Assembly (NCBI RefSeq): GCF_026151205.1
Contig: NC_087073.1
Coordinates: forward strand, 6,345,001-6,409,000
Direction: 5' to 3'
Length of the DNA: 64,000 bases
DNA from: Bolinopsis microptera
Lineage: Eukaryota; Ctenophora; Tentaculata; Lobata; Bolinopsidae
In this document: positions 1-64,000 of the stretch, piece after piece
Position numbering within the stretch: position 1 is the first letter of the stretch
How the letters are laid out: each line of letters opens with the position of its first letter
Position numbers and translations under genes: made by a program
Notes under the pieces: generated by a model
What the model saw: only the letters and a program-made list of their open reading frames with translations
Told to the model about the DNA's origin: nothing
Database searches by the model: none

Positions 1-293
1 ATTTTACATGACATCACTGCCCTATATGAAATCAAACACCATTGGTAAAATTATTCATTTAAACCGCTAGTCGGTGAAAACTACTAAGTATTAGACCGGA
101 ATATTTTGATGTTACATTTGATAGGGTTCTCGAAAACGTGCAGTGCCCAGGGGTGGAGGAAGTAGGGGGGGGGGGGGCCATGCCCGCCCCCGCCCCCACT
201 TTTCAGCCCCCAGAGGCCATAATATCAAATGCCCCCTCCCCCACTTTTTGATCCAATAAATAATAAAATTGCCAAGAAAGACCCTCAACGTAC

Positions 294-4689
<4,396 letters not shown>

Positions 4690-5658
4690 TTTATAATGAA
4701 GTGTTTTTAATGTAAATTTTGAGATGATTAATCAAAGAGTGATATACAGATTTAATATTAAGTATGGAATTTTATGAGACAGTCAGGTTTTAAAACCGTC
4801 CTTTTAGGGTTTTAAACGATGTTAGAGCAGCAATAAGTCGAGTAAAATACAGTCGAGTATTGAAATGAAATGAGGTATTTATATCCCGCTCATATGATTA
4901 ATCAACAACACAAGGAAGGTGGTTAACCATGTCAGACCCATGTCAGAGCGGCTGACTGTGAGTGATGTGAGCAAATGTATAAAAGTATAACTCATTATAT
5001 AAGGCAAAGACAAAATTAAAACATCTTTTATTGTAAACCACACTAAACTAATAGTAGTAGCTTATAAGTAGAAGCAGAAACCATACAATACATGTAGGTA
5101 AACAGAAACGAGAATCTACATTAATTACCTTGCACACAAATTCAATTTTAAAATAAAACAAAAACCCGATCGTTATTATTTAAAAAATGCAAAATAAGCA
5201 AAAAACATCAGTAAAATTAATACATCCTTTATAGATTTTTATCTTTCTTGAATTACTTAAATTAAACTGAATATTATTCTGCAGATTATGATTAAAAAAT
5301 GTGATTGTAGAGATTCACATAGAATGTGAAGTTAAATGGATCTGTAATGCTGCTGTTATAAAATAAAAATTAGGCTTGTGACTCGTCATCTAGGAGTAAG
5401 GAAGATAAGAAATTCACAATCACTTGTTAATGTAAGGGGTTCCAATCAATAAACAGAAGTGCCCTCACAAGTGAAGTCTTAACAAATGTCCCAATAGATG
5501 TGGATTCCGATGGGTAGGTATATATTTTGTTTGATTGGTCAATAGTTGAAGCTGATTGGTTAATTTCTGTCAAGTGTCAAAACAATATGCACCTCCCGAG
5601 TAGAATGTACATCATTCAGTTTTTCTAAACTTTTCAAGAAAAACAACAACACAACCTC
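4690..5658. other. Intergenic spacer upstream of CCDC77, no gene seen
   Basis: AT-rich sequence between the CCDC77 start and the end of the GNAT gene; both genes are on the minus strand. It should contain the CCDC77 promoter and the 3' untranslated region of the GNAT gene, but no clear core promoter element was recognised. Just inside CCDC77, 4541-4580 holds two poly-C runs in the first intron. Confidence 0.5.
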
Positions 5659-6531
5659 TCACCTCTTACATGCAATTACTTTGTAAGGCCTCGGGACCCT
5701 AGTCCATCCTTCCGACTGGAACAATTTGATTGAAATATCATTACTGACATCAATGCTCACTGTTGGCCAAATGCTATGAGAGTCTTTCACAAGTTGTGTC
5801 AGTTTTCTGATAATGATTCTGGCTAGTCCTTTACCCCGATGATTCTGTACAACATGCAATTGCCCCATCTGTCCATCTGAATAAATCATTATCCACCCCA
5901 CTGGTAACTTTTCTCTTTCATAATAGAGAGCAACATGGGGCCGTTTGATATTCAGTTTTACATAATCTTCTTTTATTTTGCTGAGTGATTGATCTGCCCC
6001 TATATCTTGACACCAAATACCTGCCACAAACTCAACTTGACTGTCAGAAATCGACCCAAAGCTGTAACCAACAGGTAATCCAGGTATTAACCTAAAGCTA
6101 AGATTTTTAGGCAGAAAATACAACTGGTATCTTTCTCCACTGTTATAACCATGGTCAGTGACTTTATTAAACTTTTCCATAACAGGCATATATAATATTT
6201 CGGGTTGTAAATGTAGAATTATCCTAGAAATGTTTGCTTTCCTCAATTGATCGACAATTTCCTGTCTGAATACTAAGTCAACAAATGTGCTTATTTCTAC
6301 CGAAATTGCCCTACTATCACAGTGAACAGATATTCTATTGATTGTCCCCTCTTTAATAATTCCATAGATCACAGAAAAATAAAGCCCTCTTTCAGAGATA
6401 TAAGATTCGATTGATTGCACTTCTTTGTTGGTATTGGTCCATCCTTTTTCGATCATACTCAGATACAATTTGTACAACAGATTTTCTCCATCAGCCACAT
6501 GAGAAGAATCAATGGTATCACACTTTTCCAT
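5659..6531 (-). CDS. GNAT acyltransferase, GLYAT/FR47-like, single exon
   Basis: A 290-residue intact frame starting at an ATG. The C-terminal third holds the acetyl-CoA binding signature of the GNAT fold: a beta strand MGQLHVV followed by the pyrophosphate loop QNHRGKGLARII, fitting the Q/R-x-x-G-x-G/A consensus. It is preceded by PVGWIMIYSDG and followed by SIDVSNDISIKLFQSEGW, the usual substrate-side strand and helix. This C-terminal layout resembles FR47 and glycine N-acyltransferase (GLYAT) proteins, which acylate glycine or other amines using acyl-CoA. The N-terminal 150 residues look like the divergent pseudo-GNAT half of such proteins, which typically total about 290-300 residues, so length fits. 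The stop falls in AGAGGTGAG, which could also be a splice donor, so an extra 3' exon cannot be excluded. Substrate is unknown. Confidence 0.8.
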   Translation of the reverse strand: MEKCDTIDSSHVADGENLLYKLYLSMIEKGWTNTNKEVQSIESYISERGLYFSVIYGIIKEGTINRISVHCDSRAISVEISTFVDLVFRQEIVDQLRKANISRIILHLQPEILYMPVMEKFNKVTDHGYNSGERYQLYFLPKNLSFRLIPGLPVGYSFGSISDSQVEFVAGIWCQDIGADQSLSKIKEDYVKLNIKRPHVALYYEREKLPVGWIMIYSDGQMGQLHVVQNHRGKGLARIIIRKLTQLVKDSHSIWPTVSIDVSNDISIKLFQSEGWTRVPRPYKVIACKR

Positions 6532-6830
6532 ATAACTGCAATGAAATGTAGCCAGGTCTAACAGTTATATTGGTATAACTTATACCAGAAATAATGCTTA
6601 AAATGTTCAGGATTTTATGTTAACTCTAGACTCGGAGAACACCTGTAAATGGCATTGTAACAAAAAGTCAAACAGTCATTCAGGAATATGTAAATAAAAT
6701 AAATAGTAAGCTGTTTTAGAGGTTTAATTGGACAATAAAATCACTACCAGTATCACTAGTAAGTCATAACTGTAAGAAACTAGGCAGTAAGCTGCAGCGA
6801 AATGTCCACAATTTAACCGGACCATTAATA
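6532..6830. other. 5' flank of the GNAT gene, no feature identified
   Basis: AT-rich sequence directly upstream of the acetyltransferase start. It probably contains the untranslated leader and promoter, but no motif stands out. Confidence 0.4.
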
Positions 6831-8371
6831 TGTACAGGGGGGGGGCCAAAAGTCAGTACCCATACGTTGGCATTAATAGCTCGGTCACTGAGTGCCCAAT
6901 TGAAATAATTCTTTCTGGTATGACTTATTACCACCACTGGTTCGAGGAATTTGTCAAATCGAAAAATATTCCTGTTAATTTTTTTCAAATGAAGGTTCAT
7001 TTTCGCATTTATTTGAAAGTTTGGATAGTCGAATCAAGCCAAATATTATTGAATGGTGTTTGGTCATTTAAATTACATTTGTCCTGAAAAAAAGAGAGTT
7101 CTAGCTTTTCAGATGACTGAGATATGAAGCATAACGAGTTTGTTCATTACATGTGATCAGGTGATTAGGTTGAGAAAAGACAGTTTTTTTTGTTTTGAGA
7201 AAAGACAATTTTATTATCTATCACCAGTTCAATACACGATCAATAAATATACATCCGAATCAGTGGCGTAACTTAGGGCCCCGCAGACCCCGCTGTGCGG
7301 GGGGGCGCCGTATAAGGGGGGCGCAATTTTCCTGAATTTTAGGCCCTTTCACTGAAAAAACGCTTTGTTTGTGTATTTCCCTGTCCAATTTAGCGTTCGG
7401 CCGACGCGAAAAAAATATTTGGGGTACCCTTTTTTTGCTTCAGGGGGCGCAAAAAGCTGTAGGGGGGTGAGAAAAAAAGTACCCGACCTTTTTTTTTTTT
7501 TTTTTTTTTTTTTAGGGACAAAAAATTTTAGGGGGGCGCTTTTCGTCACTGAGCGGGGGGCGCCAACAAGCAAAGTTTCGCCACTGATCCGAATAAACTT
7601 GATTTAAAAGAAAATGATACAAGTATGCTAGCAGCTAGCGTGCTTGTATTTAATCAATATACACGCTGTTAAAAAGGGTCTGACCACCAACCACACCGCC
7701 ACTCACATTAGCACAGCTGGTGAAAGGACCCAGGCGCTATTAAAAGCTTTTATGAGCCCTGGTTGACTGCTGAGAGTGGCGACAGGTCTGACATTAATTT
7801 TGCATTAGTTTTTCTTATATTCCAGTAAAATTTAAGTTTTGAGTTATATGATTGTCATGCGATATTTAAGTCACAGCTGCTCGCAATACATTATTGCTTA
7901 TAAAATTGTTAAATATGCTCGCTATATACTTAACTTTTAGATACCGCATGTACATATTAAGGCTATTGAGGCTAGATCCGCATTATTGGAATTGTGCAGA
8001 GAGCCAATTACGGTGTTGTAATTGGGTAATCATTGAGTACCCTATCAATTTTGCTAACGAGATAAACAAATTGCTTGATAACTTCGTCATTTTAAATCCG
8101 TTTCGCACCATCTTTTCATATTATATTTCAGATTAAATGACCTATTGCAATATGTTACAACGGAGTCTCTAACATGTTCACAAACACGAGTATAAGCAAT
8201 TCAATGTTCATTGGGTGTGGCCCCCAAAAATCGAATTTTCAAATTTTGGTGACGGAATCCTCGAACAAGTAGGTACAGTATGCCATCTGGAAAGCAACAA
8301 CTCTCAAATATAAAACAGGGCGGTGGTAAAAGACCCAACGTATGGGTACTGACTTTTGCCCCCCCTGTACA
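6831..8371. mobile_element. Non-autonomous DNA transposon with about 38-bp inverted ends
   Basis: The left end at 6831-6871 (TGTACAGGGGGGGGGCC, then AAAAGTCAGTACCCATACGT) is the reverse complement of the right end at 8334-8371. Between them are 1.5 kb without a transposase-like frame, including a nested MITE at 7261-7586. The right part (about 7938-8200 and 8346-8371) recurs at 40407-40603, which shows the sequence is dispersed. No clear target duplication was found, so the copy is old or the borders are slightly different. Confidence 0.6.
7261..7586. mobile_element. hAT-like MITE, 326 bp, nested
   Basis: The termini CAGTGGCGTAACTT and AAGTTTCGCCACTG form a 14-bp inverted repeat with one mismatch. 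They are flanked by a perfect 8-bp target duplication ATCCGAAT (7253-7260 and 7587-7594). The CAGTGGCG terminus and 8-bp duplication are typical of hAT superfamily MITEs. No coding capacity. A second copy of the same family, about 327 bp, lies at 48369-48695. It sits inside the larger inverted-end element around it, so it inserted later. Confidence 0.88.
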
Positions 8372-8440
8372 TTGAAAGGTGTTGCCCACACTTATAACAG
8401 CGATGCGAAGCAGAGATAAAAAACACACATACTACCTTAG

Positions 8441-8955
8441 TCGGTAATATTATGGGGGGAAACTTATGGGTGTTAAAAATATGGACTGTTATAAATATGG
8501 TTCTTTGGCCCGAAATTCGACCCCCACAATTTTAACTGCAACTTTCCTTTCATGAAAAAATCTCAAATCAAAAATATTGATCAAATTTTTTTCACAATTA
8601 TAACCACATTGCCGCTTTCACACCAAATTTAATATTTTTTTCATTAGATATCCAATTGAAATTGTTCCTAGTTAACCCCTCAAATTGAAAGGATGGGGGG
8701 AATAGTAGACAAATCAGACTTTTTGAACCAGAACTAGCTTCAATTCAGCAAACAATAGCGTAAGCATACTTCTAGACGTGAATGAAAGAAAAGTTAAAAG
8801 CATATTATGACTGGTATACCAAAAGGAACACCAAAATTTGACTCGGGGGTTAAATTATGGGGGGGGGGGGGGGGGGGGGGGTAAAAATATGGACTGTTAT
8901 GAATATGGTTCTTTGGCCCAAAAAGGACCAAATTAGACACCCCATAATATTATCG
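8441..8955. mobile_element. Possible small inverted-end element with internal repeats
   Basis: GGTAATATTATGGGG at 8443-8457 faces CCCCATAATATTATC at 8939-8953 as an inverted pair. Internally, a segment reading ATATGGACTGTTAT followed by a GGTTCTTTGGCCC stretch occurs twice in direct orientation (about 8479-8511 and 8887-8919), the second copy preceded by a run of 23 G. No target duplication or coding sequence was recognised, so the element call is tentative. Confidence 0.4.
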
Positions 8956-11775
8956 AGTAAAGTATTGATAAAAAAACTAAGACAAGCTCTAGAAGTTTGA
9001 GATCAACATTGAACTATTGAAGTCAACTGCAGGCAACGACTGGCAACGGGAAATACAGCTTGATCAGACTTAAGTATGCTTCTTGATGAACAACGAAAGA
9101 CATCAAACTTGGTTAAATGTTATATAACTTAATGCTACATGCCATATAATACTTTATAGACAATAACCTTCAATTATTATGTAATTGAACTGTGAACATA
9201 ATCCCATCCCTTTCTCGCTTGTTTTTTCTTCCAATAACTGAATTATGATAGGATTTGACCTCTACCAGTATACATATTACAACTATAACAGTGAGTTGGC
9301 GAGTTGCATTCATACGATGTTTCAGGAAGCCCATGAGTCCGGCTTGTAATATGCAATTTTTCAGCATCATCTGTGGTAGCTGCACTGAAAGTATTTTAGC
9401 GTCTTGTGTTTGTACGTGTACATTCTATTCTTTGCTGTTTATTGTGTGTCATACTGCCGTATGTTATTTATGATATTTGGCTTTTGTAAATTGAGCGTAG
9501 ATGGTTCCTTAACTTAACTGTTGTGCATGTTGACAACAGTGATTGTCATACTTATATTGACTGAAATGAGTTATTGATTGGATGAAATCATTGAAATGTC
9601 TTAGAATTTTTGTCCTGCTTGAACAAACCACTTCAAATAACCGTGATCGCATTTAATTTAATTTAAAATAAAAAATGTTAATTGGACTACATTATGATTA
9701 TTTAACAAATATAACAAATCGCCGGGTTGATTATTGTTAATGGAATACTATATTTTTAAAAATTAAAATAAATTATACGTTTTTGATATTTTTGTCAGTT
9801 CTAATTTTGGAATCGGTGACGCGCGGCTCAAATTCATACAAATTAGTATAATGTGATTTGTTACATGTAAATTGTTATTACATATTATACCATTTACCTA
9901 ACTTTATTCCTATTTCCCTCGCCCGTTCTCAGATCACGTTAGCCCAGATTTGATATTCATGTGACGTGAAAAAGTGCCGCGCACACGCGCCGCGCGAACA
10001 TTATTTAAATTTGCACCTCACGGCTCACACTAAAAAATATTTTTTCGGTTTGCACACAATTTTATTTACTTGTGGACCAAGTCTATTATGTTAAATGAAT
10101 GGAGAATGACAGCTGCCATGCTGATTGACGGATGTTACTCGTCTAAATTTCTTCGAAGTAGCGCGCCGCTTTCTTTTCGAAATGCCCGATGGCAAGTGCT
10201 ACGAAGTAGCGCGCGCCGGGCCAAATCACAACCATGGTTGTAGCGCGATGCACTACTGGGTCGCGCCGCGCATCAAATAATTCTTCTCGCAGATCGGCGA
10301 AATGCGAAGGATTGACATCGTGAATTAATAACAATGGTCAACCACAACAGGTATTAAATTTGAATTCTTGCAGATGTAGGTTACTAGTGTGTGATTGAGG
10401 TTCGGTATTGTGATTGCAGCAATTTTGAAATGTATTTTGGAAAAAAAAGTAATATGCTAGTGTTACAGACTTAGAACGTTTACATACTCCGGCCGTATTC
10501 CTGGAGTTAATCCAGACGTTTGGAAAGCAGTGGCTGGGACTAGAGACGCACAAATCTAATATATAACAAGGTCTATGCTAGACTTGGGAGGCGAAGATCA
10601 AATGTCCATCTGCATCAAACAGACTGGAACCTTTTATTCTCCAAAAGTTCAAGATGTCATGTGTAAAATACAATTACAATTGTAAAAGATTAAAAAAAAC
10701 TACCCGAAGGCAGCTGTACTCGTCAATAACGATTTAATAAACATCAGCTAATTGGTTACTGGGCCGCGCTCAGCCTGTCATTCCGCCTAATCTCTATGTT
10801 TATGAACATGATAGCCTAATTGGACTCTAAGTCTAATATAACTATAACGCGCCCGTATCCCGAAATACTAGGTCATAGGTATCGACCCGAACTCAACTCA
10901 AAAAGATTTTGACTGCATCTGATTGATGTAATTAATCGAAACTTATTACAATTCGTAAGCCGTGAATGAATGGGAAAAGCGAGCGATCGATTTCATTCTC
11001 AGTATCATTTTGCATTTGTTGACGGTCATTCAAATTTATATCATTTACTTTTGTTTGGGAAAGAGAGACACTGGTAGCGGTCCACTCTACCCAACTATGA
11101 GTTTTGGTCAAATTTAACTATTATAGCTATATTCAATTTCGTGATTAAAATAGTTATACTTATAGTTTACCAGGCGTGTCTGTCTCTATGGGTGGCGCTC
11201 TTTTCGAGACCCTGCATACATATACGTGAGAGGAGCGAGCAATTAACTATAGCAAGCTAGGTAAACTACTACTACTACTACTTAGCAAGCTAGGTAAATT
11301 AATAGTATTTCAAACAATCGGAAATAAAACTCGTTATTTAAAGTTAAATCAATGTGAATGCTACTATAATTATAAAGGTTGAATAAAACACATGATGAAT
11401 GTATGTAAGTACATAACCATCATTATCATTAGCAAAATTGGTTTCGTGTTTTTAATACTGCATGCACGATCTCACAAGCTAATCATTTAGCGATCTTCAA
11501 TATGAATAAATTAAAACGTAAAACTAAAAGTGAAATTTAGCATAAAACAATGGGAATAATAAAAATTGAAAAGCAGTCCTACGCTACCTACTGTCATTTC
11601 ATAGTGCTACTATAAAGCTCTCGCAGTCATTTGCTCGTCTAGTTCACTGTCCATGAGTGACCTCCTGAAACTCATTTCCTATCATATCGTCGTGTCTCAT
11701 CTTCACATCATCATCTGCAACACCTCAATAATCTGTGTAACTCTTTTTCGAACAGTCCTTCATTTCGTCGTTAAA
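8956..11775. other. Gene-free spacer with dispersed repeats, 3' flank of the LGR gene
   Basis: No coding region supported. Three repeat pieces were recognised. 10140-10330 is CpG-rich and shares stretches with 43265-43320 (inverted) and 54890-55010. 10745-10820 is one of four copies of a repeat reading TTACTGGGC...GCGCTCAGCCTGTCATTCCGCC. 10690-11130 matches 62600-62972. The 3' untranslated region of the receptor gene should begin at 11775 and run leftwards. Confidence 0.55.
10690..11130. repeat. Dispersed repeat, related to 62600-62972
   Basis: The stretch from CTACCCGAAGGCAGCTGTACTCG through TATCCCGAAATACTAGG to GGGAAAGAGAGACACTGG recurs in the same order near the right end of the window. 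The distant copy has an additional inverted copy of its terminal 150 bp, so this is probably one half of a long-TIR element. Another repeat (10745-10820) is embedded here only. Confidence 0.6.
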
Positions 11776-14700
11776 CTACAAAACTAGTTTATAGTTTAAC
11801 ACATCTCTTCCTTTTTCAAGTGTCCAGATCCTTGTTTCCTCTACAGATCCTATGTTGGATTTGAACTGGTTGACGAGTTGCTTGATGTAGCTGCTGTCGG
11901 AGGAGTAGCCCGAACTACTTCTCGTTGTGCTCGTGCTGTCTTGAGATGGTTTCCTCAGTTCCTTCGTTTCGGCTTGCAACTTCTTCTTCAGGTCAAGGTC
12001 CATGCCACTCTTTCTTCTGCTTGCGATGTAGTAAGCCTGCTTGCAGAGACCCATCTTATCCAGGACAAAGAGGAAGTCCTTCTTGAATCCAGCTCGAGAG
12101 AGTGAGTATAGGAATGGGTTAGCGCAGGCGTTCAGAGGCAGGAAGAAAACGACAAGGATCTTAGCGTTAGAGGTCGTTATCAGTGGCTTCTCTAGGGCGG
12201 CGCTGACTCCACAAACCACGATAGGCAACCAACACAACACGTCTGTTAGGATAATCAGTGCCATCCTCAGAGTTTCACGGAAATCTGCGTTATCCAGCGG
12301 CTTTTGGAGGTGCCTCACGTTGCAGAATATCTGGAAATGATAGGCCATGATAAATATGTATACACGTTTGTGTCAACAATTTACATCACTAATCTTCGAT
12401 AAGATTAAAACTTTAAAAGTGAGATTATGTTGAGATTATGTTGATTAGCGCACAATTTGTGCTTCATCATATTCTGTGCTTATGTATATTGTATCTGTAC
12501 TTCCGCTATTCACGACATTGCAGTGAAATGGTCTGCACAGAGGCCGTTATGGAAACGTCTGACAAAGAACGGTCGACATACGATTAAAAGTCTCCCTTAC
12601 TTTTCAACACGTTGAAACAAGAACAAAATATAAAGCTGAGACAATTAGAAGTTCACGTCTGTTCGGTACGTGTTTAAAAGTAACTTCGCAAGTGTGACCT
12701 CGAGTCGTAGACAGCAAGGAGACACAGTTCCGTCACGCACAATGAACTCCTTCAAACGGGCGGAACAAAAGTGTTTTGTCGCGGAACAGTACGGAGTGTT
12801 GATTGTTGACATGCTTGCAAATTGGGGAGCTAATTTTGCTGACATTTTGGCCGAAGAAAGGGTTAACAAGGATACAAAGGTGAAAATAAGAAAACGTACC
12901 GTGAGATAGCAGTAGATGATAATAGTGACAGCGATTGTGTTTATCACCATCAGGGACAGTATCAGAGCCAGACTCTTTCCATCACCAGTCTGAAAAAGGT
13001 CGTGATTAGTTTGAGCTGTACAAAGAGATTCGCAACCTTGTATGGCTAGTTAGAATTTAAATAAACGCGGGCAGCAACAATTTCGATGCTGTATTACTAT
13101 TAGCCAAAGTACAACTACCTTATCGGTCATAATTATCACGGACATTACTTTAACGCTGAAGACCTTAGCGTGAATAATTAAGTCCGTGAAAATAATGTCT
13201 GTGGCATTAAGGTCCGTGAATAATAAAGTCCGGTAGTTATTTCCATTAATTTTAGTGTGTGTGAGTCCCTATATATGCGTATTGCGTACATATGTGTGTA
13301 GCCGATTACCATATTAGTTTATTAGTATGCTAGGACTAATATCAAATATAATCACTCCTCAGTCACATTCTAGGGTACAGAAAAAGGGTAAACCACGTAT
13401 TAAAAATCACCACAAATTTTCACAATTTTTGGACATTTTTGGGCGGTCATGAGTGTGAATAATTATGTCCGTGAAAAATTTGGGCCGTGAAAAACTTGTC
13501 CGTGACAATTATGTCCGATAAGGTAGTCGGCACCACGACTACATTTCTAAGCTATTGCCAAGTTTTTGTACACAGAAAACGAACAATGAAGGTCAAGCTG
13601 GAGGTATTCATGACCGAAATATAGACCCAGGAACGCGTTCTTTACATGTCTTTTAAAACTTTAAAATACCAACGGGCCAGTTTATAATTTATTCAATAGT
13701 TTATTCAGGAGCTGGCCAGTATTTTAGGCTATCCTTACATATCTTTACATGACAAATATAGTTTTTCCATCGGCAAAATCGGACAGTGTAAAGTTGTACT
13801 ATCCTGCAACTTTGTCATTAGCCACAGTTGCAGTTTTTGGTGCTCATCTAAGGGAGGGTGACCTTTCGGCCTCAACCAATACTGGTATGTGCGTACCTAA
13901 TACTGAAAACTAGTGGTCAAAATGGCGCCCTCGCTTTGTAACATCGGTCTGGATGGAAAGCACGAGGCCATTTTGATGATGCACTGAGTTTTAAAGTACT
14001 TAAATTTGAGAATATCAAAGACATTTTATGCATTTGTAATTTGTAGATATCAAAGACATTTTATGCATTTGTCGACCAAAGTTTATTTTCAATACCTGTG
14101 AAGGAAGGCAGAATGCCACGAGGCTGTAGTCAGAAAATCCGAGAAGTGGAAGAGCGCCGGCTGTAGCAGAGATAATCCATCCAATCAGCTGAAAGAGAGC
14201 TTGGTTAGAGAACACGTGGGATGATCAGTTAAAAAAAGAGAGGCTAGGCCTAACCTAGGTAACCTAGCAACAGTAACCTGGTGGCCCACGAGAGGATAGC
14301 ATGGGGATGCTCTGTCTGCCTCTGGGACATGGCAATCCTGGTGGAGATTGCCGGAGAAATCAAAGTGAATAGTGAAGGATGGTGTTATGAGGGGAGATGA
14401 GTCATAAAGGAACGCTTTAGTGCCAGCTGGGTGTGGAAAAGAAAAATGGGCTAAGACAACGTGTGAGTAGTCTCTCTGTCACGCCGGTCTGGTCCAGCTC
14501 CTCTGGCACAATTAAGCGTTTGGTGCGGTTTGCGAAATTGACAATAGTGGAGATGTTTTGGTTGTCGAATCAGATCAGTTTGTAATGGTCCTAGTTGAGG
14601 TGTGGTCCTACACACAAGTGTAAAATGGCGCACTCTTGTGTGGTCTGTTGAGGATTGATGTGGTATAAGACAGTGTGCTTTGTGGTGTGTTCTCTTAGTG

Positions 14701-17700
14701 GTGTTAGTGGTGTTAGTGGTGTTAGTGGTGTTAGTGGTGTTAGTGGTGTTAGTGATGTTAGTAGTGTTAGTGATGTTAGTAGTGTTAGTGGTGTTAGTAG
14801 TGTTAGTGGTGTTATTAGTGTATTCTGTTAGTGGTGTTAGTTTGATGTCTGGAGAGTGGTTTATCAAGGTGGCGGGGAGGATGTTGTTAAACTGTAGCTA
14901 TGTCAACAGTTAGTCGTCACAGAAAGAGAGAAAAAGGGGTTCTGGCTCTACTCTGCTCCAAACAGACAGCTGAAGTGTGAGTGGTTACAATGTGTTGACT
15001 GTTGCTATGGTAACCACGTGACATGTTAAGAATGCAGAGTGTCAACACCCCCAGTTTAAATGTTTCGAGTGGTGAAATTTCTACGACTTGACTCCAGACA
15101 ATGGTGCAGTCTGTTTAAATCTGCCAGTTTCACGGCTTCGTTCACCCAGCTTGCAGTTACCCCACCATGGCAGCAAGTTAGAGAACATGGCAAATGTTAC
15201 AGCGGGAAACTAATCGTTGCGCGGAAAAATCAGGTCCAGCCTAAAGTTTGGAACCGAACGTTTAAAGCCTGATATTCTTAAACACCGTGTACTGTGTAGT
15301 CAACAGTCAAAAAGTGTTTGTTTATTGAAGGTAAATAGGGAAAATATAACGAGTCTGAAGACATAGAAGCTTTGTGCAGCGAACAAAGAACTGACAATAG
15401 TTAGATTCTCTGTTCGTGATAATATTTCGAAAGTCTCGCCACCCCAGACAATTAGTCATGAAGTTATGGACCACCTTACTAACTTTTTCACGGTTGCCGG
15501 TTCCGTGGTATTTGGCAAAGGTTTTTTTGAGTGGATGCCAATTTTACAGAAGTTCTGCAGCAAAATCACGTTTGCAATTTCAACACCGATGAGGATCGTT
15601 TTTAGAATGGGGTGGCATTGAAAAAAAGCGGGACATGATTTTTAAAATCACTAAGTTCCACAAATTCTCGGTAGAAAGCAGCCCGAAAACTTCCCACTAG
15701 TATTTTTACTGAGCTCACGAGGAAAACTTGCTAAATTCCTTTGCCTGAACCCTAAATTCTATTTATCATACCATGATAAATGAATAATCGAATAAATCTA
15801 TGATATATTTTCGTAAAATTAGCATGCGTTATTTGTCCCCCGCATACCCACGGCACCAGGCATCCTACCGGTGAGCACTCCTCAAAATAACCATGTTACT
15901 AGGGTTACTATTCCGTTACTAACCATAGCAAATGCAATGTGGCGGGTTTTAAGGTGTTTGTAGGGGTTGGAATAGTGGATAATCGTGACCATCCTCTCCA
16001 CGCTGATCACTGTTAGTGTGAAGACTGACAACTCGCTGCTAAACGTCACCATGAACCCTGCAATCTGGAGATTGGGACACTGGTTAGTGGGGATATGGAA
16101 ATTGGGACACTGGTTAGTGGGGATATTGAGATAGGGACACTGGTTAGTGGGGATATAATCCTGCAATCTGGAGATTGGGACACTGGTTAGTGGGGATATA
16201 ATCCTGCAATCTGGAGGTGGGACACTGGTTAGTGGGGATATAATCCTGCAATCTGGAGGTGGGACACTGGTTAGTGGGGATATAATCCTGCAATCTGGAG
16301 ATTGGGACACTGGTTAGTGGGGATATAATCCTGCAATCTGGAGATTGGGACACTGGTTAGTGGGGATATAATCCTGCAATCTGGAGATTGGGACACTGGT
16401 TAGTGGGGATATTAAGATTGGGACACTGGTTAGTGGGGATATTGAGATTGGGACACTGGTTAGTGGGGATATTGAGATTGGGACACTGGTTAGTGGGGAT
16501 CTAATCCTGCAATCTGGAGATTGGGACACTGGTTAGTGGGGATATAATCCTGCAATCTGGAGATTGGGACACTGGTTAGTGGGGATATAATCCTGCAATC
16601 TGGAGATTGGGACACTGGTTAGTGGGGATATTAAGATTGGGACACTGGTTAGTGGGGATATTGAGATTGGGACACTGGTTAGTGGGGATATTGAGATAGG
16701 GACACTGGTTAGTGGGGATATTGAGATAGGGACACTGGTTAGTGGGGATATAATCCTGCAATCTGGAGATTGGGACACTGGTTAGTGGGGATATAATCCT
16801 GCAATCTGGAGATTGGGACACTGGTTAGTGGGGATATAATCCTGCAATCTGGAGATTGGGACACTGGTTAGTGGGGATATTAAGATTGGGACACTGGTTA
16901 GTGGGGATATTGAGATTGGGACACTGGTTAGTGGGGATATTGAGATTGGGACACTGGTTAGTGGGGATCTAATCCTGCAATCCGGAGATTGGGACACTGG
17001 TTAGTGGCGATGTGGAGATTGGGACACTGGTTAGTGGGGATATAATCCTGCAATCTGGAGATTGGGACACTGGTTAGTGGGGATATGGAGATTGGGACAC
17101 TGGTTAGTGGGTATATAATCCTGCATTCTTGAGATTGGGACACTGGTTAGTGGGGATATGGAGATTGGGACACTGGTTAGTGGGGATATAATCCTGCAAT
17201 CTGGAGATTGGGACACTGGTTAGTGGGGATATGGAGATTGGGACACTGGTTAGTGGGGATATGGAGATTGGGACACTGGTTAGTGGGTATCTAATCCTGC
17301 AATCCGGAGATTGGGACACTGGTTAGTGGGGATATGGAGATTGGGACACTGGTTAGTGGGTATATAATCCTGCATTCTTGAGATTGGGACACTGGTTAGT
17401 GGGGATATGGAGATTGGGACACTGGTTAGTGGGGATATAATCCTGCAATCTGGAGATTGGGACACTGGTTAGTGGGGATATGGAGATTGGGACACTGGTT
17501 AGTGGGGATATGGAGATTGGGACACTGGTTAGTGGGTATCTAATCCTGCAATCCGGAGATTGGGACACTGGTTAGTGGGGATATGGAGATTGGGACACTG
17601 GTTAGTGGGGATCTAATCCTGCAATCTGGAGATTGGGACACTGGTTAGTGGGGATATTGAGATTGGGACACTGGTTAGTGGGGATATTGAGATTGGGACA

Positions 17701-18931
17701 CTGGTTAGTGGGGATATAATACTGGTTACTAAAAATTTGACTATGGACATTGTGGCTTGTGCATTGCAAAGTACTGCAGTACTGCAGTAACCATGGTTAC
17801 AGGGCAGGATTAATAAACTGATCACCCTGTGTTTCAAAACATTTACATAAGTTTTCTTTTCTTGTCGAGCAACTTGCCAAATACGTCACTTATTCAGAAG
17901 GGAGTTGCTTTAACCTCAAAAAGCCGACACACCTTAGCTACAAATTCTACAGAACCAGAGAATCAGGGGCCCTTTAGTATGGCCTAATTGCAAAGTTCTG
18001 ATTACTGGCTCCACCTTGTGTCTAGTGGCACTGCGTAATACCTCTGTCTCGCCACTCCAAACAGAGGGAGGGGTGATTCCCAGAGGACAAACATTACCTG
18101 GCCACTATTCAGGGTTTTCAGTGTTCATATATCATCAGTTTTAGCATTAAGGACAGGTGCTGAGTTACCACATTAACTACCACTACCGGACAACTTCATA
18201 ACTCAACTACAACCAACAAAACGTTAAAGTTTACCTTGCAGCCGGCTCCATTCTGCCAGTCCATAGCAAAGTCTTCGTAGAGACCATAGGTTTTAGCGTC
18301 CACAATAGCGAGCATCATAAGGTAAATACCAGTGAAGAGGTCCGAGAAGGAAAGGTTCATTATTAGGAACCGGGTTGGGGTAAACCTGAGGAAGGGAGGT
18401 TATAGCTTGTAAACTAAATCATGCTTAGACACGTGACAGAAACCGAGGTTATAGCATGCAGCATATGATCAAAACAATCTCCTTGTCATATATTACTCGT
18501 TAATTTACTTTGATTTAAACATCAAAAGGGTGGTTAAAAGATTAATTGTTCTAGAATAAGAAATTCAGGAACTAAGATAAACAAGAAGGTTAGGTTACCG
18601 ATGGTGAGACCCAAATCTGCTTGCGTAAAATGCTCCCAGCTATTTTAACGCTGATTTAATAAATTGATAATCGCGAAAATTCTATCGATCGTGATTCTGT
18701 CGCAAACCAGTATCACATTTCCCATTTTGTTCGCCAAAAAAATACATAGGTACTTGAAAATCCGATTTAAAATTATATTTACTTTTTAGTGGATAAGATG
18801 GTGATAGTAAAAAGAGTCAAGTTGCCCAGCACAGCCAAAGTGCAGACGATCCAAACACCCATCCTTAGTACCCAGTTCCCAATTAGGTCTTCACAGGGAT
18901 TAAACTCGTCGGGTTGCGGAGTGCAATGTAG
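11776..18931 (-). CDS. LGR exons 18-23: seven-transmembrane domain and C-tail
   Basis: Exon 18783-18931 holds the hinge end [11 protein letters not shown] and TM1 (VLGNL). Exon 18235-18385 has TM2 ([10 protein letters not shown]) and the extracellular cysteine GAGCK. Exon 15924-16064 has TM3 with ER in place of the DRY motif. Exon 14096-14188 carries TM4 and CLP, exon 12900-12989 TM5, and exon 11776-12330 TM6, TM7 (NPFLY for NPxxY) and a tail of about 95 residues rich in Ser/Thr. The tail ends in KLVL, a possible class II PDZ ligand. Five introns split the helical domain, unlike vertebrate gonadotropin receptors, where it is one exon. The TM3 acceptor was set at CTCCAG|ATTGCAGG because it alone keeps frame and spacing (GCKIAGFMV). 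Confidence 0.92.
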
Positions 18932-21900
18932 CTGAAACACAGACTTTGTAATTTTCCGGTACCTGCCAATTCCTACTGCCTCTTTGCTGAGCAGGGGCCC
19001 AAAAAGGATTCATAATTAAGCTTCAAGGCTCTGGTGCGCAAAAGGAAGCCAAAATAAGCTGCAAATATTGTACAAAAAATAGAATACAAAGCAAGAGAAA
19101 GAAACCTCGTCAGTAATTGGAGCTAGTTTTAGTATAGTGCCGTTATCACCTTCTTTATCCAGCTCCTCGAAGTTGATAACTGTTACATCCCCGAACTTCA
19201 AATACGCTGCAGGGTAAAACTCTATTACGTGGGTTATTACAGACTATAAAACACGTGACCTCTCCTACCGGTCTTCCCAGTCATCACTTTGAAGTAAACT
19301 CCCCGCCTACAAAGTCACGTTTAGTGAGGAATACAGAACACAATATTACTTGGTGTGGGGGTCCAGGTCAAATCAGCAGCGTCCCTCTTGGGCCGGGGTG
19401 GCTGGGTGGTGGTGGCGGAGGGTAAAGGAGACGTTGTCATGGTCATTGCAGTGTGAGTCGACCAGCTGGCACTGCTCTTTAGTTCTAGTAATCTGTCGCT
19501 GTAGAACTGGAAATCAGTTGTTCCGGTTATGTAGGTGGGGGTTATGTAGGAGCTCGTACCATCCTCTCCTCCCTTCTCTGTGATTAAAACTAACTAAGAT
19601 TAACTTATGTAGAATGTAGATACATAATCCTATTAAGGTTGCGTCTCATTTCTCATCGAAGAGCACAAATAAGTGGAAATACAGATTACTTGTGATGAAG
19701 GGAAATTTTGACCAAAAACAAATAAACTGAGAATTTGTTTACGCAAATCAGCGACAAATTCAATATCTTTGTAATAAATGAATGAAAATGCTTACTGGGT
19801 TGTTTGATGGCTGTAATAAAGGTTGCTTTATAATCGATTGGAGCTTCATCCTTCCAGTGTCCAGACACAAATTTCCCGGTAGTTGTTTTATCTTCTTTCT
19901 TTTGGGAATTCCTTCTTGACGAAGATAATGATGTCATTATCAGAATAAGCGTCACTTGGAAATGATACAAAGCTCTCTCTCGAAAAATCGGGGGATCGTT
20001 TACTTGTTACTGTTACGTAACCACAGAATATGGTTTCAACCGATGACAAGTTTTAAAAACCAGATTCGACGTCACTAGATGCCACAGGAACGAAACCCTG
20101 GCCCACCCTCTTAATTAAATGGACAGGTGACTTTGATCACGGAATTTTAAAGTATAAGTTAAAACAGCTCACTTGATTTTCTTGAACCAGCAGCACATGA
20201 CAGGAAAGGGAACGGTGGCTCTTCTCAGAGCATCAAGACCCTGACGCGGCAGTTTGGAAACCAATTTAACGTTACCTGCAGAAATTAAAGAGATTATAGA
20301 ACGGCCGGTGAGATTTAGTCTATGAAATATTTTCCTCACAATGTGCTTGGTAGAAATTTTTGCGCTTAATCGTAATTCCTTTCTATACACTGACTCAGGT
20401 GATAGTTAAGCTAAGTAAGTGCTTAGAAGGAGATATTATTAACAAATATTTTTGTAAATTTACACGTGTTGATTAAATATCCAATCAGTGAATTACAATT
20501 TTTATTGCCGTTAAAAATTATCGTGTCATCAATTCCTGTGCCCGAAAAGTGAAGCCTTTTTGACAGGCATAGTCCAGAAATTATTGTCATCTAATCAGAA
20601 ATAATGAGAAAGTAGAAGTTAAGAGTGGAAATCAGGACAGCCGGACTGCAAATAGTCAGCTTAGCGTGACCAAAATCACATTTTCGTGTCTCTTTACGGA
20701 ATTCATACTGCCATGTATACTGACAAGTCTATCCCAAAATAAGAAGAATTACCTACCCTCCAGTTTAAGAGTATCCACGGCAGAGAGCCCAACATGAGAC
20801 AGCTCCTCGAGATCAACGTTAAAACTGAGGTCCAGGAACCTCAGGGTCCCAGCCAGTCCGGCGAGGGTTTTGTTGTTGAAGATGGTGAGCTTGTTGTTGG
20901 AGAGGATGAGAGTTGTCAGTGCTGTCTGATCGAAGAAGTTATCAGGGACGTGGCTTATGCCGTTACTCCCTAAGTCTAGCATGGTGAGAAACGAGTTCTC
21001 AGATAATTCCAGCTCTTCTAAGGATGATATCTTGTTTCCCTCAAGATGGAGTCGGTCAATTTCGGGCATCAGTTTCAGAAGTCCTTTCTCAATCCATTCA
21101 ATTTTGTTATGACTCAAGTCTCTGGAAAAGAGGAAATTGTGAGTTTCTGTGAGAAAAGTGAATTCGTAATTAATTCATAATTAATTCATAATTAATTACC
21201 AAACAATTGTCCATTTAAACAGGCCCTGGTAAAATGTGAAACTTAAACCATATGACGTAGTACAAAGAGTAAACAGTAGCACGACACTTACAGATCTTTC
21301 AGACGACCAGCAGACTTGAAGTGTTTAGCAGGGAGCCTGGATATTTCGTTATCAGAGACGTAGAGAAGGAGAAGAGATGTCGAACAGTGGGGTGGTTCAG
21401 TCAGCTTGTTTCCACTAACGTCCCTAGTGTACCAGAGGTTCATGTTGATATTTCGATAAGGTTTCTGTTCAGTTATTAAGATTTGATATTGAAATTGTCT
21501 CTGATTTCGCGGTTAGTGAAACTTTATTTCGAAATTATAAGCGTTAGTTTAATGTTATGGAATTTCGCAACGATTTATTATTAACGATTTTTGTTTTCGG
21601 TGAATGAATTCGAATATGTCACTTCGAAATATTTTGAAGTTTCACCCAAAGCTTCGGATCTTTCCAGTTAATCGGAGACAAATAAACTTGACGTGGCAAA
21701 AAAGTCGCGATAAGTTGACGGTCATTTACGAATATTTCTCGCTTGTCATGAAATCTATTAGTATTTTATTCTCTGGAAAAATATTTGAAGCTACAGTTTG
21801 GATGAAACAGAGGAAATTTTTAGTCACTCGTATGCGATTCGTTAAATCTAAGAAATTTTGCTTTTTAACTTATTAAAGTTGTAGGGTATTTGTTGTTAAA

Positions 21901-24900
21901 ACAAGTCCTTAAATTCATTTAACGCAGAAATATAGCCTGTCACAAGTTATACCAGCCTTCAGTAGTCGATCAGTTTTCTCTGCAAAATATTTCGGGAAAT
22001 CGTTAGAAGGAACAGGAAATAGAAAGAAATAAGGGTCTGCCCGACTAAACTTACAGTTCGTGAAGGTTCGGAAGATGCCTGGACGGTAGGACTAAATGGT
22101 GAAGTGAGTTATGTTGTAGATATAACGTCTCCAGCTGTTCCGTTTTTCTCAAACTTGTTTCAGTTAGATTCTTGATAGAGTTCCCGCTTAGATCTCTGCA
22201 AAGAAAGGTGTCGAATTATTACAAGATTTTACAGCGTGGTTTGAGTATTTGAATGATTAAAAGATTTATTTTAAGAACTTTTTAAAGGTGAATTATCAAT
22301 GTTATTATGTAATAATTTCTAGAGATTTAAAGATGGGTCGTTTTTGTGGGTGCAACATTTTATCTTTATATTCGGGGAACAAGCTCACTATACTAATTCA
22401 GCTCCTGGTTTAAATTAGATTCTGCTTCAATCTAACAGCCATACTTTCAAGTTACAACACTGAAAGACTTACAATTTTAATTTTCATTTTTATACTTACA
22501 ATTTTCGAAGTAGAGGTAGATCAGAGAAACAGTGATCCGGTACATATGAAATAGAATTCTCGGACAGTTGCCTGGTGGGAAAAGCATTGTTATAGTGGAA
22601 CAGTTCGGATAAGATATTAAAGAGGTTTTGAGACGTCTGTATTACCGCATTAGTTTCAATTTGTATTACCTCCTTGAAGGTGTGAGTATTCGAACGATTA
22701 AAAGATTTATTCTATCCCAACAATTACGATCAATACTCATGATTACTCACAGATAATTAAGTTGGGGAAACATCTCAAAATCTTCCTTACAGATGGTGTC
22801 AATCGAGTTTTGGGCCAGGACCCTGAAAGATAATCAAAATTAGAGTTCATACTTAGAACCCGAAACTTTCATCATAGTCTCTAATCATTCAGGACCAGGT
22901 ATTAGACTGTATAAGTGAACAAGTGAAAAAGGGAGATAAGACCCCTGTGCTGAGCATGGCCGGAGGCCCCTTGAGTCGGACAATGTGGGAGTAGTTTTCC
23001 TATTGGTAATGAGTTTGGAAGTTCGGTCTCAAACTTAATAATATGTGGATTGTGGAACACTGCTGCCGTGTTATCTCCAACAATTATCACCAAGCTTCTG
23101 TTTATGCAGCGAATTCATGACCGACCCGGTCAGAGTCTGAAACATTTGTGTATGTGGGAGAATTCTTTTAACATGCATTCTATTTAAATATTAGAGGGAT
23201 ATATAGGGGAGAATAGTGCGTGACTAAAGTCGAAGAACCCCTGGAGTTAGAGAAACGTAGGTAGTTGCGGACAATCGGTGTGAGCACTGTGTGGGCACTG
23301 TGTGGGCACTGTGTGTGCACTGTCTGGGCACTGTGTGGGCAGCTGTGCAACTCTAAACCACTTTATCGGGGAAGAACAGGCCCTGCCACAGTTACAATTT
23401 AATCCGTCTACTTGGAGCTCTGTCATCAGACATGAGCTCGTTCTATGTTTCCCAATTCAAATTATTTTCGTATGCAACGAATAAGGTGAAGAAAATACTG
23501 ATCCGCGGCCAGTAATATCCCCTTGTAATAAATGTAACCTTCGTAATCCCAGACCACGGGACCAACGTATTTGGTCAGTGTAACTCACTAAGAAAATCCG
23601 CCAAACTAGCGATGGTGGCCAGGTAGTCTTACAGTGAGACACCTCTGTACTCTGCACACACAGACACAGGCTTCTTGTAAGCACGTTATCACTTTTGACG
23701 AGCAAAGATTCCATTCCTTAAGCAGAGTGTGGCAAGTGGATGCTGGAAATGAAGTAAGCGCGAAAGTATGCAGTGCGATTTTGGCGTTCACGCTAAATTC
23801 CTGATCCAGGCACATGTGTAATTAAATACATACTTGAAGAAAATATGTGCCAGAAAAAGTAAATGTATGATCTATACTCACAGAACCCGTATTGCAGAGC
23901 GGGTGTTTGGGGGCTGGTTTTGGGGGAAATGTCCGATCACGTTGGAAGCCATCGTACTGAAAATAAAGGATCATCATTTTACCATCCGTACGAAATAGAC
24001 GTTGGAAAACGCTCTTATAGGTTGAGCTAGTGACTAGACTCGTTACTTTTTCGTTGTTTTTAGCGGTAACTAAGTTGCACTTTACTGAGGATTCCTCTGA
24101 AAATCAATAGACCTATTCAATTATTTCAACACATGCATTTATGATTTGTGGCTTCAATGAGCACAAAACATACAACTACCAAGCAGAACATATAACTCAC
24201 CAGTTCTCCAAGTTTTCATACTGTAAAACATTGTCGAAATTCTGCAGTCTATTCTTCTCGATAGACCTGGTTGGGGGGTTGTCATTCGGGTTAGAAAGAA
24301 CTTTCCATTTGCAGGTGTTGATATGCATTTGGATTTGTTTAACTATAAATATTATTGTTAATAGTAAAGTATGACGTGACTAAGATCGTATTAAACTGAG
24401 CAGCGCAGAAAAAAATTATTATGGAATCGCTAAAACGGGGAGTTACACACTTACAGGGAGAGAAGAGAGGTTTTGAGGTTGTTGAGTTCGGGCACTTCCG
24501 TCAACTTGTTACTTCCAAGTGATCTGAAATACCGGATGTTTTATTACTGCCAAGAGAAATGTCAGATAAACTTAGTGTAGATAACAGGTTATAGGCCTGT
24601 GCGACACCCAATCGCCTAGTGCGCGGTCTTCAGTTTAATAAATTAACCTTTTAAATAAAGTGGTGGAACTTCTGAGAAAAAAGTTTAAACAGTTAAGACC
24701 TTGTGAGTTCAGCTTAGCTTGTTTATGTCATACCCAGGATAGGAAACGGATTATTTGTTCATGCATTAACTTTCGAAACCGCCGTTGGGTTTGTAAATTT
24801 AGGCCTAAGTGGCCAGTTTGTGAGCGTGGGAAAGGAGAAGATTTAGACTAAATCAACTATTATAGTAACAGAGTAGTGATAAAACTTACAAATGAGAGAT

Positions 24901-27900
24901 GGAGGGGGACAGAGCATCTTCATGAATCTTCTCTATGGAATTGTACATCAGGGTCCTGAAAAAGGGATTTCTGTCAAATCAAGTCATGTTGAACAAATCA
25001 TTACACATTGAGCAGGTTTTTAGTTGGAATCATATTAGTACCATAGCATGTCTGGTCTTGTTGTGTTCAAAAGAATACTAAAATCAGTGCAGTATATTGG
25101 TGATTGGTCACAGAAATCTAAGTTCTAAAATTTCGGAGAATTCCAGACATTGAGAATTGTCCCGTGAAATTCCATGATTGTTCTGGTTTGTTGTATATAA
25201 GATTTCTACTGCAGATGGATATTAAAATGTTGTCACAAAGTCCCGCCAAATCTGTGCGTTGTTATGAATTTCAAAGTTTAAATATTTTCTATCGGTGATA
25301 ACTTTTTATTTACTGTGGTTTGTGGTTGATAGCTATTGATCCAATATAAGTGAAGTGGTATAAAAATGAAATATTTGATCTAACGCAGCGACTTTACCAC
25401 AAATTAATTGCAGATGAGTAGAATATCACTATTCCAACAATATTTATACAATTAAGGTGTGGACTTTCAAATCGAGTGAGTGATTGCGTTCGTGGTGCCA
25501 TCTAATTTAGGATTGCTTAAGTACCGTGTCGACGATGATCTACCTGGTGGAAACTCTGAACTAATGAACTACAAGCTTGCTAAAACGAACACCTCTCTGA
25601 AGGCTGCTTAATCCTCCGGCTGATTTGCGTGCCATTCCAGGCTAAATATAACTCGTGAGGGTAGCAGTAATATCTCGCACTCTCATGTTAGAAAAAACGC
25701 ACGCAAACGTTAGCATGTCCAGGTGAGGTAATCAATGAGATCAGCTAGGTTTTATCACATATTCTTACAACGAGGAGGGACTGAATAGGGGTTCAGCTAC
25801 CAAGTTTAGAGAAAATAGTGTCGGGATTATAACGATTAACCTGTTAAGCTGTCACCGTCTGCTGGTAGGAACCTTCAACTTTGTGTGTGGCGAACGCGAA
25901 TGTGTTTATAGTACCATGACAAATTGAAATTCTTCCAATACTTCCAAAGAGACAGAACTGTCCCGGAAACTTACAGTACTTTGAGATCTGGTAAGTTGTT
26001 GAGATCTTGCTGGTGCAGAACTGTTAGCTGATTGAAGTCCAAGTACCTGAAGCAGAGGAGCGGTTATTGAGGTAAATCCTTTGAGCTTGGGCCACTGTTT
26101 TAAACTCCAGTTACCCTCTATTCTTGAGATATTACTGTAGACAGTTGTTTCACCCAGTTAGTAACCCCTACAACCCATCCAGTCTATAAAAACTAAAATT
26201 ATAAGATGGTTAAAGAAAAGTTAAACTTCAATTTAAACATGTTTAAGGGCGCTCTGTTGAAATGCGCGCGTCAAAAGGAGCAGTAAGACCTCGGTCACAC
26301 AGACAGAGTGACGACTAAGGACATGGAAGCTCTGCTAGCTAAACTCAGGTCATCCTAGGTAGAGTCCTTAGTTGTTGTGGAGAGGTTATTTTTAGATCCC
26401 CGTACTTTTTAACTGTGTTACTTCACTTAATGAGAGAGGGTGGGGATTTAGGGACTGTCACTACAAACAAAGGGTTTTGTGTTTACAAGTAGCAGCAAAA
26501 CATCCGCAGCAAACAAAGAGTTTTGCTGAAAACTTGGCACCGAGTCCCTCTAAACAAGGACAGAAAGTTATCAACAGAGAATTAGTGTAACAGAAATATC
26601 ATAATAAAGTACTAACAGGCTGCTGAGGGTAGGGTTAGAAAAGTTGTTAACTCGGGAGACTTGGTTGTAAGTCATGTCCAGGATAACAGATGAGGAGCTG
26701 GATATGTTGGGTAAGTTCGTCAGTTTGTTTCCCTTGAGCTTCACGATGTTTACTGACGGAAACTGGTCGAAGAATCCCTCGGCGATGAGCTCGGTTTGAC
26801 AATCGTTGAGAGTCCTGGTGAGGAGTGGTATTGTGAGACTAAGGGGTGTAATCACTGGCACAGCTGCCAGTTACCCGGAACTAGGAAAACTTGACTTGAT
26901 AACTGGGATATCTCACGATAGCTGCCAGCTCCGAAGAACGATGGCTATCGTGTTGTATTGTTATCATTCGCCACTTCATTATTTGACACAGCACGAGATT
27001 CAAACTCTTCGCAGAAACTTACAAGGATAAAAGATCTTTGTATATTTTCCCGCCATCTTTTTGTTTCAGGTGGGTGATTCGGTTTCCAGATAAATCCCTG
27101 AAATATTATATTGTTTAGAACGATATAAGATGTAAACATGAACAACTAACTGACATCACCTTATGCGTCCAGTTATTAAACATCACTATAATATATAGCG
27201 GGGCCAGAATTTCTCACAAATATTAGAAAGATGTTTTAACTCAGGCCATGAGGCCACCCGGCCTTAACTAGCACTTGAACAATAAGATGTAAACATGAAC
27301 AACTAAGTGACATCACCTTAAGAATCCCCGATTGAGATATTTAGCATGGTCAAAACTTCCCAAAGACTACCAAGGCCAAGCTGTTTTAACCTTGAACTAT
27401 GTCCAAGGCCTTTAACCGGTACAATAAAGAGTTGCATTTGCTTTGAAATATCCCTTTGAGGGAGATCAGCCTAAGAAATTCCCTAAGATGGACCTTAAAA
27501 GTTTCAAACAATCAGACAAACGGACTCTAACCACTTGCTACCAACAAACAAGAAGCCGAAATTCCCATAATTTAGGTCTTCATCAGTTCATGACGGTCTT
27601 CATCAACCAGTTCCGCTCCCCTAGAACCACTGTAGAGGTACACAGTACAACAAGTACACAATACACACGGGGCGTCCGGGAGGCGCCCTCCTACTCTACT
27701 GTTAACACTCTCTATAACTCTCCACAACTTCAAACAGTGGGCTGCCCTCTTAAGAGAGATAAGAAACAATGTGGCCATGAGAATGACACGAGCCGAGAAG
27801 ACCCACAGGGCCTGAAACAAGTTCTTATCAGTGGTGTGATGACAAGTTGTGGGGGCCGGGGAGCGAGGTGGGAGAGGCGGGAACAGCGCACGTGTACAAA

Positions 27901-30900
27901 CAATGGAGACCAGAATACAGACGATTTGAGGACAGAGTATTTACAGTATTTCAACTGTTAGACTCAATTTATGGTTGTTATTTATTCAGCAAGATATTGG
28001 GAGTTAAATTCAGGGGACTCGGGTCCTGGATCGAAGGATAATATCCTGAAACTTTGCTCCCATTCTTTTTTCCGTTTATCATAGCATATCGCTAAAATTG
28101 CTGTAACAGCTCTTAGTACCTGTTTCTAAAAATAGAAATGTTGGCGAAGGTTAATTTGTGATAAATTGGCGGACAGAAGGGTATTCAGAGTAATTACCTG
28201 CTGAATTACTACCTGACAAGTGCAGTGTATGTACCATATTAGAGGGTGTGCAGTTTTAACTGAACTCTATACAGGGTACAATATAAGTTTTTGCTGGTTG
28301 GAGAATTTAGAAGGATCCTGCGGGGTAATGATTCCTCAGTTCTCATAAAGGTCACCTGACCAGTTCGATCAAGAACACCAGATTGCCTCCGTGCATGCAG
28401 CCACTCCTTTTTGACGTAATGGAAATAAGCATGAAATCCAAGGGTACGACCTTCATATCTTCTGAATTGTGATTTAAAACTAGTATATGTTTTAGCGGCT
28501 TCGAAAATTCATTCCCCTATTAATGGTGTAAAAAGGTAATCATCAATAAGAACATCTTGCTGCGATCATGTGAGAAAGTTGCCGGTGAGATTTATTTTAG
28601 ACTATAATATTGCTCAATACAGTAAAAAACTCAGCGAATTTTAATTACTTTCAAAAGATTATGGGACAAAATGTGCACCTTGTGCACTTATTCCAATGCT
28701 GGAGACTTTTACAATTAACTTTCAACCGATATGCTGTAAGCTGGGGGCATATCTTAGATTTTTGACCCCATGATATAAGTACAGCGAAAAATTCTGCACA
28801 GATATAATTCCGGCAAAGCTAGACATTAACAGTAAACCCTTTACCCTACACCATAGCATCAAAGTTTAAATAAGTCTTGACCGCGACAGAAAAATTTTAA
28901 ACTCTCTGTAGCCATATCATGTGTCGCAGCTAGTTCCCTGGTTAATTTTTTAAAACATATGGAGGCAAGTTCTTGAAAAATTAGGATTTTCTGTATATAC
29001 CACAAATTGTGGTAAATAAATGACACGTTCTGTAAGAACTGAAGGGTAAACATGTTTACTGAACTTTGCTATGTAGAAATCGATTTAGATTGTTTGCGCC
29101 TAAAATGCGTTAGACAACTTTGATGGCCGATGAAAATCCAGATTATTCATCATTGGTACTTAAACAGTTGTTACATAATTTTCAGAATGGATGCCTAGCT
29201 GTTGCATAAAGAGGAAACCATCATGGCTTGGGTAGTGTAAATTTCTCGTGATTATAAACTAGAGTCACCCTAAAAATCCGAAAATCCCTTCAAAGACCAG
29301 CCCGATGACCGGTCATGGGGGTCTAGTCTGCAATTATTAAATTAGTTCTTTGAAATCAGCAAGGTGATACACAGGAGATCGATGACAGATGCATCTTTTG
29401 TAAATATCTATTTTTAAAGGACCACCCCATATTGAGGGCAAGTTCAAAAGACAGGTACGGGGTTGCACTACCAGACTAGGCTTCCACTGAATCAAATATA
29501 TTACCGCTTACAGCTTAAAATAGCGATCCTGACGAGATGAAGACCATGACTGACTGACAAGTGACAAATAGGGGGAATAAAGGGGAATACTAGACCTCAC
29601 CCCCACACAAGTGCAGACACAAATTACAGCCCACTGACACCGGGGCTTCCTCGTACATTTCCATTTTCGGGCATGAAAAAGCGGACAAATCCAGTTACTA
29701 TTCATTTGACTTTTAAAGTTGAAATTAATTTGACTTTTAAAATGAAGCAGGTCACCAGTCTCATTGATTGATTAGCGTTGTACTTCTTCTTCTTCTTCAC
29801 CCCTCACGCCTATTGTCTTCAGTAATGGACAGTAATTGTGCCGTCAAAAGTTGTCAATTGTAAACAATAATACTGTGTTTTTGACCCATTAAATGAACTG
29901 AGGTCTGACTTTTTTTTCTGCAAGGCCTGAAGATCTTCTATTAATATTTACAAAAGGCTTTGGCGAGGAAACATGATCATTTTGATTATGAGAAAGTAGA
30001 TGGATTCCGGCCCAAATCATACTTTAGAAACTGCGTCTAAATGAAATAATTAATAATCCTACTAAGTACTAAGATCACTTTCGGGTACTAATGATATCTT
30101 AACAATCGGAAGGTATTTTGCGTCTTTTTTGGATGAATCACGGGAGAGGAATATGAAAAATACGGCGCCTCAAATGATTAGTCATAAGGCCCCAATAAAA
30201 TGTATTGAAATTAGTATAACGGTCATGACTCATGAAATAATAATTGTATATCATCTTAATGAAAAGGGATAACATTTTTTGACGGTGAGATCACTTTTGT
30301 TCAACGGTGTTTCCGGTATAGAATTATAGACATTACACGCACGAAATATCTTGTTAAAATTCCAACCTACAAATTCTGGAGGCACTGTAAGCACTACCAA
30401 CGAAATACTTTCTTGCTGAAAGATTGTAAATACGAGACCAGATGTTCTCACAACCATATTGATGATAGATAACATAGAATGAGTGCTCGCTACTGAGCAA
30501 TGGATTTGAAATTATTCATAATTAAACTAGAACACTGTGCACAGTATTGAGTTCGTACCACTTTTCGAAATTGACCCCCACTAATTTCTAAATTCCTGTA
30601 ACTTGTAGTCAACATAATTTCACATGTCACCTTTAACAGAATTCTGTCATTCTTTGGCGAAAACTTTTAATTAAAGTCAACATAATTTCACACGGCATTC
30701 CTTCCCGACACGAGCCATGAAACACAGCTCACTAATTGAGGGTTTTAACTGTACCCTAACTGTCGACTGAACAGCAGGAACGCCCGCTCGACCAGGCTTT
30801 TAACCTCGCAGTAGCCGGGTAAGTGTCAGAAGACATCTGTAGTTGGACATTCTAGGGTTCTAGCTCGGAGTTTAACTTACGGTCACTTTCTTTCCAGGAA

Positions 30901-32217
30901 AAAACGTACCCAGTACGTGCTGAAAACTGGGGAAATTCTTGGACAAACGACCTGTCTGACCATCAATACTAAGTAAGTGAGAAATGGAGCAGATGTAGAA
31001 ACTGTGGCCTGGTTTGGTGTTTACAGGGTGAAAAGTGGGCGCTCTTAAGTTCATAACCCTCCAGTCAATCAGACACCATTCACGATGAAACATTCCAGTG
31101 GAACTTCAAGTTCACGCAATATACTGTAGAACTAGAATTTCCTGGAACTGGATTCCAGGGGCCTCTTTTAGATATTAACAGCCTGAACCCTTGCATGTTG
31201 TAGTTTTTACGTTAAATCCTGACTCCACCCTCTATTAAAGTATTAACATTCGGTATCTTCACAGAACACAATACTGACACTAGTAAACATTTTGCCGCTT
31301 GACAATCGAATTAGTCCAAGGAACTCTCCCGTAACAATCAACGGTATCCCGAGGTTCTTTTGATCAAAGGTGGGCTGATTAGCATTTTCATGGGAAGGAG
31401 TAGAGGCAAGAATTCGGGTCTGGAGACAGACAGGAGTTTCTACTGCATGCAGTTATTTCGACATGTACATTAATATGCAAACCTTACCTTAAATACCATA
31501 TATCCGATATTGATTGATCAGCTATTTACTATTAGCCAGATCAACCCGGTGCAGGGTGCATTGATGCAGCTTAGACGGAATCGGCCCATGTAATGTTTGA
31601 CCTCCACGGTGAAAACACGAATATTCATATTCAAGAACGAAATACATAGAAACACTATGCATACTTCTGTTTCCTTTGATTTTATTGCCTTAAAATGATT
31701 CAGTTAAAAGCTTGCTTCTCGGCTCCTCACGACTCCCTGCCCTCAACCCCTCTGGCCTCTTTCTCCGCTCTACAAACAAATCTTGACAAAAATAACAGCC
31801 GCCAGAGAAAGCTAGCTCTACTGACCGAGGTAGCTGAGATATAACTCATATACGTCAGATCTGATGACAAAATGATACCTCCATTTAAAAGCAGCAATAC
31901 GAACCCTTGCACTTTCGAAAGATTGAAGGCACTTGAGATTTTCATAACTGACAAGATTTTCGGGAACAACAGGAAGTACATCTCTCAAATACATGCAAAG
32001 TAAATCCATGATCAAAGAGAAAATTCACAACTCACAGAGTTCTCACTGAGATGTCTACGTCCGGAAACTCCGTCAACCCAGCGTCGGTACAATTGACAGA
32101 TCTGACTTTCTCGTGACTGTCAAAATCACATTTGCAGTGCAGTGGGTATTTCGAACCACAAGGTGCACCTTCTGTTGTTTTCAAAACCAGAAAAATTAGA
32201 GACCAAAGCAACAACAT
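11776..32217 (-). CDS. Leucine-rich-repeat GPCR (LGR, glycoprotein-hormone-receptor type), 23 exons
   Basis: Minus-strand coding exons: 32036-32217, 27023-27097, 26617-26814, 25975-26046, 24890-24955, 24455-24523, 24201-24266, 23882-23956, 22751-22822, 22500-22571, 22055-22195, 21292-21423, 20757-21121, 20173-20275, 19796-19914, 19350-19577, 19106-19206, 18783-18931, 18235-18385, 15924-16064, 14096-14188, 12900-12989, 11776-12330. Borders are GT/AG, every junction keeps frame, and the total of 3315 nt gives 1104 residues plus stop. Order: signal peptide, cysteine-rich LRR cap, about 21 LRRs, CC-containing hinge, seven helices, tail. The helices read like FSH/LH/TSH receptors ([41 protein letters not shown]). 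Such receptors sit in the plasma membrane and signal through G proteins; the ligand here is unknown. The exon at 23882 is the least regular LRR but fits in phase. The acceptor at 19914 is the weakest border. Confidence 0.9.
13114..13527. mobile_element. MITE with long inverted ends in an LGR intron
   Basis: ACTACCTTATCGG at 13114 is matched by the reverse complement ending at 13527, with similarity (CATAATTATCACGGACA) extending at least 30 bp. The inside is a series of short GTGAATAATTAAGTCCGTG-like units. Length 414 bp, no coding sequence. Single-ended relatives occur at 54575-54695 and 57380-57505. No target duplication was certain. Confidence 0.75.
14695..14840. repeat. 9-bp microsatellite (GTTAGTGGT)n in an LGR intron
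   Basis: About 16 copies of a 9-bp unit, slightly interrupted by GATGTTAGTAGT variants. Because 9 is a multiple of three, both strands translate without stops (poly-Asn-Thr-Thr on minus), which creates false ORFs. It lies between the TM3 and TM4 exons. Confidence 0.9.
15061..15880. other. LGR intron sequence, no gene seen
   Basis: Part of the intron between the TM3 and TM4 exons. Unique-looking sequence; short open frames show no recognisable domain. Confidence 0.5.
16065..17720. repeat. Minisatellite of 30- and 43-bp units abutting the TM3 exon
   Basis: Two unit types alternate: a 30-bp unit (GATTGGGACACTGGTTAGTG followed by GGGATATTGA) and a 43-bp unit that differs by a 13-bp insert (TAATCCTGCAATC). 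They form higher-order blocks of 73, 176 and 249 bp; the 249-bp block repeats almost exactly around 17104-17568. About 21 of the units are of the long type. Read on the minus strand, long units carry CTCCAGATTGCAGG, identical to the real intron-exon junction at 16064. The array therefore grew from the junction itself and ends directly at it. Confidence 0.93.
19106..19914 (-). CDS. LGR exons 15-17: hinge region with furin-type site
   Basis: Three exons with low sequence complexity and no LRR pattern link the ectodomain to the helices. Exon 19350-19577 is Ser/Thr/Pro-rich ([18 protein letters not shown]), consistent with a glycosylated linker, and ends in [14 protein letters not shown] at about residues 664-667 matches the furin consensus R-X-K/R-R. 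In the TSH receptor the hinge is cleaved proteolytically, so processing is plausible but unproven. The exon starting at 19914 uses a weak-looking acceptor (TTCGTCAAG) chosen because it is the one that keeps phase with both neighbours. Confidence 0.78.
20173..27097 (-). CDS. LGR exons 2-14: about 21 leucine-rich repeats
   Basis: Thirteen exons, most of 66-75 nt and coding one LRR, each starting with one base and ending with two bases of a leucine codon, so that the LRR leucine is split by nearly every intron. This is the modular LRR exon design of LGR genes. Typical strands: [73 protein letters not shown]. Exon 20757-21121 alone codes about five repeats. The last exon (20173-20275) ends the repeats with [11 protein letters not shown] and PFPVMCCWF, the CC pair that starts the hinge disulphide core. 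Repeat number is well above the 9-10 of vertebrate type-A receptors and nearer the 17-18 of type B. Confidence 0.88.
23281..23341. repeat. 12-bp tandem repeat in an LGR intron
   Basis: Five copies of GCACTGTGTGGG with small variations, between LRR exons 22751-22822 and 23882-23956. Confidence 0.85.
27098..32035. other. LGR intron 1, 4.9 kb, no exon supported
   Basis: The phase and sequence at both borders join directly (RT-L-DLSGN), so no additional LRR exon is needed here. Open frames exist (for example 27443-27961 plus, and 27572-27820 minus with a hydrophobic start), but none has a recognisable domain. The stretch 27560-27910 is more GC-rich than its surroundings. This intron could hold regulatory sequence, as large first introns often do. 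Confidence 0.55.
32036..32217 (-). CDS. LGR exon 1: signal peptide and N-terminal LRR cap
   Basis: The ATG at 32217 begins a short hydrophobic stretch ([12 protein letters not shown]) ending in TTEGA, a typical signal peptide with likely cleavage around residue 18. The next 25 residues hold CGS...CKC...C, the cysteine pattern of an LRR N-terminal cap, and lead into VDISVRTL, the first LRR strand. The frame is open upstream of this ATG but without another ATG near. The exon ends CT|GTGAGT in phase 2; the next LRR exon supplies the third base, giving [13 protein letters not shown]. Confidence 0.9.
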
Positions 32218-32317
32218 GATCAACAAAATTGAATGATCAGCTGAGGTAGAAACGTATTGCAAATGAAGGTTATGAAGGTGTCGAGTTGCAAGCAGTGAGA
32301 GGGAGAGCTGAGTTGAC

Positions 32318-32404
32318 CACGTGACTGCTGTCTTGAGATCACGTGGTCCCTGTCTGGCGGTCACGTGCGAAGAGAAGCTGTTGAGTAAGGGTCACGTGAC
32401 GTCA
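32318..32404 (-). promoter_or_regulatory. Candidate LGR promoter: four CACGTG E-boxes and a CRE
   Basis: Perfect CACGTG at 32318, 32340, 32362 and 32393, spaced 22, 22 and 31 bp. The last overlaps a full palindromic CRE, TGACGTCA, at 32397-32404 (TCACGTGACGTCA). They lie 101-187 bp upstream of the receptor start codon. CACGTG is bound by bHLH-zip factors such as USF, MITF/TFE or MYC/MAX, and TGACGTCA by CREB/ATF. No TATA box was recognised. The transcription start is not known, so some of these sites could be in the 5' leader. Confidence 0.6.
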
Positions 32405-34085
32405 TATGACAGTTGGTGAGTAACGCAGCTCCCCCAGCTGACCTCCCCGACCACCAACGCGATACACAGAGTCCCGGGATACACAAACAGATCATCGACC
32501 ACCGAGTGCGGTGTGGGGAGGAGGTCCACAGTGCGATCATCTGTACATCCTGGTGCGGGCCAGTTTACCCTGTTAGTGTGCCGGGGGAGACACTGTGTCT
32601 ATATGGCAGTAAGGTTTCCTTACCCCCTCTCTCTTGTTTAACTTTTCTCAGCACCCAGCACCAACCTTGAGAATACCGGAGCGATGATAGCACAACCTCG
32701 CATCATCCTAAATATAAAGCGTCTATTGACTCATCAGAGGGGGCGTTTAACAGGTCATCTAATGGTTTAGAGGGACTCGGTAGGATCACATTCTTGGCAC
32801 GTCTAACAAAGTGACGTTTTGGCGCCATTTTACCAAATTAACTGAAGTGCTAGAGTTTGCATTAGTGAAGCAATCGAACTGTTAGTGTTAACCAAACGCA
32901 TCTCAATTATTTGGGGAAAACTAGTGTTGAACTTGAAAAGTAGACCTAGACGGCCGGGGTGCGTCATTCTTTCTGAACTAGATTTCCGACAAAATCGGAT
33001 AAGCACCCCCCCAAAATAGCTAGTGGCCGTATGATAGCTGAGTGGCAATTGTCCGACATGTAGGGGAGTGTTGGAGGATAGGGCTTCCTACTACCGGTCT
33101 CACAAAACGGAGACTCCGTTCTTCTGAGTCACACAACACTAAACGGCTTTTACGTTAGTCCGACTAAAAACGTTCAATAAACACAGTGAAGCACTGATCA
33201 GGGGGAACTGTGTAAGGAGGGTACATGATCAGCAGTTAGTGCGGAGGACAGGGATAGTTTGGGGAGGACAGGGATAGTTTTAGTCACGACTCGCTGTCCC
33301 CGTTATCAGATCTGAGTTTGTTTCTGGAGTTTCAGCACGTAGTATATTTACATGACAGTTTTTGGGAGTTCCAAATAATTTCTGATTATTCTGATTTCTT
33401 GCGACAAATGATACTGCACTGTTAGGATAAACGACGTTTCAAAGTAATAACTTCGTATTCATGCTGAAAAAATTGGTAAATATGTGAGAAAACTGTCTCA
33501 TAAAATTTATTAATCAAAAATATTTACATAATATTTACATGATGTGATGGCTATTTTTTTGACATAGATAACATTGTGCCAGCTATTTTTCGATCTGTGA
33601 ACGTCAACAGATTTCAATAAAAATACCATTAACGAAACTATACCAATAAGTAAATCTATTTCTATCTAAAATCTACTTCTATCCATTCGTGATTGAGAGA
33701 TACCATGATGATTGATCACAGACAGCAATAATACAACTATTTTTGTTTTTTTCTGGGACTGAGAGGTCCCATATGATGCAGGAGACGTCTAGGTGTGAAC
33801 CACTCAATCGGATTTTTGGCAAATAAGGGCAGATTACCGAGTTGCTGCAATATATTACCTGTACTTCTAGTCGAGCAATCTTGGCAGTTGTCCCGTGAAA
33901 GGACAATGCCTTTTGAAATCAATATAGTATACTAGGTAGATGTCATAAGACGTTATGGCAAACGTCAAGTAACCCTTCTTGAGTATCAGAAATGGTGGTA
34001 CGGAAATTATCAGAGATTCAAGAGAACTCCAAATTGAAAATAATGGGGACTCAAAATACTGAGAACTCAAAGAGGGCGATATTGA
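32405..34085. other. LGR 5' flank, no gene seen
   Basis: No gene supported. A 20-bp direct duplication (GGAGGACAGGGATAGTTT) is at 33242-33280. Short open frames on both strands have no recognisable content. Confidence 0.5.
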
Positions 34086-34097
34086 CTTGAAAATCAA

Positions 34098-34290
34098 ACA
34101 GCTGTTATAGCTATATAATGGCAATGTGTTACAGCTATATAATGGCAATGTGTTACAGCTATATATAATGGCAATGTGTTACAGCTATATAATGGCAATG
34201 CTGATATTGACTTGAAAATCAAACAGCTGTTACAGCTATTATATAAAGGCAATGCTGCTAACAGCTGTTACAGCTATATAATGGTTATGC
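34098..34290. repeat. Tandem repeat around 24-34 bp, about six units
   Basis: Units of the form GTTACAGCTATATAATGGCAATG recur with insertions; the block GATATTGACTTGAAAATCAAACAGC also occurs twice (34078 and 34203). Function unknown. Confidence 0.8.
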
Positions 34291-35245
34291 TGCTACCTCT
34301 GCCTGGAAAACTATAGATCGTTAAAACTAAAAGTATAAGTCCAATGAACATGAGATCGGAGTTTATTTCGAAATTTTGCCGAGATTTAGGTATCATTGAA
34401 GACGTTCAGAGGAACCAATGATCCCAATCCTTTGGTAATGGTATCGATATCTCCATTGTTGGCATCTGTAGCAGAGTAATTGGTACAGTTCAATGGATCC
34501 AATAGCCTTTTCTAAAAGCTTCTTTTTTCTGGAATAAGAAGAGTGGCGTTTCAGTTAGAGGTATTAATACGTTAATTTTCTTCAGGACTGGCAATGCAGT
34601 GTCTGCGTGAACTAAACCGGCATAATTGAGTTCTCAAGTATGTGCTTGACAGTTTGAGTTACAAGCCTTCTAAATATCACAATTCTATTGCATATGTCGC
34701 GACGTCTTAATCAAATAAGCTGCAATAAAAATTAACCAAATAAAAATGAGTCTGAGTTCATACTTCAGTAAACATAGTTACAATAACCTTGATATTAACT
34801 CAGTAATATAAAGTTTTGCAGGTAAGTTTCCTTATAATAAATTAAAGGGACACCCGGTGATGATTGACGCGTCTCGCGGGGAGTAAGGCGTTGGTGAAGT
34901 ATCCAGACGGTCGTTATAATGAGGCGCTTCGATGCTCTTTTGACACTTTTAACAGCTGCTATTTTCGTATTATTGAAAAAATCAGCAAGCCGCTGAACAT
35001 CGGCAGCTATTCGGGGTCCCATATAGCACAAATTCCACGAATCGTGATAGATTTTACAACACGATATTTTAAACTCAGGAATTCAACATGTCTATAATAA
35101 TAATAATGTAATGTTTCCCCACTTCATGTCATAAATTTGAGAATTCTCAGGAGGAGGCCATCATATTAATTATTATATCAGATGATTAATTTTAATTAAT
35201 ATAACAGATGAAATACTAATTCCACGCTTATCATGTAACAGTACC

Positions 35246-35417
35246 CACGTGACACGTAACAGTGCACACGTGACACTGTAACAGTACCCACGTAACACTA
35301 TAACAGTGCCAACGTGACACATAACAGCGCTCACGTGACATTGTAACAGTGCCCACGTGACACGTAACAGTGCCCACGTGACACGTAACAGCGCTCACGT
35401 GACACGTTGCCCACGTG
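35246..35417. repeat. Array of CACGTG boxes with 21-22-bp period
   Basis: Imperfect tandem units of 21-22 bp (CACGTGACACGTAACAGTGCC). Perfect CACGTG occurs at 35246, 35267, 35332, 35354, 35375, 35396 and 35412, with degenerate boxes at 35289 and 35311 keeping register. Another CACGTG lies nearby in ACCACGTGG at about 35450. The spacing is close to two turns of B-DNA, so the boxes would face the same side. It is 3 kb upstream of the receptor gene, whose promoter has the same motif. Confidence 0.85.
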
Positions 35418-35459
35418 ACAACAGCGTTCGCGTTTTAACCTAGTAATACCACGTGGACT

Positions 35460-36758
35460 TGCTCACTTAGTCACGAGCAGAACATGCACTGTTCACTAAT
35501 TTAAGTGCCACTGTGCAAAAAAACATATCAAGTATCTGTATATTTATATTATTATTATATTCTTATTATTATTATTATTATTTATATTCAGTAGAGTATT
35601 AAGAAAATTACAGACTCGGAGGGATCAGGGGCTGTTTCGGCAATTTTAGATTTCAGATCTTTAACTCAATTTTAACATGGTTTTACGGCACCCGAATATG
35701 GCAATTTTGGGTTTTTACCCAATTTCGTATAACAGTGCTGTATTTTGTAGTATGGTGAGTGTAAATGTAATGGCGACGGTCGTGCTTGCCAGCAGACTCG
35801 GAGGGAGGTATTCTGTCAATCGTTGTGAATACTCGACACACCCATTACGTTTTTTCCCTTCTAATAATGCTTATGAAGTATGGTTGACTAAAATATTGGA
35901 CATTTCTCTTTGAATTTTTCGGCAGGATGGAATCGGGGGAAAATGATAAAACAAACCGAACTATAAGTATATAAATATGGTTATATTTATATTGTCGACA
36001 AATTAATCACGTTAACACGTTATCCTGAGGAACTGCAGTTGGCATATTTTCAATATGGAGGCAGAGGTCCTATACGAATACCCAACATGAACAGTGGAAA
36101 TTCTTGGATAATAATCCTAACTCGAATGACACGCAGTGTGAGCGGAAATGCCTAAGTTAAAATATTCTATCGGAATTTTCGACGTACTGCAAATTGTCAT
36201 GATTTGTTTGCATAATTTTCAAAAAGGCGGAATTTTCGATTACCGTATTATATATACATAATCTATTATATGACGGTATATTCATATCAACATGGTTCAC
36301 TTATATTTATGCTAGTACGGAATCCGCCCTTTTTCCGGCGCCTTTTCACTAAAACGTTTACATTCATTGTGTTTATACAACATGTTGTATAAACAAAATT
36401 AACAGAAAAGATGATATTTAAATGGCCTAAAATCATTTCAATCCCCATCTTGTTTCAATTGTGTGTCCTGTAAGTGTAATGATGATAGAAAGTGGTGGTT
36501 GATTTCAATTAAAATATAAATTTCAGTTGATAAATACTCATTATATTTTATTTTGTTAGTTATTTAGAATATATATTCGCATGTATCCACAGTATATTTA
36601 CATTACACGTTCAACGTGATATCATTATCAGTGCAGTGTGTACAACACCAACTACACCGATCAATTGCCAATCTGCGAAACATTTAATTATTATTATCAC
36701 TTCGAGATGGCCAGGCCTACTCTCATGCTGTCTATATGTGATGATTAATTCTGAAAAA
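35460..36758. other. AT-rich spacer, no gene seen
   Basis: Contains a TTATTA microsatellite (35545-35585). Open frames such as 35677-35913 show no domain. No RNA gene was recognised. Confidence 0.5.
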
Positions 36759-36814
36759 CTAGGGACAACTGGGGAATGATCCCAGAACTGGGATCATTCC
36801 CCAGTTGTCCCTAG
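36759..36814. repeat. Perfect palindrome, 27-bp arms, 2-bp loop
   Basis: CTAGGGACAACTGGGGAATG continues to CCCAG at 36785, then AA, then the exact reverse complement to 36814. Able to form a cruciform or, if transcribed, a 27-bp RNA hairpin. Confidence 0.95.
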
Positions 36815-38454
36815 TGATAATTTATTTTGTTACATTACTTAAAAAGTTTGAAATTTAATATTATGTAGAAGAACTACGAAGATTTCATCCGAATTGTGGT
36901 GTTTTACTGCCTATCCAATTTATTTCAATATTATGTAATATAAATCCAAGGAAATAATCTTTAGCAAGGTATAACTATAAAACGAACCTGTCTATGAGAA
37001 TTTAAAATAAATTTAAATATGACTTAATTAAATTTTAAATCAAATGTGAAAGTTACCCAAGTTTGTAACAGTTAGAAGCCTCCACTCAAATCTCAGAATC
37101 AATGTCACGTTTGAAAATAGACTTAAACCGCCTCTCCATCCAACTTGGCTTCACTTCTCACCAGTCGAAATCATTGCTGCGTGATTTCTAGTCATGGTCT
37201 AACATAAGAGCCGAGCTTTTTTTAAATCGTAAGTCGTAACTAATGTCTGTTATATAAATTTGAATCATAATCCGGATCCCCCCCTATCGAAAACAATTAT
37301 AGACAAATTAAACTGTATCGTCAGCATTGCGTAACCACTCAAATTTTAGCATCACTTTTGTGCTTGACAGAAAAAAGTTGACCCGTTTAATAAAGAGTGT
37401 TTATGAAGTTGAACTGTTTTAAGGATTCCACTTATGAAATATACAGGAAGTAGTGCTCTCACGGCTTTCGACACCTTATTTGCTAACAAGCTAAAAAATT
37501 GACACTTATTCAGAGAACCCTAGTGGCCTTGATAATAATAACGGCAATTTCACAATTATTCATAGAACGATTCAACAGTACAAATATAGATTTATAAGCT
37601 TAGGATAAAGTTCGGGCGATGAGACCTGTTCCTATATTGTAGCTTAAGTATTATGCAATATGCATGGTACACGAACAGTAATATTAACTTATCAATACAG
37701 ACTGCTACTGCTAGCTATAGTTTTAGAAGACTTGGGGTGCTTTGTATTAATTATGAAATATACATCTTGTTGTACCAATTGTGGTTTACCGTTCATGTTT
37801 AAAAATTGAAACTGAGGGAGAGACGGGAGTCTTGGCCATTTTTAGAATTTGATGAACTATTGGTATTAGTAAAACATGTAAAACGTAGAAATAGCCAAAA
37901 TGTACACCGCTCTCGGTGATACATCATGGTTAAAGGTGATGACCTCGCGAAAATAATGTTTGTGGAAATACGGACTGATATTATCGGCTGATTGGTATTA
38001 AATGAATTAAACGGATTAAACGGATTAAACGGATGAAAGGATTCAAAAGTCAAATTAAGATGGTAATGTCTGACCCAATATAAAAAGTAAATTAACCCAA
38101 AAGCAAAAATTATATATACAAGTTATTACAAGAGAATGAGAATAAAATTGCAACCACTATAATAAACAAAAAATAATCCCCGCAAATCTTCAGAATGAGA
38201 TTTATTATATCTTATATTTATAAAAATAGGACAAAGTGAGAGTTGTAATTAGTTTTTTAATAGACAGATTAAACGGATTAAACGACTCAAAATCTTCAGA
38301 ATGGGATTTATTTTTCTAATAATTTAAATTAACTCTTATAAAAGTGTTCCGAGTCTTACAGTTACATTATATTAGGCAATATTGTTATTGCTAGGAATTT
38401 TATTAGAGGATGTTTTAGGGAATCTTCGTTCATGAGCTTTGGTAAGGAACTTTC
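36815..38454. other. AT-rich repeats, no gene seen
   Basis: No gene supported. 38030-38150 and 38225-38290 have direct copies at 40262-40393 and 40214-40275, so the LINE remnant and satellite between them are framed by related repeat pieces. AAACGGATT repeats near 38005-38035. Confidence 0.6.
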
Positions 38455-39196
38455 CTAGGTCTCCGATGGTTGTAGGGTGAGCGAAGAATTTTCGCCGAAG
38501 ATCTGTCCAATATCAGAGAAGAGTAATGTTTTACTTTGTTGGGACAAACAGTGACGGAAATCTTCATAGAGAGGGCAAGTGTGCAATACATGAAGCTCAT
38601 CTTCGATGATTGGATCAGGGAAAGGAAGCTCTAGAATTAGAAGGTCGAGTGACTCCACATTTGTAGTAGAACAGTGTTTGCATACCCTATTCGAAAGTTT
38701 GTGGCGATCCATGTCGTGTCTTCCTTTTTCGATGTTGTATTGATGCGAGCTTGTTCTGAGTTGCGCAAGTCTCCTAGTCTGCTGTGGCTGTAGGTTGATC
38801 GACAGGTATGTTTCGCAACCGAAGCTTGCCTAGAATCCCAATTTTTTGTTGAGTGTTCGCTCTTTGTTCCATTGTTGAACAAAAAAAGTTTTCATTGCCT
38901 CGCTGATTTTGAGAGGGTTTGAAAGATCGCTTCCTCCTGATAGTTGTTTCACTGTGTTCCTGGTGGATTCCATTTCCAGCCGGGAGAACCAGAACTGTTT
39001 CAGAATTCAGATCCCTCTGCTCGGCGTAAGTGTGCCTCACTAAGGAAGAGCATCCCTTTTTGTCCAATCCCTCCAACCTCCCGAGGTAGCTATAGACTTT
39101 AAGTCTATAGGACGAAAGCTCGATAGCAAGCGGATATCTTCCAGTGTCACCCCAAAAAGTGGTATGCATGAGCCATGAGAGCAGTAAACTTTGCAA
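38455..39196 (-). pseudogene. Decayed non-LTR retrotransposon, C-terminal end of reverse transcriptase ORF
   Basis: Minus-strand fragments in different frames line up as the tail of a jockey/CR1-type LINE protein: FWGDTGRYPLAIELSS, then LGRLEGL..., then frameshifted NSEQARINTT..., and a cysteine cluster VCKHC...EDELHVLHTCPLYEDFR. The CxxC...H...C zinc-finger-like end with DELHVL and CPLY is characteristic of these elements. Frameshifts between the parts show it is dead. The upstream RT core is missing; the 7-bp satellite starts about 110 bp beyond. Confidence 0.65.
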
Positions 39197-39305
39197 TTGA
39201 GTCGGTAAATTCTGGGTTGTAATTTTCAGTTTGACCTGAATTTAAAATATTCCATTTGCCGTCGTCACCCCCACTCTCTCCACCAGGACGGTTTTCTGCA
39301 CCAGT

Positions 39306-39629
39306 GACGTACCACGTACCACGTACCACGTACCACGTACCACGTACCACGTACCACGTACCACGTACCACGTACCACGTACCACGTACCACGTACCACG
39401 TACCACGTACCACGTACCACGTACCACGTACCACGTACCACGTACCACGTACCACGTACCACGTACCACGTACCACGTACCACGTACCACGTACCACGTA
39501 CCACGTACCACGTACCACGTACCACGTACCACGTACCACGTGCCACGTACCACGTGCCACGTACCACGTGCCACGTACCACGTGCCACGTACCACGTGCC
39601 ACGTACCACGTGCCACGTGCCACGTGGTA
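39306..39629. repeat. 7-bp satellite (ACCACGT)n with CACGTG variants at one end
   Basis: About 46 copies of a 7-bp unit. The right end (from about 39537) becomes a 14-bp alternation ACCACGT/GCCACGT, which creates eight CACGTG boxes. All frames on both strands are open for 100-170 codons, so long ORFs here are artefacts of the repeat. Confidence 0.97.
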
Positions 39630-40213
39630 CCTCCGACACAATATGTGGTCACCATGGGGCACTTTACACCACTCCTACTGTAGAGACTACCAAAAAAGAC
39701 TTGGTCTCCCCCACCTTAGACAATGAACTCATTCCAATTATGCCTTTCCTTTCTATTTACAGAAATATTTAGAAATTTTGTTTTCGATTCCGAATGTATT
39801 GAGCTTTGTGGGCTAATTTTCTTCAGAAACATTCTATTTCTGTTAGGTTGGTCATTTACCGCCTACGAATATCTGAATTAATAACTTGCTACCAGGAGAA
39901 AAGGGATTAAGTCTTAAATTTTCCGAGAGTCTGTCATGAGACAAATAAATGTTTAATCATAATGTATTAATAAATTTTCTAAACTTAGAAAAAGAAATGA
40001 CCGGTGTTAGATAACTCGAATTCAAAGCAGTTACTCCCATCGTCATGATTTATGGCTTCCCCAGGCATACTCTAAAAATACCTGTCGATGGCTTGAAATG
40101 ATTCTAGAAAATTAGCCTACAGACTGTCACATTTCAGCTTAAACACCAATTTGAACTTCGGAGGACTTTTCTCTATTTCAACTGAATGTTGCATTTAATT
40201 CTTTAATTGATGT

Positions 40214-40393
40214 TTTGGGACAAAGTGAGAGTTGTAATTAGTTTTTTTAAATAAACGGATTAAACGACTCAAAAGTCAAATTACAATGGTAATGTCTGAC
40301 CCAATATAAAAAGTAAATTTACCCAAAAGTCAAAAAGTATAGGTATATACAATTACAAGAGAATGAGAATAAAATTGCAACCACTATAATAAA
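40214..40393. repeat. Dispersed repeat, direct copy of 38030-38290
   Basis: GGGACAAAGTGAGAGTTGTA and the following AATGTCTGACCCAATATAAA stretch occur both here and 2 kb to the left, in the same orientation but with the two halves in different order. Confidence 0.7.
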
Positions 40394-40406
40394 TATATGT
40401 TTACAG

Positions 40407-40603
40407 CTAACGAGATAAACAAATTGCTTGATAACTTCGTAATTTTAAATCTGTTTCACACCATCTTTTCAGATTATATTCTGGATTGAATGACCTATTG
40501 CAATATGTTACAACGGAGTCTCTAACATTTTAATAAACACCAGTATAGGCAATTCAATGTTGATTGGGTACTGACTTTTGCCCCCCCCCCTCCCCCTGTA
40601 TAT
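40407..40603. repeat. Partial copy of the inverted-end element at 6831-8371
   Basis: GCTAACGAGATAAACAAATT through ACGGAGTCTCTAACAT is nearly identical to 8054-8175, and it ends in the same terminus GGGTACTGACTTTTGCC plus a C-run and CTGTA. The middle differs, indicating deletion relative to the 8-kb copy. Confidence 0.75.
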
Positions 40604-40646
40604 TTAATGATTTTAACACCACGTTAACATTTCGTGGTGTGAGCTT

Positions 40647-41965
40647 TATAAACCCCTCCGGGTTAGAATAAGATTCTGATAATCCCGGCCCCTTATCGAT
40701 ATTCATTCAAGGTTCTGACTGAGGAATATTGTTTAGATATAACGCCAATTTCAAATGTCATAGTACCTTAGTTGTATTTATTTGGTAGTATAATATACTT
40801 TACTCCCCAATTCCATTTCATATTTTCCATACTGATCTCATATATAGCTAGAATTATGAAATTTATTGGTCCTAGTTGTATTTATTTGGTAGTCCCCAAT
40901 TCCATTTCATATTTTCCATACTGATCTCATGTAGCTAGAATTAAGAGTAAAATGTCAAATTGCTGGTCCTAGCACTAACCCGGAGGGGTTTATAACACAT
41001 AAAACCGGCACGCTTAAGTTATATTAAAATAACCCCTCGTGTTAAAGCACGTCGGGGTTATTTTCATAATAATCCCTCGTGCTTCGCACTCGAAATTATT
41101 ATAAATTTTTCCCGCGCGTCGCGGGAAAATTGAAATATAATCCCTGCGCTTGCCGGGTTATGTGTGTTATAACACATAACACCAGCACGCTTAAGTTATA
41201 ATAGTAATACAATAATACCTTGGCTGCTTCGGGCCGCTCGTGATAATTCCCGACAGCTTGCTGGAGGGAATTTGCGGCCCGAAGTTACTGGGCGGCGCTC
41301 AGCCTGTCATTCCGCCGAATCTTTATTCATATGTTGTGAACATAATAGCCTGGGGTCCCCAGGTAAGCCCGAATGCCGAAGCAGCCAAGGTATTATTTTT
41401 TATAATATTTTCCGGTTCCGATTGGAAGGGGTGTAATCCGATACGTGCGCATGATACAATATAGTGTCTAATATATAGAACGCCAGTGTTATTTGTTTTA
41501 CAACTTGCCGCCAGTTCTTACGTTAAGCCATAGGTTACGTGACATTTTTTACCAATGCGCGTCGAAGTAGTTAGTCACGTGATACACGTCATCAAAACGC
41601 GTGACAGTGCGCGGTTGAAATTATCATGGAATATCAAAACAAAACAAATCTTGTTGAGCCAAATTAGCTGGGTGGGATTATAGAAGCTGTGCCGGGGTTA
41701 TTTATTCAGCGGGAAAAAACTAACAGCGGGAGCCGGGATTATCAGAATCTATTTAGCGGGAGCCGGGATTATCAGAATCTTATTCTAACCCGGAGGGGTT
41801 TATATTAGAATAACCCCTCGTGCTAATTCTAAAGCACGTCGGGGTTATTTTCATAATAATCCCTCGTGCTTCGCACTCGAAATTATTATACATTTTTCCC
41901 GCGCGTCGCGGGAAAAATTGAAATATAATCCCTGTGCCCTGCGCATGCCGGGGTCATGTGTGTTA
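40647..41965. repeat. Hairpin-rich composite repeat with inverted ends
   Basis: TATAAACCCCTCCGGGTTAG at 40647 extends to about 40693 and is inverted at 41757-41804. Inside and beyond are paired copies (41020-41180 and 41805-41965) of a block made of consecutive hairpins: AACCCCTCGTG...GCACGTCGGGGTT, AATAATCCCTCGTGC...GAAATTATTA and TTTTCCCGCG...CGCGGGAAAA. The segment 40768-40876 is tandemly duplicated at 40877-40975. No coding capacity. Consecutive hairpins suggest a foldback-type or Helitron-like element, but no diagnostic end was found. Confidence 0.6.
41286..41361 (+). repeat. Dispersed repeat with four copies in the window
   Basis: The core TTACTGGGCGGCGCTCAGCC, then TGTCATTCCGCC, then a GAACATAATAGCC end, occurs here, at 10755-10820 (plus), 55588-55672 (minus) and 58237-58322 (minus). 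It is unusually GC-rich for this genome. Family unknown; no tRNA-like promoter boxes recognised. Confidence 0.75.
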
Positions 41966-42200
41966 TACTTATATATAGTGAACAGGATTAAACAGGATTA
42001 AATATAAATTTCTCAATGAGAGCCCTAACACTCACCGCTCACGTCTTGACTATACATCAATATAATAGAAATAAATAAATAAATAATGTACTGCAAGAGT
42101 GTTCTTAAAATAAAAATTTAAAAATCATAAAATTTTAACTTCGTCACATCTTTTGTTGAAAGAGAAACAAGTGCAAATAAAATAATTTAACTACCATGAA

Positions 42201-42260
42201 CATGTTCCAAAATGATATGATATGGTGATCGATCACCATATCATATCATTTTGGAGCATG
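42201..42260. repeat. Perfect palindrome, 24-bp arms, no loop
   Basis: CCAAAATGATATGATATGGT continues to GATC at 42230, and its exact reverse complement follows to 42254. With one mismatch the symmetry extends to about 42201-42260. Confidence 0.95.
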
Positions 42261-42470
42261 ATATGAAATGAAATGAAGCTCGACTTGACCGTCACGTATC
42301 CGCAGAGGAGTTCTGTTGAGGTATAGTAAGAACTAAGATATATATTATATAGTAAGTAATAATCGTCCGTCAGAATGAATTTTGTAGTACATAGTGATAG
42401 ATGGCTGCATTCTATTTACAATCAAATGATGGAGTAGTTCGCTGTTTAATAGTCTCATGATTGAAATACT

Positions 42471-42536
42471 GATAGTTGGAATATAATATCCGGTTGGAAG
42501 TCCTTGTCTCTTCCAACCGGATATTATCCAACTATC
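42471..42536. repeat. Inverted repeat, 27-bp arms, 9-bp loop
   Basis: GATAGTTGGA...ATATCCGGTTGGAAG pairs with CTTCCAACCGGATAT...TCCAACTATC, with one 3-nt bulge. The loop is TCCTTGTCT. Only 215 bp from the previous palindrome. Confidence 0.93.
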
Positions 42537-42894
42537 TATTTACATTTACAATCATTTGAATTGCTGGAATAGAACACGAAAACTGAATTATTAAACGAAG
42601 ATCACGATCAGAATGTTGCCCGAGTTAACTTAATTTTCTAATATCGCTCAGTCGATAATATAGACTTGATATTGGATTTTACCCATTTAATAAAATTTTG
42701 AAGGACAAGAGAACAGTTAAAGGACGAGTTTTGCTGCAAGAATGCATAGTTTAACTATGTATGGAATGGTGTGAATGTGATCCTCGCTTCATAATTCAGT
42801 TTTACTGCACTGCCACTACAACGGTTCACCTAGCCATGAGTCTACTCGTACTGTGTGACGCGCTTGTTTCATAACGCGCTACTGGCACTGCAAC

Positions 42895-43185
42895 ATGCAA
42901 GCGAGAGGGCTCTGGATAGAGCAACTAACATCGGCTATAAATTATCAACAAGAACTCAATGTGCAAGAGAGGGTAATTTTTTGGAATAGATTAATAGATG
43001 ATATTCTAGGCCTCTGGAAAGGTACACAGAAACAGTTTGATTTATTCGTGACAAAGTTGAATGCAGCTGCAAAACCATTCGGAATTCAGTTCGGGGATTG
43101 CCATTTTGGTAAGTCAGTACACAGTAGGATGATGATATTTAGTCACTCTACACTCGACTGTGACCCGTTCTCCAGGTGGCCCTGA
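42895..43185 (+). pseudogene. Reverse transcriptase fragment (motif C region)
   Basis: A 96-codon open stretch contains FWNRLIDDILGLWKGT followed by FDLFVTKLNAAAKPFGIQF, the form of the (Y/F)xDD catalytic motif and downstream helix of a Penelope- or LINE-type reverse transcriptase. Motifs A and B are absent and sequence after GKSV has no similarity to the usual FLD strand. Only a small remnant. Confidence 0.6.
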
Positions 43186-43371
43186 ATGACTATTCGCAAC
43201 ACTATAAAAAACCCTCTAATCTGATCGATCCCAACTCTAACCCTATAGGTACGTTAGGGTTATGTGGTTGCGAGAAGCATTATTTGATGCGCGCGCGACC
43301 CAGTAGTGCATCGCGCTACAAGGGTTAGGGTTAGGTTATAACCCAATACCTAACAAAATCATTTGTTGGAA

Positions 43372-43420
<49 letters not shown>

Positions 43421-43845
43421 GTAATGACTACCAATGGAGACTTCTTGGGGACTAATGGGACTAAAAATCGTGGGGACTAGAGGTCAACTCGTTGACGTAA
43501 TTCACCATTTGTCCCATAAGTCCCAGAATTTTTGACAGTTATTTATGGTTTTCAAGTTAGTTTAATAACGATACGATCGAGATGTTTTGTCCAAGATAAG
43601 AGTAGGATAAATCTGACTTAAAAGTAAAAGATAAGCCCGGTTGTAATGTGTTCTACCACTGTACAAGTCAGTTCAGATTGAGGTAAATTGAAGTTTAGCT
43701 CTCGTGAAGGTAGAAGTAGCCGACTCGCTGAACTCTTGAATCTTTTGACCCATCAGCATGGACATTATCGGGAAAATGATGATCGATTAGAATCTTACAG
43801 TTACCTCCTCCTTAGAATCTTACAGTTACTCCTCCCAGAGGGAGG

Positions 43846-46500
43846 AAGACTGAGGAGAAAGAGGAGGACTGAGGAGGACTGAGGAGGACTGAGGAGGAGG
43901 AGAAGGACCGAGGAGGACTGAGGAGGAGGAGGAATGAAGAGGAGAGGGAGGACTGAGGAAGAGGAGCAGGATTGGTGGGAAGGAGGAGGAAAACGAGAAG
44001 GAGGAGAAGGAGGAGGACTGAGACGGGAGGAGGAGGAGAAGGACTAAGGAGGAGGAGGACTGAGGAGGAGGATGAGGACTGATGAGGAGGAGGAGGACTG
44101 AGGAGGAGGAGGATAAGGAGGAGAATGAGGAGGAGGAGGAGGAAGACTCAGGAGGAGGACTCAGGAGGTGGAGGAGGATGAGGAGGACTCAGGAGGAGGA
44201 CTGAAGAGGAGGAGGAATGATGAGGAGGAGGAGGACTCAGGAGGAGGAGGAGGACTGAGGACGGGGAGGAGGAGGAGGACGAGAGCGAAGATGAGGAGGA
44301 GGAGGACTGAGGAGTAGGACTGATAAGAAGGAGAAGGAGGAGGAGGTGGAATGAGGAAGACTGAGGATGAGGAAAAGGAGAAGGAGGACTGGGGAAGAGG
44401 AGGACTTGGGGAGGACTGAGGAGGAGGACTGGGGTAGGACTGAGGAGGATGATGAGAAGGAGGACCGAGGATGAGGAGAAGGAGAAGGAGGACTGGGGGA
44501 GGACTGATGAGGAGGATGACTGGGGGAGGACTGGGGGAGGACTGAGGAGGAGGAGGACTTCGGAGTAGAAGGAGGAAAAGGAGGAGAAGGAGTAGAAGGA
44601 GGAGAAGGAGGAGAAGGAGGAGGAGGAGGAGGAGGAGGAGGACTGAAGATGAGGAGGAGGAATGATGAGGAGGAGGAGGACTCAGGAGGAGGAGGAGGAC
44701 TGAGGACGGGGAGGAGGAGGAGGAGGACTAAGGACGAGGAGGACTGAGGAGGAGGACGAGAGCGAAGATGAGGAGGAGGAGGACTGAGGAGGAGGACTGA
44801 GGAAGAGGACTGATAAGAAGGAGAAGGAGGAGGAGGTGGAATGAGGAAGAAGACTGAGGATGAGGAAAATGAGAAGGAGGACTGGGGAAGAGGAGGACTT
44901 GGGGAGGGACTGAGGAGGAGGACTGGGGTAGGACTGAGGAGGATGATGAGGAGGAGGATGATGAGGAGGAGGACCGAGGATGAGGAGAAGGAGGACTGGG
45001 GGAGGACTGATGAGGAGGAGGACTGGGGGAGGACTGATGCAGATGAGGAGGAGAACTGGGGGAGGACTGAGGAGGAGGAGGACTTCGGAGTAGAAGGAGG
45101 AAAAGGAGGAGAAGGAGGAGAAGGAGGAGAAGGAGGAGAAGGAGGAGAAGGAGGAGGAGGAGGAGGAGGAGGACTGACGAGGAGGAGAAGGACTGAGGAG
45201 GAGGAGGAGGATGAGGAGGAGGAGGACTGACGAGTAGGAGGAGGACTGGGGACTGAGGAGGAGGACTGAGGAGGAAGAGGATGAGGACTGAGGAAGAGGA
45301 CTAGGGAGGATGAGGAGGAGGAGGACTGAGGATGAGGACTAAGGAGGAGGAGGAGGAGGCTGAGGAGGAGGGGGACTGAGGAGGAGGAGGACTGATGAGG
45401 AGGAGAAGGAGGATCAGGAGGAGGACTGAGGAGGAAGAATGAAGAGGATGAGGACGAGGATTAAGGACGAGGATTAGGAGGATGATAACGAGGACTAAGG
45501 AAGAGGACTGATCAGGAGGAGAAAGAAGAGGAGAAGGAGGAGAAGGAAGAGGAGGATAAGGAGGAGATTGAGGAGGAAGAAGAGGAGTATGACTCAGGAG
45601 GAGGACTAAGGAGGTGGAGGAGGATGAGGAGGAGAACTCAGGAGGATGACTGAAGAGGAGGAGGAGGACTGACGAGGAGGAGGAGGAGGACTCAGGTGAA
45701 GGAAGAGGAAGAGGACTAAGGACGAGGACGAGCATGACTAGTGGAGGACTGAGGATGAGGACTGATGAGGAGGAGAAGGAGGAGGACTTAGGAGTAGGAG
45801 AAGGAGGATGAGGAGGAGGAGACTGAGGAGGAGGAGACTGAGGAGGAGGAGGAGACTGAGGAGGAGGAGGAGGACTGTTGAGGAGGAGGAGGATGATGAG
45901 GATCAGGACTGAGGAGGACTGAGAAGGAAGACTGAGGAGGACGAGGAAGAGGACTAAGGACGAGGAGGAGGACGACTGAAGAGGAGGAATGATTAGGAGG
46001 ACAAGAAAGAGGAGAAGGAGGAAGAGGATGAGGAGGAGGAGGAGAACAAGGAGAATGAGGAGGAGGACTGGGGGAGGACTAAGGACGAGGATGAGGACGA
46101 GGACGATTATGAGGAGGACAGAGGATGAGGACTGATGAGGAGGAGGAGAAGGAGGAGGAGGACTGGGGAGGATGACTCAGGAGGAGGATGAGGAGGACTC
46201 AGGAGGAGGACGACTATGAGGAGGACTGAGGAGAACTGATGGGGAGGAGAAGGAGGAGGAGGATGAGAAATGAGGATGAGGAGGAGGAGGAGGAGGAGAA
46301 GGACTGGGAGTAGGACTGAGGAGGAGGGGACTGAGGAGGAGGGTGAGGAGGACTGAGGAGAAGGACGAGGAGGAGGACGAAGAGCCAGGAAGAGGACTGA
46401 AGAGGACTCAGGAGGAGAAGGACTCAGGAGGAGGAAAACTTAGGAGGAGATGGAAGAGAACTGATGAGAAGGAGGAGGAAGACTAGGGAGGAGGAGGACA
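43846..46500. repeat. 2.65-kb polypurine GAGGAG-type low-complexity tract
   Basis: Almost uninterrupted G and A on the plus strand, made of GAG, GAGGAGGACTGAG and AAGGAGGAG variants with scattered T and C. Some longer blocks recur (for example around 44220-44450 and 44660-44930). Open frames in it encode only Glu/Asp/Gly/Arg repeats (plus) or Ser/Leu/Pro (minus) and are not genes. Such tracts can form triplex (H-DNA). Confidence 0.97.
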
Positions 46501-46659
46501 TCTAAATGTTTTGTCTGTTTTTGTCCGTTTTTGTCCGCCCTACCTTTTGTCCGTTTTGAAAATAAAGGGTACCGAACGGACACAAAACATGATCCCCCAG
46601 CCAAGCATGTGTTACAATACAAATGTAATTGACTATACATTTAAGGTGCAGTGTACTAG

Positions 46660-47063
46660 GGGGGGGGGGAGCCAGTGGATATTAGTAGATATTTGTAGAT
46701 TAATGTAGAATGGATAATCCACGAAAAAAGTGGATGACATTCTACAAATTTAGACATTTATCTCCAACAATTCAGTAGAATTTCTGGGCACATATTTGAT
46801 ATTACATTTTTTGTAGATAAAATAATGTAGATATTTGTAGATTATTGTCAATGGATGATTCACGAAAATTCTACAAATTCTACAAATTTATACATTTATT
46901 TCCAAAAATTCAGTAGAATTTCTGGGCACATATTTGAGATATACATTTTTTGTAGATAAAATGTAGATATATTGTAGATTATTGTAATGGATAATTCACG
47001 AAAAAAGTGGATGACATTATCCAAATATCTACAAATATCCGGCTTGGCTCCACCCCCCTCCCC
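46660..47063. mobile_element. MITE, 404 bp, G-rich inverted ends, 8-bp target duplication
   Basis: Flanked by TGTACTAG at 46652-46659 and 47064-47071. The left end is G10 AGCCAGTGGATATT; the right end, inverted, is GGGGAGGGGGGTGGAGCC...GGATATT. Internally a block of about 165 bp (AGATATTTGTAGATTA to CAGTAGAATTTCTGGGC and ATTTTTTGTAGATAAAA) is tandemly repeated. No coding sequence. It sits inside the 4.7-kb insertion. Confidence 0.82.
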
Positions 47064-47191
47064 TGTACTAGTGATATTATGGTATGTTTAAAGACCGGAC
47101 CACAAAATATAACCCGGTACCTAGTGTTGTACTAATACATAATAACAGTAACAGGGATAAAATTAATGAGCAGAAACAATCGATCTCACGT

Positions 47192-47331
47192 CAAGAGGCC
47201 GAAGCAATCGGGTCTGGGAGTACATGACAACTCCGACTAGTAGTGAGCATACTAGCCTCTGCAAGAGGCCGAAGCAATCGGGTCTGGGAGTACATGACAA
47301 CTCCGACTAGTAGTGAGCATACTAGCCTCTG
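47192..47331. repeat. Exact 70-bp tandem duplication
   Basis: The segment starting CAAGAGGCCGAAGCAATCGG and ending ACTAGCCTCTG occurs twice with no visible difference. Confidence 0.95.
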
Positions 47332-48076
47332 CAGTGGAAAAACACATAAAACATAACAACATAGCATATGTAGGGGTTCTGGTTGAATTATAACACTTCT
47401 GAGAGGTTTTAGGGCTTATGGTAGTCGGGAGATCGATTCTGTAAATTTCTCAATTTTCCGATTTTTCCGATTCCGATTTTGGCCTCATCAACCCTCATAT
47501 CGGAAATCGGGTTGGACCCCCCCCCCTCCTTGCACGATGCACAGGTCTCTAGAGTAACGGTACTGCACCACCTGACAGGGCTTTCCAATATCCTTTTTGT
47601 GAATATTTCCATAAATGATCGTCAAAAAACAAAAGAAACCAACGCCAATTTCAAATTACTGAGCATATCATTTCAGACAAATCAATACAAAAGTAATAAG
47701 AAAAATTGATAATGCGTTTATTTTCCTTGCGCTACAACTCGTGTTACTAGATCAATCTGATAAAATAAGCGTATATATGCAATGTTCTCCTCAATGTTGT
47801 CATTGGTAGTCGCCCCCGCCCCCTCCCTTAATTTACCTGAGGTACTCTAACAGCCCTCAAGTAGCTCCCAAGAAGTCAGGAATGTCCAGTGACCATTTAT
47901 AAATATTTTAGACTTCAGTCTTGAGAAGTTTACGATCTGGTCTGGAAAAGCCAGATTTTTTGAAATCTAAATGGGGACTAATGGAGACTTTTGGGGACTA
48001 ATGGGGACTAAAAATCATGGGGACTCGGGGTAAAATCGTTGACGTAATTCCCAAAGTCCCCAAAAGTAGTCATTAC

Positions 48077-48108
<32 letters not shown>

Positions 48109-48368
48109 TTGGAACCCTAACCTTAACGAGAAATTAGACCAACTTCCTTATATCATGGTCATATCGCGTGAATATCGAAACAGTTTTTTTGCCAATATCT
48201 CGCCAGGGGAGCATTTTAACCCTATTATGTCAATGTCATGGTAGATGATTCGGAATCAGCGTCCGAAAATACATCGATTCAGGTTGGTTTCAACTGTCGG
48301 GAGCCCAATTTTAAAACAATGGCGGGTCTGAGCCACCATCATAAATGAATATTTAATGGGCATCGCCG

Positions 48369-48695
48369 CAGTGGCGTAACTTAGGGCCCCGCAGACCCCG
48401 CTGTGCGGGGGGCGCCGTATAAGGGGGGCGCAATTTTCCTGAATTTTAGGCCCTTTCACTGAAAAAACGCCTTGTTTGTGTATTTCCCTGTCCAATTTAG
48501 CGTTCGGTCGACGTGAAAAAAATATTTGGGGTACCCTATTTTGCTTCAGGGGCGCAAAAAGTTGTAGGGGGGGGGGGGGGGGGCGAGAAAAAAAGTACCC
48601 GACCTTTTTTTTTTTTTTTTAGGGACACAAAAAATTTTGGGGGGCGCTTTTCGTCACTGAGCGGGGGGGCGCCAACAGGCAAAGTTACGCCACTG
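48369..48695. mobile_element. hAT-like MITE, 327 bp, second copy
   Basis: Perfect 14-bp inverted ends CAGTGGCGTAACTT / AAGTTACGCCACTG and about 95 percent similarity by eye to the copy at 7261-7586. It interrupts the repeat unit GGGCATCG...AATCC, whose uninterrupted form is at about 49203. The flanks show a duplicated GGCATCG, but three extra bases (CCG) stand between it and the left end, so the target duplication is imperfect. Confidence 0.87.
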
Positions 48696-48921
48696 GGCAT
48701 CGGAATCCAAATAAATTTAAAATTAACATTAATTTAGAATTTGAAAAGAACATCGTACAGCTACTTGTTATAGTTTCATGCAGTTACGAATGGAAACATG
48801 CGCTATAACTATAAGTATATCATTTACTGTAAGGAACAGGAACTTGCTCAATCTCAGGAACAGCAGTGAGTTAGGAGTGGAATGATGCTCTATACCATTA
48901 TCATTTCCACGTTTAGAAATT

Positions 48922-49412
48922 TTATAACCCAATACCTAACAAAATCATTTGTTGGAACCCTAATATAACCTTAACGAGAAATTAGACCAACTTCCTTATA
49001 TCATGGTCATATCGCGTAAATATCGAGACAGTTTTTTTGCCAATATCTCGCCAGGGGAGCATTTTAACCCTATGTCAATGTCATGGTAGATGATTCGGAA
49101 TCAGTGTCCGAAAATACATCGATTCAGGTTGGTTTCAACTGTTGGGAGCCCAATTTTAAAACAATGGCGGGTCTGAGCCACCATCATAAATGAATATTGA
49201 ATGGGCATCGAAATCCGAATAAATTTAAAATTAACATTAATTTAGAATTTGAAAAGAACATCGTACAGCTACTTGTTATAGTTTCATGCAGTTACGAATG
49301 GAAACATGCGCTATATCATTTACTGTAAGGAACAGGAACTTGCTCAATCTCAGGAACACAGTGAGTTAGGAGTGGAATGATGCTCTATACCATTATCATT
49401 TCCACGTTTAGA
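48922..49412. repeat. Second copy of a tandem duplication; empty site for two insertions
   Basis: This block repeats 43336-43372 joined to 48108-48918, without the 4.7-kb insertion and without the hAT-like MITE. Shared landmarks are TTATAACCCAATACCTAACA, CGAGAAATTAGACCAACTTC, GGCGGGTCTGAGCCACCATC and CATTTCCACGTTTAGAA. A more divergent relative is at 58660-58960. Confidence 0.9.
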
Positions 49413-49618
49413 ACTAGGATTATGCTCGATATCATTATCAAGTTTAGGAATGTGACACTGGTCCATAAAACACGACCGGAAATTCCGGAATCGTTTAACT
49501 TCAAGTTCCTGAATTTCTATCTACAATTAGTACAGCTACTGTCCTTTTTATTGGAATGTCAGGAGAGATCTGATTAAAAAGTATTATAGGAGCTGGTTAG
49601 ATGGTTCTAATAATAGAT

Positions 49619-52446
49619 TTTTTTTGAAGGTACCGCTCCCAACGGTCAAAGTGTAAAATTATTATATACAATACAATTTGAAAATATAAAGATAATATCA
49701 ACACATATTACTAGTCCATCCTGGTATGAGGTTGATGTCGCTGTTCGTGTCGTCGCACCATTGGACTGCTCTTCCTCTGTGTCCTCGGATGGCGGCGAGG
49801 GTTGTGCGGAGGATTGAGAAGCGGAGTTTTCGGCGTATGTGAGAAATCGTATCACTATAGGGTGTTCCCCTTTTGTTTGATATGAGTGTTGCGATTCTCT
49901 TATGGAAAGCTTCAGCCTCTTTCCCCATGCTTCCGCTAGTGGAGAAAACGAGGGGTGTAAATGTGCTTTTCTCCACTTCCAGGACCCGGCTGTTATATGT
50001 TCGTTTCTTTTCAGCCTCGTGTTTCTGAAACACTTTGTCAATGGGCCCACTGTTGCTTTTATTCCCGTCATGAAAGACTCGAACGTCGAAAAACGTCTTG
50101 TCCACGGTGTTCCAGACCCCCCTTGCCGTGATGTCCAGCCTTGCATCTGGTCGGGTGTTAGTCGTTTTGAGTTTGAAGGTTTCTCCTGTAAGAGGTAGCA
50201 ATTTTGGTTCTGTCCGAACGTCTTTGCATACCTCTTCCAGGAGACTGGCTTCTAGGTCGCGGATCTGGTTGTGCCGCATATCCCTGTAACCTCCCATAGC
50301 ACAGGATAGTGCATGGTCTATGGTGTTCGCTTTAGAGCATGCACATATCTGCGGTCTGTCTCTGATTGGGTGTTTATATCTCATCAGGACGGCGTCGGAA
50401 AATTCCTGCTTTGATAACGTATAGTGGAATTCCTCCAGCGGTAAAGCGGTAAGCCATGACGATGCTCCTTTCTGGCAGAGAATGTCCAGGTTTCTGCTGG
50501 TGTCGTCAGTACATTTTGCTTTAATAGAGGCCAACTTGTACTTATTGTAGAGGGTTTTCTCACTAGAAATGCCATTTTTCGCATGTTTGATCTTTTGGTT
50601 CATTTCATGGGTTTCCTCAGGGGAGAGTGTGAGTTTCTGGTTTAAGATAGCCTCAGTGAGAGGTTGTGTGGCTTTCCTGGAGAGGCTATATTCTAATGGG
50701 CACATTTCCACGGGATTGGATACAGCTAGGCCTCCGAATCTTGTGGGTAGGCTGTAAATGTCCCTATCTGTGTCCGTGAAAGCATGGTTTCCAACTATTA
50801 TTGGTAGAAAACTTGAGCGAATACATGCCTCCAGTGGGGCGAACAGGTCGGCTATATTTGGTATTGTCCTCATCACGTATGTCCACCTCTTGCTGAGTCC
50901 AGTGATATACGCTGAGTACGCCAGCTGGGGTTCGGTTAGTGCGATCTTGCATAACTCCTCAAGCTCTGTGACCCATTTTGCCACCTTACCTTGTACATAT
51001 TGCTTGATAAATGACTGTGTCCCTATGGCAGCGCCGAGGTATCTCTGCCCTCCTGATTTATCCCCAGTTCCCTCCTGAGTAATCTGGATTCCTGTCCCAT
51101 CAAATAGCTCTCGTGCCTTGTCTAGGTGTTCTTGTTTGACAACTAACCATGTCTTTGTGGCATTTGGGAAGTATCCTATGGGAGGTCCAATTATCAGAAG
51201 TTTGTCCCACCAGGCTTTGAGTGACTCCAAGTAGCCGCCAGCTCCTCCGTCGTCGGCGTACCAGATATTCTTACAGCCGACGATGAGTGACAACTCTTGT
51301 AGAAGCATGAGAGTGGAAATGGAATAAAAACCGGATGCACAGTTGTCACCTTGTGTTGTTCCTTCTTTAGATAATAAGTGATTGCCATCGGGGAGGAATA
51401 GTTTCGATGGGTTTCTGTAGGTGTTAATTAGGTACGTGGCGAATTCGGGGCAGGTGTGTCTGATGTTGTGCAGTGCTGTCTGGCGATTGAGGCTGTTAAA
51501 CGCGTTCGTTGCGTCCACCAGTAGGACTCCCTGGCAGTCGTCTTCAGCAAATATGTCGGACATTGCATGACAGGCGGCTTCGTATCCTCCCTCTTGACCC
51601 GCAGAAAGCTGTAGTGGCCCGACGGAGTTGATGATTTCGGGCTTCAGGAACATGACCACCGTTTTTCCCATTATTCGTCGCAAGACCTCACCAATACCTA
51701 TAGGACGAATGCCTGGGTTCTTATCGAGAGGTATAAGTCTACAGTTTAGCAAGGGTGCGATTGGCTGCGGGTCAACGTTCTCGGTGCAGAGCCTCCTACA
51801 TGCCCTGGCTATTGAATCACAAGCGTCTGAGGAGGATTTTCCGAACGACTTTGAGCACAATATCCTCCTCCAGGTGTCGCTGTCAAGGCCACTGGGCCCG
51901 CACGCTCCTTTCGTGATTTTTGCGGCTTTGTAGACCAGTTCGGCGTCGATGTTTTCGAAGATGACAGGTTCGACGATGGGCACCTTATCCTTTTTGAGTA
52001 CTCCAGTTGCTAGTGGGGCTGCGTCAGGATGTTTGGTTTTCAGTTTTTTGACAACTTCGGGACTGATTTCCAGGGGTTGTGAGTTGTTGTTTGTTATCCA
52101 TCTCAGAGCTGCCGCAACCTTGCCCTGTAGCATCAGTCGTGTGAAAACTTTGGCAACATGGGTTTGGTTCTTCTGCTGTGTGTTTTGGGGTATTCTCTTC
52201 TGTATAGCCTCACATTCCGACAAGAGCTTTTTGAACTTTCCTGCTTTCCATTTCTCCAAACGTTCTCCGAGGTATTTGATATGATCTCGATTTTTTGAGG
52301 TTTTCGAAGGTTTTTGGAGCATTGTTGCAGTAAATACGTTAAGAGCTAGAAATGATATTGATTCCATCGATGTTTTGTTGATCCAAAGGTCAAGCAGTCG
52401 AGTTATTTCTCCGATAAATGCTTTGCCGAGGGTACCTGATGGGATC
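49619..52446 (-). mobile_element. Non-LTR retrotransposon, 5'-truncated, with 14-bp target duplication
   Basis: TTCTAATAATAGAT flanks both sides (49605-49618 and 52447-52460). The left side begins with a T-run, i.e. a short poly-A tail of a minus-strand element. The right border cuts into an open frame, as expected from incomplete reverse transcription. Length 2828 bp. The 3' untranslated region is only about 80 bp. Borders and duplication are exact, so this copy is fairly recent. Confidence 0.92.
49698..52446 (-). CDS. Reverse transcriptase with C-terminal restriction-like endonuclease
   Basis: The first ATG is at 52367 (889 codons to the stop), but the frame stays open to the element border and reads PSGTLGKAFIGEITRLLDLW there, so the true protein was longer. 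RT motifs: LNCRLIPLDKNPGIRPIGIG, motif A VDATNAFNSLNR, motif B EGTTQGDNCASG, motif C WYADDGG. The C-terminal part has CACSK...HALSCAMGG...RHN, a Cys/His finger, followed by a PD-(D/E)XK-like core RPDARLDI...FFDVRVF. RT plus finger plus restriction-like nuclease is the plan of early-branching site-specific non-LTR elements (R2, NeSL, CRE, Hero-like). No stop or frameshift. Exact clade uncertain. Confidence 0.87.
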
Positions 52447-52689
52447 TTCTAATAATAGATACTCCGTATAATATAGTCCTAGGGAGTTCCTATAATTGTC
52501 CCGCTACCTCCATGCTTTACGAAAAGCAAAGTTCTAAAATTCCATATGCTCTGTTTTCCTAGCCAAGACCATGGACATAAACTTAAAGGCTATATAAAAC
52601 GTTCAACGAAAATTATATACCCGATGCATTAACCGTTAACGGATGCAGTGGTTTAGCAGTTACTGGGAATGTCTCTCAAAACTCAGTAT

Positions 52690-52960
52690 CATATTCATAT
52701 CATTTCAGAGACGTCGAGAAAGGTACATCTTGATCCACACATGGATAATTTTCAATTGTCAATGGCCTGGCCCCAAATGATATTGGCATGCTGTTCAAAA
52801 ACAACCCCCCGACATGAAATAAAAGCCACTGCGTACCGACACTGAATAAAAAATCACAGCGCTGTGTGGCAACTCACTATGAAAACTCATTTGGAGTGAA
52901 AGCGGCACAACTGTGGAATCTTCTTATCAAAGTACTCAAAATAAGTACGATTATTTCTGA
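52690..52960 (+). pseudogene. LINE reverse transcriptase C-terminal remnant
   Basis: Plus-strand pieces, clearer in the copy at 56420, read FQRRRERYILIHTWKIVNGLAPND and, after a frameshift, NSFGVKAAQLWN. This is the common C-terminal end of CR1/jockey-type ORF2 proteins, in which the phrases Q-RRE-Y, WKI-G-PN and SF-V-AP-LWN follow each other. Dead copy. Confidence 0.62.
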
Positions 52961-53242
52961 AAGAATACTGAAATCGACAGTTCTTATTATGGTTCAAATT
53001 GATTAATACAAGAAATTCAAATATAGCACTAGCAGCCAATACCAGTTTTCCGCATTAAATTTATATCATGTTGGGGCACAAAATATTAATTCTGTCACAT
53101 TTTTAGTGACTTATGTTACAGGCCTAAGGTTTTAAAGTGTTCCAGGAAGCCAAACTTAAGATCACCAACGATTTAAATGTTCCTCTTTCATCTTTCCTCT
53201 GAGTCGCTTGTTTAGAGTTATACTTAGAGTCAGTTGAGATCT

Positions 53243-54120
53243 ACCTTACTCGGGAATACTATAACGGGTTAATTTATGACTGGGAATATTAATGACCGGG
53301 AAAAATATGGCGGACTTTCCCAAAACCCGCCAAATTATCCCGGTCATGTATTTACCGGTGGCCGACCTTTCACGTTTTTTTTCAGAGGTATACAAATTTT
53401 CAACCGAAATTTCTGTTTTTGTTACTTGTTAAAGAAGTTATTTCAATTTACAGTTATTGATATTACTCAGAAATAGAAAAAAAAGACACGTCTATTTAAA
53501 GGAAAATAAATCTAAGCAATAATAAGTCAAATCTTCATTAAAGCGTTTTCTCATTCTCATTATCGCTAATGTCCCCTCCATTATCATTATTGATATCCCC
53601 CTGCTGCTGACCGTCAAATTCGAAGTTGTATTGTTGTCTTAACAAGACTTTAATTTTGTCCGCTAATGGGGCTACTGCTCTGAAGGTCAGCCGGAGCTTA
53701 AGATATATATATATATATATATATTAATATATATATATATTATATATTATTATTATTTTCGTTTTCTTCTATAACATATAAATTGTTTTCTTCTCTACGA
53801 TTCACTGATTCATGGGCAAGAGATGTGAGAATCACGGTCCACCCTGAAATCTGATTTATATAACCAAATTGTGATTTTTATAACGAAATTATGGTAGCAA
53901 ACGCCAATAAAGTTACAGCCCTCCATCCACTGCTTCAAAAGTCTTTTCTAGCACATATGAGACTTCAGGTAAAATACGATGATCACCACCCCCTTGGAAC
54001 CCTATAATCTGAGTCGGCGGGTTTTTTTATGACTGGTAAAATTGTTGACCGGGAAAAATATGGCGGAATCTTCCAAAACCCACCACTTTATCCCGGTTAT
54101 AATATTCCCGAGTATAAGGT
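53243..54120. mobile_element. DNA transposon, 878 bp, inserted in one duplicate only
   Basis: The ends ACCTTACTCGGGAATACTAT and the inverted ATAATATTCCCGAGTATAAGGT match with small gaps over about 25 bp. A subterminal block (GACCGGGAAAAATATGGCGGA...) appears at both ends in direct orientation (53292 and 54048). Comparison with the uninterrupted copy (near 56998) shows that exactly this stretch is extra. The target duplication is short or ambiguous (CT or a few bases around AATCA). No transposase frame. Confidence 0.82.
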
Positions 54121-54857
54121 AATCACTAATCAGTAAGGAATTTTCAGTTAATTGTGTGATCTAGTTAATTAGGTTATGATCAAGATCAACGACTGAGGAG
54201 GCTCAGTGAGCTCACTCTGCGTTCAACGCTGCGATTAGGAGCAATGCCAAGATATTTGTTAGACACCCCATACAGATTCTAATGACTGTGCAGGATACAG
54301 AGAACAAAGCAACTAATACAATGAAGCATCTACAAACTCGATCTCGGAATAAAGTAAAAATAACCAAATTCCAGGAAGAAGGAAATGCGTAAAATAAAAC
54401 GAAATAGCTCGAGGGATGGTAACATCATACCTGCTGCTAACCTAATACCCAGAATCCGTTGAGAGATGATCAACCGACAACCGCGAAGCTTCCTCTGTCG
54501 AGTCGCTATCAACCAGAAATCAGAATGCAGTGTAATTAGCTGTATTTAAAAACACAACTCGAGATAGCTCATTATCTTACTACCTTATAGGACATAATTG
54601 TCACTGACAAGTTTTTCACGGCTCAAATTTTTTTACGGACATAATTATTCACGCTCATGACCGCCCAAAAAATTGTGAACATTTTTGGTTATTTTTAAAA
54701 TAAAATTAAGTGTCTCTCGGATCAGATGGTAGTCCAAGGGTGGACTGCTGGGTGCTGGGGCGCCTGACAGAAAACCATATTGTGATTAAAGCCCCGAAAC
54801 GGTGTCAGGTTTGTAACTGATGATTCTAGTGATCCATGCTCCTGTGAGTTTGCTGCT

Positions 54858-56167
54858 AGTGCTGTTAGTGTTAATTAACGATATCAATTCATCGCAGCTC
54901 GGCGCAGCATGCACAGTTAAGTAGCGCAGTAAGCAGCACAGTAAGTAGATCGGCGAGATGCACCACTGTGCCTCACCGAGCTGCGAAGGATTGACATCGT
55001 GAATCAAATTACAAAGTAATTCAAGAAGACACGCGCCAAAGACGCGCAGTTTCTGAATGATGTCAACGATAGCTTAAAATTCACTGATGTCATTATTATT
55101 CAGCGTGACCGGTAATACTAATAGTCTGAAAATCAAAAGGAGAAAACACAAGTATAAATCACTAAAAAAGGAGTATCGTTTTACCTAGAATATAAGTCAA
55201 ATATAGATTAAAGACTAAGACGAAGAGTAAGGGCTTATTAACTTTCGTGCCAACTTTAGAGACGGTAACCACATTAAACTGAAATTTTCCCAATCAAAAT
55301 TTACGCATTAGAATTAATATATCAGTACAGATCTTATACTTGGAATCAGGTACTTTCAAAACATTTCTCTTAAATTATCTTTCTTAACACCGTTCAATTG
55401 TAACTTTAAATTAAAATATGATGATGCCGACGATGCTGGAATCTGATCAGCTAATCGTTAATCGTTAGTGTTATGTCACCATGTGACAAGAATAGTATGA
55501 TAAACCTCCCAATCAGTATATATGTATCAAAAGAAAATATTGATCTTCAAATCGACACAGCTGGTAGTGGTATTTGATTTTGATTACCTGGGGACCCCAG
55601 GCTATTATGTTCATAACCAATAACCGAATAAAGATTCGGCGGAATGACAGGCTGAGCGCCGCCCGCCAGTAAGCATTTGATAGCATCATAGCAAAGAATC
55701 TGAAGCTTATGTGCGTCGGGAGCCCTTTTTGAAACATCTCGAAGTTAGAGTGCAGAGCGCATGATTACTGATTATTAGCACGATTGGGTGAAACAAGGAC
55801 GAAACCGTGTGTTGATTAGAATTAAAAGAGGAAGGTATTTAGTGATAAATTGCGCACTCTTGCATTTTAGTTTTAAATGGTAGACTATCTCGAAGTAGGG
55901 CCTTTAATTTAACCTTAATGCAGTTATTTAGTAAGTCTAGGGAAAACACGAGCTTTAGTTGTCGGAGATGAAATTGTTTCTGTTCCTGATCGAAGTTGCA
56001 ATGATGCTGATAGATTTGATGCAGCTCAGCACTCAGCAGCCACTGTCTTCAAATAAAGAGAGTTCCAGTTCTGCAGTCTCAAATGTTTTCGCCCAGCTTT
56101 TATTTTCATCGTGGTTATACACTTATAGAAGACAGACCTGAAGATATACTAGTATAATGATAATAAT
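54858..56167. other. Spacer between duplicated blocks, repeats only
   Basis: No gene supported. It contains a CpG-richer repeat at 54890-55010 shared with 10200-10330, and at 55588-55672 an inverted copy of the dispersed GCGCTCAGCC repeat. A short TA-type run is at 53703-53750 in the block before it. Confidence 0.55.
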
Positions 56168-57643
56168 AGTTCCTATAATTGTCCCGATACCTCTGCTTTA
56201 TGAAAAGCAACGTTCTAAAATTCCATCTGCTCTGTTTTCCTAGCCAAGACTGCATGGACATATAATTGAGGATATATAACGCATTAGCCGTTAACGGGTG
56301 CAGTGGTTTATTATTAAGAAACTGTTTACACCATTAAAATATTCAAAACCCCTAAAAGAAATCAAGTCATCCTAAAATGGTGATCAGTGGTTTATACTAC
56401 TGGGAATGTCTCTCAGAACTCAATATCATATCATGATCATTTCAGAGACGTCGAGAAAGGTACATCTTGATCCACACATGGAAAATTGTCAATGGCCTGG
56501 CCCCAAATGATATTGGCATGCTGTTCAAAAACAACCCCCGACATGAAATAAAAGCCACTGCGTACCGACACTGTATAAAAAATCACAGCGCTGTGTGGCA
56601 ACTCACTATGAAAACTCATTTGGAGTGAAAGCGGCACAGCTGTGGAATCTTTTTATCAAAGTACTCAAAGTAAGTACGATTATTTCTGAAAGAATATTGA
56701 AATCATAATTTGTTGTAAATGTTTAATAATTTTTCGTTTACATCGACAGTTCTTATTATGGTTCAAATTGATTAATACAAGAAATTCAAATATAGCACTA
56801 GCAGCCAATACCAGTTTTCCGCATTAAATTTATATTGTTGGGGCACAAAATGTTAACTCTGTCACATTTTTAGTGACTTATGTTACAGGCCTAAGGTTTT
56901 AAAGTGTTCCAGGAAGCCAAACTTAAGATCACCAACGATATAAATGTTCCTCTTCCCTCTGGGTCGCTTGTTTAGAGTTAGAGTCAGTTGGGATCTAATC
57001 AGTAAGAAACTTTCAGTTAATTATGTGATCTAGTTAATCAGGTTATGATCAAGATCAACGACTGAGGAGGCTCACTCTGCGATTAGGAGCAAGATATTTG
57101 TTAGACAGCCCATACAGATTTTAATGACTGTGCAGGATGCAGAAAACATAGAAACTAATACAATGAAGCATATACAAACTCGATCTCGGAATAAAGTAAA
57201 AATAACCAAATTCCATCATAAATAACATCATACCTGCTGCTAACCTAATACCCAGAATCCGTTGAGAGATGATCAACCGACAACCGCGAAGCTTCCTCTG
57301 AATCGCTATCAACCAGAAATCAGAATGCAGTGTATATAGCTGTATTTAAAAAACACAACTCGGGATAGCTCATTATCTTACTACCTTGTAGGACATAATT
57401 GTCACTGACAAGTTTTTCACGGCTCAAATTTTTTACGGACATAATTATTCACGCTCATGACCGCCCAAAAAATTGTGAACATTTTTGGTTATTTTTTAAT
57501 AAGTGTCTCTCAGATCAGATGGTAGTCGAAGAGTGGACTGCTGGGGCGCCTGACAGAAAACCATATTGTGATTAAAGCCCCGAAACGGTGTCAGGTTTGT
57601 AACTGATGATTCTAGTGATCCATGCTCCTGTGAGTTTGCTGCT
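56168..57643. repeat. Duplicated block, copy 2 (empty site)
   Basis: Matches 52485-54857 without the 878-bp insertion. It has a private insertion of about 70 bp near 56318-56390. Confidence 0.9.
56420..56680 (+). pseudogene. LINE reverse transcriptase C-terminal remnant, second copy
   Basis: Frames read ERYILIHTWKIVNGLAPND, then after a shift HYENSFGVKAAQLWNLF. Same remnant as at 52690-52960, duplicated with its block. The frameshift between the two parts is shared by both copies, so the element was already dead when the block duplicated. Confidence 0.65.
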
Positions 57644-57993
57644 GTACGTATCTCAACTCCGCATCTTGGGTGAATATACGTACATCTTCATACTAAACCC
57701 AGGTGTGGCATGGCCATGAGTCAGTGAATACGGGCGAGCGGATGCAATAGCGAAGGTGGCGTGGTAATGCCTAAAAGACACAGTCAGGTTGTTGTCAGTT
57801 TGCTGACTGTAAGGGAGGAGGTATCTGGTATATCCGTATTTCGCTGCTACTGATGCAGTCCTTGATATGTGATCTGGCAATCAAGGCTTCGTCTAACTAT
57901 CTGCCGTTGGGCTTGTGGAACCCGTAGGGGGGGGGGGCATACATAGGTTGGAATGGTTTTGTGCACCACGAGGAGTGAGGGAAGGAGGTTTCA

Positions 57994-58032
<39 letters not shown>

Positions 58033-59107
58033 GTTGTTAGGATCAGCACTAGTAGGTGGAATGTTTGGTTGGAGCCCTCTGTTTTCCTGTATAGCATTTT
58101 AGTCACTCCGCAGTTTATTAACTGTTTCTCAACTATACTCGATATTGGATTTTACCCATGGAAAACATTCCGATCTAACATTCCCAAAAATGCCAGCAAG
58201 TGTAACTGACCTGCGTGATTGGGAATTAGATTAGCCCTTACCTGGGGATAGGACCAAGGCTATCATGTTCAGAGAGATTGGGCGGAATGACAGGCCGCTG
58301 GCCGCTGAGCGCCGCCCAGTAAGATTAGTCCGAGTCGTGATGATTAAATTTGCTTGGAATTTGTGAACGATTACGTGGCAAAGATACAGAGTACAAGATA
58401 TACTATAAGTATAAATATCACGAACTTGGTCTCACAGCGCATTTATTCCTGATTTCTAACAGTTCGTTACGTGTCGAATCATTTTGCTCTCCTAATTTAG
58501 CTGGCCAAGAAGTCTGTCTAGCCCTTACAATATATCATATTAAATATATGGTCACAGGAGCCGAATTTTGCCAAATATTAGGGCCGGGTGAATTATAGGG
58601 CTGATAAGACAGTTTATAGATTATAGTTTGACTGTCATGTGACTTTTTAAACACGTTCTCTTGGTGGCCCTGAATGACTATTCGAAATCCTAGCCCTCTT
58701 ACTCTAACCTGATAGTGATCCCAACCCTTACCCTAACCCAATATCTAACAAAAGCATATGCTGAAACCCTGACCCTAACGAGAAATTATATCAAATTCCT
58801 TATATGGTCATGACTCATACTCATATTACGTGATCGAGACAGCTTTTCGTCAATATCTAGCTCACCAGGGGAGCATTTTAACCCTATGTCATGGGGATGA
58901 TTCGAAATCAGCGTCCAAAAATACAGCGATTCAAGTTAATTTCAACTGTCGGGGGCCCTTTTAGAAAAATCTCGAAGATTGACTGTAAAGTGATTTAGCA
59001 CGCTCGTTCTCAGAGTTTCGTAAAAACGCAGTTATTTATTGTGAATTTGTTATTAACTTTACCTGACTTTAGTAGGAGTATTCCAACGAAGCAAAGTAGA
59101 AACAAAG
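57644..59107. other. Repeats and 5' flank of the secreted-protein gene
   Basis: Contains a GA microsatellite (57998-58030), an inverted copy of the dispersed GCGCTCAGCC repeat (58237-58322) and a diverged copy of the repeat that was the target of the 4.7-kb insertion (58660-58990). The promoter and leader of the gene starting at 59108 should lie in the last few hundred bases; no core element recognised. Confidence 0.55.
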
Positions 59108-60143
59108 ATGCTGGTCTTGCTAACTGCACTAGTGGTAGCTGCAATACTGGGTACAACAACAGCCGATGAGGAAATTCAAATTCCGTGGATCAACGAAGTA
59201 CCAACCAAAACTAAAATACCATTCGATGAGGCTACACAAGCAGTGGAATTAAAAGTAAAATGGGGTATCGCCAATAATGGGTATTATTGGTACATCATAA
59301 ATCTCAACGGAAACGATGAAGAAGCGAAGGTTGGATTTGGTTTTTCAAATCCGGGATATACATATCAAGATGGCCCCCTGTCCGGAAATCCATTACCTCC
59401 AACTTGGGCTGTAGCGCCGTGCATCGGGTCAGAGAGAAGGCTTCCTATGCCAGAGAATTTTGTCTTTACTGAGGAAGAGGTGATTTGGACAGTGTGGAAG
59501 GACAATGGAAAGCTGAACGTTCTTTATAATGGAGAAGATTTTTTGAGAGATGGGTATCCTGGTGTTAGTGAGGAATTCGATTGTGAAAATCCGACTGAGT
59601 TTCCAGACGGGAAAGTACAATGGGAACCATATTGGGTTGCAGAATTAAAAAGTGTAACCTTCATGGGTTGGAATGCTAATGAACAATTTGATGGATACAG
59701 ATTTATCCCAATTCCTATGGACGCAGAACCAGGTAAGAATGGGTATTTGTAAAAGGCGCTGTTGAGTATTCACCAAATGTGTCATATTTCATAAAATAAG
59801 AAATTTAATTTCATTGTTAAACTTAAAGAATTTCGCTCTAAATTTGACATAATGCACTTGATTTAATCTCTTCTAAATAAATACTAGCACCCGAGGGCCA
59901 CGGTGTGCCTAACAGCTACAGCAAACTTTAGCCTAAAATAAATAAATAACATACAAGGGTAACCTTTTCACTATAAGTCATATAATTGTACAAACAGAAA
60001 TGCTTAAAGGTCTGTTTTCAGAAAATAATGACGACAGTGGTGACGACATTCATGGTGACGACAATGGTTCTTACAGTGGAACTACCTTGCTCTCTCGCAG
60101 TTCAGTGATTGTAACTGCTCTTCTGATGGCTGCATTCTTTTAG
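59108..60143 (+). CDS. Secreted, predicted GPI-anchored protein, two exons
   Basis: Exon 1 (59108-59732) begins with a clear signal peptide (MLVLLTALVVAAILG, cut near TTTADEE) and codes about 190 residues of acidic, aromatic, probably all-beta sequence with two cysteines (APCIGSE, EFDCEN) and GWNANEQFDGYRFIP near its end. It ends CCAG|GTAAGA. Exon 2 starts after TTTTCAG at 60022, keeps frame and adds about 40 residues: an Asp/Gly/Asn linker (DDSGDDIHGDDNGSYSG) and a hydrophobic end SSVIVTALLMAAFF, then TAG. Small residues followed by a terminal hydrophobic stretch form a typical GPI-attachment signal. Total 248 residues. If the intron is retained the protein stops after GKNGYL and would be secreted. 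I do not recognise the domain. Confidence 0.78.
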
Positions 60144-62440
60144 ATTTTCTATTGAGTGTAATAATGTTAGGGACCTAAAGCATGATACGCATAAGACAAG
60201 GACATACGCACGCATTATTAAATAATCATTAATCATATTTGCTTTATTAAGACTATCAAATAGTATTAAGAAAGAATCTTGAGAAGCCTTGCCCTGCATG
60301 CTATATAATTATATAATTATATAATTATAATTATATAATGATTTATTAAACACTTCCAGTGTGGTGGCAATTGGTATTCAAATTCGTACTAGGACGATTT
60401 AAATAATGTTGTAAAACTAAAAGTGTTTAGTAGAGCGTAAATTACTCTTAGATTATTCATTTCATTTCAAATTAGTATTGATTGGATACACCAGAAGTTT
60501 GGAGATGGAACAGTTATGATGTAGTAGTCTTGGTTTTAGGGATGATTCGTTAGATTTTTAAATGTAGTTTTCACTTTGTAGCAAAGTTTAGCATATACCT
60601 TAACCTTGAACTTAGACGCAACTCGAAGAGCTGTCATCAAAATTATCGTGCATTGAAACCATATGCATAGGCCATAGGTAACGAATAAATACTAGTACTT
60701 ATTAAGGACGATTTCGATTGTTCCTTCAACTTAAATTTCACTTTAAATTAAATGCATCAAATAAAACAAGAGAGTCGTGTCGTGAAAACTGTCGTCCCTC
60801 TGCCTCTGCTTCTGTCTCTTTAAGGGCAATTTTCCCCTTTAATTGACCAAAACAAATATATCAGACTGTCTAAAAGAATTGAATGCCCAGCTTTCCGCAC
60901 TGAACCGGCCAGGGTTCGGCTTGTCATACGTTGTATGACCCGCCGCGCACGAGTGCGCGGCTCCCCGGCCCCTGCCCTGCCCAGAAAACCTTACCGCCAG
61001 CTGGGCTTGCTTTTTTTTGGGGAGCCTCCTTTAAATTTACGAGACGGACATTTTGTTGAAAACCGGAAGGTTCTATCTATTTTACTTTTGGAGATATTCC
61101 CCGGCCGGTAGGGTTTGCTGGGTGTATCGTGGCCCTGTATCGTACGCGTAGAAATTAGAAAAGCTAGTGAAACGACAATAGGGGTCACAACGTGATACAA
61201 GGTTCGGCTGGTCAAGTACGGAGCTCGGCTTTTAAAACTGTATCGCCTTACCAAGTATTTCTCTAGTCTATGCAAAATTTTCCAATAATATTCCAATATC
61301 TTAACGGTTCTGTTGTAGGTTTACAACCTACCAGGACGCGCGCCGAGTTGGACTCGTCGACGGTCAGATATTTTACGAGTATCACCCGTTAACGGTTCTG
61401 GCATCCCATTCCCATGGCGATAACAGATAACAGATGAATAAATTGTTGGAAGATTTATAAATTTAACGAGAGAATGCATTCACGCGGTCTAAATTAAAGA
61501 AGCATAATTTGACGATATAAATGAACAATATTGCCATTGGTATATAACAAGTACATGAATAAAACAATCCATCAACAAAAAATATTACATACACACTAGC
61601 CCTAAATATTAAACGCTTGGAAAAAATCTCAAGAAACTAATTTTAAATTTTAGTTTTCTAAAATAAATATCCCTTCTTATAAACCACTCATCAGAATAGC
61701 TAATCACAGTGCTGGCAAGCACGACCGCCGTCATTATAGTTATACTCACTATACTATTTACCCCCTATACTATTAGTATTATACCCCTATACTGTTTTTC
61801 CAAGTATCAAGACTCATCGAAAGTCGTTCAGCAGGCATATTTTAACTTTAAGTTGAACAAAACATTCTAATTCAATGTCAAAGATTAAAGTAAGCTCAGT
61901 TATGCTTCCTATAGGTATATATTGTGCGTTAGGCTAGTTTAAAAGTTGAAAATCAAATAGTTGCACACGTGGGGACACGCCCAAATTGATCCAGAAATTT
62001 GCTAAAATCACTGAAAATTGCTATTTTCACCATTTTTATCAACTTTGGAGTACCGTTGTAATACAAGTTCTTTTTGAAATCTTTTGAAACTTTGCATGCT
62101 TATCAAACTATATAAAAAATACTAATATGCAAAAATTTACGGTGATTCAATATTGGATGCGCATGCAACGTCCGCTCAAAGTTTGCACGTGCGAAAGGTG
62201 AGAATTTTGCTCATTCGTGATTTCGATTAGATTCTGCTTTCCCGCGACAGTTAAATGGCATTATATATGAATTTAATGCAACTTGAATGAGTAAAAAGTG
62301 GCATATTCAGTCAGTGATCGACAGATATGCTTACCTAAACACAAGTAAATGTTTTCAAAGGTAAAATTACGAAATCGTTGAAATTACCTCCTTATTAATG
62401 AAGTTATCAGTTTAACATTTCGACTTTGTCAAAAAGAGAT
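60144..62440. other. Spacer, no gene supported
   Basis: AT-rich with ATATAATT palindromic runs at 60300-60345. A GC-rich island at 60885-61180 includes hairpins (CCGCGCACGAGTGCGCGG) and overlaps a 101-codon minus-strand open frame (60991-61296) rich in Ser/Lys/Arg with no domain I recognise. It may be an old repeat. Confidence 0.5.
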
Positions 62441-62972
62441 GATATTTGACCGAAGCCCAGATTTGGGTAGAGAGGACCGCTACCAGTGTCTCTCTTTCCC
62501 AAACGAAAGTAAATGATATTAATTTGAATGACCGTCCGTAAATACAGAATGATACCGAGAATGAAATCGGTGGCTCGCTTTTCCAATTCATTTACAATTG
62601 CAATAGATTAAGATTAAGAAGAACTACCCGAAGGCAGCTGTACTCGGCAATAAAGATTCGATAGCATCAGCTAATTGGATACTAACTATACCGCCGTTGG
62701 CCTTATCCCGAAATACTAGGTATCGACCCGAAAGCAACCCAAAGAGATTTTTACAGCATGTGATTGATGTAATTAATCGAAACAATAATCGAAACAATTT
62801 GTAAGCCGTAAATGAATGGGAAAAGCGGGCGACCAATTTCATTCTCGGTATCAATGTCATTTTGCATTTACGGACGGTCATACAAATTAATATCATTTAA
62901 CTTTGTTTGGGAAAGAGAGACACTGGCAGCGGTCCTCTCTACCCAATTCTGAGTTTTTGTCAAATAAGATAT
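62441..62972. mobile_element. Element with about 150-bp inverted ends
   Basis: 62441-62590 is the inverted form of about 62815-62972 (shared: GAGAGGACCGCTACCAGTGT, CTCTCTTTCCCAAAC, GAATGACCGTCCGTAAAT, GAGAATGAAATCGGT). The interior (62600-62760) plus right arm matches 10690-11130. No coding sequence. Long inverted ends with a short interior suggest a foldback-type element. Confidence 0.72.
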
Positions 62973-63479
62973 CAATAAAATAAACCTATATATACAAAAA
63001 GTGTGGAATTATGGAAAGTTAATCTTGAAATTACTTTTCTTTAGAGTATTTTGAAAAAAAAAACAAACCTTAAGTATATTACAAAAGATTCACCGGAACG
63101 AGGGTCAGATAAAATTGAACTGAAAATTGTAAATATAAACTTATACACATCACTGCACTACAATTGAAACACAACTCATTCAACAGCCACTAAATAGCTA
63201 TGGTGGGCCGGGGATGCAAAGGCTCATCGTTGAACGTTTTTCCTCCTTTTTTATTTTTGATCCTCAAACCTTTCGATGTACTGTTACTGTTTATTTACCA
63301 TCAAATTGTTGTCATTCAATTAATGTGACTAACGGAAATTTATATTTCGTAGACAAAATAAGTCGTTGCATCCCCTACATATTTTATGTTTGTCTGTGTA
63401 TAACTGTATTAATCCTATCTAATCTACCTTAAATACCTTATTAGGAAGTCTATCTGATGATCTAGTGTCTACTCTCACC
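62973..63479. other. 3' flank of the SPT small-subunit gene
   Basis: AT-rich, no gene supported. Part of it is presumably the 3' untranslated region of the minus-strand gene to the right. Confidence 0.45.
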
Positions 63480-63929
63480 TCAACAGAAAGGTAGTTTAGA
63501 TGCCAGGTTGATCTCAATAAGAGAGGAGGAAACCTTCTCCAGCGCAGAACATGACATCGAGACGGAGCTGGCGATGTAACCAGGCATGAAGAGGTACGAT
63601 GTGTAAATACTCAGACTTAGGATGATTATTAGAAAGAAGTTGAAGGTATTTCGTTCCCATGGCTCCAAGCAGTAGAGACCTGTGGAGCAGATATAAGGCT
63701 ATTGAAATTTATAGCGATTTAAGTAACATATGAGTTACACAAAATTAACAAATGCGGCCATGAAATAAATACTCAATAATTTTACAAAAAACAGCACTTC
63801 GCACTCACCGGTCCACAGGTTGTATTTCATAGCAATACAATAGAAAAAGTAATTCAGTCCAGACCTATCAGGATCATATTCTTCTTCCATCCCAGGCATG
63901 ATTGGATTCTTTGCTAAAACTAATGACAT
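63480..63929 (-). CDS. Serine palmitoyltransferase small subunit (ssSPT), two exons
   Basis: Exon 1 (63809-63929) starts MSLVLAKNPIMPGMEEEYD and ends TGGACCG|GTGAGT. Exon 2 (63480-63679) follows after CTCCACAG. The spliced centre reads NLWTGLYCLEPWERNTFNFF then a hydrophobic stretch and YTSYLFMPGYI. This is the signature of vertebrate SPTSSA/SPTSSB (LYxLEPWER, then a membrane segment and YxFMP). These small ER membrane proteins bind the SPTLC1/SPTLC2 dimer, raise its activity and set acyl-CoA chain-length preference in the first step of sphingolipid synthesis. Predicted length is 106 residues, versus about 70-76 in mammals. The extra is a longer N-terminus and a tail of about 30 residues after FMPGYI. 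A donor-like AAG|GTTTCC inside the tail could allow a different end. Confidence 0.87.
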
Positions 63930-64000
63930 TTTAGAGCGAATCAATGAGATTGATTCAACGAGTAATTCAGTAAACGTTTTATGAAGTAGAAGGATGAGCT
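63930..64000. other. 5' flank of the SPT small-subunit gene
   Basis: The last 71 bp hold the start of the leader or promoter; nothing recognisable. Confidence 0.3.

What the first reader, a model, noticed from the sequence alone, without database searches (positions are those of the whole stretch)
43373..48107. 4.7-kb insertion with homopolymer G/C ends, 8-bp target duplication and a preserved empty site
The left end is 47 G then AGTAATGACTAC, the right end GTAGTCATTACA then 30 C; both sides carry GTTGGAAC. The same target, uninterrupted, is at 48922-48990, so the insertion is proven by comparison within the window. A mobile unit whose outermost bases are long homopolymers and whose cargo is 2.65 kb of polypurine does not match a family I know. 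The 404-bp MITE nested in it also has G-rich ends and an 8-bp duplication, which hints at a shared mobilising enzyme.
Basis: partly seen in the sequence, partly recalled or inferred. Interest (0 to 1): 0.85.

Follow-up and report, generated by a model that had tools for sequence, protein, structure and literature searches.

The report
Jumping DNA with G-run ends
This is one copy of a recently active, gene-less jumping DNA family whose outermost bases are runs of about 7 to 52 Gs that keep changing length; other element families in the same genome share these odd ends, which matters because transposon ends are normally fixed in sequence.

Summary
43373-48107 is a DNA-transposon insertion: G47 + AGTAATGACTAC / GTAGTCATTACA + C30, GTTGGAAC on both sides, and an uninterrupted paralogue at 48922. 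It is one of many copies: 244 genome matches to G7-NN-AATGACTAC (control 1) and 82 to G7-N-GTAATGACTAC (control 0; overlapping sets). Of 31 paired-end rows, 19 have exact 8-bp duplications. Sizes: 53 bp, mostly 308-392 bp, up to 9.4 kb.

Caps (7-52 Gs) differ between duplicated copies of one insertion and vary as much in nested, non-terminal positions. So they are element sequence drifting by slippage, not assembly joins.

The polypurine block belongs to a second element nested in this one; the 404-bp MITE sits inside that. Several sequence-distinct families share G runs followed within 3 nt by CCAA/CCAG, and ~100-bp end modules repeated in direct orientation; the window copy itself lacks CCAA at the cap.

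The mobilising enzyme was not found: Merlin, Mutator-like and hAT genes exist in the genome, none as the family's own gene in the copies examined. Best call: new variant of a known kind, superfamily open.

The parts
43365..43372 (+). left copy of the 8-bp target duplication GTTGGAAC
   Evidence: paired-end test
43373..43419 (+). G47 terminal run (hypervariable left cap of family F1)
   Evidence: run lengths in copies
43420..43431 (+). short terminal inverted repeat AGTAATGACTAC
   Evidence: shared by copies
43423..43521 (+). left end module, partly palindromic, with ~10-bp units (TGGGGACTAA-like)
   Evidence: direct match to the right module over 100 columns, 82%, E 4.6e-22; 87% over 100 columns in L042
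43787..43835 (+). F1 sequence next to the nested insertion: tandem duplication of a 24-25 bp unit ending ...TTACAGTTACTCCTCC
   Evidence: uninterrupted site ACTCCTCC|TTGCACG in L043
43841..46498 (+). polypurine tandem array; part of nested family-5 element
   Evidence: lies upstream of the same right end in three contexts
46652..46659 (+). left copy of TGTACTAG, target duplication of the nested MITE (last base shared with the G run)
46660..47063 (+). nested 404-bp G-ended MITE (family F2); 40 genome matches listed, itself included
47064..47071 (+). right copy of TGTACTAG
47331..47526 (+). right end region of nested family-5 element, ...CGGAAATCGGGTTGGA + C10
   Evidence: BLAST to L039-L041, L045-L048, L050; three flank contexts
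47970..48067 (+). right end module, direct copy of the left module
48066..48077 (+). right short terminal inverted repeat GTAGTCATTACA
48078..48107 (+). C30 terminal run (right cap)
48108..48115 (+). right copy of GTTGGAAC
48922..49210 (+). paralogous empty target site, single GTTGGAAC
6837..8365 (+). separate G-capped element in the window (family F8): G9 CCAAAAGTCAGTACCC ... C7, flanks share TGTACA

Best explanation
43373-48107 is a non-autonomous, cut-and-paste-type DNA transposon (family F1) with G-run caps, moved in trans by a DDE transposase made elsewhere in the genome. Shown: multicopy; short inverted ends; 8-bp target duplications at different sites; low divergence (recent activity); composites with nested elements present at different sites, so moved as units. 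Inferred: the transposase binds the ~10-bp units of the end modules and the AATGACTAC motif, needs a short G run (about 7) at the edge, and cuts at or near the run/flank border. The run then lengthens and shortens by replication slippage. The enzyme is unidentified. The terminal GG and 8-bp duplication fit Merlin best, Mutator-like next.
For: Copies. Duplications: 31 paired-end rows, 19 exactly 8 bp. Run change without transposition: one insertion in duplicated flanks (99-99.5% over 400 bp) has G16, G25, G24; another G23 and G15 at 99.25%. Nested, non-terminal runs vary equally in L046/L047/L048: F5 right end 14/25/36, F6 right 11/14/17, a further run 23/18/16, and the nested F4 caps are 21 against 23 and 24 against 32 in L045/L050. 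Composite movement: L045 and L050 share the nested F4 insertion but have different outer duplications; the nested F2 MITE also matches inside L039, L040 and L041, again with different outer duplications.
Against: No autonomous copy was found, so trans-mobilisation is inferred. Run lengths come from one assembly; long G runs are error-prone in sequencing, so individual lengths are uncertain, though runs in many independent copies are not. Three right-type ends (L073, L077, L081) have at most 3 Gs at the cap, so a cap is not kept everywhere. Run length tracks divergence at right ends (rho 0.47, n=30 below 8%; 0.34 for all 43) but not at left ends, so the slippage history is not simple. One F1 copy (L077) shows no duplication, and four other rows need a mismatch, an offset or an interrupted run to fit 8 bp (by-eye reading).
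Confidence: 0.9

Rival explanations
1. The family belongs to the Merlin superfamily and is moved by one of the Merlin-type (DDE_Tnp_IS1595) transposases encoded in this genome.
For: Merlin is described as having terminal 5'-GG-3' and 8- or 9-bp duplications (PMC8101967, passages seen); F1 starts with G and has 8 bp. The genome has 58 Merlin-domain matches, several groups with equal scores and frame lengths; two were read (315 and 323 aa ORFs, L084 and L085; Pfam E 5.7e-13 and 1.9e-15).
Against: None of the 58 lies within 15 kb of 195 known F1 ends or inside 29 intervals between F1 ends; the end list is incomplete, since one search lists only 100 of 244. L084 and L085 show no G-run end or clear TIR within 2.3-2.5 kb. 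F1's exact inverted repeat is only ~10 bp beyond the run.
Confidence: 0.35
2. The family is a Mutator-like (MULE) non-autonomous derivative.
For: MULE duplications are 8-11 bp (PMC6446971, passages seen). A MULE in this genome (nested in L043) also begins GGG and has an 8-9 bp duplication (by eye). 88 MULE-domain matches in the genome.
Against: Of those 88, one lies inside the 29 intervals between F1 ends: the gene of that nested element with its own unrelated ends. A weaker match of the L043 protein (C5:12691917) lies between the ends of a duplicated-arm repeat, not of one F1 copy. No similarity of ends seen.
Confidence: 0.25
3. The G/C runs are added anew at each transposition (untemplated addition or end processing) rather than inherited and drifting.
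For: Caps vary widely even among ends identical to consensus and do not correlate between the two ends of one copy (rho -0.08, n=27).
Against: Caps change in duplicated copies of one insertion, and nested runs far from the outer cut sites vary just as much.
Confidence: 0.12
4. Assembly artefact or join at the G and C runs.
For: Long homopolymers are common assembly breakpoints (general knowledge).
Against: Same ends in many copies with matching 8-bp flanks; an empty paralogue lacks the whole unit.
Confidence: 0.02

Closest known systems
MITEs and other non-autonomous TIR DNA transposons
   Same: Short inverted ends, fixed-length target duplications, mostly 308-392 bp (23 of the 37 adjacent end pairs in the first 100 places), multicopy and young
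   Different: Outermost bases are a hypervariable G run; the longer end modules are repeated in direct, not inverted, orientation
Merlin superfamily (IS1595-like)
   Same: Terminal GG; 8-9 bp duplications (PMC8101967 passages); open frames in this genome; the same passages mention tandem repeats inside one Merlin family
   Different: No Merlin match within 15 kb of 195 known F1 ends; very short exact inverted repeat
Mutator-like elements (MULEs), including Spectre with 8-bp duplications
   Same: 8-11 bp duplications (PMC6446971 passages); a G-starting MULE present in this genome (L043)
   Different: No cognate MULE gene found; MULE inverted repeats are commonly hundreds of bp (same passages)
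Galileo/Foldback-type elements (P superfamily)
   Same: Ends with internal tandem repeats that expand and contract (PMC3573991 passages)
   Different: Galileo has long inverted repeats and 7-bp duplications; here direct-orientation modules, G caps, 8 bp; the P-domain search found nothing, but it rang in no control either

Membership tests
Non-autonomous TIR DNA transposon / MITE | inverted termini in many dispersed copies | tested here: met
Non-autonomous TIR DNA transposon / MITE | fixed-length target duplication | tested here: met
   19 of 31 rows exactly 8 bp; most others explained by G/C absorption, an offset or 1 mismatch
Non-autonomous TIR DNA transposon / MITE | no own transposase | tested here: met
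   up to six longest frames of each of 15 copies viewed; Pfam on L043 and L048 pieces; 0 of 58 Merlin, 0 of 148 hAT, 1 of 88 MULE matches (a nested element) inside 29 end intervals. Unknown enzymes, and copies not read, are not excluded
Merlin | terminal GG and 8-9 bp duplication | tested here: met
   definition from PMC8101967 passages
Merlin | DDE_Tnp_IS1595 transposase between the ends | tested here: not met
   0 of 58 matches within 15 kb of 195 known ends or inside 29 intervals; end list incomplete
Merlin | inverted repeats of 24-462 bp | tested here: inconclusive
   about 10 bp exact plus variable G run; longer modules are direct
Mutator-like | 8-11 bp duplication | tested here: met
   definition
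Mutator-like | MULE transposase between the ends as the element's own gene | tested here: not met
   1 of 88 matches inside 29 intervals, a nested MULE in L043
hAT | 8-bp duplication | tested here: met
hAT | hAT transposase between the ends | tested here: not met
   0 of 148 matches given (of 150 scored, 365 candidates) inside 29 intervals
hAT | CA...TG termini (recalled) | tested here: not met
   termini are G runs
P superfamily | P-type transposase in the genome | tested here: inconclusive
   PF21787: no match, but nothing rang in the controls either
KDZ/Zisupton | KDZ transposase in the genome | tested here: inconclusive
   PF18758: no match; nothing rang in controls

The most novel reading that the evidence does not exclude
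The G-capped elements of this genome (F1-F6, FX and F8, at least five of distinct sequence) form an unrecognised superfamily-level group of DNA transposons. Its marks would be a hypervariable terminal G run (about 7 or more), a CCAA/CCAG motif within 3 nt in most families, 8-bp target duplications (seen in F1-F4, with a mismatch in FX, not shown for F5, F6, F8), and ~100-bp partly palindromic modules placed in direct orientation at both ends (F1-F4, F6, FX; not F8; F5 untested), served by a transposase that tolerates a cut site at the edge of a run of varying length.
Probability: 0.25. Interest if true: 0.8.

Novelty: new variant of a known kind. Interest (0 to 1): 0.6.

Why it matters
DDE transposases normally cut at an exact terminal base set by a fixed sequence. 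Here the last bases are a slippage-prone homopolymer of 7 to 52, yet duplications stay at 8 bp, so either the enzyme measures from an internal site or it finds the run/flank edge. That question is directly testable on this family. The appearance of the same cap and end architecture in families of different sequence suggests one enzyme system or strong convergence. The caps also change faster than substitutions, which makes them a possible short-term clock.

Tried and rejected
Cognate transposase in L043: the MULE gene first looked like the family's own. It lies in a nested element with its own G-starting ends and an 8-9 bp duplication (by eye), so it was rejected. Giant 14-27 kb elements suggested by seven widely spaced end pairs: the two ends of the one pair that was read (L066, L067) share the same flanks in inverted orientation, and L064 has that flank too, so these look like duplicated arms of a larger repeat carrying a divergent F1-like MITE; the other pairs were not read through. 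Merlin genes as partner: two copies read, no matching ends. P-like reading of the 124-aa frame in L048: an impression from recalled motifs; no Pfam or NCBIfam match, one irrelevant weak PDB match (E 0.28), and a poor predicted structure (mean pLDDT 45.8), so dropped and no fold search made. Single-strand DNA folding of the left end: z -1.86, weak. Run-length asymmetry (right longer than left): sign test p 0.12, Wilcoxon p 0.03, left as a hint. Species: 13 large contigs made me think of a ctenophore (recalled); a listing and passages of PMC12221973 did not settle it, and the species stays unknown. Rfam on the window: no match. Literature for G-run-ended transposons; only counts, titles and starts of abstracts seen, none in those lists described such ends (one search returned no paper); subscription papers and Repbase were not searchable, so this is not proof of absence.
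Full report
OBSERVATION. A paralogous stretch from 48922 reads straight through one GTTGGAAC: 37 bp identical on the left, 263 alignment columns at 95% on the right. It is a diverged local duplicate, not an allele, but it shows the same target without the unit.

A FAMILY, NOT A SINGLE CASE. The window is G000:C2:6345001-6409000 of an unnamed 264.65 Mb assembly. With 200 bp of the left end, 76 matches were reported (only 40 of 187 candidates scored); with 228 bp of the right end, 49 (40 of 219 scored). The pattern GGGGGGGNNAATGACTAC has 125 + 119 matches against 1 + 0 for the reversed pattern, and GGGGGGGNGTAATGACTAC 45 + 37 against 0 + 0; the two sets overlap. Fifteen whole copies were fetched, 0.7 to 9.4 kb between caps; these were chosen because both ends had been found, so they lean to long copies. 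In the first 100 of the 244 places, 37 neighbouring end pairs face each other within 30 kb; 23 of them span 308-392 bp. One 53-bp element (G19, 24-bp core, C10) carries the duplication GTGGTGTT; a second, inverted one lies 1.9 kb away, so they may be one event.

TARGET DUPLICATIONS. Among 31 paired-end rows (one copy, L051, counted in both orientations), the longest flank match is exactly 8 bp in 19, 9 in 3, 10 in 1, 14 in 1 (inside a tandem repeat), 7 in 2 (both L051), none in 5. Longer matches can arise because a G or C of the duplication merges with the run. Of the five without an exact match, by eye four fit 8 bp with a mismatch, a one-base offset or an interrupted run (L064, L080, L037, L047); L077 does not. 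In 22 hand-picked cases position 1 is always a purine (G 16, A 6), but a C at that place is hidden by the run, and the dropped L036 could begin with C. In held DNA in general, 27 distinct flank pairs among 1359 G-run/C-run pairs match over 8 bp, 0 and 0 in two controls; a few of the 27 are second pairings of one F1 cap.

THE CAPS DRIFT. Over 86 distinct end rows (42 left-type, 44 right-type, including the divergent FX ends) runs are 7 to 52 long. Five rows read 0: one is an internal repeat of FX, one (L008) has a run behind a longer linker that the script missed, and three right-type ends (L073, L077, L081) have at most 3 Gs. None is 4-6 long. Loci L054-L083 were chosen with a G7 pattern; L001-L053 were not, and their shortest cap is also 7. 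Lengths at the two ends of one copy are uncorrelated (rho -0.08, n=27); right caps are longer (median 24 against 13; Wilcoxon p 0.03, sign test p 0.12). Three findings point to slippage. First, one insertion present in repeated host DNA (flanks 99-99.5% identical over 400 bp) has G16, G25 and G24; another has G23 and G15 at 99.25%; a third G13 and G11 at 99.5% over 385 bp. Megablast segments of over 90% identity between these copies have 0-2.1% mismatches (gaps apart); the remaining rows are array-to-array matches. Third, caps of ends identical to consensus over up to 150 bp range from 8 to 34 (left, 13 rows of 41) and 7 to 28 (right, 16 of 43). Divergence and run length correlate at right ends (rho 0.47, p 0.009, n=30 below 8%; rho 0.34, p 0.03 for all 43) but not at left ends. 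Single run lengths in one assembly are uncertain.

NESTING, AND THE POLYPURINE BLOCK. Of 15 whole copies, 10 contain purine-rich array of the tested kind and 5 do not. In L043 the F1 sequence reads ...ACTCCTCC|TTGCACG...; in the window, L039, L040 and L041 about 2.9-3.7 kb is inserted there, ending ...GGGTTGGA + C run. The same right end, with polypurine upstream, occurs in L045 before AGTTAAAT (inside a family-4 element) and in L046-L048 before GGTTTGTAC. So the array travels with a fifth element (F5); its left end was not found. The 404-bp MITE (F2, 46660-47063, TGTACTAG) sits inside F5. In the genome search with this MITE (40 matches listed, 40 of 178 candidates scored) the best matches after the window itself lie within L039, L040 and L041, which have other outer duplications; the inner flank CAGTGTACTA is the same in the window, L039 and the L040 locus (L011). 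L045 and L050 likewise share one nested F4 insertion with different outer duplications. So composites moved as units.

OTHER G-CAPPED FAMILIES. The scan gave two more families with exact 8-bp duplications: L048:2368-4955 (F3, TACCAATGGCATA, AGGAGGAC) and L045:1128-4616 (F4, TCCAACTAC, ATCTTTTG). F6 (CAACGCCCCAAAA; L046-L048) and F8 (window 6837-8365, CCAAAAGTCAGTACCC) have G caps too; by eye F8 flanks share only TGTACA and F6 flanks only TTGATA, so 8 bp is not shown for these two, nor for F5. Of 148 unique runs of 7 or more Gs in held DNA, 82 are F1-like; of the other 66, 21 have CCAA or CCAG within 3 nt, against 0 (outward), 0 (complement), 1 (before the run) and 10 (reversed motif, at least partly because AACC overlaps CCAACC) in controls. 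The 21 fall in few families, and held DNA was chosen around F1, so this is suggestive, not a genome-wide estimate. F1 ends of the CC type carry the motif; the window copy (AGT and TGT linkers) does not, which weighs against the motif as a general mark.

END ARCHITECTURE. Left and right ends match each other in direct orientation better than inverted in F1 (82% over 100 columns in the window; 87% in L042), F2 (91% over 85 and 82% over 90), F3 (97% over 114), F4 (92% over 64, though an inverted match of 69% over 137 is also strong), F6 (84% over 85) and FX (80% over 116). The modules match their own complement in F1, F3, F4 and F6, over only 30 bp in F2, and not in FX. F8 has only an inverted match. 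In F1 a 10-bp period was found by the tandem-repeat program at 47970-48011. Reading these units as transposase-binding sites is inference.

WHICH ENZYME. Genome searches: Merlin domain 58 matches, hAT 150 (150 of 365 candidates scored), MULE 88, P-type and KDZ none, though those two rang in no control either. None of the 58 Merlin matches lies within 15 kb of 195 known F1 ends. Inside 29 intervals over 2 kb between F1 ends (seven of them duplicated-arm pairs) lie 0 of 148 hAT, 0 of 58 Merlin and 1 of 88 MULE matches, the nested MULE of L043. The list of ends is incomplete (one search prints 100 of 244). Of 130 places (of 149) matched by the L043 MULE protein, 7 lie within 15 kb of an F1 end: the nested MULE itself, C5:12691917 inside a duplicated-arm interval, C1:12860951 4 kb outside another, and four 3.5-14.6 kb away; about 3 are expected by chance (my estimate). 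By passages of PMC8101967, Merlin has terminal GG and 8-9 bp duplications; MULEs have 8-11 bp (PMC6446971 passages). Both fit; neither is shown.

MECHANISM. Most likely a transposase supplied in trans binds the end modules and AATGACTAC and joins the outer edge of the G run to target DNA with an 8-bp stagger. Whether it cuts at the run edge or a fixed distance from the motif is open; the floor of 7 may be a requirement of the enzyme or simply the length below which slippage stops.

NOVELTY. F1 is a new family of a known kind, as far as could be checked here. The variable homopolymer termini shared by several families, and the direct end modules, were not found in the paper listings I searched (listings only), and I do not recall them; Repbase was not available.

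Noticed in passing
window 6837-8365 and 40581-40590: A second G-capped family (F8) with inverted repeats of about 23 bp; its copy at 6837 carries a nested CAGTGGCGTAAC...-ended (hAT-like, recalled) insertion at about 7264-7588 similar to one near 48370-48697 (by eye).
   Followed up: partly
L064, L066, L067 and seven end pairs that are 14-27 kb apart: A large repeat with inverted arms seems to carry a divergent F1-like MITE in each arm; MULE-like matches lie 3-4 kb from such ends at C1:12860951 and C5:12691917.
   Followed up: partly
L084, L085 (C11:745300-747800, C7:6919560-6921860): Merlin-type transposase frames (315 and 323 aa) sit beside short-period tandem repeats, without visible inverted ends within 2.5 kb; a further frame with zinc-knuckle-like cysteines (by eye) starts on the other side.
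   Followed up: partly
window 500-2635 and 49701-52448: Retroelement frames: GIY-YIG match in a 712-aa frame (Penelope-like by eye) and a reverse transcriptase match in a 916-aa frame.
   Followed up: no
L048:2761-3805 minus strand: Family F3 copy holds two frames (244 and 124 aa) with no match in Pfam or NCBIfam and no useful PDB match (one weak, E 0.28); could be a decayed transposase or a captured host gene.
   Followed up: partly
C10:12841065-12841106 and C10:12842989-12843030: Two minimal forms in inverted order, G-run + 24-bp near-palindrome + C-run; one was read (53 bp with caps, L086) and carries an 8-bp duplication: possibly the smallest mobilised form, or an internal deletion.
   Followed up: partly
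F1 ends: The bases between run and AATGACTAC vary (CC, C, T, AGT, TGT), as if the run overwrites neighbouring bases inward; right-hand duplications of F5 and F6 look overwritten by C in the same way.
   Followed up: no
window 39307-39625, 16068-17717: Long tandem arrays (7-bp ACGTACC, about 46 copies; 30/43-bp units) unrelated to the finding.
   Followed up: no
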